A program made the position numbers and the translations under genes. Positions 1 through 64,000 of a stretch of DNA of 64,000 bases are shown here, piece after piece (the stretch's first letter is position 1; each line of letters opens with the position of its first letter). This DNA is from Candidatus Faeciplasma pullistercoris (GTDB taxonomy: Bacteria > Bacillota > Clostridia > Oscillospirales > Ruminococcaceae): positions 1 through 64,000 of the forward strand of contig DVLL01000012.1 in NCBI GenBank assembly GCA_018715525.1, in the 5' to 3' direction. The notes beneath the pieces were generated by a model. The model did no database searches. It was not told the origin of the DNA and saw only the letters and a list, made by a program, of their open reading frames with translations.

Positions 1-255
1 AGCCATGGCGCTATTGCCGAGGACGCTCCCATGGAGTTCAAGATAACCGTTGATGTTACCTATGTAGGCGACGCCAAGACTCCCGTAGAGGCTACAACTG
101 ACGATGAGGCTGCTCCCGCAGAGTCTACCGATACTCCCGCAGAGGACACCACTCCTGCAGAGGACACCACTCCTGCTGAGACCGGTGTTGCTCTCGCCTT
201 GGTTCCTATGGCTGTAGCTGCTGCTGCTCTGGTAGTTGCTAAGAAGAGAAAGTAA
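1..255 (+). CDS. C-terminal fragment of a wall-anchored surface protein
   Basis: The reading frame is already open at base 1, so this is the 3' end of a longer gene. The 84 visible residues hold a beta-rich-looking stretch, then a low-complexity Pro/Ala/Glu/Thr/Asp linker with near-exact repeats (PAEDTT twice, then PAET). The end is a sorting-like signal: PAETG, a hydrophobic segment of about 18 residues and a KKRK tail. PAETG fits a relaxed LPxTG-type pattern (xPxTG), so sortase anchoring to peptidoglycan is inferred. The ectodomain function cannot be judged from this fragment. It is followed by a strong bidirectional terminator. Confidence 0.75.
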   Translation, partial: SHGAIAEDAPMEFKITVDVTYVGDAKTPVEATTDDEAAPAESTDTPAEDTTPAEDTTPAETGVALALVPMAVAAAALVVAKKRK

Positions 256-334
256 TTACCCGAAACCAAGAGTATTACCGCAGCTTGCAGCGCCCTTGTC
301 ATGACAAGGGAAAACAGCAACAATACTCAGTTAG

Positions 335-373
335 AAAAATTCCACCTCGCGGTTTAGCGGGGTGGAATTTTTT
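335..373 (+). terminator. Bidirectional intrinsic terminator
   Basis: A roughly 16-bp stem (arms 335-350 and 357-373) with a 6-nt loop. A T-run follows it on the plus strand and the mirrored A-run gives T's on the minus strand. It lies between the surface-protein gene and the convergent feo operon and probably ends both. Confidence 0.85.
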
Positions 374-392
374 GCTGTAAAAATAGAGGTAA

Positions 393-557
393 TCAGTCCG
401 GATGTTTTTTGCCGGCTGAGCAGCCGCGGCAACCTCCGCAGGAACCGCACCCTCCGCAGCAGCTACAGCTGCCCGATTTTTTTCTGATGTACACAGACCT
501 AACGGCAAGCACAAGCGCAAACAGCAAAACGACTCCGATTATGATTGATATGTACAT
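393..557 (-). CDS. FeoB-associated Cys-rich membrane peptide
   Basis: A 54-residue ORF with an ATG at 557 and an AAAGGAG ribosome site just upstream. Residues 1-20 form one hydrophobic transmembrane helix, a short basic stretch follows, and the rest is packed with cysteines (SCSCCGGCGSCGGCRGC) before a KKHPD end. This is the layout of the FeoB-associated Cys-rich membrane protein family, which accompanies feoB in Firmicutes; its exact role is unsettled (iron delivery or a structural part of the transporter is suspected). It sits 31 bp downstream of feoB on the same strand and is almost certainly co-transcribed. Confidence 0.85.
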   Translation of the reverse strand: MYISIIIGVVLLFALVLAVRSVYIRKKSGSCSCCGGCGSCGGCRGCSAGKKHPD

Positions 558-588
558 ATTTGACTCCTTTCCAAAAGCTTGAATTCTG

Positions 589-2952
589 TTAAAACAGGCT
601 TGATATCATGTATACTGCGAACGACGCCGCCCACGCTATTCCGCACTGACCTATTACCATGGCGGCTGCCCACTTGCCTCCGAGCTCCCTTTTAACCGAG
701 GCGATAGCCGCCACGCAGGGTGTGTACAAAAGGCAGAATACCAATAGTGACAGCGCGGAGGATACAGTCAATACCTCATGAAGAGCGGCCGCGCTTCCGA
801 AGAGAACGGTGAGCGTTGAGACAACGCTTTCCTTAGCCATAAAGCCGGATATGAGCGCGGTGGTAAATCTCCAGTCACCGAACCCAAGAGGCAGGAATAC
901 CGGAGCGATTATGCCTGACAGCATGGCGAGGATGCTCTGGGAGGAATCTGAAACCAGGTTGAACCGCATATCAAAGCTTTGCAGGAACCAGATAACGATT
1001 GTCGCTATGAAAATGACCGTGAACGCCCTTTGCAGGAAATCCTTTGCCTTATCCCAAAGAAGGTGCGCTACATTCTTTAAGCCCGGCATGCGGTAGTTCG
1101 GCAGCTCCATCACAAATGGCACAGGCTCGCCTCTGAACGCTGTTTTTTTGAGCACAAGCGCGGTAATTATCGCCATGATTATCCCAAAGACATAAAGCCC
1201 TATCATCACAAGCGCTGAGTGCTCGGGGAAAAACGCCTCGCAGAAAAAGGCGTATATAGGGAGCTTGGCGGTGCAGCTCATGAACGGAGTGAGAAGTATC
1301 GTCATTTTGCGGTCACGCGCCGAGGAGAGAGTCCTGCTTGCCATGACGCCGGGTACGGTGCAGCCAAAGCCTATCAGCATCGGCACTATGCTCCTGCCGG
1401 ACAGTCCGAGCTTTCTAAGGAGCTTATCCATGATGAACGCGACTCTTGCCATGTACCCGCTGTCCTCAAGCATGGAGAGAAAGAAGAACAAAACGATTAT
1501 GATTGGGATGAAGCTGAGAACGCTGCCCACGCCGTTGAAGATTCCGTCTATGACCAAGGAGTGAAGTATCTCGTTTACGCCTGCCGACGTCATCGCGGAG
1601 TCTGCAAGCGCGGTCACAGCATCTATCCCTGCCTCGAGATAGCCTTGAAGAGCGCCTCCTATGACGTCAAAGGTCAGCCAAAAAACTATCCCCATTATCG
1701 CTATGAACGCGGGTATGGCGGTGTACTTTCCGGTGAGCAGCCTGTCTATTTTCCTGCTGCGGATATGCTCCTTGCTCTCCCTCGGCTTTATCACCGAGCC
1801 GCGGCATACGCTTTCTATATAAGAAAAGCGCATTTTAGCGATTGCGGCTGCGCGGTCAAGCCCGGTCTGAGCCTCTGTCTCAAGCGCTATGCGCTCAAGC
1901 AGCTCGCTCTCGTTTTGCGAGAGTCCAAGCTTGGAAATTATGCGCTTATCTCCCTCGAGCGCCTTGCCTGCCGCAAACCGCAAGGGTATGCCGCAGGATT
2001 CGGCGTGGTCGTCTATCAGGTGCATTATTGCGTGGAGCCCGCGGTGGACAGGGTCGTCCGGTGAACAAAAATCTATTTTGACAGGAGTCTCCTGATATTT
2101 TGCCACATGGATCGCGTGGCTTATCAGCTCCTCTATGCCCTCGCCCTTTGAAGCGGAAATCGGCACCACAGGGACTCCGAGAGCGGCCTCAAGCTCGTTG
2201 ATTCTTATTGAGCCGCCGTTTTCCCTCAGCTCATCCATCATGTTAAGAGCTACTACCATTGGCATGCCGAGCTCTAAAAGCTGCATGGTCAGGTAAAGAT
2301 TTCTTTCGATGTTAGTAACGTCAACTATGTTAATAATGCCTTTGGGCTTATCCCGAATGACAAATTCACGCGTCACTATCTCCTCGCTGCTGTAGGGAGA
2401 CATGGAGTATATTCCGGGAAGGTCGGTAATGAGGGTGTTGTCATGCCCCCTTATGACGCCGTCCTTTCGGTCTACCGTTACGCCGGGGAAGTTTCCCACA
2501 TGCTGCTTTGAGCCGGTCAGACGGTTAAACAGGGTAGTCTTTCCGCAGTTTTGGTTTCCGACAAGCGCGAATGTCAGCAGCTCGCCGTCGGGCAGGGGAT
2601 TTTCGCTCGCCTTGTCGTGAAATTTGCCCGACTCGCCGTAGCCGGGATGCAGCTGTTCGTAGTGAGGCTTTATTTTGGCATCCTTTTTTGTAATATCACG
2701 GGTAGGCTTCGGCTTGTGCGGCTCGCTTACCTCTATTGTCTCGGCGTCGCTTAAACGTATAGAGAGCTCATACCCGTGGATCCGCAGCTCGACCGGGTCG
2801 CCCATCGGGGCGAACTTTGTCACGGTTACCTCGGTGCCCTGAATAAGTCCCATGTCCAAAAAATGCTGCCTCAGAGCCTGGGTCACGGTGTCCTGCTTTC
2901 CCACCGAAAGTATTGTTGCGGTGCAGCCCGCCTTTAATTCACTCAGCTTCAT
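589..2952 (-). CDS. feoB: Ferrous iron transporter FeoB with fused N-terminal FeoA domain
   Basis: 787 residues. Residues 1-75 are a FeoA/SH3-like domain, followed by a charged linker (76-125). The GTPase domain has G1 GNQNCGKT (132-139), G3 DLPG (177-180) and G4 NMMD. The C-terminal half carries the polytopic FeoB membrane domain with two Gate-like segments and the core helices. It imports Fe(II) across the cytoplasmic membrane. The ATG at 2952 has AGGAGG a few bases upstream. FeoA and FeoB are usually separate proteins; here they are one chain, so the FeoA part is tethered. The gene is divergent from a DtxR-type regulator and preceded by two palindromic operators, so iron repression is likely. 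Confidence 0.96.
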   Translation of the reverse strand: MKLSELKAGCTATILSVGKQDTVTQALRQHFLDMGLIQGTEVTVTKFAPMGDPVELRIHGYELSIRLSDAETIEVSEPHKPKPTRDITKKDAKIKPHYEQLHPGYGESGKFHDKASENPLPDGELLTFALVGNQNCGKTTLFNRLTGSKQHVGNFPGVTVDRKDGVIRGHDNTLITDLPGIYSMSPYSSEEIVTREFVIRDKPKGIINIVDVTNIERNLYLTMQLLELGMPMVVALNMMDELRENGGSIRINELEAALGVPVVPISASKGEGIEELISHAIHVAKYQETPVKIDFCSPDDPVHRGLHAIMHLIDDHAESCGIPLRFAAGKALEGDKRIISKLGLSQNESELLERIALETEAQTGLDRAAAIAKMRFSYIESVCRGSVIKPRESKEHIRSRKIDRLLTGKYTAIPAFIAIMGIVFWLTFDVIGGALQGYLEAGIDAVTALADSAMTSAGVNEILHSLVIDGIFNGVGSVLSFIPIIIVLFFFLSMLEDSGYMARVAFIMDKLLRKLGLSGRSIVPMLIGFGCTVPGVMASRTLSSARDRKMTILLTPFMSCTAKLPIYAFFCEAFFPEHSALVMIGLYVFGIIMAIITALVLKKTAFRGEPVPFVMELPNYRMPGLKNVAHLLWDKAKDFLQRAFTVIFIATIVIWFLQSFDMRFNLVSDSSQSILAMLSGIIAPVFLPLGFGDWRFTTALISGFMAKESVVSTLTVLFGSAAALHEVLTVSSALSLLVFCLLYTPCVAAIASVKRELGGKWAAAMVIGQCGIAWAASFAVYMISSLF

Positions 2953-2993
2953 TTGACCTTTTCCTCCTGCTCATATAGTGTTGTGCACGCATG

Positions 2994-3009
2994 GTTAGCG
3001 TATGCTAAC
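2994..3009. promoter_or_regulatory. Palindromic operator 1 upstream of feoB
   Basis: GTTAGCGTATGCTAAC is a near-perfect inverted repeat (GTTAGC, 4 nt, GCTAAC) about 42 bp upstream of the feoB start. It shares its half-sites with the perfect palindrome at 3145-3158. Two copies of one palindrome beside a DtxR-family gene suggest binding sites for that regulator. Confidence 0.65.
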
Positions 3010-3144
3010 TTAAACCTTGAAAATAAGTCAGCAGATGCTTGCTCCGTCTTAAAATCAAACAGGCGCCTATGCTTTTCGCGGCTAAATCGGCGAACAAGTC
3101 CCTGGACGCTGGGACAGACCGCGCAATTTGATCTTAAAATTGAG

Positions 3145-3158
3145 TTAGCATATGCTAA
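3145..3158. promoter_or_regulatory. Palindromic operator 2 at the feoB start of transcription
   Basis: TTAGCATATGCTAA is a perfect 14-bp palindrome. It begins about 9 bp downstream of the -10 box of the minus-strand promoter at 3167-3195, so it covers the expected transcription start. A metal-loaded DtxR-type repressor bound here would block feoB transcription (inference). Confidence 0.75.
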
Positions 3159-3166
3159 ATGTGAAC

Positions 3167-3195
3167 AGTATATTACATGTCCCGCAATTTGTCAA
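3167..3195 (-). promoter_or_regulatory. Sigma-A promoter of the feo operon
   Basis: On the minus strand, TTGACA (3195-3190), a 17-bp spacer and TATACT (3172-3167). The leader to the feoB start is about 205 nt and carries both operators. Confidence 0.85.
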
Positions 3196-3235
3196 CACCT
3201 ATTTGCATATTTTTTTGTCAAAGCATGTCCTAAGC

Positions 3236-3264
3236 TTGATTTGCCAGCCTTTTCGTGGTACAGT
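3236..3264 (+). promoter_or_regulatory. Candidate promoter of the DtxR-type regulator
   Basis: TTGATT (3236-3241), 17 bp, TACAGT (3259-3264), about 75 bp upstream of the regulator's start. It is back to back with the feo promoter, whose -35 ends about 40 bp away. Confidence 0.55.
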
Positions 3265-3338
3265 ATATTCGGATGCGGCGCCGAAAAAGACTACTGTCAG
3301 GCAAAAAGGCATGACATCTTAAAAAGGAGCGTTAGGTA

Positions 3339-3722
3339 ATGAACTTGCAGGAATCAGGTCAGATGTACCTTGAGACTATATATGTACTTTCAAAAAAGGG
3401 TGATGGAGTGCGTTCTCTGGATGTTGCGTCTCAGATGAACTATTCCAAGCCGAGCGTCAGCAGGGCGATAGGAATACTTCGCAAAAGCGGATATCTGACT
3501 GTCGATGAAAGCGGATATCTGCACCTTACGCCGGCGGGAGAGAGCGTAGCGTCAAAAATCTACGAGCGGCACACTCTTCTGACAGAGCTGTTTATCAGAC
3601 TGGGGGTTGACCCGGATATCGCCGCCTCTGACGCCTGCAAGCTTGAGCACGGGATAAGCGACGAGTCATTTGAGGCGATAAAAAGGCATGTAAGGCGGTA
3701 TGAAGGTAAAACAGGGGAGTAA
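3339..3722 (+). CDS. DtxR/IdeR-family metal-dependent repressor
   Basis: 127 residues, the length of the two-domain DtxR/MntR form without the SH3 domain. Residues 1-65 are a winged helix (recognition region around SKPSVSRAIG) and 66-120 are the dimerisation and metal-binding domain. Ligand-type residues are visible: Met9 (QMYLETIY), His78, and Cys100-x-x-Glu103-His104 (CKLEH). Met and Cys at these places match the iron-sensing DtxR/IdeR pattern rather than MntR, which has Asp at the first position. It is divergent from feoB, with palindromes between them, so it probably represses feo when iron is plentiful. The ATG follows an AAGGAG site. Confidence 0.88.
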   Translation: MNLQESGQMYLETIYVLSKKGDGVRSLDVASQMNYSKPSVSRAIGILRKSGYLTVDESGYLHLTPAGESVASKIYERHTLLTELFIRLGVDPDIAASDACKLEHGISDESFEAIKRHVRRYEGKTGE

Positions 3723-3779
3723 TTTTGACTGCTGTGCGGTATAAGCTGACAAAGAGAGCGCATATGCGTATGCACAGAA

Positions 3780-3814
3780 AAGGAAGCCCTCGGATATGCT
3801 CCGGGGGCTTCCTT
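3780..3814 (+). terminator. Intrinsic terminator after the DtxR-type gene
   Basis: AAGGAAGCCC pairs with GGGGCTTCCTT, extended by CGGA/TCCG around a small loop; only short T stretches follow. The rest of 3815-4040 shows no gene, hairpin or promoter that I can support. Confidence 0.7.
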
Positions 3815-4040
3815 CTGCTTACTAAGTTTAGGTTTGCTGAATAGGATTATATGCTCTAAACGGACTGCCGGAGCCTGAGCTAAATCTCTGTTAAATAAAA
3901 AACTTCTATGATAATTGCCGGGATGGAAGCTGATATTAGAGCTTTCAGCCCTTGGTTTATATATTGTGACATACCGGCGTGTCAAGCTCGATAGGTTAAA
4001 ACTGACTTTGCCGTTTTCTCAATCAGCGGGATTCTGCTCT

Positions 4041-4452
4041 TCAAAAATTATCGTGGCTTCCCGGCATGGCGAATAACTCCTGGTATTTGACTTTTTTGAA
4101 AAAATTAAATGAATAAGGCATACCCACCGTAACGGAATATCCACTCTGGTGCTCTAAATTCATAATGATGCAATCAGTTTTCTTTCCCGCAATCGGAACA
4201 CAGGCGTCATACGCGATGGCGCTGACTTTAATCTTATTCTGGTCAGCTAAGTTTTTATGCTCTTTGACTAAAAAGTCAATTACCTCACGGGATGATGGAT
4301 GCTCGCTTCCGTCATATGTGGCGGAAAAAGCTACGCTGCCGTCTGGATTCATAACAGCTCCGGCAGGATAAAACTCATGGTTTTTCCAATAGATGCTGCA
4401 CTGCCTGAAGCAGCACATTCATCACGTCTCCGCATTCGTCCTTTGGGGTCAT
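4041..4452 (-). pseudogene. Frameshifted hypothetical protein gene
   Basis: Two reading frames on the minus strand join into one plausible protein. An ATG at 4452 with a good AGGAG site starts 25 residues (MTPKDECGDVMNVLLQ...) that stop at 4375. The next frame continues with NHEFYPAGAV and runs to 4041. Removing one base from the five-A run (T's at 4381-4385 on the plus strand) fuses them as ...LLENHEFYPAGA. The body looks like a small soluble conserved hypothetical that I cannot name. Either the gene is inactivated or the run contains a sequencing error. Confidence 0.65.
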
Positions 4453-4563
4453 GGTGTACTCTCCTGTGTATTTCAGATTATTTTTTTCAGATACGCGTTT
4501 CAGCGCCCGACTGCGCCTTCCTGCCGGATTTTTCGGTCAGCCTCGCAGGCGGGCTTTTGTCTC

Positions 4564-5550
4564 TTATTTTATCCCCACATATCCTGTCTTTTCTATGAGC
4601 TCCTGTCCCTCCTCGGAGAGGAGCCAGTCGATGAGCAGGGGTATGTTTTCGTTTTCGTTGTCGCTTCGGTATATGGCGTAAAACTCAGTTATTATCGGAT
4701 AGCTGCGGTTTTTGATGTTCTCAGAGCTTGGGTACACTCCGTCTACCGAGATCATCTTAACCCCCTCGTTGCCGACCATCCCGTCCATGTAGTACCTAAA
4801 TGAGAAGCCTATCGAGCCTCCCGCTATTGCCAGAGGGGACTTGATGCCTATTTTTGTGTCCCCCATAAACGCCTCGAACACAGTCTGACTGCCGCTGCCC
4901 TGTAGCCTTGTGACCGGGTTTATGACTCTGTTTGCGCCTCCCACCTCAGACCAGTTGGTGTACTCGCAGGAGTAGATTTTTCTTATATCGGAAGAGCTCA
5001 GGTTTTCAATCGGGTTTTGGCTGTTCACGAAAAAGACAAATCCCTCGAGGCCTATAGGTACGAACTTAAGCTCCACTCCCATGCTGAGGGCATAGTCAAG
5101 CTGCTCCTGGGAGGGCGAGGCGCAAAAAAGAATATCCGTAGAGCCGTCTACTATCGCCTGATAGCCTCTGACCGTGTTGTTATACTGCATGACGCTGTCC
5201 GGGGCAAAGTTTTCGCCGTAGTAATTGTCGCTCGAGAAGCTTCCTCCCTCATAGGTGACGCACCCCTGCGGGTATACGCTGTCTATCACCGCTGCGTAGA
5301 CCGGTACGAGAGCCGCAGCTCCGTCAAGAACCGGCAGGTCTCCCGTAAGGGTAAGCGAGGCATCGATTTCCGGCAGGTCTGAGCCATCCTCAAAGGGCAG
5401 ATACTGTCCGACATCTACCATCTGAGCCCTTGACGCGTCGCTGAAGTTGTTGGAGAGGCGGCGGGTGAGAAGCTGGTACATGCCGAGGTTGAACGCCGCA
5501 AATACCGCTGCCGTAAGCGCGAGCGCGGCAAGTTGTCCGGCGAGCCGCAT
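4564..5550 (-). CDS. Membrane-anchored PstS-like substrate-binding protein
   Basis: 328 residues. An N-terminal hydrophobic segment (about 5-28) without a lipobox is followed by a periplasmic-binding-protein fold of the PstS/PBP-like class. Visible family features are TRLQGSGSQTVFEAFMG (phosphate-loop-like), SDIRKIYSCEYTNWSEVGG, and a C-terminal PLLIDWLLSEEGQELIEKTGYVGIK typical of phosphate-binding proteins. No ABC transporter subunits are nearby. It is the third gene of a minus-strand operon behind two small membrane proteins, so it may be a sensor or accessory part rather than a transporter's binding protein (inference). Confidence 0.75.
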   Translation of the reverse strand: MRLAGQLAALALTAAVFAAFNLGMYQLLTRRLSNNFSDASRAQMVDVGQYLPFEDGSDLPEIDASLTLTGDLPVLDGAAALVPVYAAVIDSVYPQGCVTYEGGSFSSDNYYGENFAPDSVMQYNNTVRGYQAIVDGSTDILFCASPSQEQLDYALSMGVELKFVPIGLEGFVFFVNSQNPIENLSSSDIRKIYSCEYTNWSEVGGANRVINPVTRLQGSGSQTVFEAFMGDTKIGIKSPLAIAGGSIGFSFRYYMDGMVGNEGVKMISVDGVYPSSENIKNRSYPIITEFYAIYRSDNENENIPLLIDWLLSEEGQELIEKTGYVGIK

Positions 5551-5551
5551 A

Positions 5552-5692
5552 TCACCACAGCTCCTTTCCGATGAAGTATATTATTGAGCAGTGCCGGTAT
5601 GCGTAAACCGCCCAGATAAAGTGCGCTGCGGTAAGCGCAAGACATATTCCTATGACGCAGATAAGTGCTATTGTAAAGGTTCGCTTTTTCAT
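5552..5692 (-). CDS. Small membrane protein, 46 residues
   Basis: The ATG at 5692 opens MKKRTFTIALICVIGICLAL..., a basic N-terminus plus one transmembrane helix, ending YFIGKELW. Its TGA lies one base before the ATG of the PstS-like gene, which indicates translational coupling. Ten bases separate it from the upstream 79-residue gene. I do not recognise the family. The support is position, coupling and a single-helix design. Confidence 0.6.
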   Translation of the reverse strand: MKKRTFTIALICVIGICLALTAAHFIWAVYAYRHCSIIYFIGKELW

Positions 5693-5702
5693 GACGTGCT
5701 CC

Positions 5703-5942
5703 TCACATGTAGGCTATTGAGAACATAAGCATTATGATAAAGCCGACAACTACAAGGAAAAGTATCCCGAATATTACAGACATGACGATAAGGAAGATGC
5801 TCCTTGACCTTATCTGCTGCTTTGAAAAGCTGCCGGGGGCGTTATTATTTTTTATCCATGCGTAAAGAAAGAGAAACAGGCTGACTATAAAAACAGCCGT
5901 AACTGCGATCGGAATGCCGAAAAACAGATAAAGATAAATCAC
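5703..5942 (-). CDS. Small two-helix membrane protein, 79 residues
   Basis: A GTG start at 5942 preceded by AAAGGAG. Two long hydrophobic helices (about 3-30 and 48-77) are separated by a polar loop rich in Lys, Arg, Ser and Gln. First gene of a tight operon with the 46-residue membrane protein and the PstS-like protein. Unknown family. The arrangement suggests the three products assemble in the membrane (inference). I found no convincing promoter in 5943-6155. Confidence 0.65.
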   Translation of the reverse strand: MIYLYLFFGIPIAVTAVFIVSLFLFLYAWIKNNNAPGSFSKQQIRSRSIFLIVMSVIFGILFLVVVGFIIMLMFSIAYM

Positions 5943-6155
5943 CTTAGGACAACTCCTTTCCCGACGAGTTTCGACACTTTCCGCCTTGTGAAGAAAGTTT
6001 GCTCCACATGCCTAAAGCCGGCAACAGAACAGTGCTATGAACGGGGGTAGATAAAGAGAGAAGAAAAGTCTTGCTATGCAATCTTATACGCGGCTTACGC
6101 TTTGGCACTATAAAATCAGCAAGCGTTATGTGCCTAAAATCCGGCTTAGCCTTTC

Positions 6156-6905
6156 TCAGATCATATCAGCCATCGAATAGAGCCCGGCAGGCTTGCCTAC
6201 TATAAACGCCGCCGCGTTTACGGCGCCGACCGCGAATACCTCTTTTGACGCCGCCGAGTGGGAGAGGGTGATTACCTCGTCTCTGCCCGCGAATATTATC
6301 TCATGCTCTCCGACTATCGTACCGCCTCGCACAGAGTGTATGCCTATTTCGGAGCGCTCTCTCTTTTTGCGGACGTTGTGCCTGTCGTATATATAGCTGT
6401 ATCTATTGCCGCAGCTCTCGTTTATAGCGTCGGCGAGCATAAGCGCAGTTCCGCTCGGAGCGTCTATCTTCTGGTTGTGGTGCTTTTCGATTATTTCGAT
6501 GTCATACTGCTCGCTTAAGATAGACGCCGCCTTTTTGGCGAGCTCCCTTAAAAGGTTGATGCCTATCGACATGTTCGCCGTAAAGAATATCGGGATCTCC
6601 GCAGAGGCGGATTTGATTTTAGCTATTTCCGCCTCGTTGTAGCCGGTGGACGCGAGAACCAAAGCTGTTCCATTGGTTTTGGCGTATCCCAGAAGTCCGT
6701 CAAGCGCCGACGGATGGGAAAAATCTATTATAACATCCGGGCAGACCGCAAGCTCGAAAGGGGTTTTGTACACCTCAAAATCTGAGTACTTCTGACAGAC
6801 CTTGTCTATTCCGGCGATGACCCTGATGTCCTCCCTCTGGGAAATGATATCGTTTACGACCCTGCCCATTTTGCCGCAGCAGCCGCTTATTACCGCGCTT
6901 GTCAA
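6156..6905 (-). CDS. dapB: 4-hydroxy-tetrahydrodipicolinate reductase
   Basis: 249 residues. The Rossmann N-terminus (GCCGKMGRVV, slightly unusual with two Cys) binds NAD(P)H. The family signature IEKHHNQKIDAPSGTA is present with the catalytic His pair and substrate Lys, followed by GIHSVRGGTIVGEH. It reduces hydroxy-tetrahydrodipicolinate in lysine/DAP synthesis for peptidoglycan. The start is a TTG at 6905 with AAAGGAGG about 10 nt upstream; no ATG fits better. It lies 42 bp after asd, so the two form an operon. dapA is not in this window. Confidence 0.95.
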   Translation of the reverse strand: MTSAVISGCCGKMGRVVNDIISQREDIRVIAGIDKVCQKYSDFEVYKTPFELAVCPDVIIDFSHPSALDGLLGYAKTNGTALVLASTGYNEAEIAKIKSASAEIPIFFTANMSIGINLLRELAKKAASILSEQYDIEIIEKHHNQKIDAPSGTALMLADAINESCGNRYSYIYDRHNVRKKRERSEIGIHSVRGGTIVGEHEIIFAGRDEVITLSHSAASKEVFAVGAVNAAAFIVGKPAGLYSMADMI

Positions 6906-6947
6906 TTTGACGCTGCCTCCTTTGTTTGTCTCATTGTAAATATTGTA

Positions 6948-8027
6948 TCAGTCGAAGTAGCCCTTGACCGCGAGAAGCTCAGCCATGAGGACTCCGCCGC
7001 CAGCCGCGCCTCTGAGGGTGTTGTGGGAAAGGCAGACGAACTTGTAGTCATACTGGGTGTCCTCTCTGAGCCTTCCCATCGAGATCGCCATGCCGCCCTC
7101 GAGATTTCTGTCAAGCTTAGCCTGCGGACGGTCGTTTTCTTCAAAGTAGTTTAAGAACTGCTTGGGGGCGGAGGGAAGCTTCAACTCCTGAGGAACGCCG
7201 GCGAACTCCTTCCAGTCCTTGAGTATCTGTTCTATGGTGGGCTTGTTCTCAAACTTTACAAACACCGCCGCCGTATGTCCGTTTGAAACGGGGACTCTGA
7301 GGCACTGAGTCGTAATGGCGGGAGAATCGGCAACTACTATTTTATCGCCCTCGATCCTGCCCCAAACCTTGAGCGGCTCCTTTTCGCTCTTTTCCTCCTC
7401 GCCGCCTATGTAGGGAATGAGATTGTCAACCATCTCGGGCCAGCTCTCAAAGGTCTTTCCCGCGCCGGATATCGCCTGATAGGTGCAGGCAAGAACCGCC
7501 TTTATGCCGTACTTTCTCAGCGGATGAAGAGCGGGGACATAGCTCTGAATAGAGCAGTTTGACTTTACGGCTATAAAGCCGCGCTTTGTACCGAGTCTTT
7601 TCCTCTGAGCGGGAATGATGTCGATATGCTCGGGGTTGATCTCGGGAACTACCATCGGGACGTCTGGAGTGAAGCGGTTTGCCGAGTTATTTGACACGAC
7701 AGGGCACTCCAGCTTGGCGTAGGCTTCCTCAAGAGCCTTTATCTCATCCTTTTTCATGTCGACAGCGCAGAATACGAAGTCTACCATAGAGGCGATCTTC
7801 TCCTTGTCTGCGGTAGCGTCCATGACTATCATGTCCTTGACGCTCTCCGGGATAGGATCGTCCATAGACCACTTTTTGCCTACAGCCTCAGAGTAGGGCT
7901 TTCCGGCAGATCTCGGAGAGGCAGCCAAGACCTTGATCTTGAACCACGGGTGGTTCGCAAGGAGGAGGATAAACCTCTGTCCGACCATTCCCGTTGCCCC
8001 TATGATACCTACGTTATAGTTTTTCAT
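6948..8027 (-). CDS. asd: Aspartate-semialdehyde dehydrogenase
   Basis: 359 residues. GATGMVGQRF is the NADP-binding start. The catalytic Cys is in SNCSIQS and the proton-relay His in RVPVSNGHTAA. The length and motifs resemble the archaeal/fungal-type branch rather than the E. coli type. It converts aspartyl phosphate to aspartate semialdehyde, feeding lysine/DAP, threonine and methionine. First gene of the asd-dapB operon, with a good promoter at 8188-8216 and a leader of about 155 nt in which I see no lysine riboswitch. Confidence 0.95.
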   Translation of the reverse strand: MKNYNVGIIGATGMVGQRFILLLANHPWFKIKVLAASPRSAGKPYSEAVGKKWSMDDPIPESVKDMIVMDATADKEKIASMVDFVFCAVDMKKDEIKALEEAYAKLECPVVSNNSANRFTPDVPMVVPEINPEHIDIIPAQRKRLGTKRGFIAVKSNCSIQSYVPALHPLRKYGIKAVLACTYQAISGAGKTFESWPEMVDNLIPYIGGEEEKSEKEPLKVWGRIEGDKIVVADSPAITTQCLRVPVSNGHTAAVFVKFENKPTIEQILKDWKEFAGVPQELKLPSAPKQFLNYFEENDRPQAKLDRNLEGGMAISMGRLREDTQYDYKFVCLSHNTLRGAAGGGVLMAELLAVKGYFD

Positions 8028-8098
8028 ACAGAATCTCTCTTTCCGGGAAGCCGGCGGCCTCCCAAAGCTAAAATAAAGCTCAAATCGCGCCGAAACAG

Positions 8099-8127
8099 TT
8101 GAAAAACCTGACGGCTTAGGCTATAAT
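8099..8127 (+). promoter_or_regulatory. Promoter of queA
   Basis: TTGAAA (8099-8104), 17 bp, TATAAT (8122-8127). It lies to the left of the minus-strand asd promoter, so the two face each other and their first transcripts would overlap by roughly 50 nt. The queA leader is about 135 nt. Confidence 0.75.
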
Positions 8128-8187
8128 GAAATAGCATACGCCGCTGGCTGAAACGTGTCCTTTAACGATTTAAGCTGACACATAAAT

Positions 8188-8216
8188 AGTATAGCATCTG
8201 AACACGCAACAGTCAA
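8188..8216 (-). promoter_or_regulatory. Promoter of asd-dapB
   Basis: On the minus strand, TTGACT (8216-8211), 17 bp, TATACT (8193-8188). It drives asd-dapB leftward and faces the queA promoter. Confidence 0.8.
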
Positions 8217-8270
8217 CCAAAACGGAAAATTTATCGCGCTAAATTCCTAAAGATTGGAGCTTTAACTTAA

Positions 8271-9317
8271 ATGCCTGACATAGACAACCTCAAAAAGAGC
8301 GATTTTTACTATGAGCTTCCCCAGGAGCTTATAGCCCAGACGCCGATAGAGCCGAGAAACGCCTCGAGGATGATGGTCATAGAGCGTCAGACGGGAAAAA
8401 TCACGCACGACCATTTTTATAATCTCGGAAAATACCTTCGCAAGGGAGACACTCTGATAGTCAACGATTCGAGAGTCCTTCCCGCGAGGATTTACGGTGA
8501 AAAGGCTGACAACGGCAGCTTTATCGAGTTTTTGCTTCTTGAGCAGAGGGAGAACATGGTCTGGGAGATACTCTGCCGCCCCGGAAAGAAAGCTAAGGTC
8601 GGAACCCGGTTCAGCTTCTGCGGAGGCAGACTCACCGCCGAGATACTTGAGGTTCTGGAGGACGGCAACCGCATAGCAAGGTTTTACTGCGAGGGGAGCC
8701 TTTACGCGGTCCTTGATGAGATAGGTCAGATGCCCCTTCCTCCGTACATAACAGAGAAGCTGAGGGACAAGGAAAGATACCAGACGGTATATTCAAACGA
8801 GGTGGGCTCAGCCGCAGCCCCCACGGCTGGACTGCATTTTACAGAGGAGCAGCTTAAGAGCCTTGAGGAGGCGGGTATAAATATCGGCAGAGTGACACTT
8901 CATGTGGGGCTTGGGACCTTCCGCCCGGTCAAGGAGGACAAGGTCGCGGATCACAAGATGCACTCCGAGTATTATGAGCTCTCAGAGAGCACCGCTCTGC
9001 TGATAAACCGCACGAAGGCTCAGGGCGGCAGGGTGATAGCTGTCGGAACCACCTCCTGCCGCACGCTCGAGAGCGTTGCTTCCCTCAACGACGGCAAAAT
9101 AGTCGCTTCGCACGGCAGCACAGACATTTTTATATATCCCGGCTATAAGTTCAAGGCGATAGACGGGCTTATAACAAATTTCCATCTCCCGGAGAGCACG
9201 CTTATAATGCTTGTTTCGGCGTTTTTGGGGTATGAAAACACCATGAACGCCTATAAGTGCGCGGTGGACGAGAGGTACAGGTTCTTCAGCTTCGGGGACG
9301 CGATGGCGATTTTGTGA
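8271..9317 (+). CDS. queA: S-adenosylmethionine:tRNA ribosyltransferase-isomerase
   Basis: 348 residues, normal for the family. Recognisable blocks are FYYELPQELIAQ at the start, NDSRVLPARI, PTAGLHFT, TLHVGLGTFRPV and ITNFHLPESTLIMLVSAF. The enzyme moves the ribosyl part of S-adenosylmethionine onto preQ1 at the wobble position of tRNA, forming epoxyqueuosine. It stands about 470 bp before tgt with one membrane gene between them, so queuosine synthesis steps cluster here. ATG start with a GGAG site. Confidence 0.97.
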   Translation: MPDIDNLKKSDFYYELPQELIAQTPIEPRNASRMMVIERQTGKITHDHFYNLGKYLRKGDTLIVNDSRVLPARIYGEKADNGSFIEFLLLEQRENMVWEILCRPGKKAKVGTRFSFCGGRLTAEILEVLEDGNRIARFYCEGSLYAVLDEIGQMPLPPYITEKLRDKERYQTVYSNEVGSAAAPTAGLHFTEEQLKSLEEAGINIGRVTLHVGLGTFRPVKEDKVADHKMHSEYYELSESTALLINRTKAQGGRVIAVGTTSCRTLESVASLNDGKIVASHGSTDIFIYPGYKFKAIDGLITNFHLPESTLIMLVSAFLGYENTMNAYKCAVDERYRFFSFGDAMAIL

Positions 9318-9335
9318 TAAGTATGGCGGTATCGG

Positions 9336-9364
9336 TTGACGAAACGCCGCCGAGGTAGTATAGT
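9336..9364 (+). promoter_or_regulatory. Promoter upstream of the 117-residue membrane protein
   Basis: TTGACG (9336-9341), 17 bp, TATAGT (9359-9364), about 44 bp before the start at 9408. It probably also drives tgt. Confidence 0.7.
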
Positions 9365-9407
9365 TATACGTGCATAATATTTGTTTGCGACATCAGGGGG
9401 TAGAAAA

Positions 9408-9761
9408 ATGAGCCTTAAAAGAGATCTTAAAACGCTGAACGAATTTACGGACAATCCTTATGATGCCAAGTATCGTCCCGAAAAGGAAATGAGAAAATTT
9501 TTCATACTGCTTATGATATTGCTTCCGATACTTTTAGGCTTATTCCGCGGTTTTTGGATACTTGCTGCCGGACCGCTGTCTATATACTGGATAGTAATGT
9601 TCGTCAAATCCCGCGAATACTGGAAGGCGCTCGGCTGGAAGACGATCTGGTGGATACTCCCGACCGTAATAATGGGGATTGTCGGAATTGTCCTTGCCGC
9701 TACAGGCGCAATTTTCAGCCTCTTCAACTGGATATTCAACAACCTGTTCTTCTATGTATGA
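9408..9761 (+). CDS. Membrane protein of unknown function
   Basis: 117 residues from the ATG at 9408, which follows an AGGGGG site. A soluble, charged first 32 residues (KRDLKTLNEFTDNPYD) lead into three hydrophobic segments (about 34-50, 54-66 and 83-115), the last rich in Trp and Phe. No family recognised. It sits between queA and tgt, 29 bp before tgt, so it is probably co-transcribed with tgt. A role in queuosine precursor uptake is tempting but its size and sequence do not match known transporters. Confidence 0.7.
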   Translation: MSLKRDLKTLNEFTDNPYDAKYRPEKEMRKFFILLMILLPILLGLFRGFWILAAGPLSIYWIVMFVKSREYWKALGWKTIWWILPTVIMGIVGIVLAATGAIFSLFNWIFNNLFFYV

Positions 9762-9787
9762 TCTATAAAGTTCTGATTCGGAGTTAA

Positions 9788-10927
<1,140 letters not shown>

Positions 10928-10994
10928 CGGCTCTGCGGCTTTCGCCGAGGACAGATTTTGATTTAAGAGACGTAAGGAAACGGAGTTAAATTAT

Positions 10995-11567
10995 ATGACG
11001 CTGGTTGAAGTTTTTTTGATAGCCTTAGGTCTTTCGATGGATGCTTTCGCGGTTTCCGTGACAAACGGAATGTGCCGAAAAAACATGAAACTCGGCTGGA
11101 CGATCGGCATTGGAGCCTGCTTTGGGCTTTTTCAGGGCTTGATGCCCGCCGCCGGGTTTGTTTTGGGAAGCACCTTCGCCAAGTATGTGCAGTCTGTTGA
11201 CCATGTGATAGCCCTTGTTCTTCTTGGCTTTATAGGCGGAAAGATGCTTATTGACGGAGTGGAGAAAAAGGACGAAGACGATTCCTGCGTGTGTGTGCTT
11301 ACGCTCGGCGCGCTGCTTTTGCAGGGCGTCGCTACGAGTATAGACGCGCTCGCGGTTGGAGTGTCCTTTGCCGCGGTAATGGACGGCTATGCCACTATGC
11401 TTATGAGCGTATCGGTGATAGCGCTGACAACATTTGTGCTGAGCGTCATAGGCGTTGCCGTAGGCAAGAGGTTCGGAGATTTCTTAAACAACAAGGCGCA
11501 GATAGTAGGCGGTTTGATTCTTATCGGTATAGGGGTGAAAATCTTTGTCGAGCATGTTTTCTTCTGA
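10995..11567 (+). CDS. mntP: MntP-family manganese efflux pump
   Basis: 190 residues with six predicted helices in two similar halves. Each half has the acidic family motif: GLSMDAFAVSV near residue 13 and SIDALAVGVSF near 118. These Asp residues line the Mn(II) path in MntP. Exports manganese across the cytoplasmic membrane. No yybP-ykoY riboswitch is seen in the 67 bp upstream, so regulation is not evident. Its 3' end overlaps the next gene by 23 bp. Confidence 0.9.
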   Translation: MTLVEVFLIALGLSMDAFAVSVTNGMCRKNMKLGWTIGIGACFGLFQGLMPAAGFVLGSTFAKYVQSVDHVIALVLLGFIGGKMLIDGVEKKDEDDSCVCVLTLGALLLQGVATSIDALAVGVSFAAVMDGYATMLMSVSVIALTTFVLSVIGVAVGKRFGDFLNNKAQIVGGLILIGIGVKIFVEHVFF

Positions 11568-12228
11568 CGCGGGGCTTTGCATTTTCGATCTTGACGGAAC
11601 GCTCGTGGATACGATACAAGACCTCGGCAACAGCATGAGCTACGCGCTCAGAGAGCTTGGACTGCCTGTAAGGACGATGGAGGAGTATACGCGCTTTGTC
11701 GGCAACGGCACGCTGCTTCTGGCAAAGCGTTCGCTTCCTGACAGCCTTAAGGAGGACGAGCAGCTTCTTAACAAGGCGCATGAGCTTTTCAGCGGCTATT
11801 ACGCTGTGCACTACGCAGACAATTCCCGTGTTTACGACGGTATACAGCCTGTTTTGGATGAGCTCAGGGGCAGGGGAGTGAAGCTCGGCGTTCTTACAAA
11901 CAAGCCTGACAGATTTGCCAAGACGATAATAGAAAAGCTTTTCCCAAAGGGAACCTTTGATATAGTGCTGGGAAGCAGGGACGGTGTTCCCAAGAAGCCG
12001 GATCCGGCTGCCGAGAACGAGATAATCTATGCCCTCGGAGCGGACAAAAGCCGCGTTTTTCATCTCGGGGATTCCGATGTGGACGTTTTTACCGCAAAAA
12101 ACGCCGGCGTAAGGAGCATTGGCTGTTCGTGGGGATTTCGCTCAAGGCAGTCGCTTGTTGACGCGGGCGCGGATTTTATCGCGGACAGGCCGTGGGATAT
12201 ATGCGAAATTTTATTAAAAAACAGTTGA
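11545..12228 (+). CDS. HAD-family phosphatase, phosphoglycolate phosphatase-like
   Basis: 227 residues from a TTG at 11545 with AGGGGTG seven bases upstream; an ATG at 11554 is an alternative without a well-placed site. HAD motif I is FDLDGTLVDT, motif II is GVLTNKPD, motif III Lys is in GVPKKPDP, and motif IV is HLGDSDVDV. A helical cap lies between motifs I and II. This is the Gph/PpaX class, hydrolysing small phosphate esters; the substrate cannot be read from sequence. It overlaps mntP, which indicates an operon. The promoter for the next operon overlaps its stop codon. Confidence 0.85.
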   Translation: MSSMFSSDAGLCIFDLDGTLVDTIQDLGNSMSYALRELGLPVRTMEEYTRFVGNGTLLLAKRSLPDSLKEDEQLLNKAHELFSGYYAVHYADNSRVYDGIQPVLDELRGRGVKLGVLTNKPDRFAKTIIEKLFPKGTFDIVLGSRDGVPKKPDPAAENEIIYALGADKSRVFHLGDSDVDVFTAKNAGVRSIGCSWGFRSRQSLVDAGADFIADRPWDICEILLKNS

Positions 12229-12253
12229 AATCTGGTTTTTGGTGTGATATAAT
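12225..12253 (+). promoter_or_regulatory. Promoter of the T-box-flavoprotein-pheST operon
   Basis: TTGAAA (12225-12230), 17 bp, TATAAT (12248-12253). The -35 overlaps the stop codon of the upstream phosphatase gene. Confidence 0.85.
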
Positions 12254-12265
12254 CAACTTACATTT

Positions 12266-12502
12266 GTAAACGCAATGACGAAGAGAGTAGGTCCATAATC
12301 CGGAATTCAGAGAGAACGGCGCTTAGGCTGTGAGCCGTTTATTCCGAGAGGGCTGAAGTTCACTTCCGAGCGGTCTCGCTGAAGCCTGTTTGGTTGTAGG
12401 CGGGAACGCAGATGCCGCGTTATGGCATTAAGGAGTGTTGGCTCCCGAAAAAATGGGTGGTTTATGAGCTTGTCTTGTCCCGTTTGGGGCAGGGCAATTT
12501 TT
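12266..12502 (+). promoter_or_regulatory. T-box leader, phenylalanine specifier
   Basis: The leader shows T-box landmarks in order: AATGACGAAGAGAG near 12274, the AGAGAGAACGGCG element, GGCTGTGAGCC in the distal Stem I loop, and a specifier loop GAAGTTCACTTCC with codon TTC (Phe) at 12359-12361. The T-box bulge GGGTGGTT follows at about 12455-12462, whose TGGT can pair with the ACCA end of tRNA-Phe. A terminator follows at 12470-12502. Uncharged tRNA-Phe should stabilise the antiterminator and turn the operon on. The pheS and pheT genes downstream agree with the specifier. Confidence 0.88.
12470..12502 (+). terminator. T-box attenuator terminator
   Basis: A 12-bp stem (12470-12481 with 12486-12497, three G-U pairs) with a GTTT loop, followed by TTTTT. 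It starts about 9 nt after the T-box bulge, as expected for the competing terminator. Confidence 0.85.
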
Positions 12503-12556
12503 GTTGTGTCGGAAATAAGCTTTGTCCGAACAGACGAAAGGAGCTGAGCGTACAGG

Positions 12557-13615
12557 ATGCTTGACTACGACGTTGCCGTTATCGGAGGCGGACCGGCGGG
12601 CGCGAGCTTTGCGAGGCTTGCGGGGAAGAAGCTGAAAATAGCGCTCATTGATAAAACCGGAATGCCCGGAGAGCGCGTGAAGCCGTGCGGAGGGCTGCTT
12701 TCGCCCGACGCCCAGAAGCAGCTTGCAAGAAGCGGGCTTACGCTCCCTAAGGAGCTTCTTGTTACGCCGCAGATATTCGCGGTCAAGACGATGGATCTTG
12801 GAAGCGGCGCCGTGAGATATTACCAGCGCTCCTATCTGAACATGGACAGGGCGAGATTTGACAGCTGGCTGAGATCTCTTATACCCGAAGAGGTGGATAT
12901 GATACGCGGAAGGTGCGTGAGCATTTCCCGCCGGGACGGCGGCTTTGATGTAAGCTACCGAGACTACGGTGAAAATAAATCGCTGAGCGCAAGGTATATC
13001 GTCGGCGCGGACGGAGCGGATTCACTGGTTAGAAGGACTTTTTTCGCTGACCTGAGAATAAGGAGATATGTCGCGCTGCAAAGGTGGTATGTCCGTGACA
13101 GAGCGGCGCCGTTTTACTCCTGCGTGTTCGATCCCGATACCTCCGACTGCTGCTCGTGGTCGGTGTCAAAAGACGAGTATATGATATACGGCGGGGCGTT
13201 TAAAAGCCGCGGCTGCCGCGAGGCGTTTGAGAGGCAGCTTGAGTCTGCCGCTAAAGAGGGCTTTGAGTTCGGCGAGTGCGTCAGAAACGAGGCGTGTATG
13301 GTGTGCAGGCCAAAATCGGTTTCCGAGATATACGGCGGGCGCGACGGGGTGATGCTCCTCGGAGAGGCGGGCGGCTTTATAAGTCCGAGCTCCCTTGAGG
13401 GGATAAGCTGGGCTATGAGGTGCGCGGAGTACGCGTCAATGGCGTTTGATACCTGTGACCCGGTCAAAGCATATTCAAGGCTGACCCGAAGACTGAAGCT
13501 TGAGCTTTTTTTCAAAATGCTCAAGTGTCCGTTTATGTATAATCCGCTGCTCAGGCGGCTGGTAATGGCATCAAAAATAACATCGCTTAAAAGTATAACT
13601 GATGAAAGGAAATGA
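12557..13615 (+). CDS. FAD-dependent oxidoreductase, geranylgeranyl reductase family
   Basis: 352 residues. Dinucleotide-binding VIGGGPAGASFA at the N-terminus, then RVKPCGGLLSP, a hallmark of the geranylgeranyl reductase/CbrA-like branch, then VGADGADS and GEAGGFISPSSLEGISWAM for FAD. The family reduces isoprenoid double bonds or acts on unknown hydrophobic substrates; the substrate here is unknown. The gene is first behind a Phe T-box and four bases before pheS, so its level should follow phenylalanyl-tRNA charging, which is unexpected for this family. Confidence 0.85.
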   Translation: MLDYDVAVIGGGPAGASFARLAGKKLKIALIDKTGMPGERVKPCGGLLSPDAQKQLARSGLTLPKELLVTPQIFAVKTMDLGSGAVRYYQRSYLNMDRARFDSWLRSLIPEEVDMIRGRCVSISRRDGGFDVSYRDYGENKSLSARYIVGADGADSLVRRTFFADLRIRRYVALQRWYVRDRAAPFYSCVFDPDTSDCCSWSVSKDEYMIYGGAFKSRGCREAFERQLESAAKEGFEFGECVRNEACMVCRPKSVSEIYGGRDGVMLLGEAGGFISPSSLEGISWAMRCAEYASMAFDTCDPVKAYSRLTRRLKLELFFKMLKCPFMYNPLLRRLVMASKITSLKSITDERK

Positions 13616-13619
13616 TTAA

Positions 13620-14639
13620 ATGAAAGAGCAGCTTGAAAATATTGAGCTTCGCGCGAGACAGGAGCTTGAAAAGATTCAGGACTCGGCAGAGCTTGAGATC
13701 CTCAGAGTAAGGTACCTCGGCAAAAAGGGAGAGCTTACCGCTATCCTAAAGCAGATGGCTACGCTGTCGGCGGAGCAGAGGCCTGTAATCGGTCAGCTCG
13801 CAAACAGGATAAGAGCGGACATTGAGGAGGCGATTTCGGCTCGAATGGCTCAGCTCAAGGCGGCGTTGTCCGAAAAAAGGCTTAAGGAGGAGAGAATAGA
13901 CGTTACTCTTCCCGGCAAAAAGCGTGAGATAGGAAAGCTGCATCCCCTTAACTCCGTTCTCAACGAAATAAAGGAGATATTCTTGGGAATGGGCTTTGAC
14001 GTAGTCGACGGACCCGAGGTAGAGTACGACTACTATAACTTTGAGGCGCTGAATCTCCCGCCGGATCATCCTGCGAGAGATACTCAGGACACCTTCTATG
14101 TTTCGGACAAGATACTTTTAAGAACGCAGACCTCGTCTGTGCAGATCCATGTAATGGAGAACCAGAAGCCCCCGATACGCATAATCTCTCCCGGAAGAGT
14201 GTACCGCTCAGACGCGGTGGACGCTACTCACTCGCCGATATTCCATCAGATAGAGGGGCTTGTTGTCGATAAGGGGATAACCATGGCAGACCTTGTCGGT
14301 ACGCTTGACCTTTTGATGAAGAGACTGTACGGCGACGACTGCAAGATCCGTTTAAGACCTCATCACTTCCCGTTTACCGAGCCTTCCGCCGAGGTCGACG
14401 TACTGTGCTTCAACTGCGGAGGAAAGGGCTGCAGCATGTGCAAGAACGAGGGCTATGTGGAGCTTCTCGGAGCGGGAATGGTTCACCCCAAGGTTTTGGC
14501 CAACTGCGGCATAGACCCCGACGTGTACTCCGGCTTCGCGTTCGGCATGGGACTTGAAAGAATAGTAATGAGAAAGTACGGAATAAACGATATGAGACTT
14601 TTGTATGAGAACGACCTTCGTTTTCTCAATCAGTTCTGA
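13620..14639 (+). CDS. pheS: Phenylalanyl-tRNA synthetase alpha subunit
   Basis: 339 residues, standard. The coiled-coil N-terminus (1-85) binds tRNA-Phe. The class II catalytic core shows motif 1 ([13 protein letters not shown]), [21 protein letters not shown], motif 2 around [14 protein letters not shown], and motif 3 [29 protein letters not shown] cysteine cluster is typical of Clostridia PheS. Together with PheT it forms the heterotetramer that charges tRNA-Phe. Second gene of the T-box operon. Confidence 0.98.
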
Positions 14640-14659
14640 CATAAGGAGGAGCCAAAGAT

Positions 14660-17047
14660 ATGGATATTTCGATGAAGTGGCTTGCGGACTATGTTGACAT
14701 AGACGAGCCGATTAAGAAGTTCTGCTATGATATGACCATGACCGGCTCAAAGGTCGAGGGCTATGAGGAGGAAGGAGCCAAGGTAACAAACACCGTTGTC
14801 GGAAGGATACTCTCAAAGTCAAAGCATGAGAACGCCGACGCCCTGTTCGTCTGCTCAGTAGACATCGGCAGGGAGGAGCCGGTTCAGATAGTCACAAACG
14901 CAAAGAACGTCAAGGAGGGGGATCTTGTGCCCGTTGCTCTTGACGGGGCAACCCTTCCCGAGGGAAAGATCAAAAAGGGCAAGATAAGAGGAGTAGAGAG
15001 CTACGGAATGTTCTGCGGACTTGATACCTTAGGCCTTACTCTGCATGATTTTCCGTATGCAGACCCGGAGGGAGTCTTTGTAATAGAGGAGGACTGCAAG
15101 CCCGGAGACGACATACACGCCGCGATAGGACTCGACGATACCACAGTGGAGTTTGAGATAACCTCAAACAGGGCGGACTGCCTTTCGGTTCTCGGAATAG
15201 CGAGAGAGGCGGCGGCGACCTTCCAGAAGCCGTTTAATTATAAAAAGCCGGAATATAAGGGCGTGAGCGAGGATATAAATAAATATCTGAGCGTAAACGT
15301 GGAGAACACCGACCTTTGCCACCGCTATATCGGCGGAATAGTAAAGAATGTCAAGATCCAGCCCTCGCCGCGCTGGATGCGCGAGAGGCTTCGCGCGTGC
15401 GGAGTAAGACCGATAAACAACCTCGTCGACATAACAAACTATGTAATGCTCGAGTACGGTCAGCCGATGCACGCCTTTGACATAAGATACCTCGCCGGCG
15501 GAAAGATAAACATCAGGAACGCCCATGCCGGTGAGAAGATAACAACCCTTGACGGAGTGGACAGAGTCCTTTCTCCCGAGATGCTGGTGATAGCCGACGC
15601 AGAAAAGCCGGTAGCTGTCGCCGGAGTAATGGGCGGAGAGTACAGCGGGATAATGGACGACACGCAAACCGTTGTTTTTGAGTCCGCCTGCTTTGACGGC
15701 GCTTCGGTGAGAAGAACTGCCAAGAAGCTCGGAATGCGCACCGACGCTTCGGCGAGATTTGAAAAGGGTCTTGACGCTCACGGGTGCATGCCGGCGATCC
15801 TTAGAGCCTTTGAGCTCTGTGAGCTGCTCGGCTGCGGAGAGCCGCTAAATAGCGTAATAGACTGCGACTACAACACGAGACCTCAGGCTGTGGTTCCGTT
15901 TGACCCCGACTGGACAAACGCTTTCCTCGGCACTGATATACCTGCGCAGGATATGGTTGGATATCTTGAGAAGATAGGCTTCGAGGTTCGTGACGGCAAT
16001 GTCTACTCTCCTTCTTTCAGAATAGACATCGAGTCAAAGGCCGACATAGCCGAGGAGATCGCGAGATTTTACGGCTACAACAATATCAAGGGCACTATAA
16101 TCACGGGAATAGCCAACGCGAAGCTTACAGACAGGCAGAAGCTTGAGCGCAAGGTCGAGAGCGCCTGCATATCCATGGGCTTGAACCAGATAAACACCTT
16201 CTCGTTCATATCCCCCAAGTATTATGACAAGATAAGGCTTCCGCAGAACAGCAGCCTGAGAAAGAGCGTCGTAATAACAAACCCGCTCGGAGAGGACACC
16301 TCCGTCATGAGGACTACGGTGCTTCCGTCGATGTGCGAGGTGGTTGCGAGAAACTACAATTACCGCAACCCCGAGGCGGCTCTCTTTGAGATAGGCACCG
16401 AGTACATTGTCACCGGAGAGGATACGCTTCCTCTTGAGCCGGTAAGGCTGGCTGTAGGAATGTACGGAAACGGAACCGACTTTTACAGCGTAAAGGGAGT
16501 CGTCGATGAACTGCTTGATACCTTGGGAATCTCGGAATATGAGATAGAAGCGGCGGGCGAGGGCTGCGGCTTTGACGAGGTAAGCGCTTTCCATCCCGGA
16601 AGGGTGGCGGTTGCGAAAGTGGACGGCAAGCCGTTGGCGGTATTCGGAGAGCTGCACCCGGATGTTCTTGAGACCTACGGTATAGGCGTCAGGGCGTATG
16701 CCGCCAAGGTGCTTATTACAGAGCTTCTGGACATAGACATTCCCGAAAAGACCTATAAGCCTCTGCCCAAGTACCCCGCCACCACAAGAGACATCTCGCT
16801 CATATGCGACGACGAGATACCGGTGGCGCTGCTTGAGAAGCTCATAAAGGAAGCGGTCGGCGGAATCCTTGAAAAGGTAACTCTGTTTGACGTCTACAAG
16901 GGAGAGCAGATAGAGAGCGGTAAGAAGTCGGTGGCATTCTCGGTGTCTATGCGTTCTCACGACGGCACGCTTACAGACGAGCAGGCTGACGCCGCTATGA
17001 AGAGAGTAGTCAAGGCTCTTTCAAAAATCAATGCTGAGGTAAGATAA
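14660..17047 (+). CDS. pheT: Phenylalanyl-tRNA synthetase beta subunit
   Basis: 795 residues. Domain order: tRNA-binding OB fold (about 40-155), B3/B4 editing domain (about 210-390), B5 domain, a catalytic-like core (NPLGEDTSVMRTTVLPSM), and the C-terminal ferredoxin-fold anticodon-binding domain (YPATTRDISLI... to the end). It edits mischarged Tyr-tRNA-Phe and contributes to tRNA binding. It starts 20 bp after pheS with an AAGGAGGAG site. Confidence 0.98.
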   Translation: MDISMKWLADYVDIDEPIKKFCYDMTMTGSKVEGYEEEGAKVTNTVVGRILSKSKHENADALFVCSVDIGREEPVQIVTNAKNVKEGDLVPVALDGATLPEGKIKKGKIRGVESYGMFCGLDTLGLTLHDFPYADPEGVFVIEEDCKPGDDIHAAIGLDDTTVEFEITSNRADCLSVLGIAREAAATFQKPFNYKKPEYKGVSEDINKYLSVNVENTDLCHRYIGGIVKNVKIQPSPRWMRERLRACGVRPINNLVDITNYVMLEYGQPMHAFDIRYLAGGKINIRNAHAGEKITTLDGVDRVLSPEMLVIADAEKPVAVAGVMGGEYSGIMDDTQTVVFESACFDGASVRRTAKKLGMRTDASARFEKGLDAHGCMPAILRAFELCELLGCGEPLNSVIDCDYNTRPQAVVPFDPDWTNAFLGTDIPAQDMVGYLEKIGFEVRDGNVYSPSFRIDIESKADIAEEIARFYGYNNIKGTIITGIANAKLTDRQKLERKVESACISMGLNQINTFSFISPKYYDKIRLPQNSSLRKSVVITNPLGEDTSVMRTTVLPSMCEVVARNYNYRNPEAALFEIGTEYIVTGEDTLPLEPVRLAVGMYGNGTDFYSVKGVVDELLDTLGISEYEIEAAGEGCGFDEVSAFHPGRVAVAKVDGKPLAVFGELHPDVLETYGIGVRAYAAKVLITELLDIDIPEKTYKPLPKYPATTRDISLICDDEIPVALLEKLIKEAVGGILEKVTLFDVYKGEQIESGKKSVAFSVSMRSHDGTLTDEQADAAMKRVVKALSKINAEVR

Positions 17048-17092
17048 CCAAACTCAGGCAAAAGTTTTTCTTGAAAAAGGGGCGTTGCGCTC

Positions 17093-17121
17093 TTGCTATT
17101 TGAGTCAACAGAGGGTATAAT
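17093..17121 (+). promoter_or_regulatory. Promoter of ireB
   Basis: TTGCTA (17093-17098), 17 bp, TATAAT (17116-17121), about 54 bp before the ireB start. Confidence 0.75.
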
Positions 17122-17175
17122 AAACTCATATGGTGGTGCGGTGTAGCTGCATACTAAATAAAGGAGTTGACTTAT

Positions 17176-17424
17176 ATGCATGACCAGACGATGACGTTTT
17201 CAGTTAAGCAGGACCGCAAGGAGGAAATCAGAAAGACACTCAATGTTGTGTATGAGGCGCTCCTTGAGAAGGGCTACAATCCGATAAATCAGATTGTGGG
17301 CTATATTCTTTCCGAGGACCCGACATACATCACTACCTATAACAACGCCCGCAGCCTTGTGCGGCATATTGACCGTGACGAGCTTTTGCAGGAAATGGTC
17401 AAGAGCTATCTTGGTCTTAAGTAA
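17176..17424 (+). CDS. ireB: IreB-family regulatory phosphoprotein
   Basis: 82 residues from the ATG at 17176, with AAGGAG nine bases upstream. It matches the UPF0297/YrzL/IreB family: an N-terminal TMTFSVK with Thr residues corresponding to those phosphorylated by a PASTA-domain Ser/Thr kinase in enterococci, then [18 protein letters not shown] and a helical C-terminus. Probably a small cytosolic regulator tied to cell-wall stress signalling (family knowledge). It is usually next to ruvX; here it has its own promoter and terminator. Confidence 0.92.
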
Positions 17425-17433
17425 TAAATTTGC

Positions 17434-17486
17434 AAGGACCGTGCTCCTTATCGCAGAGATGCGATGGGGAAGGCACGGTCTTTTTA
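17434..17486 (+). terminator. Intrinsic terminator of ireB
   Basis: Outer stem GACCGTGC (17437-17444) with GCACGGTC (17473-17480), an inner hairpin ATCGCA/TGCGAT, then TTTTTATTTT. Confidence 0.88.
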
Positions 17487-17516
17487 TTTTGAGAGCAATT
17501 TGTAACTGCGATGTAA

Positions 17517-17545
17517 TTGAAAAGAGGCAGCGGTATATGTATAAT
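17517..17545 (+). promoter_or_regulatory. Promoter upstream of the pdaA-like gene
   Basis: TTGAAA (17517-17522), 17 bp, TATAAT (17540-17545), giving a leader of about 190 nt. I recognise no riboswitch in 17550-17660; a short ORF occupies the end of the leader. Confidence 0.75.
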
Positions 17546-17660
17546 ATATAATATAAATATCGACAAAAAATGCCGTTTATATTTTTAATCCGACTGCATA
17601 TATTATTCTCGCAAAGCAACGCTTAATTCCTTGCGGATTATGTAAGGAAAGAAGGTGCTT

Positions 17661-17741
17661 ATGCGGGCGCGGAAAATAAACGGTATTCCGGTTTCGCGTT
17701 CTATTGTGCCGACGATTCGGCGACGGAGGAATACTATATGA
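17661..17741 (+). CDS. Possible 26-residue leader ORF
   Basis: ATG at 17661 after a GAAAGAAGG site opens MRARKINGIPVSR... ending RRRRNTI. Its TGA overlaps the ATG of the pdaA-like gene (ATGA). The peptide is strongly basic, with a run of CGG CGA CGG AGG arginine codons just before the stop. Either a translationally coupled leader peptide or chance; no homologue is recognised. Confidence 0.3.
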   Translation: MRARKINGIPVSRSIVPTIRRRRNTI

Positions 17742-18700
17742 AAAGAATTAGAGGAGCTGCATTGTTCATTGCCGCCCTGCTTGCGGCGTATTCAATGAGC
17801 GGATGCACTAACGTGGAGAACGGCATCTACAGCGACGGGTCAAGATTGCCGGATACTTCCGCGACGCCGCAGGAAAGCGCGACCCTGCCGACTGCTACGA
17901 CCATAGCTCCGGTCACCACTGCTCCGGAAGCTACGCAGCCGCCTGAGACCACAGCCCAAGTGACAGAGCTCAGTGATGTTATAGAGCCTATCGTCACAGG
18001 AGGTCCGTGGGATTACGCGAGTCTTAGCACCGAGAGGAACGGCTATGGACAGGGCACTCACTTTGATGAGCTGAATCGTCCGAGCGGCGCAATAAGATTT
18101 AATGAAGGATACTCGCAGTATAACGCCAAGGCAATAAATGAGACCGAGGAAAAGGTAATTATGCTCACCTTTGACCAGGGGTATGAAAACGGCTACACAG
18201 GCATGATTTTGGATACCCTGAAGGAAAAAGGCGTAAAGGCGACATTCTTTGTCGTTCAGGACTACGCGGAGCGCCAGCCTGAGCTGGTGAGACGGATGAT
18301 CGACGAGGGTCACACCGTCGGAAATCACTCGGCGAATCACTACTCAATGCCTGATCTGACGGTTGAGGAAGCGACTAACGAGGTCATGGAGCTTCACGAG
18401 TATATGCTTGAAAACTTCGGAATCTGTATGAATCTTTTCAGACCGCCGAAGGGAGAATATTCCGAGCTGAGTCTTGCCGTGACAGGCGATTTAGGATATA
18501 CTACCGTTCTTTGGAGCTTTGCCTATGCGGACTGGGATCCTGACAATCAGCCGGATCCTGAGCGGTCCCTGCAAAAGCTCATCGACAGGGCGCACCCAGG
18601 TGCGATATATCTTTTGCACTCTGTTTCGGAGACGAATGCTGCCATTCTCGGAGATTTCATAGACGAAATGTTAGCTCAGGGGTACACCTTCATAGCATAG
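17738..18700 (+). CDS. PdaA-type polysaccharide deacetylase lipoprotein
   Basis: 320 residues. A lipoprotein signal peptide (lipobox MSGC, Cys23) is followed by a Pro/Thr/Ala linker (about 35-80), then a NodB-type deacetylase domain (about 135-318). Motif 1 is TFDQGYEN (Asp146) with Gln in place of the second Asp, as in the PdaA group; motif 2 is HTVGNHSANH (His197, His201); motif 3 is RPPKGEYS. PdaA makes muramic-delta-lactam in spore cortex, but the lipid anchor and long linker suggest a cell-surface peptidoglycan role could also apply. ATG start with GGAGG upstream. Confidence 0.88.
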   Translation: MKRIRGAALFIAALLAAYSMSGCTNVENGIYSDGSRLPDTSATPQESATLPTATTIAPVTTAPEATQPPETTAQVTELSDVIEPIVTGGPWDYASLSTERNGYGQGTHFDELNRPSGAIRFNEGYSQYNAKAINETEEKVIMLTFDQGYENGYTGMILDTLKEKGVKATFFVVQDYAERQPELVRRMIDEGHTVGNHSANHYSMPDLTVEEATNEVMELHEYMLENFGICMNLFRPPKGEYSELSLAVTGDLGYTTVLWSFAYADWDPDNQPDPERSLQKLIDRAHPGAIYLLHSVSETNAAILGDFIDEMLAQGYTFIA

Positions 18701-18718
18701 ATTCACAATAAGTTATAA

Positions 18719-18755
18719 AATAAGCCTTCTCCCGCTGGTTGGGGGAAGGCTTATG
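18719..18755. terminator. Bidirectional terminator between convergent genes
   Basis: ATAAGCCTTCTCCC (18720-18733) pairs with GGGGGAAGGCTTAT (18741-18754). The minus side is followed by TTTTAT and the plus side by GTGTTTT. It separates the pdaA-like gene from rqcP. Confidence 0.8.
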
Positions 18756-18769
18756 TGTTTTGCGGTGAG

Positions 18770-19009
18770 TCAGATTATCTCATACTGCTCTGATGCGTTT
18801 TCCTTGGTGGCGTACTCCGAAACAGAGAGCACTCTTGCCTTGAGAGGAGTCTGTCCGAGCCTGATTTCGATTATGTCGCCGACCTTGACGTCGTAGGAGG
18901 CTCTTGCGGGCTTGTCGTTTACATATATCCTGCCAGCGTCGCACGCCTCGTTGGCGACCGTTCTACGCTTGATAAGTCTGGTTACCTTAAGATATTTATC
19001 CAGTCTCAT
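18770..19009 (-). CDS. rqcP: RqcP-like S4-domain RNA-binding protein
   Basis: 79 residues, nearly all S4 domain: MRLDKYLKVTRLIKRRTVANEACDAG..., then VNDKPARASYDVKVGDII. It matches RqcP/YabO, which stabilises peptidyl-tRNA on stalled 50S subunits with RqcH during alanine tailing. It lies just downstream of hup and spoVB in the Firmicutes spoVB-mazG-rqcP neighbourhood, which supports the call over the heat-shock protein Hsp15. Confidence 0.9.
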   Translation of the reverse strand: MRLDKYLKVTRLIKRRTVANEACDAGRIYVNDKPARASYDVKVGDIIEIRLGQTPLKARVLSVSEYATKENASEQYEII

Positions 19010-19023
19010 AAATTTCTGCCTTT

Positions 19024-19070
19024 CTTAAAAATAAAACCGACCGAGTCGGCAAAAAATGCGCTCGGTCGGT
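19024..19070 (-). terminator. Terminator between hup and rqcP
   Basis: ACCGACCGAG (19036-19045) pairs with CTCGGTCGGT (19061-19070); on the minus strand TTTTATTTTT follows. It would end most hup transcripts, leaving rqcP to read-through or an unseen promoter. Confidence 0.8.
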
Positions 19071-19084
19071 CAGATGCCACAGGA

Positions 19085-19360
19085 TCAGTTATCTACGGCG
19101 TCCTTAAGACCCTTTCCTGCCTTGAAGACGGGAACCTTTCTTGCGTCGATGGAAATCTTATCTCCGGTTCTGGGATTGATGCCTTCCTTAGCGGCGCGAG
19201 CCTTTACCTCAAAAACGCCGAAACCGATGATGCTTACCTTTTCACCGGCAGCGAGAGTCTCAGTAATGGAATCAATTACTGCGTTGACATACTTCTCTGC
19301 GTCCTTCTTGGTACAATCGCACTTTTCTGCTACCTTGCTTACTAACTCGACCTTTGTCAT
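19085..19360 (-). CDS. hup: HU-type DNA-binding protein
   Basis: 91 residues, the standard HU length. MTKVELVSKVAEKC at the start, GFGVFEVKARAAKEGINPRTG in the beta arm with the DNA-intercalating Pro (NPRTG), and a C-terminal VPVFKAGKGLKDAV helix. A nucleoid architectural protein. ATG preceded by GGAGG; promoter at 19477-19505. Confidence 0.97.
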   Translation of the reverse strand: MTKVELVSKVAEKCDCTKKDAEKYVNAVIDSITETLAAGEKVSIIGFGVFEVKARAAKEGINPRTGDKISIDARKVPVFKAGKGLKDAVDN

Positions 19361-19476
19361 TTAGGTATACCTCCATAAAATTTGTTAGGCTTCCGGTATA
19401 TCTTAACTAATGCCCCCGGGTATGCCTTAAATTTGCTCTGTCGCGAATATCAGTCACTGACAGACAATGTACCCTC

Positions 19477-19505
19477 ATTTTATACTCGCTTTTTGCGAAA
19501 ATCAA
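19477..19505 (-). promoter_or_regulatory. Promoter of hup
   Basis: On the minus strand, TTGATT (19505-19500), 17 bp, TAAAAT (19482-19477); leader about 110 nt. The -35 lies just before the end of spoVB. Confidence 0.7.
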
Positions 19506-19510
19506 GTAAA

Positions 19511-21217
19511 TTACCCGAAAATTTGTGCTGAAATCGCATTTTTGGTGGATATGTCCAAGAGGGTTACAAAGAGTATGTAAATAATCACAGCAAATAACAC
19601 AGAAATGGTTACAGAAATAGTGTTTGAGAGTGAATTCTGGAGGTAGGAGTAGACGGCGGCCGAGCTTAAGCTGCTCAAAATTCCTCCTATAGAGGGCAAA
19701 ATAACCGAAAAACCGATTTTTGGGCGGGTGTTGGTCAGCTTGTACAAAGCCGCTACCGACCATATAGCCATGACCATGTAGCTTATTGCTGTGGCTGCCG
19801 CCGCCCCTATGAGCCCTGACTGGTTTATCGGGATGAGTATGCTGTTTAGTCCCAACTTGACTATAGCGCCGACTACGGTTATCTTGACAGGAAGGTCCGA
19901 GCGGTTTATTGCCTGAAGCATTGAATATGCTGCGGAGGATATAGCCAAAAAGGCTGTGCTCAGGCTGAGGACTGAGAGGGGCAGGTGAGAGACGGATATC
20001 TCGGCGTATCTGCTCGAGAACAGAAGCTTGAGCACAGGCTCTGAGAACACGCACAGCCCGAAGCCTGCGGGGATCGATATGTACGCCGATGTCATAAGCG
20101 CGCGGCGTATCTCCTTTGATACGGACGGCATATCCTTTTTGGCGTAGCTTTCGGCTATATTAGGAAACGCGCTTTTGCCGAACACCGCGCACAGCGATGG
20201 AGCAAGGGTGAATATAGCCATCGACAGTCCGGTAAACGAGCCGTACAGGAAGTTCGGCAGCTCTGAAAGCTTTACCCCGCTTGCGATTATGGAGGCGTAC
20301 CGCTCCGAATACAGCTCAGGATGGTTTCTCAGGGAATTTTTGATAAGAAGTATTATGGTGGAGAGGTCGATAGTGTTGATGAGGCTGGATACCACCGACG
20401 CGAGAGCTATCGGGGCTATCATATAAAGCAGGTGCTTGAGTATTTTTCCGGATTCCGAGCCGCTTGGAAGCTCGGCTGTTTGGATGCCGTCGCCGATAAG
20501 CTTGTGATGAAGTATCAGGTAGAGCATCCCGGCAAGGTCGGCTACAGCGGTTCCTACTACCGCCGCGGCTGAGATATATGGCAATGAGGCGTTTGCGGCG
20601 TCATATTCATTAAGGCATATCTGGCCGAATACCGGCGCGCCGGTATAGTAGCAGCCATAGGCATACTCCTTGGTCACATACGCCAGTCCGAGCCCGAATA
20701 TCAGCTTGACTATCGAGTCCGCCATCTGGGAAACGGCTGTAGGGGTCATGTTGCGAAGACCCTCGTAGTAGCCTCTGTATACTGCGGTCACGGTTCCTAA
20801 AAATATGCAGGGGGATATAGCCATGACGGACAGCCTCGCGTCCGGGTTGCCTATGATCCTTTCGGCAATAAATTCCGAGAATATCAGCGGCAAAAGCGTC
20901 AGAACAAGGCTGACGCTCCCGAAAAACCAAAGCGCTGTTTTCTTGGTGAGCCTTATCCTGCCGTAGCGGTTGTACGCCGCGCTTTCCGAGACGGTCTGAG
21001 CGACAGCCGGCGGAAGGCTTGCCGCGCAGAGAGCGTAAAGCGGCATGAACACGGCATAGGCGCTTGAGTAGTAGCCCATGCCTGTGCCGCCAAGGAGGTT
21101 GGCAAGCGGAATTTTAAGAAATAGTCCCGCCAGCTTTGACACCAGCACCGACACCATGAGTAAAAATGAGCCGAATAAAACACTCTGCTTTTTCGTTGCA
21201 ATCAGTCCCTTCAACAA
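19511..21217 (-). CDS. spoVB: SpoVB-like polysaccharide/lipid II flippase family protein
   Basis: 568 residues with about 14 hydrophobic helices in the MOP-superfamily pattern. The N-terminal SKLAGLFLKIPLANLLGGTGMGYYSSAY and YRGYYEGLRNMTPTAVSQ blocks are typical of SpoVB/YtgP/MurJ-like proteins. It likely flips a peptidoglycan precursor, in spore cortex or vegetative wall synthesis. The hup-rqcP neighbours downstream fit the conserved spoVB cluster. The start is TTG TTG at 21217, with AGGA upstream and no nearby ATG. Confidence 0.88.
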   Translation of the reverse strand: MLKGLIATKKQSVLFGSFLLMVSVLVSKLAGLFLKIPLANLLGGTGMGYYSSAYAVFMPLYALCAASLPPAVAQTVSESAAYNRYGRIRLTKKTALWFFGSVSLVLTLLPLIFSEFIAERIIGNPDARLSVMAISPCIFLGTVTAVYRGYYEGLRNMTPTAVSQMADSIVKLIFGLGLAYVTKEYAYGCYYTGAPVFGQICLNEYDAANASLPYISAAAVVGTAVADLAGMLYLILHHKLIGDGIQTAELPSGSESGKILKHLLYMIAPIALASVVSSLINTIDLSTIILLIKNSLRNHPELYSERYASIIASGVKLSELPNFLYGSFTGLSMAIFTLAPSLCAVFGKSAFPNIAESYAKKDMPSVSKEIRRALMTSAYISIPAGFGLCVFSEPVLKLLFSSRYAEISVSHLPLSVLSLSTAFLAISSAAYSMLQAINRSDLPVKITVVGAIVKLGLNSILIPINQSGLIGAAAATAISYMVMAIWSVAALYKLTNTRPKIGFSVILPSIGGILSSLSSAAVYSYLQNSLSNTISVTISVLFAVIIYILFVTLLDISTKNAISAQIFG

Positions 21218-21291
21218 GCTGTCCTACGGATATAATATTATCGGTAGAGAGCTTGTATTCGGTAAAGGGAGAATTTTTGTACCTGCTCGGC

Positions 21292-21320
21292 TTGCAGTCG
21301 GCAGAAAAATGTGATAAACT
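21292..21320 (+). promoter_or_regulatory. Promoter of the parE-parC pair
   Basis: TTGCAG (21292-21297), 17 bp, TAAACT (21315-21320), about 38 bp before the parE start. spoVB runs the other way from 21217. Confidence 0.65.
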
Positions 21321-21357
21321 AACTATATGTGCATAAATAACCGGAAAGGAAATATAC

Positions 21358-23340
21358 ATGGCTGTAAAAAACGAATACGGCAACGAGGCGATACGCTCTC
21401 TTAAGGGCGCGGACAGAGTCAGGAAGCGTCCCGCCGTTATTTTCGGCTCGGACGGGCTGGAGGGCTGTAAGCACTCTGTTTTTGAAATAATATCAAACTC
21501 GATAGACGAGGCAAGAGAGGGTTACGGTAAGAAGATAACCGTAACCTATTATAACGACCTGTCCATCGAAGTAGAGGACATGGGAAGAGGCTGCCCTGTT
21601 GACTTCAACAAGGCGGAAAACCGCTATAACTGGGAGCTTGTATACTGCGAGCTGTACGCAGGAGGAAAGTATGACAACGCTTCCGGGGATAACTATGAGT
21701 ACTCGCTCGGCTTAAACGGTCTCGGCGCGTGCGCCACGCAGTACTCATCGGAGTACATGGATGTTGAGGTCGTCAGGGACGGGTATCTTTACAAGCTCCA
21801 CTTTGAAAAGGGAGAAAATGTAGGCGGGCTTACAAAGGAGCCGACAAAGCGCCGTCAGACGGGCACAAAGACCCGGTGGAAGCCTGATCTCGAGGTGTTC
21901 ACCGAGATTGCGATTGAAAAGGAATACTTCTGCGACACCCTCAAGAAGCAGTCTATAGTCAATCCCGGAATAAGCTTTGAGCTCAACTACCAGAATGAGG
22001 ACGGTAGCTTCGAAAGGTTTGAGTATCTGTACACAAACGGCATACTCGACTATGTCACCGAGCTTTTAGGTGAGAACGGACTGACCAAGCCGAGGCTGTG
22101 GACGGCTGAGCGCAAGGGCAAGGACCGCGAGGACATGAACGAGTATAAGGTAAAGTACAACTTCGCGTTCGCGTTCTCAAAAACAGTACACGTCTGCGAG
22201 TACTTTCACAATTCAAGCTTCCTTGAGTACGGCGGTTCGACCGAGAAGGCTGTAAGGCAGGCGTTCACCTCCTTTATCGACGGATACATGAAGTCGAACA
22301 ACAAGTATCTCAAGGGCGAGGCTAAGATACAGTTTATAGACATCGAGGACTGCCTTGTGATGGTTTCAAGCTCCTTCTCGACGCAGACCTCTTATGAAAA
22401 TCAGACCAAGAAGGCTATAACCAATAAATTTATATATGACGCCGCGGTAGATTTTCTAAAGCATCAGCTTGAGGTCTATTTTATCGAGAATCCCGATGAT
22501 GCGAATAAAATCTGCGACCAGGTCTTGATAAACAAGCGTTCACGCGAGAGCGCGGAAAAGACGAGGGTAAACACCAAAAAGCTGTACGCCGAGAAGCTCG
22601 ACATGGCAAATATGGTCAAAAAGTTTGTCGATTGCCGCTCTAAGGACGTATCGCAAAGAGAGCTGTATATAGTGGAGGGAGACTCTGCTCTGGGTTCTGT
22701 AAAGCTGGCAAGAAACGCCGAGTTTCAGGCGGTCATACCGGTAAGGGGCAAGATACTCAACTGCCTCAAGGCGAGCTACAACAAGATATTTGAGAGCGAG
22801 ATAATAACCGACCTGATGAAGGTGCTTGGCTGCGGAGTGGAGGTCAAGAGCTCGAAAAACAAGGAGCTGTCCTCCTTCAACCTCAACGCTCTTAGGTGGA
22901 ACAAGGTCATAATATGCACCGATGCCGATTATGACGGCTTCCAGATAAGGACGCTTATTCTCACCATGCTTTATACTCTCGCTCCGACGCTTATTGAGAA
23001 GGGCTATGTCTATATAGCGGAGTCTCCGCTCTACGAGATAAACACAAAGGACAAGACATATTTTGCTTACGACGAGTCGGAGCGCGCCGATATAATGAAG
23101 ATGATAGGGGACAAAAAGTTCACCGTCCAGCGCTCCAAGGGACTTGGCGAGAACGAGCCGGATATGATGTCGCTTACCACCATGAACCCTGAGACAAGAC
23201 GCCTTATACAGGTGACTCCCGACGACGCGGAGCACACCAAATTCATGTTCGACATGCTTTTAGGGGACAATCTGTCCGCGCGCAAGGAGTTTATAAACAA
23301 CAACGGCCACGACTATCTTGACATGGCTGATATTAGCTGA
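21358..23340 (+). CDS. parE: DNA topoisomerase IV subunit B (divergent)
   Basis: 660 residues. GHKL ATPase: Glu43 and Asn47 (FEIISNSIDEA), then VEDMGRGCPVD (Asp74), where the usual Asn-Gly-Arg-Gly is Met-Gly-Arg-Gly. The lid reads YSLGLNGLGA (115-124) rather than the common SGGLHGVG. The transducer and TOPRIM domains follow with EGDSALG, PVRGKILN and CTDADYDGFQI, then QRSKGLGENEP. With ParC it decatenates chromosomes. The changes place it in a divergent ParE lineage. Whether the canonical gyrBA pair lies elsewhere cannot be seen here. Confidence 0.88.
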   Translation: MAVKNEYGNEAIRSLKGADRVRKRPAVIFGSDGLEGCKHSVFEIISNSIDEAREGYGKKITVTYYNDLSIEVEDMGRGCPVDFNKAENRYNWELVYCELYAGGKYDNASGDNYEYSLGLNGLGACATQYSSEYMDVEVVRDGYLYKLHFEKGENVGGLTKEPTKRRQTGTKTRWKPDLEVFTEIAIEKEYFCDTLKKQSIVNPGISFELNYQNEDGSFERFEYLYTNGILDYVTELLGENGLTKPRLWTAERKGKDREDMNEYKVKYNFAFAFSKTVHVCEYFHNSSFLEYGGSTEKAVRQAFTSFIDGYMKSNNKYLKGEAKIQFIDIEDCLVMVSSSFSTQTSYENQTKKAITNKFIYDAAVDFLKHQLEVYFIENPDDANKICDQVLINKRSRESAEKTRVNTKKLYAEKLDMANMVKKFVDCRSKDVSQRELYIVEGDSALGSVKLARNAEFQAVIPVRGKILNCLKASYNKIFESEIITDLMKVLGCGVEVKSSKNKELSSFNLNALRWNKVIICTDADYDGFQIRTLILTMLYTLAPTLIEKGYVYIAESPLYEINTKDKTYFAYDESERADIMKMIGDKKFTVQRSKGLGENEPDMMSLTTMNPETRRLIQVTPDDAEHTKFMFDMLLGDNLSARKEFINNNGHDYLDMADIS

Positions 23341-23354
23341 GAGGAGGCGGAAGC

Positions 23355-25595
23355 ATGGCTAAAAAGAAGAGTGGGGAGGAAAGACCCGCTAAAAGACCTC
23401 AGACCAAGATAGACGCGTATATAAACGGAGCCGGAACGGTGGTTGACGAGCCGATAACCGTGACGCTTGAGAAAAACTATATGCCCTACGCCATGAGCGT
23501 AATAGTTTCGCGTGCTTTCCCGGAGATAGACGGCTTCAAGCCTTCGCACAGAAAGCTCCTTTACACTATGTACGATATGGGACTCCTGACAGGTCCTAAG
23601 ACAAAATCAGCTAATATCGTCGGTCAGACCATGAAGCTCAACCCTCACGGAGACCAGGCGATATATGAGACGATGGTCAGGCTTACCAGGGGAAACGAGG
23701 CGCTTTTGCACCCCTATATAGATTCAAAGGGCAATTTCGGCAAGGCGTATTCGAGCGACATGGCCTACGCCGCGTCAAGATACACCGAGGCGAAGCTCGA
23801 CACTATCTGCAACGAGCTTTTTGGGGATATCGACAAGGACACGGTGAATTTTGTCCCGAACTACGATAACAAGATGATGGAGCCGGAGCTTTTGCCGGTG
23901 ACCTTCCCGACGATACTGGTAAACTCGAACGTCGGCATAGGCGTTTCAATGGCAAGCTCTATTTGCCCATTCAATCTTAAGGAGCTTTGTGAAGCGACCA
24001 TAGCTATAATGCGAGACCCGGATTTTGACGCGCTCGAGCTGATGAGCGGACCGGACTTTCCCGGCGGCGGGTATATGATATATGACCGGGACAAGCTCAG
24101 GCAGATATTTGATACCGGCAGGGGCTCTGTAAAGATAAGGGCTAAGTACAGCTATGACAAGGATGCAAACTGTATCGAGGTGACCCAGATACCGCCTACG
24201 ACGACTATAGAGGCGATAATCGAAAAGGTCATTGAGCTTGCCAAGGGCGGCATGAAGGAAATAGCGTATATACGCGACGAGACCGACCTCAACGGACTCA
24301 AAATTGCCATAGACCTCAAAAGAGGCACGGACCCGGATTTGCTTATGAGAAAGCTGTATCAGCTCACGCCGCTTCAGGACAGCTTCTCAGCGAATTTCAA
24401 CATTCTTGTAAACGGCTATCCAAAGGTGCTCGGCGTCAACGCCATCATAAGAGAATGGATAAGCTTCAGAATAGGCTGCGTCAAGAGGCGGGTAAGCTTC
24501 GATCTTAAAAAGAAGGAGGAAAGGCTTCATCTTCTTAACGGTCTTGAAAAGATCCTTCTTGACATAGACAAGGCGATAAAAATAGTTCGCGAGACCGACG
24601 AGGAGTCTGAGGTAGTTCCAAACCTCATGATAGGCTTCGGAATAGATGAAACTCAGGCGGAGTATGTCGCTGAGATAAAGCTTAGGCATTTAAACCGCGA
24701 GTTTATACTCAAGAGGATCTCGGATATAGAGGAGCTTGAGCGAGAAATAGCCGAGCTGCGGGACGTTTTGGGAAGCGAAAGAAAAATAAAGCTCATCATA
24801 ATAGACGAGCTCAAGAACGTCGCGCAGAAGTACGGTCAGCCGAGAAAGACGGAGGTAATATACCTCGACGACGAACAGGATGAAAAGCTTGTCATGGAGG
24901 TTCCCGATTATCCGTGCAGACTGGTGCTCACAAAGGAAGGCTACTTCAAGAAAATTACCATGCAGTCGCTCAGGATGTCCGGCGAGCATAAGCTCAAGGA
25001 AAACGACGTTGTGAGCCAGGAGATAGACTCCACCAACCGCGCGGACATTCTCTTCTTCACCGACAGGGCAAACGTCTACAAGGCAAAGGCGTCGCAGTTC
25101 TCGGACTCTAAGGCAAGTCTATTGGGCGACTTTATCCCCGTTACGCTCAAGTTTGAGGAGGGCGAGAGCGTAATAGGCATGGTCGCAACGCTTGATTACA
25201 GCGGCTGCGTGCTCTTTGTCTATAAAAACGGTAAAGCCGCAAAGGTTCCGCTTTCCTCCTACGAGACCAAGACCAACAGAAAAATGCTGAGTAAGGCATA
25301 CTCAGACAAGAGCGGCTTGACCGAGCTTCTGGATATCGGCGAGGGCGCTAATGTAATGCTCCGCTCAACCAACGGCAGGGCGATTATATTCAATACCGGC
25401 ATGATTTTGCCTAAGTCCACCCGAGACTCAATAGGAGTGCAGGTAATGACCCTTAAGGCAAAATCTGAGGTCGAGTCCGCGTATATAGTTCCGGACGAGA
25501 AGCTTGCCGAGCTGTCGAAGTTCAAAACAAAGACACTTCCGGCTGCCGGCTCGTTTGTAAAGGGAATTGACGACCCGGATCAGCTTACGCTTTGA
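23355..25595 (+). CDS. parC: DNA topoisomerase IV subunit A (divergent)
   Basis: 746 residues. Winged-helix/tower domain with catalytic Tyr143 (SRYTEAKL), a coiled coil near 440-500, and a C-terminal beta-pinwheel-like region (from about 510). No GyrA box (QRRGGKG) is seen, which supports topoisomerase IV over gyrase. The quinolone-pocket positions differ from the common pattern: NPHGDQAIYE has Gln101 at the Ser83 place and Glu105 at the Asp87 place (E. coli GyrA numbering). Starts 14 bp after parE. Confidence 0.88.
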   Translation: MAKKKSGEERPAKRPQTKIDAYINGAGTVVDEPITVTLEKNYMPYAMSVIVSRAFPEIDGFKPSHRKLLYTMYDMGLLTGPKTKSANIVGQTMKLNPHGDQAIYETMVRLTRGNEALLHPYIDSKGNFGKAYSSDMAYAASRYTEAKLDTICNELFGDIDKDTVNFVPNYDNKMMEPELLPVTFPTILVNSNVGIGVSMASSICPFNLKELCEATIAIMRDPDFDALELMSGPDFPGGGYMIYDRDKLRQIFDTGRGSVKIRAKYSYDKDANCIEVTQIPPTTTIEAIIEKVIELAKGGMKEIAYIRDETDLNGLKIAIDLKRGTDPDLLMRKLYQLTPLQDSFSANFNILVNGYPKVLGVNAIIREWISFRIGCVKRRVSFDLKKKEERLHLLNGLEKILLDIDKAIKIVRETDEESEVVPNLMIGFGIDETQAEYVAEIKLRHLNREFILKRISDIEELEREIAELRDVLGSERKIKLIIIDELKNVAQKYGQPRKTEVIYLDDEQDEKLVMEVPDYPCRLVLTKEGYFKKITMQSLRMSGEHKLKENDVVSQEIDSTNRADILFFTDRANVYKAKASQFSDSKASLLGDFIPVTLKFEEGESVIGMVATLDYSGCVLFVYKNGKAAKVPLSSYETKTNRKMLSKAYSDKSGLTELLDIGEGANVMLRSTNGRAIIFNTGMILPKSTRDSIGVQVMTLKAKSEVESAYIVPDEKLAELSKFKTKTLPAAGSFVKGIDDPDQLTL

Positions 25596-25623
25596 TGCGG
25601 AATAATTTGATATCACGCAAAAA

Positions 25624-25665
25624 ACCGGCTGTCTCGCATGTTATAATGCGGGACAGCCGGAACTT
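25624..25665. terminator. Bidirectional terminator after parC
   Basis: A 15-bp stem, CCGGCTGTCTCGCAT (25624-25638) with ATGCGGGACAGCCGG (25645-25659). On the minus strand it is followed by TTTTTT, so it is strongest for the anti-sigma operon; the plus side has ACTTACTTTT. Confidence 0.85.
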
Positions 25666-25700
25666 ACTTTTATATCATTTTTCTCAGCGTTGATACGCGC

Positions 25701-27461
25701 TTATTTGATCGTCATGCCGCTGAGCACCCCATACTCAAAGCTAAGGGTAACCTCCATGCTATTAGAGGAGAACACAACAGTGCAGTCCGGCGCCATATTT
25801 TCGGTTATGCCCAGGGCGGACACTACGCTCTCGAGGCTGTCTCCGACCTTTACTCCGTTGAAGCTTATGTCAAGCGGGCAGCCCGCGCTTGTTATTTCTA
25901 TGCCGCTTATACTCTTATTGCCTTGGTCATCGGTTTTAATAGTCATCTTTCCACCGACAAACATCATATTCAGCTCAGTGCCTGAGCTTATAGTGCCGGT
26001 AGCAGAGCTTTTAAGAGCTGCTTCCATGGAGCTTGCCGAGGAGCTATCGTCAAGTATGATATTCTGACCAGAGTAGCTAAGAGCTATGTCTGAGTCGCTT
26101 ACGTTAAGGCTGAGGGAGGTCACAGGCTCGATGTTGTCGCCGACATCTGTTCCGTCATCGAAAGTGGTATCGTCATCGCTGCCGTCAGATATAGCCGGGA
26201 CAGCCTCTCCACGGCTTATTGCGGCAAGGGTCTCAAGGTCTGCGTAGTTAAGCTCCTTCTCGTTTAACTTCCTGCGGATGTATCTTGAAAGCTCCTTGAC
26301 AGACGCCTTGTGGGTGTAGACAACCGGGTTGTTTGTGGTAGTAGTGATAAACTCGCGCTCATTGTCAAGTATACCCATGTCCGTGTAGCCGGGGTTGATG
26401 TCCTCATAGCCGCGGTGGTAGGCAACATCAAGGTCGTTTAACGTGTACACGTCGTACAAAAGCTCATCTATAACCGTGACGCTTCCCGACTCGGTGACGT
26501 AAAGGCTGGTCAGAATGGTATCACCTACGTCGTAAACAGGCATTCCCTCAAGCTGGTTCTCTGCTGTGCCCTTGATCCACACATATGCGTCAACATCACA
26601 TGCCTGCGTATTCAGGTAGTCGTATTCGATGTTCACGTCATAAAGCGTATACATTCCGTCCTCAAGGGCGGGAAGGGTATCGTCGTCGAGTATGCCCTGT
26701 ACCGTCATTCTCACAAGGCTTACGCCGCCTCTTTGCGCTTCGTCGGCAAATTTGGTGTCAAGCAGGTCGTAGAAGTTAAGCGCGCTTGACGGGGCGTTTC
26801 TTGTAACTGCATCGGGAGCTGCTGAGGCGTTCGACGCAAACTCGTCATAGTCGGAGTACACGTTTGCCTCTATGCTCGCATCGCTGCCGGAAAGCATCAA
26901 AACGTAGTCTTCAGTGTAGTAGTCGCCGTCGTAGTTGTATCCTACGTAGCTGGAGAGCATGCTCTCGGGCAGCGCATCTGCAACCATGTCGGGGGCAGAC
27001 CAAAAGTCATCTTCCGCGTCAGACACCGGAATTTCCTCTGGTGCAATAATGCTGTCTGCCTCGTCGCCGGTTGTGTCGGCGCTGTTTTCGGGCATGAGGT
27101 TGGCGTTTACTTCGTTTTCGCCGTCGCTGTCCGATCCGCTCGTCACATCCTCCTGCATGGCATCCTCGCTGTACATGGCGTTGTCCCCGCCGAGACGGTT
27201 ATCCGAATCGCTCGAGCGGTATTTTATATTGCCGCTCATGATAGAGACAATTCCTATTGTGGACAGCGCCGCAACCAGGCATGCCGCGATCGAGACGTAT
27301 TTGTAGAACTTCACCCTTGAGCTCACTTCGGCAGCGTTGCCTGCGCCCTGGGCGCCGTTGCTTTCAAGCTCCTCGCGACATCGCTGTTTAAGCGTTTCCT
27401 TGAAGTCGGCAGATAGGCTCATCAAGCAAATTTCATTTTTGTAATTATTTACTAAATTCAT
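25701..27461 (-). CDS. Putative anti-sigma factor with large extracytoplasmic domain
   Basis: 586 residues. A short cytosolic N-terminus (1-52), one transmembrane helix (about 53-77), then an acidic Ser/Asp/Glu/Asn-rich linker (80-150) and a long extracytoplasmic part that I do not recognise. It overlaps the ECF sigma gene by 17 bp, the usual coupling of an anti-sigma factor with its sigma partner, and the call rests mainly on this. No zinc-finger HxxxCxxC motif is seen; the cytosolic section has only CREEL. The ATG at 27461 is preferred over an internal ATG because it has GGAAGG upstream. Confidence 0.6.
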   Translation of the reverse strand: MNLVNNYKNEICLMSLSADFKETLKQRCREELESNGAQGAGNAAEVSSRVKFYKYVSIAACLVAALSTIGIVSIMSGNIKYRSSDSDNRLGGDNAMYSEDAMQEDVTSGSDSDGENEVNANLMPENSADTTGDEADSIIAPEEIPVSDAEDDFWSAPDMVADALPESMLSSYVGYNYDGDYYTEDYVLMLSGSDASIEANVYSDYDEFASNASAAPDAVTRNAPSSALNFYDLLDTKFADEAQRGGVSLVRMTVQGILDDDTLPALEDGMYTLYDVNIEYDYLNTQACDVDAYVWIKGTAENQLEGMPVYDVGDTILTSLYVTESGSVTVIDELLYDVYTLNDLDVAYHRGYEDINPGYTDMGILDNEREFITTTTNNPVVYTHKASVKELSRYIRRKLNEKELNYADLETLAAISRGEAVPAISDGSDDDTTFDDGTDVGDNIEPVTSLSLNVSDSDIALSYSGQNIILDDSSSASSMEAALKSSATGTISSGTELNMMFVGGKMTIKTDDQGNKSISGIEITSAGCPLDISFNGVKVGDSLESVVSALGITENMAPDCTVVFSSNSMEVTLSFEYGVLSGMTIK

Positions 27462-27954
27462 CGCCGAACGTTCCTTCCAACATTTCGCCTAATTTCTTTC
27501 TTGCCCTCATAAGCAAGGAAGAAACAGTATTTTGATTTGATTCCATTATGCGTGCGATATCCTTGATCGGATATCCCTCAAAGTAGTAAAGATATACCGC
27601 TGTACGGTACTTCTGAGGCAGCGCCTTGACTGCGCTCATGACGGTTCCGTCGGCATTATACTCGTCGTTGACCGGTATGTTTTCGCTTAGCTCGATATTT
27701 GGGTGCGAATATGCACGTTTGTTGTAGTTTTTGCACATGTTGATTGTTACCCTCAATATCCACGCCTTTTCATGCTCCTCTGACTCAAATTGCGGCAGGG
27801 AGCGGCAAAGCTTCAAGAAAACCTCCTGTGTAATGTCCTCGGCGTAATGGGTGTCGCACAAAGCGTGATATGCCGTGCGGTAGACCATATCCGAATATTT
27901 ATCAACGACGTTAGATATGTAAACATTTGCTTCGTTAGTTTGCATAATCCTCAC
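27445..27954 (-). CDS. ECF-type RNA polymerase sigma factor
   Basis: 169 residues from GTG at 27954; an ATG at 27945 is also possible. Region 2 (about 15-80) has YRTAYHALCDTHYAEDITQEVFLKL for -10 recognition; region 4 (about 110-160) has LPQKYRTAVYLYYFEGYPIKDIARIM with a helix-turn-helix and NTVSSLLMRARKKL. An SigV/SigW-like extracytoplasmic sigma factor. It is followed by the overlapping putative anti-sigma gene. Its stimulus and regulon cannot be inferred here. Confidence 0.92.
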   Translation of the reverse strand: MRIMQTNEANVYISNVVDKYSDMVYRTAYHALCDTHYAEDITQEVFLKLCRSLPQFESEEHEKAWILRVTINMCKNYNKRAYSHPNIELSENIPVNDEYNADGTVMSAVKALPQKYRTAVYLYYFEGYPIKDIARIMESNQNTVSSLLMRARKKLGEMLEGTFGDEFSK

Positions 27955-28198
27955 TCGTTTGCCTAATGAACAGCAAAGAACTCCTTTCTGTCATCTGACC
28001 TGCGATTCAAGTTTCACTATCAATACAATCTGCAGCTCAGAAATATTGCAGTACGCCTTCGCAAATTTTATGCTTGTGGCATAACATACACAAATCATTT
28101 TATCAGATAATGAGCTCAAAGTAAACATGTATCTGTCAATATTGTTGGCAAGATTTGCAGTTAAATGTGCACAAAAAATCTTGCAAAAATTTTTTGTC

Positions 28199-28227
28199 TT
28201 GATTTGTGTGTCGGAATGGTGTATAAT
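28199..28227 (+). promoter_or_regulatory. Promoter of the 196-residue lipoprotein gene
   Basis: TTGATT (28199-28204), 17 bp, TATAAT (28222-28227), about 48 bp before the start at 28275. The rest of 27955-28198 holds the sigma gene's upstream region; the best sigma promoter there is only a weak TTTACT-17-TAAAAT, so I do not call it. Confidence 0.75.
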
Positions 28228-28274
28228 GTCCTTCGATATTTTACGTTTCAAGATGGGGCAGAAAGGAAAGAAGA

Positions 28275-28865
28275 ATGAAATTTAGAGCAGTATTAGCGGC
28301 ACTTTTGGCATCAATGATAATTTTTTCCGGCTGCACAGACGGCAACGAGCCTAATGCTAATGTTGAGAACGCCAATAACGACAACGTAACAGTTGAGTCC
28401 ACAGGCGACAACGAGACCCAGAAGGAAGAGGAAGAGCCTGAAGCTGAAGAGGAAGAAAAAGAAGTGGAACTTGAGCTTGTACTTACAATCGACGTAAAAA
28501 CAACCGGCTATGAGCTTGTCGGCGGACACAACGCCACGATAGTGATGATACCCTTTGTGGGCTCAGCGCACGGCGACTATTTCAACGGCGATATTGTCGG
28601 AACAGGCTATGACACGCAGACGATAATCGACGATGTTACTCATTTTTCCGCGAGGTATATGATAAGAGGAACCGACGCCAATGGTCAGGCATGCACTCTC
28701 TTTATCGAGAACAACGGCACCGATCTTGCCAAGTGCGTTCCTACAATTTACACCGACAGTGCGCTTCTTGAGGATTGGGAGACATCCGACATGCGCTCTG
28801 TGGTAACTGTTGTAGAGGGCGGCGTCTGCATCAATGTATACAAGGCGACAGAGGTCGAGGAGTAA
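28275..28865 (+). CDS. Lipoprotein with a DUF3237-like domain
   Basis: 196 residues. Signal peptide with lipobox FSGC (Cys20), then an acidic Asn/Glu-rich linker (25-65), then a beta-rich domain: GHNATIVMIPFVGSAHGDYFNG... and HFSARYMIRGTDANG. This order resembles DUF3237-type small barrels, but the match is by eye. Likely tethered to the outer face of the membrane. Own promoter and terminator. Function unknown. Confidence 0.7.
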   Translation: MKFRAVLAALLASMIIFSGCTDGNEPNANVENANNDNVTVESTGDNETQKEEEEPEAEEEEKEVELELVLTIDVKTTGYELVGGHNATIVMIPFVGSAHGDYFNGDIVGTGYDTQTIIDDVTHFSARYMIRGTDANGQACTLFIENNGTDLAKCVPTIYTDSALLEDWETSDMRSVVTVVEGGVCINVYKATEVEE

Positions 28866-28885
28866 TCGATATGCCGTGACAAAAG

Positions 28886-28912
28886 GCGGGCTGCCATGCG
28901 GTCCGCTTTTTT
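28886..28912 (+). terminator. Intrinsic terminator after the lipoprotein gene
   Basis: A 9-bp stem GCGGGCTGC/GCGGTCCGC with a CAT loop and six T's. The next gene starts about 39 bp later, so it may also act as a partial terminator. Confidence 0.75.
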
Positions 28913-28950
28913 CGTTAGGAAAAGTCAAAAGCTCAAAGGGGAGTATATGT

Positions 28951-29406
28951 ATGAATCATTCTGACAAGGCGTACGAGCTGTTCATGCGGGGATACAACTG
29001 TTCGCAGTCGGTATTTGCCGCATTCTGCGACATAACCGGCATGGACACGGACACAGCCCTTAAAATCTCATCCTCATTCGGCGGCGGGATAGGCAGGCTG
29101 AGGGAGGTCTGCGGGGCTATGAGCGGCATGCTCATGGCTGCGGGGCTGCTCTATGGCTACACCACGCCTGCCGACTACGATGTAAAAAGTAATCACTACC
29201 GTCTGGTGCAGGAGCTGGCGTACAGGTTTAAGGAGGGCGCGGGCTCGATGATATGCCGCGAGCTTTTGGGCTTGGACGGCGCTTCAAACCCGGAGTCGCC
29301 CGTGAGGACGGAGGAGTTTTACGCTACCCGCCCTTGCGGCAAGGTTATAAGGCTTGGAGCTCAGGTGCTGGACGACTATATCAAGGAACACCCGTATGAC
29401 AGATAG
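28951..29406 (+). CDS. C_GCAxxG_C_C family redox-associated protein
   Basis: 151 residues. The conserved cysteines of this family are visible: GYNCSQSVFAAFCD near the start, VCGAMSGMLMAAG in the middle (the GCAxxG-like core), CRELLG, and RPCGKVI near the C-terminus. These proteins are common in anaerobes, may bind a metal or redox centre, and have no proven role. AAAGGGGAG precedes the ATG. The 3' end overlaps the next gene by 11 bp, so the two are translationally coupled. Confidence 0.88.
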   Translation: MNHSDKAYELFMRGYNCSQSVFAAFCDITGMDTDTALKISSSFGGGIGRLREVCGAMSGMLMAAGLLYGYTTPADYDVKSNHYRLVQELAYRFKEGAGSMICRELLGLDGASNPESPVRTEEFYATRPCGKVIRLGAQVLDDYIKEHPYDR

Positions 29407-30157
29407 CGAGAGGTTCTCAGAGCTTCTTTCTCTTCCGAAAAGCAGTCTTAAAACAGGCTCCGGAGTCGGCATACTCGGTGAAAAATACCTGCACGCCGTC
29501 CTTAAGAGCTTTTTTGAGCCGGAGCCCGCCTTCCATGAGCAAAAGGCAGGTAGATTCACAGCGGATATCCTCAGGGACGGGATCGTTACCGAGATACAGA
29601 CAAGATCGCTTGACAAGCTAAGACCAAAGCTTGACTACTATCTTTGCGAGGGCTACAGAGTAAGGGTAGTGCTGCCGCTGCCGCGTATAAAGTGGCTGAT
29701 ATGGGTAGACCCCGAGACCGGCGAATTGGGCTCAAAGCGCCGCTCAGGAAGGCGAGGAAGCTTTTACGACGCCTTTTGGGAGCTGTATAAAATCAAGGAT
29801 TATCTTGGCAGAGAGGGCGTGAGCGTCTGCCTTGTGCTTGTCGACCTCGACGAATACCGCTGGCTAAACGGCTTCGGCAGAACCAGAAAGCGGCGCTCAA
29901 CGAGAATGGAGAGGCGGCCTGTCGGGCTTGGCGAGACGGCGGAGCTGATCTGCCCCGAAGATTACGGCTTGTTTATTCCAAAGTCTATCTTTAGTGAATT
30001 TACCGCTGACGAATTTGCCTTGGCTGCCGGAATAGCTGCTAAGTACGCATGGTCGGGACTCAAGGTCCTGGAGGCGGCAGGCTGTATAGAGCTTGCCGGA
30101 AAGCGGGGCAGAAAGAATTTGTACAGGATAAAGGATGACCTGCTTCCTCTAATGTAA
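29396..30157 (+). CDS. Uncharacterised protein with PD-(D/E)XK-like core and winged helix
   Basis: 253 residues from the ATG at 29396. The N-terminal half has spacing like a restriction-endonuclease fold: Glu29 in GILGEKYLHAVLKSFF, then FTADILRDGIVTEIQTRS with Asp57 and Glu66-x-Gln68, followed by alternating strands and helices (VRVVLPLPRIKWLIWVD). A basic middle follows (TRKRRSTRMERRP), then about 205-253 looks like a winged helix (ADEFALAAGIAAKYAWSGLKVLEAAG). So it could be a nuclease or a decayed nuclease that binds DNA. The family is not recognised. Confidence 0.6.
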   Translation: MTDSERFSELLSLPKSSLKTGSGVGILGEKYLHAVLKSFFEPEPAFHEQKAGRFTADILRDGIVTEIQTRSLDKLRPKLDYYLCEGYRVRVVLPLPRIKWLIWVDPETGELGSKRRSGRRGSFYDAFWELYKIKDYLGREGVSVCLVLVDLDEYRWLNGFGRTRKRRSTRMERRPVGLGETAELICPEDYGLFIPKSIFSEFTADEFALAAGIAAKYAWSGLKVLEAAGCIELAGKRGRKNLYRIKDDLLPLM

Positions 30158-30229
30158 ATCTAATCTTTTTGAGGCATAATTAAGCTGCGGCGGATCATGC
30201 CGCTGAATGCAGGACAAGAGGTGGAAAAC

Positions 30230-30913
30230 ATGAGAATACTTTTGGCGGAGGACGAGAAGGATCTTAACTCGATAGTGTCAAAAAAGCTAAGCTCTGAGGG
30301 GTACAGCGTAGATAGCTGCTATGACGGACAGGCCGCAATAGACATACTGTCCTATACAGACTACGACGCTGTGATACTCGACATAATGATGCCTAAGGCG
30401 GACGGCTTTGCGGTGCTGAGCTATATAAGAAAATCCGGGAAAACCACGCCGGTTCTATTTTTGACAGCAAAAGACGCGGTGTCCGACCGGGTAAAGGGGC
30501 TTGACAGCGGCGCTAACGACTATCTTGTGAAGCCGTTTTCCCTTGAGGAACTGAGCGCGAGGATACGCGCAATGACAAGGACGTCCTTTGGGACGAGCAG
30601 CAGCGTTATCACGGTGGCTGACCTCGAGCTGGATACTGCCGGCAAAACAGTCAAAAGAGGCGGCAGGGAAATAACTCTTTCAGCCAAGGAGTATTCGCTC
30701 CTTGAATACCTGATGCTAAACAGGGGAAAGATCCTTTCTCGGGACAAAATAGAGGATCATATATGGAATTTTGATTATGAGGGCGGAACAAATGTAGTCG
30801 ATGTGTATATAAGCTACCTGCGCAAGAAAATAGACGACGGCTTCGACAAAAAGCTGATACATACCGTCAGGGGAAGAGGGTATGTCATCAGGGAAGAGCA
30901 GGGAGGTGAATAG
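30230..30913 (+). CDS. OmpR/PhoB-family response regulator
   Basis: 227 residues from the ATG at 30230 (AGAGGTGG site). Receiver domain 1-115 with acidic pocket AEDE, phospho-acceptor Asp in VILDIMMPK, Thr in FLTAKD and Lys in LVKPFS. Winged-helix DNA-binding domain about 130-223 with the typical LTARE/LSAKEYSLLEYL and VYISYLRKKI recognition region. Partner of the next gene. The PepSY-repeat gene downstream has direct repeats over its -35 and is the likely target. Confidence 0.95.
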   Translation: MRILLAEDEKDLNSIVSKKLSSEGYSVDSCYDGQAAIDILSYTDYDAVILDIMMPKADGFAVLSYIRKSGKTTPVLFLTAKDAVSDRVKGLDSGANDYLVKPFSLEELSARIRAMTRTSFGTSSSVITVADLELDTAGKTVKRGGREITLSAKEYSLLEYLMLNRGKILSRDKIEDHIWNFDYEGGTNVVDVYISYLRKKIDDGFDKKLIHTVRGRGYVIREEQGGE

Positions 30914-30914
30914 C

Positions 30915-32330
30915 TTGTCAATACGGCTCAAGATAACCCTGTGGTTTGCCGCCGCACTGTTTATCGTGATCGCGATGACCTACGCCGTGATACTTTCTGT
31001 CAGCCGTGAGGTGATACAAAAGACGGTGCGCGACACCCTTTTGGAGACGGTTGAGAACAATGTAGACGAGATAGAGTATTACAAAGATATCACAGGCATA
31101 GACCTGAATACGGAGACAGACCACTTCATTATATATAAGGATGGCTATCTCGAGGTCGACGACGACTTTCTTGACGAGGTCAACGAGGTCTACACAGCGC
31201 TATACAGCTCTGACGGAACGCTTATGTACGGTGAAAATCCGCTCGCTATGGAGCTTGCCGGTATGGAGTTTTCCGACTCTGTCGTAAGGACAAGGACGGT
31301 CGGAGGGGAGCTTTTCTATATATTCGACAGAGAGCTTACAGGTCCAGGACTTGGCGGGCTGTGGCTGAGGGGTGTAGTATCGGAGCTTCAGGGCAATTTG
31401 CAGATGCATGAGATATCAGTACTCTCCTTGATTATTCTTCCGGTGATACTTCTCGTAGCGATAGTCGGAGGGTATTTGATAGCGGGCAGGATGCTTCGTC
31501 CGATAAACAACATCACGGAAACGGCAAACATGATAGGCAGAGGCGGAGACCTCAAGCAGAGAATTGAGGTGAAAAAGGGCAACGACGAGCTTCACCGTCT
31601 TGCGGAGAGCTTTAATGAGATGATAGGAAGGCTGGACGCGGCTTTTGAGGCGGAGCGGCAGTTCACCTCGGATGCCTCTCACGAGCTCAGAACTCCCATG
31701 TCAGTCATAATGGCGCAGTGCGAGTATTCGCTTGATGAGACGAGAACCCAGGAGGAATATCAAAATGCGCTCGGGGTGATAAAGAGGCAGGGCAGAAAGA
31801 TGTCGAGGCTGATAAATGACATGCTTGACTTTGTGAGGCTGGAAAGGCACTCAGGCTGCTATGCCATGGAAAAGACCAATCTATCCGAGCTGGTGTCCTC
31901 GGTATGCCAGGACATGGCGTTGATAGGTGAAAAGGGGATAAAGCTTAGCTGCATTCAGGGAGACAATATAACAGCTTGTGTATGCCCAGAGCTGATAAAC
32001 AGGCTTTTGACTAACATTATTTCAAACGCCTACCGTTACGGCAACGAAAACGGAAGCATAAAGGTAGAGCTTTCTGAGGACGAGAACTGTATACGCCTGA
32101 GCGTGGCAGACGACGGTATAGGCATTTCGGAGGATGAGCAGGAGCTGATATTCAATCGCTTCTACCAGTCGGACAGCTCGCGCAGCGGGGTAGGCACAGG
32201 GCTCGGTCTGGCAATGGTAAAAGAGATAGCCTCGCTTCACGGCGGAAGCGTGGAGGTAAACAGCGAGTTGGGCAAGGGAAGCGTGTTCACATTTGTCCTC
32301 CCGAAAAAGCCGGAGCAGCAGGTTAAGTGA
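30915..32330 (+). CDS. Membrane histidine kinase
   Basis: 471 residues from TTG at 30915, with GGGAGGTG upstream (an in-frame ATG at 30882 lies inside the response-regulator gene). Transmembrane helix 1 (about 8-28), an extracytoplasmic sensor of about 135 residues rich in Asp/Glu, transmembrane helix 2 (about 165-190), HAMP, HisKA (DASHELRTPMSVIM), and HATPase with N box, DDGIGIS and GTGLGLAMV. Sensor kinase paired with the preceding regulator. The acidic sensor domain suggests a cation or cationic-peptide ligand, but this is a guess. Confidence 0.94.
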   Translation: MSIRLKITLWFAAALFIVIAMTYAVILSVSREVIQKTVRDTLLETVENNVDEIEYYKDITGIDLNTETDHFIIYKDGYLEVDDDFLDEVNEVYTALYSSDGTLMYGENPLAMELAGMEFSDSVVRTRTVGGELFYIFDRELTGPGLGGLWLRGVVSELQGNLQMHEISVLSLIILPVILLVAIVGGYLIAGRMLRPINNITETANMIGRGGDLKQRIEVKKGNDELHRLAESFNEMIGRLDAAFEAERQFTSDASHELRTPMSVIMAQCEYSLDETRTQEEYQNALGVIKRQGRKMSRLINDMLDFVRLERHSGCYAMEKTNLSELVSSVCQDMALIGEKGIKLSCIQGDNITACVCPELINRLLTNIISNAYRYGNENGSIKVELSEDENCIRLSVADDGIGISEDEQELIFNRFYQSDSSRSGVGTGLGLAMVKEIASLHGGSVEVNSELGKGSVFTFVLPKKPEQQVK

Positions 32331-32338
32331 AAAATTCA

Positions 32339-32380
32339 GGCGTGGCAGACATAACAAATTGCCGCGCCAAAAATTTTTTG
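32339..32380 (+). terminator. Terminator after the histidine kinase
   Basis: GGCGTGGCA (32339-32347) pairs with TGCCGCGCC (32360-32368), then AAAAATTTTTTG. Confidence 0.75.
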
Positions 32381-32382
32381 TT

Positions 32383-32417
32383 TTCTTAATGTTCTTCTAA
32401 TCTTACGCTGCTATAAT
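32383..32417 (+). promoter_or_regulatory. Promoter with direct repeats before the PepSY-repeat gene
   Basis: TATAAT lies at 32412-32417 but the -35 place is poor. Over it are T-rich direct repeats (TTCTTAAT near 32383, TTCTTCTAAT at 32392-32401), the arrangement seen where an OmpR-type regulator activates. A regulator of that class is encoded just upstream (inference). Confidence 0.5.
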
Positions 32418-32450
32418 GGCATCAGAACAAAGAAAGGAGCACACTTAAAA

Positions 32451-33791
32451 ATGACTAAGCTTAAAAATTTATTTTCAACTCCAATAAAGGCGGCAGTTAC
32501 CGTAGCATGTATGCTTGTAATCGTTGCGCTGGTAGGCACAGCGGTTGTGTTTATAGGCAGAGCGGCTGCCGGAGCTGATGCAATCGGCTCTGATAAGGCG
32601 CAGATGTTCGCCTTTGCCGACGCGGGAGTAGACCCGACGTCAGCGGAGAGAGTACACACTGAATTTGACTACGAGAACGGTGAATTCGTATACGACATTG
32701 AATTTGTTGCCGGCGGAAAAGAATACGAGTACCGTATAAAGGCAAATGACGGCGCGATAATCAGCCGAAGCTCGGAGCTCGTTGACAGTCAGCAGAATAC
32801 AGGCGCGGTAACCGGAAACACCGATGTTCAGCCGCAAGGCTCTGATGATTCAAATGTAATCACCGCCGATGAGGCGAGAGCGGCAGCGCTTGCCGACGCG
32901 GGGCTCAGCGAATCCGAGGTTACATTTACCAAGACCCAGCTTGACCGTGACGACGGAGTGCAGGAGTACGAGGTAGACTTCTACACCTCCGATAAGGAGT
33001 ACGACTACGAGATCAACGCCATAACCGGCGAGATAATCAGCAGAGAGTCCGAGACCTTCAAGAATAATTCCTCCTCACAGCAGACTCAGACCTCCGGCGA
33101 CGTAATCACCGCCGAGGAGGCGAGAGCGGCAGCGCTTGCCGACGCAGGACTCAGCGAATCCGAAGTGACCTTCACTAAGACCCAGCTTGACCGTGACGAC
33201 GGAGTCCAGGAGTACGAGGTAGACTTCTACACCTCCGATAAGGAGTACGACTACGAGATCAACGCCATAACCGGCGAGATAATCAGCAGAGAGTCCGAGA
33301 CCTTCAAGAATAATTCCTCCTCACAGCAGACCCAGACCTCAGGCGACGTAATCACCGCCGATGAGGCGAGAGCGGCAGCGCTTGCCGATGCAGGACTCAG
33401 CGAATCCGAGGTCACATTTACCAAGACTCAGCTTGACCGTGACGACGGAGTTCAGGTATACGAGATTGAGTTCTACACCTCTGACAGAGAGTGTGAATAT
33501 GAGATCAACGCCACAACCGGTAAGGTTATAAGCAGGAGCTCTGAGACTTACAGGACTCAGAGCCAGAACCCCGGAAATGCCTCCTATATCGGTGTGGATA
33601 AGGCTAAGGAAATCGCCGCAGGGCACGCCGGAATATCCTTGAGCGGCGCCACCTTCTCAAAGGCAAAGCTTGAGCGCGACGACGGCTACATGGTATACGA
33701 GATAGAGTTCTACTCAGGCGGAATCGAGTACGAGTACACCATCGACGCCGTGACCGGAGACATCATCGAATACGACTCCGAGCACCACTGA
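32451..33791 (+). CDS. Membrane-anchored PepSY-repeat protein
   Basis: 446 residues. One N-terminal transmembrane helix (about 13-36) and then five PepSY-like domains outside the cell. Domains 2-4 (residues about 136-217, 218-299, 300-381) are nearly identical 82-residue copies, each with DEARAAALADAGLSESEV, KTQLDRDDGVQ and YEINAITG; domains 1 and 5 are diverged. Ser/Gln/Thr linkers separate the copies. PepSY domains often inhibit proteases or modulate envelope factors. It follows a two-component system and may be its output. Confidence 0.85.
   Translation: MTKLKNLFSTPIKAAVTVACMLVIVALVGTAVVFIGRAAAGADAIGSDKAQMFAFADAGVDPTSAERVHTEFDYENGEFVYDIEFVAGGKEYEYRIKANDGAIISRSSELVDSQQNTGAVTGNTDVQPQGSDDSNVITADEARAAALADAGLSESEVTFTKTQLDRDDGVQEYEVDFYTSDKEYDYEINAITGEIISRESETFKNNSSSQQTQTSGDVITAEEARAAALADAGLSESEVTFTKTQLDRDDGVQEYEVDFYTSDKEYDYEINAITGEIISRESETFKNNSSSQQTQTSGDVITADEARAAALADAGLSESEVTFTKTQLDRDDGVQVYEIEFYTSDRECEYEINATTGKVISRSSETYRTQSQNPGNASYIGVDKAKEIAAGHAGISLSGATFSKAKLERDDGYMVYEIEFYSGGIEYEYTIDAVTGDIIEYDSEHH
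32856..33593 (+). repeat. Three tandem 246-bp repeats inside the PepSY gene
   Basis: Repeats begin at 32856, 33102 and 33348, each at GTAATCACCGCCGA. The first two are nearly identical at DNA level; the third diverges in its second half. The 246-bp period is exactly 82 codons, so copy number can change without breaking the frame. Confidence 0.9.
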
Positions 33792-33821
33792 TAAGCACTT
33801 TACAGCATACAGGCATAAGAA

Positions 33822-33861
33822 AAATCCCTCTTCGGTCAAACAATCGACCTAAGAGGGATTT
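33822..33861. terminator. Bidirectional terminator between the PepSY gene and trxB
   Basis: AAATCCCTCTT-CGGTC pairs with GACC-AAGAGGGATTT around an AAACAATC loop. Convergent genes flank it, so it probably serves both. Confidence 0.8.
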
Positions 33862-33885
33862 CCCTTTATATAAGCATGAAGTTTG

Positions 33886-34800
33886 TCAGCGCGCGTTGTC
33901 CAGATATCTGCACGCTGCCAGAGCGGCTACCGCTCCGTCAGCTACAGCAGTGGTGAGCTGTCTTACTTCCTTTTTTCTGCAATCTCCCGCAACAAATATT
34001 CCGGGATATATCGTCTTGCAGTCTTCGCCTGAGTCTGCATAGCCAGCCTGGTCAAGCCTTATGAGCTGGGAGGCGAATCCGTTTTCCGGCTCGTGACCTA
34101 TGGCGATAAAAAGCCCGTCAAGCGTGAGCTCTTTCTCGGTTCCGTCAACAGTGCTGCGAAGCGTTACACCGCTTAGCTTGCCATCGCCGTGAACCGCACT
34201 GATGGTGGAGTTGAGTATATACTCGATGTTGTCTCTATCGGCGGCTGAGTCGACAACGGCTGAGTCCGCTCTGAACTCGGAGCGGCGGTGTATAACGTAT
34301 ACCTTGCTGCAAATCTGGGAGAGGTATATCGCTTCCTGAAGAGCGGTGTTTCCGCCGCCGTTTACAGCGACGACCTTATTTCTGAAGAACTCGCCGTCGC
34401 ATACGGCGCAGGTGGAAATTCCGGCGCCGATAAGAGCATCCTCGTGCTCAAGCCCTAATTTTTTTGCCTTAGCCCCGGTGGCTATGATAACCGCGCGGCA
34501 GCTATAGCTATCGCCGTACGGAGTGGAAAGAGTAAAGACTCCGTTTTCCTCCGATATGTTTGATATCTCGTTAAGCTCGAGCTCTGCTCCACAGTTGGTA
34601 GCCTGTACGGTCATAAGGTCGGCAAGCTCCAGTCCGGAAATCGAGCTGAAGCCGGGAAAATTTTCAACCTTGGGCGACCAGGTAATCTGACCGCCCAAGG
34701 TGTTCTTTTCCAAAATCAGTACCGACCTGCCGGCGCGGCAGGCATAGAGGGCTGCGGTAAGTCCCGCAGGTCCTCCTCCGATAATGATTATATCATGCAT
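33886..34800 (-). CDS. trxB: Thioredoxin reductase
   Basis: 304 residues from the ATG at 34800, which lies inside the nrdD end (8-bp overlap) with GGAGAG upstream. FAD-binding GGGPAGLTAALYACRAG, NADPH-binding GGGNTALQEA, redox motif CAVC in STCAVCDGEFF, and FIAIGHEPEN. It passes electrons from NADPH to thioredoxin-type partners. Being coupled to nrdD, whose product ends in a thioredoxin-like domain, suggests it feeds ribonucleotide reduction directly. Confidence 0.92.
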   Translation of the reverse strand: MHDIIIIGGGPAGLTAALYACRAGRSVLILEKNTLGGQITWSPKVENFPGFSSISGLELADLMTVQATNCGAELELNEISNISEENGVFTLSTPYGDSYSCRAVIIATGAKAKKLGLEHEDALIGAGISTCAVCDGEFFRNKVVAVNGGGNTALQEAIYLSQICSKVYVIHRRSEFRADSAVVDSAADRDNIEYILNSTISAVHGDGKLSGVTLRSTVDGTEKELTLDGLFIAIGHEPENGFASQLIRLDQAGYADSGEDCKTIYPGIFVAGDCRKKEVRQLTTAVADGAVAALAACRYLDNAR

Positions 34801-37189
34801 TTTTTCTCTCCGCATTCTGAGCAAGGAACTGTTTGATAGCTCCTGCTCCTACATACTTTACAAATTCCTCGCCGTCGGCGATAACTAATGTGGGAGCCTG
34901 TGTGATCCCGTACTTGCTGCAAAGCTCGGGATTCTCGTTTGCCATGACCTTCTCATAGCCGAAGTTCGCCTTTTCAAGATAGCCGTACGCTATTCTGCAA
35001 TTCGGGCAGGTTGGCGTGGCGAAGAGCATAGCCTTTGCCTCGCAGCCACAGGAGGGCTTGATATCCGCTTTCTTCTCGGAGGCAGCGGAGCCGAGCGGCT
35101 TGCTGTGAGTGAGGACGCTTGTCTCGATATTGTACTCGCGGCGCTCCTTGTACTCCTGAGTCTTGCCGGCGTTCCAGTTCTGTACAGGACGGTAGTAGCC
35201 GGTGATTCTGCTGTAAACCTCGGCAGCCTCTCCGCACTTGGGGCAGACAAACTGCTCGCCGGTGAGATAGCCGTGGCTCTTGCACACCGAGTAGGTGGGA
35301 GAAATGGTGTAGTAGGGAAGCCTGTAGTTTTCGGCAATCTTGCGAACAAGCGTTGCGGCAGCTTCCCAGCTCGGCATCTTTTCACCGAGGAAGGCGTGGA
35401 ACACCGTTCCGGAGGTGTAAAGGGTCTGGAGCTCGTCCTGAATGTCAAGAGCGGAGAAGATATCGTCGGTGTATCCGACGGGAAGGTGGCTGCTGTTGGT
35501 GTAGTAGGGATCTCCTCCTGCCTCGGCTGCGGTGATGATGTCTGGGAACTGCTCCACATCATGCTTTGCAAGACGGTAGGAGGTGGACTCGGCGGGGGTA
35601 GCCTCGAGGTTGTAAAGATCGCCGTACTGCTCCTGATAGTCGGAAAGACGCTCTCTCATGTGGTTGAGCACGTCCTTTGTGAACTGCTGGCACTTGGGGT
35701 CGGTCATGTCCGCTCTTATCCACTTGGCGTTAAGACCGGCCTCGTTCATGCCGACAAGACCGATTGTAGAGAAGTGGTTGTCAAGGGTGCCGAGGTATCT
35801 CTTGGTGTAGGGATAAAGACCCTCGTTCAAGAGCTTAGTTATAACCGTTCTCTTTACCTTGAGGGAACGAGCGGCAATGTCCATCATTCTGTCGAGCCTT
35901 GCGTAGAAGTCCTTTTCGTCCTCGGCAAGGTATGCGATTCTGGGCATGTTTATCGTAACGACTCCGATAGATCCGGTGCTCTCTCCAGAGCCGAAGAAGC
36001 CGCCGGACTTCTTTCTGAGCTCTCTTAGGTCAAGTCTCAGACGGCAGCACATAGAACGGACGTCGCTCGGCTCCATATCGCTGTTGATGTAGTTGGAGAA
36101 GTAGGGGGTGCCGTACTTGGCGGTCATCTCAAAGAGAAGCTTGTTGTTCTCCGTGGGAGACCAGTCGAAGTCGCTTGTGATGGAGTAGGTGGGAATGGGG
36201 TACTGGAAGCCTCTTCCGTTGGCGTCTCCCTCGATCATTATCTCGATGAACGCCTTGTTGACCATGTCCATCTCCTTCTTGCAGTCGCCGTAGGTGAAGT
36301 CCATTTCCTTGCCGCCTACTATCGCGGGAAGATCCTTGAGGTCGTTGGGAACCGTCCAGTCAAGGGTAATGTTGGAGAACGGAGCCTGAGTGCCCCAGCG
36401 TGAAGGAGTGTTTACTCCGTAGATGAAGGACTGGATGCACTGCTTCACTTCCTTGTAGCTAAGGTTATCTACCTTAACAAACGGAGCGAGGTATGTGTCG
36501 AATGAGGAGAACGCCTGAGCGCCCGCCCACTCGTTCTGCATGATTCCGAGGAAGTTTACCATCTGGTTGCACAGGGTGGAAAGGTGGCTTGCGGGGGAGG
36601 AGGTTATCTTTCCGGGAACTCCGCCGAGGCCTTCCTTTATAAGCTGCTTTAAGCTCCAGCCGGCGCAGTAGCCGGTGAGCATCGACAGATCGTGAATGTG
36701 CATATCGCAGTTCTTGTGAGCGTTGGCTATCTCCTCGTCATAGATCTCCGAGAGCCAGTAGTTTGCGGTGATAGCTCCTGAGTTTGAAAGGATAAGACCG
36801 CCGACAGAGTAGGTGACGGTGGAGTTTTCCTTCACACGCCAGTCGAGAACCTTGAGGTAGTTGTCAACGGTGGCCTTGTAGTCAAGATATGAGCCCTTGA
36901 GGTTGCGGAGCTTCTCACGCTGCTTGCGGTAAAGGATGTAAGCCTTGGCTACCGCATCGTAGCCGCCCTGAATGAGCACTGTCTCGGCACTGTCCTGAAT
37001 GTCCTCAACGGCAACCAGACCGTTCTTGATCTTTGGCAGGAAGTCTGCGGTCACCTTGAGGGCAAGGAAGTCGATGATGTTGTCGGTATAGTCGGTGTTG
37101 GTGGCTTCAAAAGCCTTTTTGATCGCGTTGGCGATCTTGTTGATGTCAAACTCAACTATCTTTCCGTCTCTTTTTACTATTTGGTACAT
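34793..37189 (-). CDS. nrdD: Anaerobic ribonucleoside-triphosphate reductase with fused thioredoxin-like domain
   Basis: 798 residues from the ATG at 37189, whose GAGAGGAG site overlaps a weaker upstream TTG. Order: ATP-cone (about 1-95), 10-stranded catalytic barrel with finger-loop SMCCRLRLD, a zinc site (SVCKSHGY...FVCPKCGE), and the glycyl-radical motif RITGY (Gly at about 664). Most NrdD proteins end soon after this point. Here a linker and about 75 residues of thioredoxin/glutaredoxin fold follow, with CPNC (728-731) and a cis-Pro region QAPTLVI. Reduces NTPs to dNTPs without oxygen. Coupled to trxB; activated by NrdG encoded upstream. Confidence 0.93.
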   Translation of the reverse strand: MYQIVKRDGKIVEFDINKIANAIKKAFEATNTDYTDNIIDFLALKVTADFLPKIKNGLVAVEDIQDSAETVLIQGGYDAVAKAYILYRKQREKLRNLKGSYLDYKATVDNYLKVLDWRVKENSTVTYSVGGLILSNSGAITANYWLSEIYDEEIANAHKNCDMHIHDLSMLTGYCAGWSLKQLIKEGLGGVPGKITSSPASHLSTLCNQMVNFLGIMQNEWAGAQAFSSFDTYLAPFVKVDNLSYKEVKQCIQSFIYGVNTPSRWGTQAPFSNITLDWTVPNDLKDLPAIVGGKEMDFTYGDCKKEMDMVNKAFIEIMIEGDANGRGFQYPIPTYSITSDFDWSPTENNKLLFEMTAKYGTPYFSNYINSDMEPSDVRSMCCRLRLDLRELRKKSGGFFGSGESTGSIGVVTINMPRIAYLAEDEKDFYARLDRMMDIAARSLKVKRTVITKLLNEGLYPYTKRYLGTLDNHFSTIGLVGMNEAGLNAKWIRADMTDPKCQQFTKDVLNHMRERLSDYQEQYGDLYNLEATPAESTSYRLAKHDVEQFPDIITAAEAGGDPYYTNSSHLPVGYTDDIFSALDIQDELQTLYTSGTVFHAFLGEKMPSWEAAATLVRKIAENYRLPYYTISPTYSVCKSHGYLTGEQFVCPKCGEAAEVYSRITGYYRPVQNWNAGKTQEYKERREYNIETSVLTHSKPLGSAASEKKADIKPSCGCEAKAMLFATPTCPNCRIAYGYLEKANFGYEKVMANENPELCSKYGITQAPTLVIADGEEFVKYVGAGAIKQFLAQNAERKNA

Positions 37190-37257
37190 TTTTGTTTCTC
37201 CTCTCAAACCTATTCTATATCCGTTGATAAGTCAATGTCAGAGGCTGTCTCAGACAT

Positions 37258-37950
37258 TTATATGCCTCTAATCTCTACCGACCTGACGAAGGGTCTGACT
37301 ATGTCGGCAAACCGGCTTAGCTCGTCAGGAGTGAACTGACTCAGCCCCGCAGGGTCTATAAGCTCGCCAGAGTCCTTGAACTGCTGTAAATAATATTCGC
37401 TCGCGCCGTCTATCCATTTAGCTATGGATTCAAAATCTGCGTCAGTGTGTATTCCCTTGACGACAGTCGTCCTGAACTCGTAGTCGATGCCTCCTCCGAG
37501 CAGAAAATCCTTCGATTCCTCTATCCCGGTGATGTCAAGCCCGCTTACGCCAACTGCGAACGGATAGTTTTCCGGGGAGCTCTTTATATCCATCGCCACC
37601 CTGTCCACCAGCTTGCCGGCGACCAGCCGCTTCAGAAGCTCGGGTCTGGTTCCGTTGGTGTCAAGCTTGACCTTGTATCCGAGCTCCTTGACCGACGTCA
37701 GAAAGCTTGCTATGTCCGGCTGTAATAGAGGTTCTCCTCCGGTTACCACGACCCCGTCCAAGAGCCCGCGCCGCCTCTTCAGAAAGCTTAGCACCTCGTC
37801 CTGAGGTATTCGCTCACCGGCTGTGCTGAATACAAGCGAGGAGTTGTGGCAGAAGGGGCAGCGAAGGTTGCAGCCCGGCGTGAAAACTATGCACGCTACC
37901 GTTCCGGGAAAGTCGAGAAGGGTCAGCTTCTGAAGTCCCGCAATTTGCAT
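37258..37950 (-). CDS. nrdG: Anaerobic ribonucleotide reductase activating protein (radical SAM)
   Basis: 230 residues. The radical SAM cluster motif CNLRCPFCHN (CxxxCxxC) follows MQIAGLQKLTLLDFPG; GGEPLL and the SAM-binding strands follow. It generates the glycyl radical on NrdD. It resembles the longer NrdG variant often found with oxygen-independent reductases of Clostridia rather than the short E. coli form. First gene of nrdG-nrdD-trxB, 68 bp before nrdD, with a strong promoter at 37983-38011. Confidence 0.93.
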   Translation of the reverse strand: MQIAGLQKLTLLDFPGTVACIVFTPGCNLRCPFCHNSSLVFSTAGERIPQDEVLSFLKRRRGLLDGVVVTGGEPLLQPDIASFLTSVKELGYKVKLDTNGTRPELLKRLVAGKLVDRVAMDIKSSPENYPFAVGVSGLDITGIEESKDFLLGGGIDYEFRTTVVKGIHTDADFESIAKWIDGASEYYLQQFKDSGELIDPAGLSQFTPDELSRFADIVRPFVRSVEIRGI

Positions 37951-37982
37951 TCAATCACCTCCGAAAAACCGAGTGCAGGTTC

Positions 37983-38011
37983 AGTATAACTCATCTTGTG
38001 CCTCATGTCAA
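37983..38011 (-). promoter_or_regulatory. Promoter of nrdG-nrdD-trxB
   Basis: On the minus strand, TTGACA (38011-38006), 17 bp, TATACT (37988-37983); leader about 25-30 nt to the ATG, preceded by GGAGGTG. Confidence 0.88.
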
Positions 38012-38033
38012 TATCAAATACAAGATATAGTGA
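37986..38033 (-). promoter_or_regulatory. NrdR-box-like pair at the nrd promoter
   Basis: Minus-strand TCACTATATCTTGTAT (38033-38018) fits the NrdR consensus acaCwAtATaTwgtgt at 13 of 16 places. A weaker match, GCACAAGATGAGTTAT (38001-37986), about 9 of 16, is centred 32 bp away, close to the spacing used by paired NrdR sites. The strong box is just upstream of -35; the weak one overlaps the promoter spacer. Confidence 0.5.
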
Positions 38034-38148
38034 AAAATTTTTTGAAGACCGGTTTTCTTTTTTACATCATATCACAGAAAGCGAAGAAAGATCTGTGACA
38101 AAATCACTCTAAGGGTTAAAGAATTCTTTGCAAATTTGATAAAACCGC

Positions 38149-38177
38149 TTGACTTTTTACCGGTCATATGCTAATAT
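38149..38177 (+). promoter_or_regulatory. Promoter of tRNA-Arg
   Basis: TTGACT (38149-38154), 17 bp, TAATAT (38172-38177), about 22 bp before the tRNA. Confidence 0.7.
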
Positions 38178-38198
38178 TACAAATTGTGAAATATGGAT

Positions 38199-38274
38199 GC
38201 GCTTGTAGCTCAGTGGATAGAGTGCCCGGCTACGAACCGGTAGGTCGTGAGTTCGAATCTCCCCAGGCGCACCA
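38199..38274 (+). tRNA. tRNA-Arg (ACG)
   Basis: A full cloverleaf of 76 nt including an encoded ACCA end. The acceptor GCGCTTG pairs with CAGGCGC (one G-U), D-arm TAGCTCAGTGGATAG, anticodon ACG at 38232-38234 in CCGGCTACGAACCGG, and T-arm GTGAGTTCGAATCTC-type. ACG is normally edited to ICG. A terminator follows at once. Confidence 0.95.
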
Positions 38275-38308
38275 CGCCGAAGCAAGGTTCGCCCCGCTTC
38301 GGCTTTTT
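38275..38308 (+). terminator. Terminator of tRNA-Arg
   Basis: GCCGAAGC (38276-38283) pairs with GCTTCGGC (38296-38303), then TTTTTG. Confidence 0.88.
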
Positions 38309-38329
38309 GTTTAGCCGCAACTATTGTGT

Positions 38330-38366
38330 GCCGCGAGAGTATGTTTATTTCTTTCGCGGCGTTTTT
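38330..38366 (+). terminator. Second hairpin with T-run
   Basis: GCCGCGAGAG (38330-38339) pairs with CTTTCGCGGC (38351-38360), one G-U pair, then GTTTTTC. A back-up terminator or the edge of the phage-like region. Confidence 0.65.
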
Positions 38367-38675
38367 CTTTTATGATGTATAGTGCTGGACACCAAAGTGA
38401 AGCTCTATCATTTCAAGACGGCATGAGTGCAAGATGATGTGCAGGACGCTGCAGACGGCAGCGAGAGCGACCGGGAACTTGCCGCCGCGACCGCACCGCA
38501 GGTGCGGTTTGGCGACTTTTCCGCCATATCCATGCTCAAAATTTTAGTATGCTTCGTTGTTTTGGACTTTGGATTTAGTTCAAAGTGTTTTGTGCGGAAA
38601 AGCCGCCGTCAGACGCCCCCTAAAGGGGGCCTTGCGGCGGCAAGTTTATTTCGCAGGCAGCCGGCAGAGGTGGCG
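38367..38675. other. Gene-poor stretch with hairpins next to the tail-like operon
   Basis: No coding region is supported here. It holds a perfect hairpin ACCGCACC/GGTGCGGT (38490-38508) and a Y-shaped inverted repeat: outer GCCGCCG (38602-38608) with CGGCGGC (38635-38641), inner GCCCCC TAAA GGGGGC. On the minus strand the outer stem is followed by TTTTCC, so it may end the tail-like operon, or it may be a dispersed repeat. Confidence 0.45.
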
Positions 38676-39539
38676 TTAGCTGATTACAAATTTATAGTTA
38701 ATGTACAACGAGGAGAATATATTAGCTGTAGAACTGCTGCCATCGCTGGTGCAGTAGTAATAATAAGAAGTCTCGGGGGTTGGACCTGACACTCTTGATG
38801 TCCCGAGCCACCAGCTTACCCCCTTCGTTCTGCCTGCGGTCGTTTCAAAGAGCTGGAATCGCGTGCTTCCAAAGATGTCGCCGTATTCTATAAGCTGCAA
38901 CTGACCGGTTACGGTTCTTAGCTCCTTAGGCAGGGTGTAGTAGTAGGTTCTGTTCAACCAGTCGAAAAGCGTCACCTCACCGTCCCACATCTCACGTTGG
39001 AATTTCGGCAGCTTGATGTCGAACCAGATGTTGTTGCCGCCTCGGTTGATATCCACTATCTCCGCCTCAAGAGAGTAGCTTCCGTCGCTGAAGCTTTTTG
39101 TGTCGCCGATGCTCCATATGCTTGCGGCGCTTCCGGACTGAGCCGCCGATTTGATTGCTGCCCATGACGCGTTCTCAAGTTCGATACCAACGTTTAGCTC
39201 GACAACATACTGGGAATCGGAGCTTATTGTTACTGAGGCGGAGCTGGTAAGCACGCCGAAGGTCGCTGTCACGCTCCATACGCCGGAGTATGGGATGTCA
39301 AAGGAGTACGCTCCTTGAGATACGCCGGTAAGGGTGGTTGAGCCGTTTTTTGCCGTGACTTGGTTCCCGCTCTCAGTTATGACTATGAGCCTTGTGCTTG
39401 AGGGGGAGTAGCTGCCGTATATCAGAACGCCAGCCGAGTCGTGCGCGGTGTAGCCTGAGAGGAGCTTGTCGGCGCTGACTGTATCCTGAGTCAGGTCTAT
39501 CAGGGTGTTTCCTGCGTATATAACCTTATTTACAGCCAT
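38676..39539 (-). CDS. Phage tail-type protein with a DUF6273-like C-terminus
   Basis: 287 residues, ATG at 39539 with GAGAGGG upstream. Residues 1-45 (MAVNKVIYAGNTLIDLT.DTVS...LLSGYTAH) match the start of the next gene's product, a shared N-terminal module. Residues about 50-115 look like a small beta (carboxypeptidase-like) domain. The C-terminal third (KSFSDGSYSLEAEIVDINR, then GVSWWLGTSRVSG...SYYYYCTSDGSSS) resembles the DUF6273/C-type-lectin-like ends of gut phage and surface proteins. Probably a host-binding or tail-tip part. Confidence 0.6.
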   Translation of the reverse strand: MAVNKVIYAGNTLIDLTQDTVSADKLLSGYTAHDSAGVLIYGSYSPSSTRLIVITESGNQVTAKNGSTTLTGVSQGAYSFDIPYSGVWSVTATFGVLTSSASVTISSDSQYVVELNVGIELENASWAAIKSAAQSGSAASIWSIGDTKSFSDGSYSLEAEIVDINRGGNNIWFDIKLPKFQREMWDGEVTLFDWLNRTYYYTLPKELRTVTGQLQLIEYGDIFGSTRFQLFETTAGRTKGVSWWLGTSRVSGPTPETSYYYYCTSDGSSSTANIFSSLYINYKFVIS

Positions 39540-39553
39540 CTTATCCCTCTCTT

Positions 39554-40132
39554 CTACCCGGCAATGGTTACTGTTGTTCCGCCTGCCGAGTTTTGCGACT
39601 CGACATAGCTGATGGCGTTTACCGTGACCTGAGAAAGATAGTCGTAGCCGCTGTCAGGCAGGATGACCTGCTGCTGTGTGGAGGGAGTGACGGATTTTGC
39701 CTGAGCAGTAACATTTGAGGAGGATTCCATTGTTCCTGTCACGCCGAGTATCTGGATACCGGAGCGAATGTTGGTAGGAATGATTTTAGCCTGCTCGGAA
39801 GCGGATATCCCTACTTTTCCGCTTCCATCGTGGTAACCCTGCGGGATGGTATATTCTTCGGATTTTGCGGCTATACTTCCGTTTACTCCGCCACGGTTGG
39901 GCATTGTACCGGTCAGCATTGAGCCTCTGGCATAGGCTGTTTTGCCGCTGAGTATTTCTGCGGTCTGAGCTGTAGCGTCCTGTGAATTTACATCATAGCC
40001 GCAGCTTCCGGTTATCAATTCTCCGTTTGCTCCGTGAGCGGTCACGCCGGTGAGCAGGCTTGCCTCGCTCACGGTGTCAGACGTCAGATCTATCAGTATT
40101 TGATCTCCGTAAATTACCTTGCTTATTGCCAA
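39554..40132 (-). CDS. Phage tail-fibre-like repeat protein
   Basis: 192 residues from a TTG at 40132 with GAGAGG upstream. The N-terminal module MAISKVIYGDQILIDLTSDTV is shared with the following gene. The rest has loosely repeated segments such as TAEILSGKTAYARGSMLTGTM and SGIQILGVTGTM, which are common in tail-fibre and appendage proteins. Soluble, no signal peptide. Third gene of a four-gene minus-strand operon. Confidence 0.65.
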   Translation of the reverse strand: MAISKVIYGDQILIDLTSDTVSEASLLTGVTAHGANGELITGSCGYDVNSQDATAQTAEILSGKTAYARGSMLTGTMPNRGGVNGSIAAKSEEYTIPQGYHDGSGKVGISASEQAKIIPTNIRSGIQILGVTGTMESSSNVTAQAKSVTPSTQQQVILPDSGYDYLSQVTVNAISYVESQNSAGGTTVTIAG

Positions 40133-40133
40133 A

Positions 40134-40430
40134 TTATATTACCTCTCTTCCTATATAGACCGTCTCGCCGTCAGCAGGGTTTGAAACCCGGTAGAATGGA
40201 ATTTCTTTGACGGTAAGGTTGTCGGTCATCAGCTTGTTTTGTGTTTGCAGTATTGTTTCTTCCGTTTTCGGCGTAACCTCATACGGCCCTGTGTACTGTT
40301 CTGCGCTTTTGACCACGGTCGCGCTTCCGAAATCGGCTTCAAACTTCTTTTCCAAATGGCAAAATGCCGGGTCAAAATCAGCGCTGCCGCCGGTAAAGAC
40401 CGTTTCAAAGCTCTTATCGGCGTAAGGCAT
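40134..40430 (-). CDS. Small phage-structural-type protein
   Basis: 98 residues, starting in a TGATG overlap with the upstream gene. Opens MPYADKSFETVFTGG; middle has TPKTEETILQTQNKLMTDNLTVKEIPFYRVSN, a pattern met in tail-associated proteins of Firmicutes phages, where similar text precedes fibre genes. No enzyme motif. It probably forms part of the same tail-like structure. Assigned mainly by neighbours. Confidence 0.55.
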   Translation of the reverse strand: MPYADKSFETVFTGGSADFDPAFCHLEKKFEADFGSATVVKSAEQYTGPYEVTPKTEETILQTQNKLMTDNLTVKEIPFYRVSNPADGETVYIGREVI

Positions 40431-40744
40431 CAGATTTCACCGCCCTTGAGAACCTTTTCCACTCTTTCGCTGATTATCTGGCTCGCAAAGGCGGCTCCGG
40501 TGCTTGTGCGGAATCTTATCTGAATAAGACAGTCCGAGTCTGGGGATAGCTTAAGCGTCTCGGTTTGCGAAAGGGTCACCGAGGCAACGCAGCTTCCGTC
40601 CTCCATGTCTGTAAAGGATATGTCATCGCCGCTTTTTTCTATTAGCGAGGAGTTGTTCTGGTTGTAGCTCACATATATCTCGCCGACCGAAGAGCTTGGC
40701 ACCGGCAGAGTAAAGCTGTGAGTCGGGGTCGTGCCCTGTCTCAT
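40430..40744 (-). CDS. Phage baseplate/tail-type protein
   Basis: 104 residues, ATG at 40744 with AAGGAAGTG upstream. MRQGTTPTHSFTLPVP... then IYVSYNQNNSSLIEKSGDDISFTDMEDG..., a beta-sandwich-like layout often met in small proteins beside fibre genes of Firmicutes prophages. First gene of the tail-type operon. I found no clear promoter in 40745-40943, so it may be read from the Cro-side promoter upstream. Confidence 0.55.
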   Translation of the reverse strand: MRQGTTPTHSFTLPVPSSSVGEIYVSYNQNNSSLIEKSGDDISFTDMEDGSCVASVTLSQTETLKLSPDSDCLIQIRFRTSTGAAFASQIISERVEKVLKGGEI

Positions 40745-40937
40745 TATTTATGCACTTCCTTTTTAGTATTATTTGACATGCTGACCTGCATTTTCTATGT
40801 TTCATCGTGATAAAGCCCGGCTTGTTTTACGCGCAGGTTCCTGTACGCGTTTCGGCCGCTGTTCCGTGCAGCCTGCCGGGAGCATTGCTTGGGCTCGCTT
40901 TGTACTTCAAGCAGGTAAAGAGGATTTCCACATAATA

Positions 40938-40951
40938 TTTCCTTTAGGAAA
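40938..40951. promoter_or_regulatory. Palindrome at the end of the Cro-like gene
   Basis: TTTCCTTTAGGAAA is a perfect palindrome overlapping the end of the Cro-like ORF. It shares the TTTCCT/AGGAAA half-sites with the CI-Cro intergenic sites and could be a third operator, near the start of the tail-type operon. Confidence 0.45.
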
Positions 40952-41153
40952 CATAATTGCTGAAAAAAATCCTGATTACTTCGTCATCGGTGAGATCCAG
41001 GCAATCTCGTATCAAGAGAATTTCGTTCTGCTTGAAGGACGTCTGCCCGTGAAGTCTCGAATACATTCTCTTTTTCGAGATGCCTATCTGTGCTGCGAGG
41101 GAGGGTATAGACATCCCGCGCCTGATTGCTGCTGCACGCAGTTCGTTTTCCAT
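40944..41153 (-). CDS. Cro-like HTH protein
   Basis: 69 residues with AAAGGAGG before the ATG at 41153. A single helix-turn-helix domain: RRGMSIPSLAAQIGISKKRMYSRLHG. Divergent from a CI-type repressor with inverted operators between them, as in lambda-like switches. It may control the downstream tail-type operon and its own promoter. Confidence 0.75.
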   Translation of the reverse strand: MENELRAAAIRRGMSIPSLAAQIGISKKRMYSRLHGQTSFKQNEILLIRDCLDLTDDEVIRIFFSNYVS

Positions 41154-41180
41154 GCTTTGTCCTCCTTTGTTTCCTCACAT

Positions 41181-41254
41181 AAAGTTTCCTATCCGATACT
41201 TATAATAGCATGCAAAATTAAAAATGTCAACCCTTTAGGAAACTTTTTCGGATA
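41181..41254. promoter_or_regulatory. CI/Cro operator region
   Basis: AAAGTTTCCTATCCGA (41181-41196) and the inverse block TTAGGAAAC...TTCGGATAG (41235-41254) share AGTTTCCTA and TATCCGA halves on opposite strands. The left site lies just after the -10 of the Cro promoter and the right site lies at its -35. Confidence 0.65.
41202..41230 (-). promoter_or_regulatory. Promoter of the Cro-like gene
   Basis: On the minus strand, TTGACA (41230-41225), 17 bp, TATTAT (41207-41202), flanked by operator-like sites. Confidence 0.8.
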
Positions 41255-41269
41255 GAATTAAAAAAATAG

Positions 41270-41298
41270 TTGCATTTGGGACACCGATATGCTACACT
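41270..41298 (+). promoter_or_regulatory. Promoter of the CI-like repressor gene
   Basis: TTGCAT (41270-41275), 17 bp, TACACT (41293-41298), 18 bp before the start codon at 41317. Confidence 0.7.
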
Positions 41299-41316
41299 AA
41301 TACAGAGGTGATATCA

Positions 41317-41904
41317 ATGAAGATCGGCGAAATCATTTACACGAGGAGAAAGGAGCTCGGACTCACCCTTGAGGAAGTGGGAGAGGCTGTCGGCGTAGGA
41401 AAGAGCACGGTCAAAAAGTGGGAGACCGGCAGCATTTCAAATATGCGCAGGGACAGGATATCCCGGCTCGCGCAGGTACTGCGGCTCGACCCGTCGGTAT
41501 TTATAAACGACGAGACCGGCACAGGAAACAGGATACCGCTGATTGGCAGCATTGCGTGCGGCAGACCGATTTTTGCCGATGAGAATATAAGCGAATATAT
41601 AGAGGCAGGCGGACTTGTCCATGCGGATTTTGCGCTTAGATGCAGAGGAGACAGCATGACGGGTGCGAGGATATACGACGGTGATATAGTCTTTATCCGC
41701 TCTCAGCCCACTGTCGAGAACGGGGAAATAGCTGCGGTGATAATAAACGATGAGGCGACTTTAAAGCGTGTCTACTTAAAAAACGGTCAGCTTACCCTCG
41801 TGGCGGCGAATCCTGAATATGAGCCGATGGTGTTTTCGGGGAGAGAGCTTGAAACTATCCACATAATCGGCAAGGCGGTCAAGTTCCTTGGAAATTTGAA
41901 TTAG
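41317..41904 (+). CDS. CI/LexA-type repressor with S24 self-cleaving domain
   Basis: 195 residues from the ATG at 41317 (AGAGGTG site). HTH about 1-60 (LTLEEVGEAVGVGKSTVKKWETG). A short hinge precedes the S24 peptidase fold: cleavage site Cys81-Gly82 (GSIACGRP), nucleophile Ser113 (RGDSMTGARI) and Lys150 (EATLKRVY). RecA-stimulated self-cleavage would lift repression on DNA damage. It is divergent from the Cro-like gene and the tail-type operon. Confidence 0.9.
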   Translation: MKIGEIIYTRRKELGLTLEEVGEAVGVGKSTVKKWETGSISNMRRDRISRLAQVLRLDPSVFINDETGTGNRIPLIGSIACGRPIFADENISEYIEAGGLVHADFALRCRGDSMTGARIYDGDIVFIRSQPTVENGEIAAVIINDEATLKRVYLKNGQLTLVAANPEYEPMVFSGRELETIHIIGKAVKFLGNLN

Positions 41905-41975
41905 GTTGAATCCCCGAAGCAGAGGGTAGAATGGTGCTTTTTGGGTGAAAATGTAATGAAAATTTGTTTTTTTGT

Positions 41976-42003
41976 TTGCATAATAAAAAAATTATGCTAT
42001 ACT
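41976..42003 (+). promoter_or_regulatory. Promoter with inverted repeat before the RING-type gene
   Basis: TTGCAT (41976-41981), 16 bp, TATACT (41998-42003). The spacer is bracketed by GCATAAT (41978-41984) and ATTATGC (41991-41997), an inverted repeat that could be an operator. Confidence 0.55.
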
Positions 42004-42102
42004 GTAGCTCAGAGCAGCATATAACTGCTGTGTCTATAATAACGCTGATTTTCATATTATACCGTTTATGATCCAAAAATTATGCGGAAGGAATAAAAGA
42101 TT

Positions 42103-43140
42103 ATGCCGAATTACGACGGTCAGTCATGTACCTCGTGCAGGGAGGTATTCAAGCAGGGAGACGACATAGTTGTCTGCCCAACCTGCGGCTCGCCTTATCA
42201 CAGGGAGTGTTATAAAAAGGAAGGCAAATGTATCAACACCATTCTTCACGAAAACGGTGAGAGCTGGCGACCCGAGCCATTGGCAGGAAGCCATGCTGCC
42301 GCGGAAGATATCGGGAATACACATGAAAAGACGCTGAGCGAGGAGGCTGCCGAGCAGAATACCGACGGCGTGGTAAAGTGCCGCAACTGCGGAGCTGAAA
42401 ACAATGCGCAGAGCCCTTTTTGCTCTGTTTGCGGAGCGCCTATAAACATGGAAAAGGCTGCCGGAGGCTTTGGCTCGGCAAACGCCGGTCAAAGCTATTG
42501 GAACGGTCAGCGGCAGTATACGAATTACGATCAGTCCGCAGGCAACGGTCAGCCGTTCTTTGGGGGAATGCCGTTTGCAGGCGCGCAGCCTATAAATAAT
42601 GACATGGATATCGACGGCAATACCGCCGGCGAGTACGCTAAGTATGTGAGAAGCAACCGGTTTTACTTCCTGCCGAAGTTTCTGCGCTTTGCAAAGGGCG
42701 GCGTGGCGTCGTTCAATTTCAGCGCGTTTTTCTTCCCCCAGCTTTACTTCTTCTATCGCAAGATGATTCTTACGGGCGTGGTTATGATCCTTTTGGATAT
42801 CATTCTCTCCACTCCGTATGCTTTGTTTGTACTTGAGACTAACGGCTTTATCTCTCACATTTCCGCGTTCAGCCAGCCGTGGTTCGTTCAGCTATTAAAC
42901 GGCTTCTCATTCGTTGCGTATCTTCTGAAAATAGCAGTCGGAATTTTCGCCAACTACCTGTACTACAGGAAGGCGAAGCGTGACGTCGACATGATAAAAC
43001 ACACGATAACGGAGAAAACCACTCAGGACGCCAGGATCGCCGGCTTGGGAGGAGTATCGTGGGCATATGTTGTCGCGGGCGTTATAGCTGAGACTATAGC
43101 CTTGACAGCGCTTATGCTTGCTGGCATTATCCTGCTGTAA
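42103..43140 (+). CDS. Membrane protein with prokaryotic RING-type and zinc-ribbon domains
   Basis: 345 residues. Residues 1-48 form a cysteine/histidine module, CTSC...CPTCGSPYHRECY...C, resembling the prokaryotic RING finger family. A second zinc ribbon, CRNCGAENNAQSPFCSVCG, lies near 92-112. A Gly/Asn/Gln-rich linker follows (115-180), then a membrane part with three or four hydrophobic segments (about 205-345), similar to DUF2628-type tails. Its cytosolic zinc modules may bind proteins or RNA. 26 bp before the fucosidase gene. Function unknown. Confidence 0.75.
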   Translation: MPNYDGQSCTSCREVFKQGDDIVVCPTCGSPYHRECYKKEGKCINTILHENGESWRPEPLAGSHAAAEDIGNTHEKTLSEEAAEQNTDGVVKCRNCGAENNAQSPFCSVCGAPINMEKAAGGFGSANAGQSYWNGQRQYTNYDQSAGNGQPFFGGMPFAGAQPINNDMDIDGNTAGEYAKYVRSNRFYFLPKFLRFAKGGVASFNFSAFFFPQLYFFYRKMILTGVVMILLDIILSTPYALFVLETNGFISHISAFSQPWFVQLLNGFSFVAYLLKIAVGIFANYLYYRKAKRDVDMIKHTITEKTTQDARIAGLGGVSWAYVVAGVIAETIALTALMLAGIILL

Positions 43141-43166
43141 GGAGACGGCTGTAAACGGAAGAAAAA

Positions 43167-44573
43167 ATGGTTACCGAGCTTGATCGCAGGCTTGTGAGCG
43201 TTACTCCGAGCAAAAGGCAGTTTCTTCATCAGCAGCTTGAGTTTTACGCTTTCGTTCATTTCACCGTCAACACATACACCGGCAGGGAGTGGGGAGACGG
43301 CACCGAGAATGAGAATATTTTTAATCCTACCGAATTTGACGCCCGTCAATGGGTGAAGGCTGTCAAGAGCGCGGGAATGACTGCGCTTATGCTGACCTGC
43401 AAGCACCATGACGGCTTCTGCCTGTGGCAGACGAAAACTACCTCGCATTCCGTTGCGCGCAGCCCGTTCAGGGACGGAAAGGGCGACATTGTGAAAGAGG
43501 TGTCGGATGCCTGCCGTGAAGAGGGGATAAAGTTTGGCGTGTACTGCTCTCCGTGGGACAGAAACAGCGTATACTACGGCAAGGGCAAGGAGTACGATGA
43601 TTTCTTTATCGCTCAGCTTACAGAGCTTTTGACCGGCTACGGCGATATTTGCAGCGTCTGGTTTGACGGCGCGTGCGGCGAGGGACCGAACGGCAAGAAG
43701 CAGGTCTACGACTGGGAGAGATACTACGAGCTGATAAGAAAGCTTCAGCTTGACGCCTGCATACATGTGTGCGGACCGGATGTCAGGTGGTGCGGAAACG
43801 AGGCGGGTCACACCAGACCGTCAGAGTGGAGCGTAGTTCCAAAGAGAACGACCGAGACTGAGCTTATCGCAGACAGAAGCCAGCATGAGGACGACAGCAG
43901 CTTCAGGGAGCGCAAAATTGCGGCGTGGGACGTCGATCTGGGGAGCAGGGAGGTCTTAAAGGATGAGCGCGAGCTTGTCTGGTACCCCGCCGAGGTGAAC
44001 ACCTCTATTCGACCGGGCTGGTTCTACCATGATTTTGAGGACGACAAGGTTAAATCAGTCGATGAGCTTTTAAATGTATATGTAAACTCTGTCGGCGGCA
44101 ACGCTACATTTTTGCTCAACATTCCGCCAATGCCGAACGGGCTTTTCCACCAAAATGATGTCAACCGTTTAGCGGAGCTCGGAAGCTGTATCCGTAAGAT
44201 GTTCGCCTGCAACAGGCTTGAGAGCGCAAAGCTTTCGTCTGACAGCTTCGAGCCGGGTCATGAGATAGAGAACGTCCGCGAAGACGACTACAAGAGCTAT
44301 TTTAAGACCTGCGACGGAGTCACTGGTTGTGAGATTACCGTCAGCTTCGAGTCGCCGCAGGAGATATCCTGCGTGGTGATGAAGGAGAACATTCTTATGA
44401 GCCAGAGGATAGAAGCCTTCGAGATATACGCCGACACCGGGCTTGTTTACAGCGGAACGGTAGTAGGCTACAAGAAAATCGCACGCTTCCCGGCGGTTAA
44501 AACAAAGACCCTGCGGATAAAAATAACCGATTCAAGGGTCTGCCCGACGCTGTGCTTCATAGGCGCGTATTGA
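43167..44573 (+). CDS. GH29 alpha-L-fucosidase, cytoplasmic
   Basis: 468 residues with no signal peptide. The GH29 barrel shows KHHDGFCLW (His80-81), GVYCSPWD and nucleophile Asp167 in SVWFDGACGEG. From about 370 the protein is a beta-sandwich (ITVSFESPQEISCVVM... to the end), as in other bacterial GH29 enzymes. It releases L-fucose from imported oligosaccharides, probably host or milk glycans. No transporter or fucose pathway gene is adjacent. Follows the RING-type membrane gene by 26 bp. Confidence 0.9.
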   Translation: MVTELDRRLVSVTPSKRQFLHQQLEFYAFVHFTVNTYTGREWGDGTENENIFNPTEFDARQWVKAVKSAGMTALMLTCKHHDGFCLWQTKTTSHSVARSPFRDGKGDIVKEVSDACREEGIKFGVYCSPWDRNSVYYGKGKEYDDFFIAQLTELLTGYGDICSVWFDGACGEGPNGKKQVYDWERYYELIRKLQLDACIHVCGPDVRWCGNEAGHTRPSEWSVVPKRTTETELIADRSQHEDDSSFRERKIAAWDVDLGSREVLKDERELVWYPAEVNTSIRPGWFYHDFEDDKVKSVDELLNVYVNSVGGNATFLLNIPPMPNGLFHQNDVNRLAELGSCIRKMFACNRLESAKLSSDSFEPGHEIENVREDDYKSYFKTCDGVTGCEITVSFESPQEISCVVMKENILMSQRIEAFEIYADTGLVYSGTVVGYKKIARFPAVKTKTLRIKITDSRVCPTLCFIGAY

Positions 44574-44597
44574 GGCAAAAAATAAGTAAAATATTGC

Positions 44598-44626
44598 TTG
44601 ACAAATCAGAGTTGACCTGATATACT
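44598..44626 (+). promoter_or_regulatory. Promoter of rpsF-ssb-rpsR
   Basis: TTGACA (44598-44603), 17 bp, TATACT (44621-44626). The short leader contains a GTCTG/CAGAC hairpin around GCAGGTGG (44642-44661); this could be an S6:S18 autoregulatory site but I cannot prove it. Confidence 0.85.
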
Positions 44627-44684
44627 AACTCTGTTATCCTTGTCTGTCGCAGGTGGCAGACGAAATCCAGAAGGAGGTTCAGTT

Positions 44685-44975
44685 ATGGCAAAAATCACAG
44701 GAAACTACGAAGTAATGGTAGTATTCTCGACCAAGGCAGGCGATGAGGCGACCGCTTCATTGGTTGCAAGATTTAAGGACATGATTGAGGCTAACGCGAC
44801 TAACGCGGAGGTTGACGAGTGGGGCAAGCGCAAGCTCGCTTACGACATCAACTACGAGTCGGAGGGCTACTATGTTGTATACACCTTCGAGTCCAAGCCT
44901 GATTTCCCCGCAGAGCTCAGCCGTGTTCTCAACATCACCGACGGCGTGCTTCGCTCAATCGTTATCACCAAGTAA
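44685..44975 (+). CDS. rpsF: 30S ribosomal protein S6
   Basis: 96 residues from the ATG at 44685, with AAGGAGG upstream. NYEVMVVFST..., VDEWGKRKLAYDINYESEGYYVVYTF and the last strand match S6. It sits in the small-subunit platform with S18. First gene of the conserved rpsF-ssb-rpsR operon. Confidence 0.97.
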   Translation: MAKITGNYEVMVVFSTKAGDEATASLVARFKDMIEANATNAEVDEWGKRKLAYDINYESEGYYVVYTFESKPDFPAELSRVLNITDGVLRSIVITK

Positions 44976-45001
44976 ACGCTGACCAAGGGGAGACGGTATA
45001 G

Positions 45002-45481
45002 ATGCTGAACAGAGTAATTTTAATGGGAAGGATCACTCAGGATCTTGAGGTTCGCCAGACACAGGGCGGAACCGCTGTACTCAGCTTTACAGTCGCTGTG
45101 GACAGGGGCTATGTCAAGCAGGGCGAGGAGCGCCAGACCGATTTTATCAACTGCGTCGCTTGGCGTCAGCAGGCTGAGTTTATCGGAAAGTACTTCTCAA
45201 AAGGCAGGATGATAGCCATAGAGGGAAATCTCAGGACGAGAACATATGACGACAAGAACGGCACCAAGCACTATGTGACCGAGGTGTTTGTCGACAACGT
45301 GTCCTTCACCGGAGAAAAAGCCTCCGGCGGACAGCCCTCAAATTCAAATTACTCCTCAAGCTACTCAAAACCGTCTAATTCCAAGCAGTCAGGCTACAAT
45401 GAGCCGTCCGACCGTCCGATAGCGATAGGAGATCTCGATGACTTCGAGGAGATCCTCGGTGACGACGGTGTTCCGTTCTAA
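45002..45481 (+). CDS. ssb: Single-stranded DNA-binding protein
   Basis: 159 residues. OB-fold 1-107 (MLNRVILMGRITQDLEVRQT... NCVAWRQQAEFIGKYFSKG), a Ser/Asn/Lys-rich linker (110-145), then the acidic tip DDFEEILGDDGVPF, which recruits replication and repair partners. Between rpsF and rpsR as usual. Confidence 0.97.
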   Translation: MLNRVILMGRITQDLEVRQTQGGTAVLSFTVAVDRGYVKQGEERQTDFINCVAWRQQAEFIGKYFSKGRMIAIEGNLRTRTYDDKNGTKHYVTEVFVDNVSFTGEKASGGQPSNSNYSSSYSKPSNSKQSGYNEPSDRPIAIGDLDDFEEILGDDGVPF

Positions 45482-45547
45482 GTGATCTGATTGATTGCAG
45501 GATGTGAAACTACTTAAATCTTAAATTCTTGAAAGGAGATTATTATC

Positions 45548-45793
45548 ATGGAGAGAAATTCCGGCAACGGCAAGCCGTTGAAGAGACATCACAAGAAGGT
45601 CTGCATGTTCTGCGCTGACAGAGCTGAGACTATTGATTATAAGGACACTGCAAAGCTCAAGAAGTGCCTCACCGAGAGAGCTAAGATACTTCCTCGCCGC
45701 GTAACCGGCACCTGCGCTTACCATCAGCGCGAGCTCACAAAGGCTGTAAAGAGAGCGAGATTTGTAGCTCTTCTGCCTTACTCTGCCGACTAA
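45548..45793 (+). CDS. rpsR: 30S ribosomal protein S18
   Basis: 81 residues, AAGGAG site upstream. Core [43 protein letters not shown] is S18. The N-terminus has [10 protein letters not shown] and, with Cys in TGTCAYH, keeps a zinc-type cysteine set. Ends the operon before a strong terminator. Confidence 0.97.
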
Positions 45794-45803
45794 TCAAGTC
45801 TGA

Positions 45804-45840
45804 TTCAGGGACGCATCAAAGTATGCGCCCCTGATTTTTT
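45804..45840 (+). terminator. Terminator of rpsF-ssb-rpsR
   Basis: TCAGGG(A)CGCAT pairs with ATGCG(C)CCCTGA, then TTTTTT. Confidence 0.88.
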
Positions 45841-45854
45841 GCTTTTTTCACAGA

Positions 45855-45890
45855 AAAACCGCGGTAGGTAGTCTGCCGCGGTTTTATTTT
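45855..45890. terminator. Bidirectional hairpin before the MutS-like gene end
   Basis: AAAACCGCGG (45855-45864) pairs with CCGCGGTTTT (45875-45884), with T-runs on both strands. It likely ends the asnA-mutS-like operon on the minus strand. Confidence 0.8.
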
Positions 45891-45905
45891 TTGCATGCCG
45901 ATTAT

Positions 45906-47588
45906 TTATTTGGCCTCGCTGTTCATGCGCTTTTTTACCTCTTCAAAGGACACTCCGAACTTTTCATAGATTGTCTTGGCGTATCCGAACTCCTGAGGCG
46001 CGCTGCGTATGATCTTATACAGCCTGCGGTTGTCCGAGGTGGTGTCGACGGTCGTCACGATGCTGACAAGCTTTGTATCGCCCTCTACCTCGTCGTTTAT
46101 CTTGTCGAGGTTCTTGGCAAGCTCCAAAAGGTGAGTGGCGTATACGCCTCTGACTCCCACGCAGCGGAATATCTTTGTCAGCTCGGTGGCGATATATACG
46201 CACTCTGTAGGAGTAGTGGACTGTATCGACTCGTTAAGAAGCAGCATGCTGTACCTTGTAGCGTTGTCCACTGTTACCTTGAACTGCTTGCACTCCTGGG
46301 TGAAGCGGGAGGTATTAAGACCTACCTCTTCCTCCTTCGGGAAGTGGGTGTAGATAAAGTCGACAGGGCTTATCTCGCAGGAAGCGCAGGGAACATATAT
46401 TCCTGCCTGCGCAAGAACCTGGATTATTCCCACCGCTCTTGTATAGGTGGTCTTACCGCCGTTGTTTGCGCCGGTGAGAACAAAGAACCTGCCATCGTCG
46501 TCCATAGTGACATCGTTGGTTATAATCTTGTCCTTAAGGCTTCCCATCGGGTTGGAGGCGACCATCTGCGTGTAGAACGACAGGTCAAATATGCCCTTTG
46601 CGTCAAGCTTTCTTTCCTCCATCGGCAGATACTTCGGTCTTGTCATTTCAAGACCTCTTGCCCTTACCGCCTCTACTATCCTCTTCGCGCCGATGTAGAA
46701 GCTCATCTGGCTCTCAAAGGTGAGAATATCCTCGGTGTTCTTTTTGAAGTAGGCTCTTATCGCCCTGTCGAGGTGGCTGATGTACTCCGAGTTTATCTCC
46801 TTAAGCTCACGGAACAGCGGAGCTTCAAGGTCGTTTGTTCCTCCGTTTTCGTTGTAGAGCGAGTGAGTTCTTCCGATAGCCCTTGTGCCTTCGCCCTCGA
46901 TATGCTTGAATATCCAGTCAAACCTGCCTTTTTTCTTTATCAGGTCGGTGGAGACGGAAAGGAGCATCGCCTCTACCGGTCTCATCATGTCGTCAAAGTT
47001 TATTCCGACAGTGACGCTCTTGACTCCCTTTGCGAGAATCTTGAGACACTCGTCAGTCTCACGCTTTACCTCGTCAAAGTACTCCGAGTTGTATACCGAC
47101 GCAAAGTACTCTACAAGACCCTTGAGCGCAGCCGAGCGGAAGGAGGACTGATACTTCTGGCAGAACTCGTGGCAGTTGGTAATGCACTCGATAAAGGTCT
47201 TAAGAGAGCCAAGTCTGGTGTTCAGCGCATAGAAGCTGTCCGCAAGACCGAGCTTCTGGATGTTTACATGCTCGTTGATGTAGAGCTTGTGGACGTTTTC
47301 GTAAAGAACCGCCTCAAGCTGAGGCACACTAAGGAAGTCCTCAAGAATGTCGAGCCGGTAGTTAAGAACCTCTTCGTCTGTGGATAGCTGTGTGAGTATC
47401 CTCATGGCGTTGAGCGAGTTTTCCGGGCAGATAAGCCTCGATAAGAGGTCAAGCTCAAGGTTTGTGACATAGTCCTGCGGGAGCTTGGCGAGCTGGGTGC
47501 CGCGCTCAAGCGCCTCCCTCTTTTTTGTCTCTGACGGGTATAACAGGTCTACAAGGTGAAGCTCTTCATTGTTATCATTCTCAGGCAT
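45906..47588 (-). CDS. MutS-family ATPase, uncharacterised branch
   Basis: 560 residues. The MutS core without the N-terminal mismatch-binding domain or a C-terminal Smr nuclease. A helical lever/clamp region (about 40-330) precedes the ATPase: Walker A TGANNGGKTT (372-381), a signature-like region FPKEEEVGLNTSRFTQE, Walker B MLLLNES with Asn452 where Asp is usual and Glu453 kept, and the switch-type ATH (484-486). Probably not a mismatch-repair MutS; DNA-junction or ribosome-related roles are open. 37 bp after asnA, likely co-transcribed. Confidence 0.8.
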   Translation of the reverse strand: MPENDNNEELHLVDLLYPSETKKREALERGTQLAKLPQDYVTNLELDLLSRLICPENSLNAMRILTQLSTDEEVLNYRLDILEDFLSVPQLEAVLYENVHKLYINEHVNIQKLGLADSFYALNTRLGSLKTFIECITNCHEFCQKYQSSFRSAALKGLVEYFASVYNSEYFDEVKRETDECLKILAKGVKSVTVGINFDDMMRPVEAMLLSVSTDLIKKKGRFDWIFKHIEGEGTRAIGRTHSLYNENGGTNDLEAPLFRELKEINSEYISHLDRAIRAYFKKNTEDILTFESQMSFYIGAKRIVEAVRARGLEMTRPKYLPMEERKLDAKGIFDLSFYTQMVASNPMGSLKDKIITNDVTMDDDGRFFVLTGANNGGKTTYTRAVGIIQVLAQAGIYVPCASCEISPVDFIYTHFPKEEEVGLNTSRFTQECKQFKVTVDNATRYSMLLLNESIQSTTPTECVYIATELTKIFRCVGVRGVYATHLLELAKNLDKINDEVEGDTKLVSIVTTVDTTSDNRRLYKIIRSAPQEFGYAKTIYEKFGVSFEEVKKRMNSEAK

Positions 47589-47625
47589 GTTTGGTGCTCC
47601 TTTCTTTCATAAAGCTAACAGTTTA

Positions 47626-48633
47626 TTAAAGCAGCTTGATTCCCGCTTTTTCGCATCCCTTGACGGTTTCCTCGTCCCAAACCGAGACCTGAACCTCGCC
47701 AATGTGAGCCTTTCCCAAGAGGAGGGTGCAGAGTCTCGACTGACCTATACCTCCTCCGATTGTCAGAGGAAGCTCGTTATTAAGGAGCATCTTGTGGAAC
47801 TCAAGACCTGCTCTTTCCTCGCAGCCCGATTTTTTGAGCTGCTCCGCGAGAGACTCGGCGTCAACTCTTATGCCCATCGAGGAAACCTCGAACGCGCACT
47901 CAAGGACATCGTTCCACATCACGATATCCCCGTTCAGCTTCCAGTCGTCATAGTCGGGAGCCCTGCCGTCGTGGGGAACGCCTGATTTAAGCTTGTCGCC
48001 TATCTGCATGATAAAGGCTGTGCGATGCTCCCTGACATAGGCATTTTCTCTTTCCTTTGGAGACAGCTCGGGGTACATATCCTCGAGCTCCTGTGTGGTA
48101 ATAAATGAGACGTTTCGTGAAATTTTGCAGCGGACATTCGGGTACACTTTTGAGACTATCTCGGAGGTGTCGCAGATTGCGTCAACTATCTTTAAAACGA
48201 TCTCTTTAAGGAAATCGGGGTTTCTGTTGTCACGAGTGATGATTCTCTCCCAATCCCACTGATCCACATATATCGAATGGAGGTTGTCCATTTCCTCGTC
48301 ACGCCTTATTGCGTTCATATCGGTGTATATACCCTCGCCGACATGGAAGCCGTACTCCTTGAGCGCGAGGCGCTTCCATTTTGCAAGCGAGTGAACCACC
48401 TCGGCTCTGCCTCCCGTTTCCTTAATTTCAAAGGAAACGGGTCTTTCATAGCCGTTGAGGTTGTCGTTCAGACCCCTGCTGTCATCGACAAAGAGGGGAG
48501 CGGACGCTCTTTTGAGGTTGAGCGCCTGGCAGAGATTTATTTCAAAGCTTCTTTTTATAAGACCGATGGCGGTCTGAGTCTCATATGCTGTGAGATTGCT
48601 TGAATAACCCTTAGGTATTATCAGCCTGCTCAT
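47626..48633 (-). CDS. asnA: Aspartate-ammonia ligase
   Basis: 335 residues from the ATG at 48633 (GGAGG upstream). Class II synthetase-like fold: [56 protein letters not shown] and [16 protein letters not shown] are AsnA blocks. It makes asparagine from aspartate, ammonia and ATP. Promoter at 48704-48732. Confidence 0.96.
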
Positions 48634-48676
48634 GTAAAATCCTCCGTAGCCTTTAAGGTATTGAGTAAATAAAATA

Positions 48677-48697
48677 AGCATCGTCATTAACGATGCT
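48677..48697. other. Hairpin at the asnA transcription start
   Basis: AGCATCGT (minus strand) pairs with ACGATGCT across TAATG, followed by TATTTTATTT. It begins at about +1 of the asnA promoter and lies about 57 bp past the glmS stop. It could be the glmS terminator, or a 5' stem-loop that protects asnA mRNA. Confidence 0.6.
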
Positions 48698-48703
48698 CAC
48701 TTT

Positions 48704-48732
48704 ATTATATATCCTACGGCGCTTTATGTCAA
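48704..48732 (-). promoter_or_regulatory. Promoter of asnA and the MutS-like gene
   Basis: On the minus strand, TTGACA (48732-48727), 17 bp, TATAAT (48709-48704): a consensus promoter 22 bp past the glmS stop. Confidence 0.88.
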
Positions 48733-48753
48733 TACAGCATTAAAGTAAAATCT

Positions 48754-50580
48754 TTATTCAACCGTGACTGATTTTGCGAGATTTCTTGGCTTATCGACAT
48801 CGTTGCCTCTGAGCACCGACATGTAATATGCAAAAAGCTGCATCGCGGTGATTCCGACAAGACCCATAAACATTCTGTCTATCTCAGGAAGCTCGTAGCG
48901 ATATAAAATTGCGGAGTTATCAGGGAAGTCAGATCCGCATACCACGAACGCTTTGCCGCCCCTTGTGACCACTTCCACTATATTGCTCATCGTCTTTTCG
49001 TATATTTCCGGCACGGTGGCAAGGGATATTACGGGAGTGCCGTTGGTTATAAGAGAAATAGTTCCGTGCTTGAGCTCTCCGGCGGCGTATGCCTCGCTGT
49101 GTATGTAGGATATCTCCTTTAGCTTGAGCGACGCCTCCTGCACCAGCGCGCAGTCGAGGCTTCGTCCGATAAAGAAGACGTTTTCATTGTCATAAAGCTC
49201 CTGCGCTATGCCGCGTATGCGCTCCTCGTCAGAGATGACTTTTTCTATGGCCTCGCAAAGGTCGTGAAGTATTATCTTTGAGTAGTACATCAAATCCTGC
49301 TCTGTCAGCCTTCCCTTGGAGTATGCGAGTTCAAACGCGAACGCGCACAGGGTAGCGACCTGAACGGTGTACGCCTTGGTTGACGCGACGGAAATCTCCG
49401 GACCCGCGTAGGTGTAAATCACATTGTCCGCCTCTCTGGCGATAGATGATGCGATAACATTGACTACCGCGATAGTCCTTGCGCCCTTTGACTTTGCAAT
49501 TCTCAGCGCCTCGAGGGAGTCGGCTGTCTCGCCTGACTGAGAAATAATCAGCACGGTATCCTTGTCTGAGAGAATCGGGTCGGAGTAGCGGAATTCTGAC
49601 GCCACCTCGACGATTACAGGTATTCTTGCCATTTTCTCGATGGCATATTTGGCGTAAAGCCCCGCGTGCATTGCGGTTCCGCAGGCAACGATACGGAGAA
49701 AGTTTATGTTTTTTAGCTGCTCTACGGTGATGCCGTCGTCCTCAAAGTCTATGTAGCCGTGTCTGTTGCGTATGCCGAGGGTCTTCTTGACAGCTTCAGG
49801 CTCCTCATGAATTTCCTTGAGCATAAAGTGAGAGTATCCGCCCTTTTCAGCTGCGGCGGCGTCCCACTTAGCGGTGAGTATTTCCTTTTTGACCGATTCT
49901 CCGCGGCTGTTGTACACCTCGGTGCTCGCGCCTTTGATTACAGCAATCTCGCCGTTTTCAAGAGAGATGTATTTTTTTGTGTACCTGAGTATCGCGGAGG
50001 TATCCGATGAGATAAAGCCTCCGTTATCTGTCACGCCGACGATAAGCGGGCTGCCCTTCTTGACCGAATAGATGACTCCGGGGACATCCTTGAAGAGTAT
50101 CCCGAAGGCATAGGAGCCGGTAAGCTTCGGCATAGCAGCTAAAATCGCCTTAAGCGGATCGCCGGCTTTGTTGTACTCACTGTCTATTACGGCTGCCGCA
50201 ACCTCCGTGTCAGTCTCGGATACGAAAGAGACTCCCTGCGATATAAGCTCGGTTTTAAGCTCATGATAATTTTCTATTATGCCGTTGTGGACAAGCACAA
50301 CTCTGCCGCTGACCTGAGGGTGAGAGTTGATGTCGTTGGGCGCACCGTGAGTAGCCCATCTGGTATGCCCTATCCCACAGCCCGACCTGATACCTCCGCA
50401 CTCATCTATCCTGTGCTCAAGAGCGCTGACCCTTCCGACGGTCTTGATTATTCGGACCTTGTTCTCCTCAAACGCGGCAATACCTGCCGAGTCGTAGCCG
50501 CGGTATTCAAGCGACTTCAGACCGCTTACTATCCTTTCAGCGGCATTTTCACTTCCGCTGTATCCGATTATTCCGCACAT
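48754..50580 (-). CDS. glmS: Glutamine-fructose-6-phosphate aminotransferase
   Basis: 608 residues from the ATG at 50580 (CTCGGAGG upstream). Cys2 of MCGIIGY is the glutaminase nucleophile; two SIS domains (about 285-420 and 455-595) bind fructose-6-phosphate; the C-terminus ends PRNLAKSVTVE, standard. Makes glucosamine-6-phosphate for wall synthesis. The leader holds only a GCCGTAT/ATACGGC hairpin and shows no glmS ribozyme core. Confidence 0.97.
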   Translation of the reverse strand: MCGIIGYSGSENAAERIVSGLKSLEYRGYDSAGIAAFEENKVRIIKTVGRVSALEHRIDECGGIRSGCGIGHTRWATHGAPNDINSHPQVSGRVVLVHNGIIENYHELKTELISQGVSFVSETDTEVAAAVIDSEYNKAGDPLKAILAAMPKLTGSYAFGILFKDVPGVIYSVKKGSPLIVGVTDNGGFISSDTSAILRYTKKYISLENGEIAVIKGASTEVYNSRGESVKKEILTAKWDAAAAEKGGYSHFMLKEIHEEPEAVKKTLGIRNRHGYIDFEDDGITVEQLKNINFLRIVACGTAMHAGLYAKYAIEKMARIPVIVEVASEFRYSDPILSDKDTVLIISQSGETADSLEALRIAKSKGARTIAVVNVIASSIAREADNVIYTYAGPEISVASTKAYTVQVATLCAFAFELAYSKGRLTEQDLMYYSKIILHDLCEAIEKVISDEERIRGIAQELYDNENVFFIGRSLDCALVQEASLKLKEISYIHSEAYAAGELKHGTISLITNGTPVISLATVPEIYEKTMSNIVEVVTRGGKAFVVCGSDFPDNSAILYRYELPEIDRMFMGLVGITAMQLFAYYMSVLRGNDVDKPRNLAKSVTVE

Positions 50581-50695
50581 TGCAGTACCTCCGAGAAAAT
50601 ATATCCGTATCGCCGTATAAAACATACGGCACAGTAATCACAAAAAAGTCTGATAAAAATGTAATATGTCTATAGGCGACATTCTTCCAATTTTT

Positions 50696-50724
50696 ATTAT
50701 ATACACGGCAAATAGCCATGTCAA
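50696..50724 (-). promoter_or_regulatory. Promoter of glmS
   Basis: On the minus strand, TTGACA (50724-50719), 17 bp, TATAAT (50701-50696); leader about 108 nt. Confidence 0.9.
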
Positions 50725-50752
50725 GGACTCAGATGTGAACTGACGTGAAAAT

Positions 50753-50795
50753 GAGGTAAAAAAGAGGATACCCGGAAAAATATTACCCGGATATC
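50753..50795 (-). terminator. Terminator of the histidine operon
   Basis: GGATACCCGG (50765-50774) and CCGGATATCC (50786-50795) pair with one mismatch; on the minus strand TCTTTTTTACC follows. It overlaps the end of the last his gene. Confidence 0.75.
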
Positions 50796-51598
50796 CGCTC
50801 TTCCTCGAAAATTCCGTTATTATATAAATATACTTTTTTTACCCCATTTGCTACTAAATATTTCTTTGCGTCTTCAAACCAGAAGTCAAGCTGTTCCTTT
50901 TTGTGACAGTCTGAGGAGATTGTGAATTTCGCTCCGCTGTCCGCAAGACGCCTGACAATTTCCGGACTGGGGTAGGGGAGCGTCCTGTAGCCTTTTGCTA
51001 TTGCGCCTGTGTTGAGCTCAAAGATCCTGCCGCTGTCTATCAGCCTGTCAAGCGCACGGCTTACCGCCTTGCGGTAGCTTTGTGACTCAAGGTCTATCAG
51101 ACCCGGTTTTACCTCGCAGAACTTGGTTATAAGATCGAAGTGCCCGATAATGTCGCAGTCGGTTTTTCTCACGACGTCCGCGACAGTATCGTAATATTTC
51201 TCGCAAATAGCCATGATGTCCCCGCCAAAATACTTTTTTGCCGCTTCCTCGAGAATCTGCGGCGATTCGTCAACAGTGAAAAACTCCCCCCGGCAGTAAA
51301 TATAATGCACCGAGCCTATAAGATAGTCGTATGGATACTTCGGAGCGTCAGAATAGTATTCGAGCTCAAGCCCGCGCAGTATGTCGAGCCTGTCCTTGTA
51401 TTCCTCCTTCAGTCCGGCGCATTCGCGGATATACTCGCTCTCGTTTTTCATACAGTAGCTTTGGTCAAATTCAGTAAAGCTGTGTGAGGAAAAACCGAGC
51501 GTGCAAAAGCCCTTTTTTACCGCCTCTTCGGCAAGCTCGCGCAGAGTGTTTTTGCCGTCGCAATATGTCGAGTGGGTGTGAAGGTTTTGAAGCCTCAT
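50783..51598 (-). CDS. hisK: PHP-family histidinol-phosphatase
   Basis: 271 residues. PHP metal-binding motifs HTHSTYCDG, SSHSFTEFD, LELEYYSD, GSVHYIY, GHFDLITKF and SSDCHKK are in order. It converts histidinol phosphate to histidinol, replacing the HisB-N/HisN activity; the HisB here lacks that domain. Starts in a TGATG overlap with hisIE; last gene of the operon. Confidence 0.93.
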   Translation of the reverse strand: MRLQNLHTHSTYCDGKNTLRELAEEAVKKGFCTLGFSSHSFTEFDQSYCMKNESEYIRECAGLKEEYKDRLDILRGLELEYYSDAPKYPYDYLIGSVHYIYCRGEFFTVDESPQILEEAAKKYFGGDIMAICEKYYDTVADVVRKTDCDIIGHFDLITKFCEVKPGLIDLESQSYRKAVSRALDRLIDSGRIFELNTGAIAKGYRTLPYPSPEIVRRLADSGAKFTISSDCHKKEQLDFWFEDAKKYLVANGVKKVYLYNNGIFEEERISG

Positions 51599-52245
51599 CA
51601 GGTCATCTTCTCCTGCTTTACCTTCTTGTCGATGACATGGCGGGAAGCAAGCTCGGCGCGGACGTCTTCAAGAGATATGCCCGCCTCGACCATCAATACC
51701 ATCAGGTGGTACAAAAGGTCTGAAATTTCGTAGATCGTTTCAGGCTTATCCTGAGCCTTGGCTGCGATTATCACCTCGGTGGATTCCTCTCCGACCTTTT
51801 TAAGTATCTTGTCAAGACCCTTTTCAAAGAGATAGGTCGTGTAGGAGCCTTCCTTCTTCTCCGTCTTTCTGCCCTCGATCAGCTTGTATAGACCCTCGTA
51901 GTCAAACTCAGAGCGGGTGTCTGAGATGAACAGCTTATTGGTAAAGCAGCTGTCCGTGCCGAGGTGGCATGCCGGACCGTCCTTTTCCACCATTACGACA
52001 AGCGCGTCCATGTCGCAGTCTGCGGTGATGCTGACGATGTGCTGATAGTTTCCGCTTGTTTCACCCTTCAGCCACAGCTCTGCGCGTGAGCGTGACCAGA
52101 AGCAGGTGAGCTCCTTGTCCATTGATATTTCAAGGCTTTCGCGGTTCATATACGCGAGGGTCAGCACATTCTTTGTGCGATTGTCGACCACTATGGCCGG
52201 TATAAGACCCTTATCGTCAAACTTGAGCTCGTTTATGCTAATCAA
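51598..52245 (-). CDS. hisIE: Bifunctional phosphoribosyl-AMP cyclohydrolase / phosphoribosyl-ATP pyrophosphatase
   Basis: 215 residues. HisI part 1-105 ([37 protein letters not shown]), HisE part 115-210 ([32 protein letters not shown]). The two halves do steps 2 and 3 of histidine synthesis. It lies 26 bp after hisF. Confidence 0.96.
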
Positions 52246-52271
52246 AGTAATTCACCTTTCTTTTGTATGAT

Positions 52272-53030
52272 TTATATTCTCACCGGTATGCCGTTGTCTT
52301 TCAAGTAGCGCTTTAGCTCGCTGATTTTGATCTCATCGAAGTGAAATACCGAAGCAGCCAGACCCGCGTCCACTCTATCGAGGGTACGGAACAAGGTCAG
52401 AAAATCCTCCATTTTCCCGGCTCCGCCCGAGGCTATCACGGGTATTTTAACTACATCGGAGACAGCCCTCAGCATTTCGAGGTCAAATCCGTTTTTGACT
52501 CCGTCCGTGTCTATCGAATTAAGAACGATTTCTCCTGCGCCGCTGTTCTCGCCGCGTTTTATCCACTCTATGGCGTCAAGACCGGTGTCCACTCTTCCGC
52601 CCTTGGCGAAAACCCTGTAGCTTCCTCCTACCCTCTTCGCATCCACGCTCAAGACCACGCACTGAGAGCCGTAAAGCTTGGCAGCCTGCTCTATTATATC
52701 CGGGTTATTGATGGCTCCAGAGTTTACGCTCACCTTGTCTGCTCCGCACTTGAGCACTCTGTCAAAGTCGCTAAGTGTGCTGATTCCTCCTCCGACCGTC
52801 AGGGGTATGAACACCCTTGACGCCGCGCGGGTAAGTATGTCGGTAAACAGCTTTCTGCCCTCGCTTGAGGCGGTGATATCATAAAAAACAAGCTCGTCTG
52901 CGCCGCAGTCGCTGTAGTATTCAGCGAGCGTGACCGGGTCGGAGACGTCGTTGAGTCCTTCAAAGTTTACTCCCTTTACGACCCTGCCGTCCTTTACATC
53001 GAGGCAGGGGATAATTCTCTTGGTAATCAT
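52272..53030 (-). CDS. hisF: Imidazole glycerol phosphate synthase, cyclase subunit
   Basis: 252 residues. Starts [20 protein letters not shown]; phosphate-binding VGGGIS and [10 protein letters not shown]; catalytic Asp residues in CLDVK and SIDTDG. Works with HisH to make IGP and AICAR. Overlaps hisA by 4 bp. Confidence 0.97.
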
Positions 53031-53737
53031 TTTGCCGCTTCTATTGCCTCCTTAAGCCTGATGGCTCCCATGTAGTATGCCTTGCCGATTATCGCGCCGC
53101 TCAGCCCGGCGTTCCTGAGGGCGATGACGTCCGCCATGCTGCTCACTCCTCCTGAGGCTATTATGTCGAGCCCAAACCGGCTTTTAAGCTGCTTGTACAG
53201 CTCGAGATTTGTGCCGCTCATCGCCCCGTCCTTTGATATGTCGGTGCATATGACCGTTTTTACCCCGAGCGCTTCCATCTTGGCTACAAAATCGTAAACA
53301 TTTATGCCACTCGATTCAAGCCAGCCCTTTATCCTTACCTTCTCGTCGAGGATGTCCACTCCGACCGCTATTTTTTCGCCGTAGGCGTCCAGCGCCTTAT
53401 CCAGAAAATCGCTGTCGGTTATGGCGGCAGTACCTATGATCACCCTTGAAACCCCGGCGTCAAGGTATTTTTTTACGGTATCAAGGGAGCGTATACCTCC
53501 TCCCACCTCGACAAACAGATCTGTACTATTCGCTATGCGGGATATCAGCTCAAAATTAGGGGCTTGTCCAGACTTTGCGCCGTCAAGGTCTACTATGTGG
53601 ATGTGCGTAGCTCCCTCGCGCTTAAAGTCCAGAGCCACATCGGCGGGATTTCCGTATTCGGTTTTAAGGCTGTAATCGCCCTTGTATAGACGTACTGCCC
53701 TGCCTTCGATTATATCAATAGCGGGAAGGATTATCAT
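53027..53737 (-). CDS. hisA: ProFAR isomerase
   Basis: 236 residues. MIILPAIDIIEGRAVRLYKGDY, GGGIRSLDTV, ICTDISKDGAMSG and ASGGVSSMADV are HisA signatures, with catalytic Asp in PAID and TDIS. Opens the ribose ring of ProFAR. Overlaps hisF by 4 bp. Confidence 0.97.
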   Translation of the reverse strand: MIILPAIDIIEGRAVRLYKGDYSLKTEYGNPADVALDFKREGATHIHIVDLDGAKSGQAPNFELISRIANSTDLFVEVGGGIRSLDTVKKYLDAGVSRVIIGTAAITDSDFLDKALDAYGEKIAVGVDILDEKVRIKGWLESSGINVYDFVAKMEALGVKTVICTDISKDGAMSGTNLELYKQLKSRFGLDIIASGGVSSMADVIALRNAGLSGAIIGKAYYMGAIRLKEAIEAAK

Positions 53738-53750
53738 CTTTTTACTCCTG

Positions 53751-54365
53751 TCAATTTATTTCTGAGAACGCCCTGAGTATCTTAAGACCGACCTCTCCGC
53801 TCTTTTCGGGGTGGAACTGGCAGCCGTAGACGTTTTCATTCCATACGGCCGCAGTTACCCTCTTGCCGTACTCTGTATATGCGGCCACGCTTTCGTCGCA
53901 ATCCGCGCCGTAGTAGGAGTGAACGAAGTACACATAGTCCCCGTCGGCGCTGTACTTGAAGATAGGGCATTCGGGGCGGACTATCTCCAGCCTGTTCCAG
54001 CCTATCTGCGGGATTTTAAGGTTAGGAGGTATCGCACCCTCAAGCGGCTTTACCGAGCCCTTGATAAGCCCGAGACCCTCGTGGCAGCCGAATTCATAGC
54101 TTCTTTCAAACAGCAGCTGCATTCCGAGGCATATGCCCATAAGCGGCTTGCCCTTTTTTACCTCGTCAAGGACGACATCGGCTAACCCGGAGGTGCGAAG
54201 CTTGTTCGCGGCGTCCTCAAACGCTCCTACTCCGGGGAGGATGATCCTATCCGAGCGCCCTATCTCGGCTTTGTCAGAGGTGACCGCAGCTTTTGCGCCG
54301 ATCCTTTCAAGGCTCGCCCGCAGCGAAAACAGGTTTCCGACGCCGTAGTCAATAATCGCTATCAT
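53751..54365 (-). CDS. hisH: Imidazole glycerol phosphate synthase, glutaminase subunit
   Basis: 204 residues, class I glutaminase. Catalytic Cys in LMGICLGMQLLF; His and Glu in CQFHPEKSG. Supplies ammonia to HisF. Two bp after hisB. Confidence 0.97.
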   Translation of the reverse strand: MIAIIDYGVGNLFSLRASLERIGAKAAVTSDKAEIGRSDRIILPGVGAFEDAANKLRTSGLADVVLDEVKKGKPLMGICLGMQLLFERSYEFGCHEGLGLIKGSVKPLEGAIPPNLKIPQIGWNRLEIVRPECPIFKYSADGDYVYFVHSYYGADCDESVAAYTEYGKRVTAAVWNENVYGCQFHPEKSGEVGLKILRAFSEIN

Positions 54366-54367
54366 CC

Positions 54368-54961
54368 CTAAAGCACCCCCTTGGTCGAGGGTATCTCGCC
54401 GGCCGCGTCAGGATCTATTTTGACCGCCGTGCGCATGCTCTTGGCGAGGCTCTTGAATGTTCCCTCTATGATGTGGTGGCTGTTTTTTCCGTCGAGCTGT
54501 CTGATGTGCAAAGACATGCCGACATTTCTTGTTAGCGCAGCCATGAACTCCTCGCACAGCTCGGTGTCAAAATCGCCTACCTTCTGGGCGGGGATATCGA
54601 GAGAGCAGCATAGCTGAGCTCTGCCCGATATGTCTACGGCGGTCATTATGAGCGCCTCGTCCATCGGAAGTATCATGTAGCCGTAGCGGGTGATGCCTCT
54701 CATATCCCCGAGCGCCTGCTTTATTCCGAGCCCGAGGCATATGCCTATATCCTCGACGGTGTGGTGATAATCCACATGCGTGTCGCCCAAGCAGGCTATG
54801 TCAAGGTCGAACCTTGCGTGTTTGGCGAATAGGGTAAGCATGTGGTCAAGGAAACCGCAGCCGGTAGATATGTTGTTTTTTCCTGTGCCGTCGAGGTTTA
54901 TTTTAAGAGTTATGTCCGTCTCGGCGGTTTTTCTTTTTATCTCCGCAGTTCTCAAAGCCAT
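54368..54961 (-). CDS. hisB: Imidazoleglycerol-phosphate dehydratase
   Basis: 197 residues, the monofunctional dehydratase. GFLDHMLTLFAKHARFDL, DYHHTVEDIGICLG and HHIIEGTFKSLAKSMR hold the Mn-binding His/Glu sets. No phosphatase domain, consistent with hisK in the same operon. Confidence 0.97.
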   Translation of the reverse strand: MALRTAEIKRKTAETDITLKINLDGTGKNNISTGCGFLDHMLTLFAKHARFDLDIACLGDTHVDYHHTVEDIGICLGLGIKQALGDMRGITRYGYMILPMDEALIMTAVDISGRAQLCCSLDIPAQKVGDFDTELCEEFMAALTRNVGMSLHIRQLDGKNSHHIIEGTFKSLAKSMRTAVKIDPDAAGEIPSTKGVL

Positions 54962-54979
54962 TCCTCCTCTTACGTTATA

Positions 54980-56044
54980 TTACTCGGAAAGGATATCCTT
55001 AAGCGCTTCGGTGAGAGCCTGCATCTCCTCTGGCGAGCCTACGGTGATACGGAGGTACTCGGAAATTCTGTCCTGCTCAAACCTGCGCACGAGTATGCCC
55101 TTTTCTCTCAGCTTCTCAAAAATAAGCTTTCCGGGGAGCTTGTCTGACTTGGCGAAGATAAAGTTCGCCTTTGAATCGGTAAGCTCAAAGCCGAGCTTTT
55201 TAAGCTCCTGCGATGTTTTTTCCCTGGTTTCAATGATTTTGCGGCAGTTATCGCGGTAGTACTCAATATCGTCTATCGCGGCCTCTCCTGCGGCAAGGGT
55301 TATGCGGTTCACCGAATATGGGTTGGTCGAGTATTTTATTTTCTCAAGATCCTGTATTATTTCCTTTGAAGCGAACGCAAAGCCAAGCCTCGCTCCCGCC
55401 ATCGACATTGATTTTGAGTATGTCCTGCATACTATCAGGTTCTCAAGCTCTCCTATAAGCTTAATGCAGCTCTCGGCGCCAAAGTCCACATACGCCTCAT
55501 CGGCTATGACTATGCAGTCAGGGCTGCCAAGACATATTTTTTTTATGTCCTCAGGGCTCAGAGCAAGACCTGTTGGGGCGTTGGGGTTGGTTATTACTAT
55601 CAAGCCCTCTGCAAGACCCATGTAGTTCTGCGGGTCTATCGTAAAGTCCTCCCTGAGCGGGAATATTTTTGCCTTTGTGCCGTGAAGCTTTGAGAACACC
55701 TTGTAGAACCCGTAGGTTATATCCGGGTAGTACGCCGGCTTTTCATCAGATGCGAAAGCCGTGAATGCGATATTGAGCATATCGTCAGAGCTGTTCGAGA
55801 TAAATACGTTCTCGGGAGCAAGACCGTAAAGACCGGCTATTTTTCCCTTGAGCTGCGAGCAGGTCGGGTCGGGGTAGAGCCTCAAAAGCTCGGCCTGAGA
55901 GGAATTGACCGCCCTCAATACTCCCTCAGAGGGAGGGTAGGGGGATTCGTTTGTGTTGAGCTTTATATATTTTCTGTCCTTGGGCTGCTCGCCGGGAGTG
56001 TACGCCTCAAGGTCGGAATATTTTGAAACTAAGAATCTGCTCAT
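54980..56044 (-). CDS. hisC: Histidinol-phosphate aminotransferase
   Basis: 354 residues. KLNTNESPYPPS at the start; PLP lysine in TYSKSMSMAGARLG; NPNAPTG and DEAYVDF are typical. Converts imidazole acetol phosphate to histidinol phosphate. 32 bp after hisD. Confidence 0.96.
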   Translation of the reverse strand: MSRFLVSKYSDLEAYTPGEQPKDRKYIKLNTNESPYPPSEGVLRAVNSSQAELLRLYPDPTCSQLKGKIAGLYGLAPENVFISNSSDDMLNIAFTAFASDEKPAYYPDITYGFYKVFSKLHGTKAKIFPLREDFTIDPQNYMGLAEGLIVITNPNAPTGLALSPEDIKKICLGSPDCIVIADEAYVDFGAESCIKLIGELENLIVCRTYSKSMSMAGARLGFAFASKEIIQDLEKIKYSTNPYSVNRITLAAGEAAIDDIEYYRDNCRKIIETREKTSQELKKLGFELTDSKANFIFAKSDKLPGKLIFEKLREKGILVRRFEQDRISEYLRITVGSPEEMQALTEALKDILSE

Positions 56045-56076
56045 TTTGGATTTGTCCTTTGCGGCTTAATTTTTTA

Positions 56077-57354
56077 TCAGTCTTCCGGGAATCTTATCAG
56101 AGCGCTTCTTGCGTGGGCGTCAAGCCCCTCCTTGTGCGCAAAGAGGGCGATGTCCTTGTATACGCCCCTGAACGCCTCCTCTGAGTAGTAGGTGTACTGC
56201 GTTTTCTTGACGAAGTCGTCAACCGAAAGAGGGGAGGAGAAGCGGGCAGTTCCGCTGGTGGGAAGAGTGTGGTTAGCTCCGCTCAGGTAGTCTCCGAGAG
56301 CTTCCGGGCAATATCTGCCCATGAACACCGAGCCGGCGTTTTCCACCATGCCGAGGTACTCAAACGGATTATCCATTACAAGCTCGAGATGCTCAGGCGC
56401 GATTCTGTTTGAGATTTTAACGGCTTCCGAAATACTGTCAACAACTATAATCTTACCATTGTTGTCAATAGACGCCCTTGCTATTTCCTCTCGGGGAAGA
56501 GTTTTGAGCTGCCTTTCTATCTCGGAAGATACCTTGTCGGCAAGCTCGGCGGAGTCTGTGATAAGAACCGCGCTCGCGAGGCGGTCGTGCTCAGCCTGCG
56601 AAAGGAGGTCGGCGGCGACGTTGGCGGGATTGCTTTTTTTGTCCGCGATGACCAGTATCTCGCTGGGACCCGCTATCATGTCGATGGAGACTTTGCCGTA
56701 AACCTGCTTTTTTGCCTCCGCCACATAGGCGTTTCCGGGGCCCACTATCTTGTCCACCTTTGGAATGCTCTCGGTGCCGTAGGCGAGCGCCGCTATGGCC
56801 TGAGCGCCTCCGACTTTAAAAATCCTGTCTATGCCGGCTATTTTAGCCGCGGCAAGTATCGCCGGGTTTATCTTTCCGTCAGCCGACGGAGGGGTGACCA
56901 TCACAAGATTCTTGCAGCCCGCGAGCTTTGCGGGAATTGAATCCATAAGCACGGTGGATGGGTAGGCGGCCGTTCCGCCGGGTACATACAGTCCGACGTT
57001 CTCAATGGGTATGATTTTTTGTCCGCAGACTATTCCGTTCTTTTCGGAGATGATAAAGGAGTTGCGTATCTGCTTGGAGTGAAATTCGCGGATATTCTGA
57101 GCCGCTCGCTCAAGTACTCTTATAAACTCCGGCTCTACCGAGCTTACAGCCTCGTCAATTTCATCCTCGGAGACCAAAAGCTCTGTCAGATCCGCCTTGT
57201 CAAACTTTTTGGAGTATTCACGCAGGGCTGCGTCACCCTTTTCGCGCACCGTGCCGATTATCTCTGAAACGGTAGCCTCGACCTTTGATATGCTCTCGCA
57301 TCTTGAGAAAATCTCATCGCCCGAGACCTTGCCGTACTCGTATATCTTAATCAC
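56077..57354 (-). CDS. hisD: Histidinol dehydrogenase
   Basis: 425 residues. [42 protein letters not shown] and [21 protein letters not shown] carry the catalytic Glu/His and zinc ligands. Last two oxidations to histidine. 18 bp after hisG. Confidence 0.97.
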
Positions 57355-57372
57355 TGAATGACCCTTCCTTTT

Positions 57373-58008
57373 TTATTGTATTCTTTTCTCGATCTCGCGG
57401 ATGATGCTGTTTATTTCCTCACGCTTGAACTTTGTGCCCGCCTTGTTGGCGATAAGCCGGGCGGAGATGTTCACTATCGTCTCTATGACCTCAAGGTCGT
57501 TTTCCCGAAGCGTCGTGCCCGTCTCGACTATGTCAACGATCACATCGGACAGCCCAAGTATCGGCGCAAGCTCTATCGAGCCGTTGAGCTTGATTATGTC
57601 TATGCTGCGCGATTTAGACTGGTAAAACTCGCTTGCTATGCGGGGAAACTTTGTCGCTACCCTCAGGGTCTTGTCGGTGCTGTCGCGGAAGTCCTTTTTA
57701 GACGCTACGCACATACGGCATTTGCCCATCTTAAGGTCCAATAGCTCGTATACATCCGGACGGTACTCAAGCAGTATGTCCTTGCCGGCTATACCTATGT
57801 CGGCGGCTCCTCTTTCCACATATATAGCGACGTCAGACGGCTTGACCCAGAAAAATCTCACGCCGTTTTCCTGATTTTCAAATATCAGCTTCCTTGTGCC
57901 CGCTTCGTTGATGCTTGGGCAGCCGAAGCCGGCGTCCTCAAAGATTTTATATGCCTTTTCTCCGAGCCTGCCCTTTGGCAGGGCTATGTTGACCATTTTA
58001 TCGGACAT
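57373..58008 (-). CDS. hisG: ATP phosphoribosyltransferase, short form
   Basis: 211 residues from the ATG at 58008 (GGGGAGGG upstream). VNIALPKGRLGEKAY, ADIGIAGKDILLE and VDIVETGTTLRENDL are HisG blocks. The short form lacks the C-terminal regulatory domain and needs HisZ, encoded next door. First step of the pathway. Overlaps hisZ by 11 bp. Confidence 0.97.
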   Translation of the reverse strand: MSDKMVNIALPKGRLGEKAYKIFEDAGFGCPSINEAGTRKLIFENQENGVRFFWVKPSDVAIYVERGAADIGIAGKDILLEYRPDVYELLDLKMGKCRMCVASKKDFRDSTDKTLRVATKFPRIASEFYQSKSRSIDIIKLNGSIELAPILGLSDVIVDIVETGTTLRENDLEVIETIVNISARLIANKAGTKFKREEINSIIREIEKRIQ

Positions 58009-59101
58009 CGCTGTAACCCTCCCCGCCAAAGTGTACGACATGGCGGTACTTTGCCCTCTCGGACGGCTTTCTTATCATGGCAACTCTAAGTCCCTGCCTG
58101 CACAGCCTTTCGGAGAGTCTTACAAGCGCTCCAGGGTCGTCGCCGTCGTGATAGATGACCGCGATGTCGGCGTCAAATTCGTCCGGCTTGTCAAGCACAC
58201 GCTCAAGAAGGTCAATATTTATGCCGAAGCCTATCGCTCCGCCCTTTTTGCCCATTCTTCGCATCAAAAGGTCGTATCTGCCGCCGGTCAGTATCTTCTC
58301 GGGTATGCCGTTTATGAAGCCCTGAAATACTATGCCGTTGTAGTAGGTTATGTCCTGTACCACCGAGAAATCGATCCTCAGGTTTTTATAGAACTCCTCG
58401 TTTTTGAGCACATCGAGTATGCTTTTAAGCTCGCCTATGCTCTCGAGTATGCCGGCGCTCAGGCTGCGGCTGCCGGCGAGCCCTTCAAGCGCCGCGACAG
58501 CCTTGTCCGGGTCGGGATCAAGGTTCAAAAGAGAGATAAGGCAATCTGCCTTATCGCCGAGCAGCTCCCTGATTTCATGGGTGTTTTTTGCTCCCACGCA
58601 GCGTATAAGCTCTTTTTTGACGAAGTCGGATACATTAAGACTGTCAATGACTCCGGAGATTATTCCCATGTGGGAAATGTCGAGCACGCACTCCCTCTCA
58701 AAGCTCCCGAGGCTCATGGCGGCCATGCTTATCACCTCGCAGGTGTTGTAAGTGTCGATATCTCCTATGCACTCAAGCCCTGACTGCATCAGCTCCTTTA
58801 TTTCATGAGAGCCTAACGCCGACCTGTATACGTTTTCGTTGTAGTAAAGCTTTTCGGTGACGCCGTCTGAGTCTCTGAAATTTCTTATTATCGATATTGT
58901 GACATCCGGCTTCAGAGCCATAAGTCTGCCGTCGGTGTCGGTGAAGGTGATTATATTCTCGCCGGCGAGAAAATCCTTGTTTTCGGCGTAGATATCATAC
59001 TCCTCAAACTTGCTCATCTTAAAGTGAAGATAGCCCTTGCTTTCATATAGGCTTCTCAGCCTGAAAACCGCAGTTTCGCTGCCCTTAAGTGGGTTTATCA
59101 C
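57998..59101 (-). CDS. hisZ: ATP phosphoribosyltransferase regulatory subunit
   Basis: 367 residues from GTG at 59101 with AAAGGAGC upstream. A histidyl-tRNA synthetase-like core (LKPDVTISIIRNF, YNENVYRS, GLECIGDID, QDITYYNGIVFQGF, GGRYDLL, GFGINIDLLE) without the anticodon domain. Gives HisG activity and histidine feedback. Confidence 0.93.
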   Translation of the reverse strand: MINPLKGSETAVFRLRSLYESKGYLHFKMSKFEEYDIYAENKDFLAGENIITFTDTDGRLMALKPDVTISIIRNFRDSDGVTEKLYYNENVYRSALGSHEIKELMQSGLECIGDIDTYNTCEVISMAAMSLGSFERECVLDISHMGIISGVIDSLNVSDFVKKELIRCVGAKNTHEIRELLGDKADCLISLLNLDPDPDKAVAALEGLAGSRSLSAGILESIGELKSILDVLKNEEFYKNLRIDFSVVQDITYYNGIVFQGFINGIPEKILTGGRYDLLMRRMGKKGGAIGFGINIDLLERVLDKPDEFDADIAVIYHDGDDPGALVRLSERLCRQGLRVAMIRKPSERAKYRHVVHFGGEGYSDVR

Positions 59102-59126
59102 TTACATGCGCTCCTTTCCGCTTATT

Positions 59127-59423
59127 CTACTCTTTGTCCGAGTCGCAGGTATTGGAAATGACCGCTCTGTAGCCTCCCGCGCCGTAGTTGAGGCTGCGGT
59201 TGACACGGCTTATCGTAGTGGTGCTGGCGCCTGTCTTTTCCGCAATGTCAGAGTAGACAAGACCTTCAGACAAAAGCCTCGCCACCTCAAATCTCTGTGA
59301 AAACTCCTTTATCTCCTTGACTGTGCACAGGTCGCTGAAAAAGTTTTTGCAGTCCTCCTGCGTCTTAAGTGAGAGTATTGCGTCGAAGAGGACGCCGGTG
59401 TTTTCGTCAAATAAATTATCCAT
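59127..59423 (-). CDS. YerC/TrpR-family regulator heading the his operon
   Basis: 98 residues. TrpR-like HTH: LCTVKEIKEFSQRFEVARLLSEGLVYSDIAEKTGASTTTISRVNRSL. As the first gene of the his operon it may be the histidine-responsive repressor proposed for such positions in Clostridia; this is inference from context and family. 25 bp before hisZ. Confidence 0.88.
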   Translation of the reverse strand: MDNLFDENTGVLFDAILSLKTQEDCKNFFSDLCTVKEIKEFSQRFEVARLLSEGLVYSDIAEKTGASTTTISRVNRSLNYGAGGYRAVISNTCDSDKE

Positions 59424-59460
59424 TCTTAGCTATAGCCCTCCGCAAATTTAATATAGCAAT

Positions 59461-59489
59461 ATGGTATCACTGCGCTGTATAAAAGTCAA
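59461..59489 (-). promoter_or_regulatory. Promoter of the histidine operon
   Basis: On the minus strand, TTGACT (59489-59484), 17 bp, TACCAT (59466-59461). Just downstream lies an imperfect AT-rich palindrome, ATATTGCTATAT (59462-59451), a possible operator for the YerC-like protein. Confidence 0.72.
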
Positions 59490-59615
59490 GCAAAAAACTA
59501 TACAAATTATCCCGTCAGGCAGGACTTGCATTTGTGTTATCGCTGCACTTTGGCGCAGCAAGCAATTAAACAAGCAGGCGGCTTAAATTTGCGAGGAAAT
59601 CTGCGTTATGCCATA

Positions 59616-59644
59616 TTGAACTAAGCGGAAAACTCTGATACAAT
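59616..59644 (+). promoter_or_regulatory. Promoter of the MATE gene
   Basis: TTGAAC (59616-59621), 17 bp, TACAAT (59639-59644), about 44 bp before the start codon. Confidence 0.75.
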
Positions 59645-59688
59645 GGAGCGGCATGATTATATAACATTGAAAGTACAGGAGAGAAAAT

Positions 59689-61089
59689 ATGCTTTCTGAA
59701 TTCAGAAAAAAGTATCTCGGCGATAAAGCCTTTTATAAGATGCTCATCGGCGTGGTTCTGCCGATAATAGCGCAGAATGCGGTCACAAATTTTGTAAGCA
59801 TGCTCGATAATCTTATGGTCGGAAGAATAGGAACCGACGAGATGAACGGAGTGTCTGTAGCGAACCAGCTTATGTTCGTTTTCAACCTTGTGGTGTTCGG
59901 AGCGGTAGCGGGCGCGGGAATATTTGTCGCGCAGTATTACGGCCAGCGCGACCACGAGGGAGTCAAGTACGCCTTTCGCTTCAAGATACTCACATGTCTT
60001 GGAATAGGCGTTCTTGGGATACTGCTCTTCTGGTTTTTCAGAGAGCCGCTCGTATCTCTTTACATATCCGATATGTCCGCAGAGGGCTGCGACCCCGTAG
60101 AAACGCTCCGGTTCGGCTCGGAGTACCTTGTGGTGATGCTTTTCGGCATGATACCCTTCGCGCTTTCTCAGGCGTATTCAGGAACGCTCCGTGAGACCGG
60201 CGAAACGGTTGTTCCTATGATAGCGGGCATAGCCGCCGTAGCGGTGAATCTTACATTCAACTATTTTTTGATATTCGGTAAGCTTGGTTTCCCGAAGCTC
60301 GGCGTGACAGGAGCCGCCATCGCGACGGTGATATCAAGATATGTCGAGCTGTTCATAGTGGTTGCGTGGACGCATGTCAAAAAGGAGAGAAACCTCTTTG
60401 CGGTCGGTCTGTACAGGAGCATGTACATACCGGGCAGGATTGTAAGAAATGTCACAATAAAAGGTTTGCCGCTTCTGGCGAACGAGGCACTTTGGAGTCT
60501 TGCCATGGCGGCGATAGTTCAGGGCTATTCGACGAGAGGTCTTGAGGTAGTCGGCGCTCAGAATATCAGCACTGTAGTGTCAAACCTTTTCAATGTTGTG
60601 TTCCAGTCGATGGGAGTCGCTCTATCGATAATAGTCGGTCAGGCTCTTGGTTCAGGGGACACAAAGAAGGCTATCGAGCTTGACCGCAAGCTCATAACCG
60701 TTTCCGTGTTGAGCGGAGTAGCGACCGGCGTTCTACTTGCGGCTATAGCCCCGTTCTTCCCGTATCTATACAACACCGAGCCTCAGATAAGGTCGCTTGC
60801 GACAAGCTTTATCTTCTGCGTCGCTGCGGGAATACCGTTGCAGGCGTTTTTGAACGCCAGCTACTTCACTCTTCGCTCGGGTGGAAAGACCTTTGTGACC
60901 TTCCTGTTTGACAGCGTGATGATTTGGGTTGTGAACTACACTCTGGTGTTTACCCTTACGCGGTTCGCACCGGGAGTTTCGGTAGTGATGATAATGTTTA
61001 TTGAGCAGATGTCGAATATCGTCAAGTGCACCGTAGGCTTTATACTTGTAAGAGGCAAAAAGTGGGTAAATAATCTTACCGCAAAATGA
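59689..61089 (+). CDS. MATE-family efflux transporter
   Basis: 466 residues, 12 hydrophobic helices. ALPIIAQNAVTNFVSMLDNLMVGRIG-type first helix (written here from VVLPIIAQN), the mid-protein VGQALGSGD/GQYYGQRD repeats in each half, and a basic C-terminus. A cation-coupled exporter of drugs or metabolites; the substrate cannot be told. No regulator is adjacent. Confidence 0.93.
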   Translation: MLSEFRKKYLGDKAFYKMLIGVVLPIIAQNAVTNFVSMLDNLMVGRIGTDEMNGVSVANQLMFVFNLVVFGAVAGAGIFVAQYYGQRDHEGVKYAFRFKILTCLGIGVLGILLFWFFREPLVSLYISDMSAEGCDPVETLRFGSEYLVVMLFGMIPFALSQAYSGTLRETGETVVPMIAGIAAVAVNLTFNYFLIFGKLGFPKLGVTGAAIATVISRYVELFIVVAWTHVKKERNLFAVGLYRSMYIPGRIVRNVTIKGLPLLANEALWSLAMAAIVQGYSTRGLEVVGAQNISTVVSNLFNVVFQSMGVALSIIVGQALGSGDTKKAIELDRKLITVSVLSGVATGVLLAAIAPFFPYLYNTEPQIRSLATSFIFCVAAGIPLQAFLNASYFTLRSGGKTFVTFLFDSVMIWVVNYTLVFTLTRFAPGVSVVMIMFIEQMSNIVKCTVGFILVRGKKWVNNLTAK

Positions 61090-61099
61090 TATAAGGGCG

Positions 61100-61128
61100 T
61101 TGTATTCTGCTTTAAGCTGTGGTATAAT
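61100..61128 (+). promoter_or_regulatory. Promoter of the 314-residue membrane protein gene
   Basis: TTGTAT (61100-61105), 17 bp, TATAAT (61123-61128). Confidence 0.72.
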
Positions 61129-61196
61129 CAATTTGATAGCGCGTGATAAAATGAGATTGAATCGTATCACTGTGAGAAAGGAAGGCGGACTGGAAA

Positions 61197-62141
61197 ATGA
61201 TAAAGGCGAGACTGGAGGCAAAAAATCTAAGGATATGCCTCACATGTATAACGATATTCATTTGGGGTGTAATTATTTGCGCTCCGTTTTTGGGACTCCT
61301 CAGCGAGTCGCTTCTTTATACCATCTTTCCGTTTTTGAACTTCGGACTGACGATAAGCGGGACGGTATTCGGCTATGAGATACCTGCCGCCCTGTCTGAA
61401 AACTTCAGCTTTGCCTTGAGCCTTGCCTGCGTTATGGCGGCTCTCGGTCTCGCGATCCACCTCATATATGTGATAGTCCTTAATTTCCTTAGAGGTCAGC
61501 GCCGCAAGGCAAAAAGGATACTTCGCAAAAGCGGGTATTCAAGAGAATATTTTGAGCTGCTCGAGAAAAAGAGGGAGCACCTTGCCGGCTCGTCGCTTGA
61601 GCCCACAAACGACCTCTGCATAGCAAAGGAATACTGTGACGGCAGGATGTATGACCGCGCTCTTGAGGTACTGAGAGATGTCAACATAGATGATTTTGAC
61701 CTCGGGGACGCAATAAGATACTATTCTCTTTACGCGTATATTTTCGCTCTTACAGGCGATCTTAAGAATGTAGAGTTTGCGCTTGAGCTTGCCGAGCCCT
61801 TTATAGAAAAGAACAAAGGAAGTATGGAGGCGGATCTTGTCAGGGGAATATACAGCTACGCCAAGCTTGACTTTGACAAAGCGAAGGATATACTTAGAGC
61901 TCTTCTCAAGACCGGCAGCGTGGAAATAAAGGTTTGGGCTGGGATGTATCTCGGTCTGATATACCTGAGGACCTTTGAAAAGGAGAAGGCAAGAAAGGTC
62001 GCCGTCTTGATAAGCGGCTACAAAAAGACCCCGAGACAGAGCGAGGATATGCTCAAGCTTCTTAAAAAGATCGAGGCTGCATATGCCGCCGAGGCTCAGG
62101 AGGCTGCGGACAAAACGAGGGCGGAATTTGTTCCCGCGTAA
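61197..62141 (+). CDS. Membrane protein with TPR-like cytosolic domain
   Basis: 314 residues. Two N-terminal transmembrane regions (about 10-32 and 70-98) with a hydrophobic extracytoplasmic loop, then a basic stretch (GQRRKAKRILRK) and a helical-repeat domain (about 135-300) of TPR-type pairs such as CIAKEYCDGRMYDRALEVLRD and GSMEADLVRGIYSYAKLDFDKAKD. Probably a membrane-bound protein scaffold. Family not recognised. Ends before a terminator. Confidence 0.7.
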   Translation: MIKARLEAKNLRICLTCITIFIWGVIICAPFLGLLSESLLYTIFPFLNFGLTISGTVFGYEIPAALSENFSFALSLACVMAALGLAIHLIYVIVLNFLRGQRRKAKRILRKSGYSREYFELLEKKREHLAGSSLEPTNDLCIAKEYCDGRMYDRALEVLRDVNIDDFDLGDAIRYYSLYAYIFALTGDLKNVEFALELAEPFIEKNKGSMEADLVRGIYSYAKLDFDKAKDILRALLKTGSVEIKVWAGMYLGLIYLRTFEKEKARKVAVLISGYKKTPRQSEDMLKLLKKIEAAYAAEAQEAADKTRAEFVPA

Positions 62142-62183
62142 CTTTCGGCGCGCCGTTCAAAAAAAGAAGATAGCATGGAGTTT

Positions 62184-62220
62184 CCCGCTTCCGCGCAGTA
62201 CGGAGGCGGGTTTTTATTTT
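62184..62220 (+). terminator. Terminator after the TPR-like gene
   Basis: CCCGCTTCCG (62184-62193) pairs with CGGAGGCGGG (62201-62210), one G-U pair, then TTTTTATTTT. Confidence 0.88.
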
Positions 62221-62322
62221 GCACGGTACGCGCATTGCTTTAAGCTATGGCATCTTTGAATAAATACGAGGCCTGTGAGCGGGCAATAATATGTTGACAG
62301 CTACAATCTTTGTGAAAACAGC

Positions 62323-62351
62323 TTGCTTTTGGCGGCGTCAGGCTGTATTAT
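62323..62351 (+). promoter_or_regulatory. Promoter of coaX
   Basis: TTGCTT (62323-62328), 17 bp, TATTAT (62346-62351), about 40 bp before the ATG at 62392. Confidence 0.7.
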
Positions 62352-62391
62352 ATAGATATAAACCAGTATTCGGAAAAGGGTGAAAAAGCAT

Positions 62392-63165
62392 ATGGTATTT
62401 ACGGTTGACGCGGGCAACACCAATATAGTTCTCGGCGCTTTTGACGACGCCGGAAAGCTTTTGTTTACATCAAGGTTGGCTACCGAAGCCGCAAAGACTG
62501 ACGACCAGTACGCCGTGACATTTTATGATTTGATAAAACTTAACGGTATGGACAGGAGCAGCTTTGACGGCGCGATTATATCAACTGTCGTACCGGTGCT
62601 TATAACTACCCTGAGAAACGCCATCAAAAAGCTCTTGAACGTGACGCCCCTTGTTGTCGGACCGGGTATAAAGACCGGTCTTGATATAAGGCTTGACAAT
62701 CCGGCGATTTTGGGAGCGGATCTTGTGTGCGGAGCGGTGGGTGCTCTGCTCAAGTACTGTGCGCCGCTGATAGTTTTCGATTTCGGGACAGCGACGACGA
62801 TTTCGGGAATCGACAGAAGCGGAGCGTTTCTGGGAGGCTCTATAATTCCCGGAATAAAAGTCTCGCTTAAGGCTCTTTCCTCGTCGGCGGCTCAGCTGCA
62901 GGATATCAACACAGACACCGGTTCGATCACCGTCATAGGTACAAACACCATTGATTCGATGCGCTCAGGAATGCTTCTGGGAAGCGCATCTATGATGGAC
63001 GGGATGATAATGAGGTACCGTGAGGTGCTCGGTCAGGACGCGACGGTAGTTGCGACAGGCGGACTTGCGAGCCTGGTTGTGCCGTACTGTAAGACGGAGG
63101 GCATAATCCTTGACGACGGTCTTTTGCTGGACGGGCTTTACGCTATCTACAAAAAGAACCAGTAG
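62392..63165 (+). CDS. coaX: Type III pantothenate kinase
   Basis: 257 residues from the ATG at 62392 (AGGGTG upstream). ASKHA fold: VDAGNTNIVLG (phosphate loop), GPGIKTGLDI, DFGTATTISGID, GGSIIPGI and VVATGGLASLV. Phosphorylates pantothenate, first step to CoA, without feedback by CoA. Followed by a likely pantothenate-uptake gene. Confidence 0.95.
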   Translation: MVFTVDAGNTNIVLGAFDDAGKLLFTSRLATEAAKTDDQYAVTFYDLIKLNGMDRSSFDGAIISTVVPVLITTLRNAIKKLLNVTPLVVGPGIKTGLDIRLDNPAILGADLVCGAVGALLKYCAPLIVFDFGTATTISGIDRSGAFLGGSIIPGIKVSLKALSSSAAQLQDINTDTGSITVIGTNTIDSMRSGMLLGSASMMDGMIMRYREVLGQDATVVATGGLASLVVPYCKTEGIILDDGLLLDGLYAIYKKNQ

Positions 63166-63200
63166 CTTTCCGAAGAAGGTTTAAATTTAACTGCGCCGTA

Positions 63201-63240
63201 CCGGTGTTCCGGACGACAGCACGGGTTCAAGTCCCGGAGG
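63201..63240 (+). promoter_or_regulatory. Hairpins abutting the ECF gene ribosome site
   Basis: CCGG/CCGG around TGTT (63201-63212), then CGGG TTCAAGT CCCG (63222-63236), which looks like a tRNA T-arm. The second stem runs directly into the GGAGG ribosome site (63236-63240). It may hide or present that site; no whole tRNA can be folded here. Confidence 0.4.
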
Positions 63241-63247
63241 TATAATT

Positions 63248-63853
63248 ATGGCAACACAGTATCAAAAAAGCAGGATGCAGCTCAACATCTTGGTGGGAGC
63301 CGCGCTCTTTACCGCAATAGTCGTGGTATTGCAGTTTTTGGGCTTTTTCCTGAGGTTCACAACATTCTCGATTTCTCTCGTCCTGATGCCGATAGTAGTC
63401 GGAGCGGCATTGTACGGCGTTTTCACCGGGGCGTGGCTCGGACTTGTGTTTGGAGTGGTGGTGCTCTTGACAGGTGACGCGGCTCTGTTTTTGGGCATAG
63501 ACGCTATCGGAACGATCGTCACGGTTTTGGCAAAGGGAGTGCTCGCGGGTCTCTGCGCCGGAGCGGTATATAAGCTTTTCGAGCACAAGAATAAATATGC
63601 AGCCGTACTTTTGTCCTCAATAGTCTGCCCGGTGGTAAACTCCGGAGTATTCATTTTAGGCTGCCGGCTGTTCTTCTTTGATGCTATTCAGGACATGGCA
63701 GGTGACGTTCCCGCGTGGAGATACATTATCCTTGTCATGGTGGGAGTAAACTTCCTTATCGAGCTTGGCATCAACCTTGTTCTGAATCCTGTGATCGTCA
63801 GACTCGTTGATTTGGGGAAAAGCTATCGCAGCGATCTCAAAATAAGGGGATAG
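63248..63853 (+). CDS. ECF transporter substrate-binding (S) component, likely pantothenate
   Basis: 201 residues with five or six hydrophobic helices and no ATPase motif. The N-terminus (QKSRMQLNILVGAALFTAIVVVLQ), SLVLMPIVVGAALYGVFTGAWLG and VNFLIELGINLVLNP fit the S-component pattern. It needs a shared EcfAAT module encoded elsewhere. 82 bp after coaX with no terminator between, so a PanT-like role in pantothenate import is inferred. Confidence 0.8.
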   Translation: MATQYQKSRMQLNILVGAALFTAIVVVLQFLGFFLRFTTFSISLVLMPIVVGAALYGVFTGAWLGLVFGVVVLLTGDAALFLGIDAIGTIVTVLAKGVLAGLCAGAVYKLFEHKNKYAAVLLSSIVCPVVNSGVFILGCRLFFFDAIQDMAGDVPAWRYIILVMVGVNFLIELGINLVLNPVIVRLVDLGKSYRSDLKIRG

Positions 63854-63881
63854 CTCTAAAAAAGCTTTGAATGTCATATCG

Positions 63882-63910
63882 CCGTGCGGCAAACGCCGCA
63901 CGGTTTTTTT
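63882..63910 (+). terminator. Terminator after the ECF gene
   Basis: CCGTGCGGC (63882-63890) pairs with GCCGCACGG (63895-63903), AAAC loop, then seven T's. Confidence 0.9.
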
Positions 63911-63921
63911 AGTTTACGCTA

Positions 63922-63950
63922 TTGCAAAAGTTTGGTTATTACACTATAAT
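63922..63950 (+). promoter_or_regulatory. Promoter for a gene beyond the window
   Basis: TTGCAA (63922-63927), 17 bp, TATAAT (63945-63950), facing the window end. Confidence 0.65.
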
Positions 63951-64000
63951 TAATCCGAGCGGTACAATTTGTATCGCAATATACTATGAAGATAGGACGG

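Follow-up and report, generated by a model that had tools for sequence, protein, structure and literature searches.

The window, a stretch of 64,000 nucleotides from Candidatus Faeciplasma pullistercoris, carries nrdG, nrdD and trxB, all on the minus strand (Table 1). The nrdG product matched the NrdG2 model TIGR02495 with 212 bits against a cut-off of 131. By its sequence, the window NrdD is a class III ribonucleotide reductase (RNR): the NRDD profile was matched above its cut-off, a glycyl-radical motif is present and nrdG adjoins the gene. The protein consists of an ATP-cone, a glycyl-radical core reaching to about residue 688 and, after a variable linker, a redoxin domain at its C-terminus (residues 717–798). 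The NCBIfam model PRK08270 aligned to residues 1–688, spanning model positions 2–683 of 684, and the protein therefore extends 110 residues past the known enzyme; this agrees with the preliminary description of the locus, which had noticed a long tail after RITGY at about residue 664. The same description had placed the start of trxB within the end of nrdD, and indeed the trxB ATG (34800) precedes the nrdD stop codon (34795–34793), giving an overlap of 8 nt. An alternative, TTG-extended reading of nrdD starts at 37207.

Table 1. Features of the nrdG–nrdD–trxB locus (positions in the window)
Feature	Position	Strand	Basis or remark
Candidate NrdR box upstream of nrdG	38018..38033	minus	best of 13 sites; single mismatch
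nrdG, radical-SAM glycyl-radical activase (NrdG2 type), first gene of the unit	37258..37950	minus	TIGR02495
nrdD, 798-aa class III ribonucleotide reductase with fused C-terminal redoxin	34793..37189	minus	ATG start
ATP-cone, NrdD residues 3–92	36914..37183	minus	Pfam PF03477, 80 bits
NRDD catalytic core and glycyl-radical domain, residues 121–686	35132..36829	minus	PF13597, 641 bits
Finger-loop motif MCCR, residues 380–383	36041..36052	minus	61/61 aligned rows, window included
Glu529	35603..35605	minus	aligned with proton-donor Glu495 of T. maritima NrdD; 61/61
Gly664, presumed glycyl-radical site in RITGY (R661–Y665)	35198..35200	minus	sequence; 61/61
Variable linker, residues 689–716	35042..35125	minus	low model confidence
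Thioredoxin/glutaredoxin-like fused domain, residues 717–798 (82 residues)	34796..35041	minus	profiles, predicted fold
CPNC redox motif, residues 728–731 (C728, C731)	34997..35008	minus	conservation
cis-Pro position Pro766 in QAPTLV	34892..34894	minus	invariant in 81 sequences
trxB, thioredoxin reductase, 304 aa from ATG	33886..34800	minus	TIGR01292, 360 bits vs cut-off 343
HRRSEFR, NADPH 2'-phosphate motif of TrxB	34270..34290	minus	sequence

Within the whole NrdD, the tail narrowly missed the Pfam Thioredoxin cut-off (23.4 vs 23.5 bits); as an isolated domain it exceeded the cut-offs of both Thioredoxin (27.8/23.5 bits) and Glutaredoxin (24.7/22.9 bits), and the closest solved Trx-fold protein matched it at 1e-9. 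AlphaFold modelled the domain alone with a mean pLDDT of 93.1 and a pTM of 0.82, in the order beta-alpha-beta-alpha-beta-beta-alpha. A Foldseek search with this model gave 168 PDB matches at E ≤0.001, the top 50 of which were mainly thioredoxins, with fold-switched KaiB first. The tail is thus, by profiles, predicted Trx fold, CxxC and cis-Pro, a member of the thioredoxin/glutaredoxin superfamily, and the preliminary assignment of the domain, its CPNC and its cis-Pro region was borne out. In 81 aligned domains only both cysteines and the proline of CPxC and the cis-Pro were invariant; the motif was CPNC in 79 and CPKC in one of the 80 public fused loci (best 80 of at least 569). All 81 domains matched PF00462 (E 0.01 or better) and 79 matched the NrdH family TIGR02194, whose cut-off was not reached by the window domain (23.4 vs 85.75 bits). 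The linker was 23–56 residues long, with a median of 31, in the same 80 loci (again the best of at least 569). In the full-length model of NrdD (63 sequences, mean pLDDT 77.7) the finger loop was poor, pLDDT was below 50 at residues 701–716, and most of 717–798 was confident.

The active-site residues Cys175, Met380, Cys381, Cys382, Arg383, Glu529 and Gly664 were present in all 61 aligned rows (41 fused and 20 unfused), as were C636, C649 and C652, which form a putative zinc site. Cys175 aligned to Cys125 of Thermotoga maritima NrdD, an enzyme in which Glu495 is described as the proton donor; the meaning of the finger-loop motif was taken from the same source (PMC9669993). The window NrdD has the residues of NrdD2, i.e., a third active-site cysteine (CC finger loop) and the proton-donor glutamate; it does not conform to the formate type NrdD1, having MCCR instead of the single-Cys MGCR, and Glu529. 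Met380 is common to the formate type. As far as described in PMC9669993, 83% of double-Cys class III reductases have this methionine, and such enzymes seem capable of using formate or thioredoxin. The core appears NrdD2-like and could in principle work with either thiols or formate, not being exclusively of the thiol type: formate could still be used, since the methionine of MCCR is kept beside the NrdD2 cysteine and glutamate. The contrast with formate enzymes drawn in the preliminary description is weakened by the methionine. The core gives no sign of dependence on the fusion because unfused relatives have identical active-site residues.

The fusion was found in other NrdD proteins as well. 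In the same family, 197 genomes were sampled, and the sequence of 17, the window's included, showed a CPNC tail fused to NrdD. Class-wide, a close NrdD (E 1e-100) was present in 126 of 391 genomes; by a hand count of the listing, the match extended to residue 786 or further in 60 of the 126, again with the window's. All 40 class-wide loci fetched as fused, the only ones of the class read as sequence, were truly fused. They represent 40 of the 59 other fused genomes (five stop-flagged genomes, eight by choice and six fragments were omitted). Twenty unfused loci were drawn from the remaining 66 of the 126, some of them fragments; they include all five close unfused relatives (74–78% identical) and all three at 56%, the rest being picked by choice. 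In two unfused loci (L019, L020) the flagged stops are at the end of the gene, outside any CxxC, and a selenocysteine or split domain was rejected. A phylum-wide survey, which served inteins only, gave a match in 136 of 398 genomes.

A scan of public genomes with the fused C-terminus gave at least 569 related stretches, not necessarily all fused. The best 80 of them were all fused, which holds by construction because a fused query determined the ranking. Their labels were family-less Clostridia (41), Oscillospiraceae (26), Lachnospiraceae (7), Erysipelotrichaceae (2), Spirochaetaceae (2), Coriobacteriaceae (1) and Bacillota (1); the phylum labels of the Spirochaetaceae and Coriobacteriaceae records were not relied on as possible binning errors (contigs of 3.7, 6.8 and 80 kb).

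All trees were quick trees. In the core tree of 61 rows, one group held all 41 fused rows together with five unfused ones. The unconstrained tree implied three state changes for the fusion; a constraint holding the fused rows together was not worse (log-likelihood 1.99 higher, p-AU 0.58), which is compatible with a single fusion event. No free-standing copy of the domain was found at E 1e-4 near the five close unfused relatives within the stretches searched.

The three genes form a recurrent unit. In public loci, all counted among the best 80 of at least 569, nrdG preceded fused nrdD in 60 of 64 (16 more were not assessable), and a same-strand trxB lay within 400 bp in 58 of 75 (5 more were not assessable) and was not adjacent in the other 17. 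Class-wide, with the window included, trxB was linked, at the same 400-bp limit, in 26 of 39 fused loci (2 not assessable), spread over many family codes of the tree, leaving 13 without an adjacent trxB, vs none of 20 unfused loci. Loci with less than 1 kb downstream were excluded from these linkage counts. In the family set, trxB lay within about 1.5 kb of nrdD in 12 of 17 fused genomes. Inside the close clade the linkage was 26/39 fused vs 0/5 unfused (Fisher 0.008), with only one to three independent pairs; an independent evolutionary correlation of fusion and trxB linkage was rejected on this ground.

The window TrxB has the marks of an NADPH thioredoxin reductase: TIGR01292 above the cut-off, CxxC, GxGxxA and HRRxxxR. 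The HRR motif is tied to binding of the NADPH 2'-phosphate (PMC5627308; its meaning is also given in PMC6262447); thioredoxin reductases without HRR that are of the NADH type, and others using neither NADPH nor NADH, are described in PMC5627308. We analyzed 116 distinct TrxB rows, 94 linked and 22 unlinked to nrdD; one identical row of 117 was dropped, and two weaker matches without a locus were left out. The unlinked rows came from 25 family genomes and public loci and are not a random draw. Among the linked TrxBs, 65 had Q[ND]LxxxT or a near variant, 25 had HRR and 4 another motif; among the unlinked, 17 were HRR types, 4 were other, and one was a Q type (L100), 994 bp from its own nrdD. In the tree, all 94 linked and five unlinked TrxBs formed one clade (SH-aLRT 99), with the other 17 outside; four of these five lie 1.0 to 1.7 kb from nrdD. 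The Q types nearly formed one subclade (92), with L072 separate. The linked TrxBs thus constitute one lineage tied to the fused NrdD.

The preliminary description had named NADPH as the electron source. For the window TrxB, NADPH fits, because HRRSEFR is present; as a general donor for the clade it was rejected, because HRRxxxR is missing in 69 of the 94 linked TrxBs. The pyrophosphate site GxGxxA was kept in all 65 linked Q types despite the lost HRRxxxR, and therefore NADH is probably the coenzyme of most linked TrxBs. The best PDB match of a same-genus Q-type TrxB was 7jyp, with QNLPYLT at the motif position. Most linked TrxBs resemble DvTR3 and the T. maritima TR (PMC5627308) in missing HRRxxxR and keeping GxGxxA; the window TrxB, as an HRR type, is unlike these NADH-type enzymes and 7jyp.

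We think it likely that nrdG–nrdD–trxB is a unit in which NrdD bears its own tethered thiol reductant, and the fused domain is likely the working reductant of its own NrdD. The recurrence in related anaerobes suggests that NrdD carries part of its own electron supply. We observed the domain, for which a Trx fold is predicted, as well as catalytic conservation, the recurring unit and the TrxB lineage; we infer in which direction the electrons flow, the cysteines that exchange and the coenzyme, as follows. NrdG, which puts a radical on a glycine of NrdD, would install it on Gly664; the radical would pass to a cysteine of MCCR, and NTP reduction would begin. Cys175 and a finger-loop cysteine would become joined by a disulfide on donating two electrons, and Glu529 would be the proton donor, the chemistry described for Neisseria bacilliformis NrdD. 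The CPNC of the redoxin, on its flexible-looking linker of about 30 residues, would then reduce the disulfide within the dimer, and TrxB would re-reduce CPNC from a nicotinamide coenzyme, NADPH in the window strain and probably NADH in most relatives. A broader version is more tentative, although plausible: across the clade, NrdD, tethered redoxin and linked TrxB, mostly switched from NADPH to NADH, could form a self-contained thiol module drawing dNTP supply from the fermentative NADH pool and not from NADPH or formate, with Met380 as a dual-reductant formate fallback.

The genome context bears on the competing explanations. The window genome (96% complete) encodes one NrdD and one TrxB (E 1e-30), as well as a free thioredoxin elsewhere (C4:17507); neither a class I/II reductase (PF02867) nor a PFL-like enzyme was found in it. 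Among the 17 fused genomes, PF02867 occurred in 3, a PFL-like enzyme in 8 and free thioredoxin in 16. It is unlikely, in our view, that NTPs are reduced mainly by formate via Met380 and Cys175, with the redoxin repairing accidental disulfides of the finger-loop pair or the zinc site after oxidation. The methionine kept in every row and the apparent dual capability of such double-Cys enzymes (PMC9669993) speak for it, as do the eight genomes with a PFL-like enzyme. The nine without one, which include the window's and both same-genus genomes, argue against it weakly, because other reactions release formate and unfused genomes are split as well (4 with, 4 without); independence from formate was not accepted as proven by the absence of PFL. 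A stoichiometric reductant is a better explanation for the linked TrxB lineage and the constant CPxC.

It seems quite unlikely that free thioredoxin or some other donor is the main source of electrons for the fused domain and that the adjoining trxB is just the general cellular TrxB. The widespread free thioredoxin could serve, and 8 of the 12 family-set genomes with both fusion and linkage had no TrxB (E 1e-30) other than the linked one; against this, the linked TrxBs are a lineage of their own, and in three (G020, G170, G196) of the four linked genomes that encode further TrxBs the readable unlinked copies were HRR types outside that lineage. The second copy in the fourth (G106) was of another kind. 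The preliminary description had seen one encoded electron path as a single unit: the recurrent genes and the tied TrxB lineage uphold the unit, and the path itself is probably shared rather than private, because the linked TrxB is the sole copy and a free thioredoxin is encoded elsewhere. The glutathione check was confined to the GshF family, for which none of the 17 fused genomes exceeded the cut-off, three had weak matches below it and no control genome passed either; judged by this one family, the fused domain would not be glutathione-driven. We consider it very improbable that fusion and neighbourhood are neutral leftovers of one lineage with no functional coupling. A single origin and the five close relatives without the fusion would agree with such a history; the catalytic residues alone are invariant in 81 domains while the linker drifts, and linked trxB recurs over many family codes, both of which run counter to it. 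Tethered thiol reduction is the reading that we prefer.

The predicted polypeptide joins a Grx-type domain and an RNR component, as in the redoxin–RNR fusions of PMC6187632, where Grx fusions to all RNR components are reported, including one grx::nrdD in Lachnospiraceae bacterium TWA4; a Grx–NrdD fusion had thus appeared in print before. The TWA4 case is given there as a list entry. The Grx fused to Facklamia ignava NrdB (Grx-ATP-cone-NrdB) is described as a working reductant (PMC6187632), and this precedent, in which an RNR protein carries a Grx-like redoxin, supports a functional fused reductant in NrdD. The Facklamia fusion is class I, N-terminal and glutathione-driven, whereas that of the window NrdD is C-terminal, widespread and usually adjoins trxB. 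The NrdD2 enzymes of N. bacilliformis and T. maritima (PMC4493059, PMC9669993) share with the window NrdD the third cysteine and proton-donor glutamate, and use a protein thiol reductant, the role proposed here for the fused redoxin. The reductant is a separate thioredoxin in N. bacilliformis, an unidentified protein in T. maritima and would be the fused domain in the window; both enzymes have the finger loop SCCR and no fused domain, in contrast to MCCR in the window NrdD.

No published study of an NrdD fusion or an nrdD–trxB unit was found in a search largely outside the subscription literature. As far as searched, the breadth of the fusion, the TrxB lineage and the apparent coenzyme switch are new; a redoxin fused to its target is known in kind, and here such a fusion is widely distributed, conserved and coupled with one lineage of reductases. 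The reductase of the methanogen NrdD3/NrdH system is ferredoxin-linked (ferredoxin disulfide reductase). Methanogen NrdD3, a class III enzyme fed by the Grx-like NrdH (class table of PMC9176816) and in this comparable to what is proposed for the window NrdD, differs in that NrdH is separate and in its QCCR/A finger loop without the glutamate (PMC9669993). The main text of PMC10880999, on clostridial thioredoxin systems, does not mention nrdD. A natural fusion with a reductant, adjoined by a reductase of its own lineage, lets the choice between formate and thiol in double-Cys class III reductases be examined with a single purified pair. If true, the switch of coenzyme motif would tie DNA precursor synthesis to fermentative NADH.

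Upstream of nrdG, a candidate NrdR box was located with a degenerate pattern that we presume to represent such sites. The pattern occurred 13 times in the window vs 11.8 expected, i.e., at chance level, and the site upstream of nrdG was the only one with a single mismatch. Of 58 relatives, 17 had a similar site ahead of nrdG, vs 9 of 406 control windows. If the box is real, trxB belongs to the same regulon.

Insertions were found in two unfused NrdD relatives, which lack the redoxin tail: frames of 1103 aa (L203) and 1122 aa (L204) were each broken by an insert of about 400 residues. Both inserts begin with Cys, end with HN, and are located in the MCCR finger loop, after Met and before CC; they are apparent inteins at the catalytic cysteines. 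Long NrdD frames with the match interrupted near residues 365–399 were also present in five further genomes (G645, G778, G802, G825, and G754).

A third kind of linked TrxB, encoded near nrdD in L194, L197, and L198, carries TLFDKFF in place of the NADPH motif. The pyrophosphate site GxGxxA was degenerate in two of these three proteins. TrxBs of the TLFDKFF type possibly use a different electron donor.

The free thioredoxin gene (L142, gene names given by eye) was followed by genes for a rhodanese-like protein and a CoA-disulfide-reductase-like flavoprotein; no TrxB gene followed it at this locus.

Four consecutive ORFs in the window, which adjoin tRNA-Arg and precede a repressor-like gene, are a possible mobile-element remnant; a Pfam search of two of the four gave no matches. 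The internal repeats of the PepSY protein are long and almost identical, and its gene adjoins one for a histidine kinase and one for a response regulator.

Coordinates of the features described
Feature	Location	Strand	Remark
PepSY protein	window 32451-33791	+	446 aa; five PepSY stretches
tRNA-Arg	window 38199-38274		
Four consecutive ORFs	window 38676-40744	-	beside tRNA-Arg
Cro/C1-S24 repressor-like gene	window 41308-41904		after the four ORFs
Unfused nrdD, L203	G721:C7:18900-22600		
Unfused nrdD, L204	G637:C110:300-3900		
Free thioredoxin gene and next two genes	L142 3502-5836 (G000:C4)
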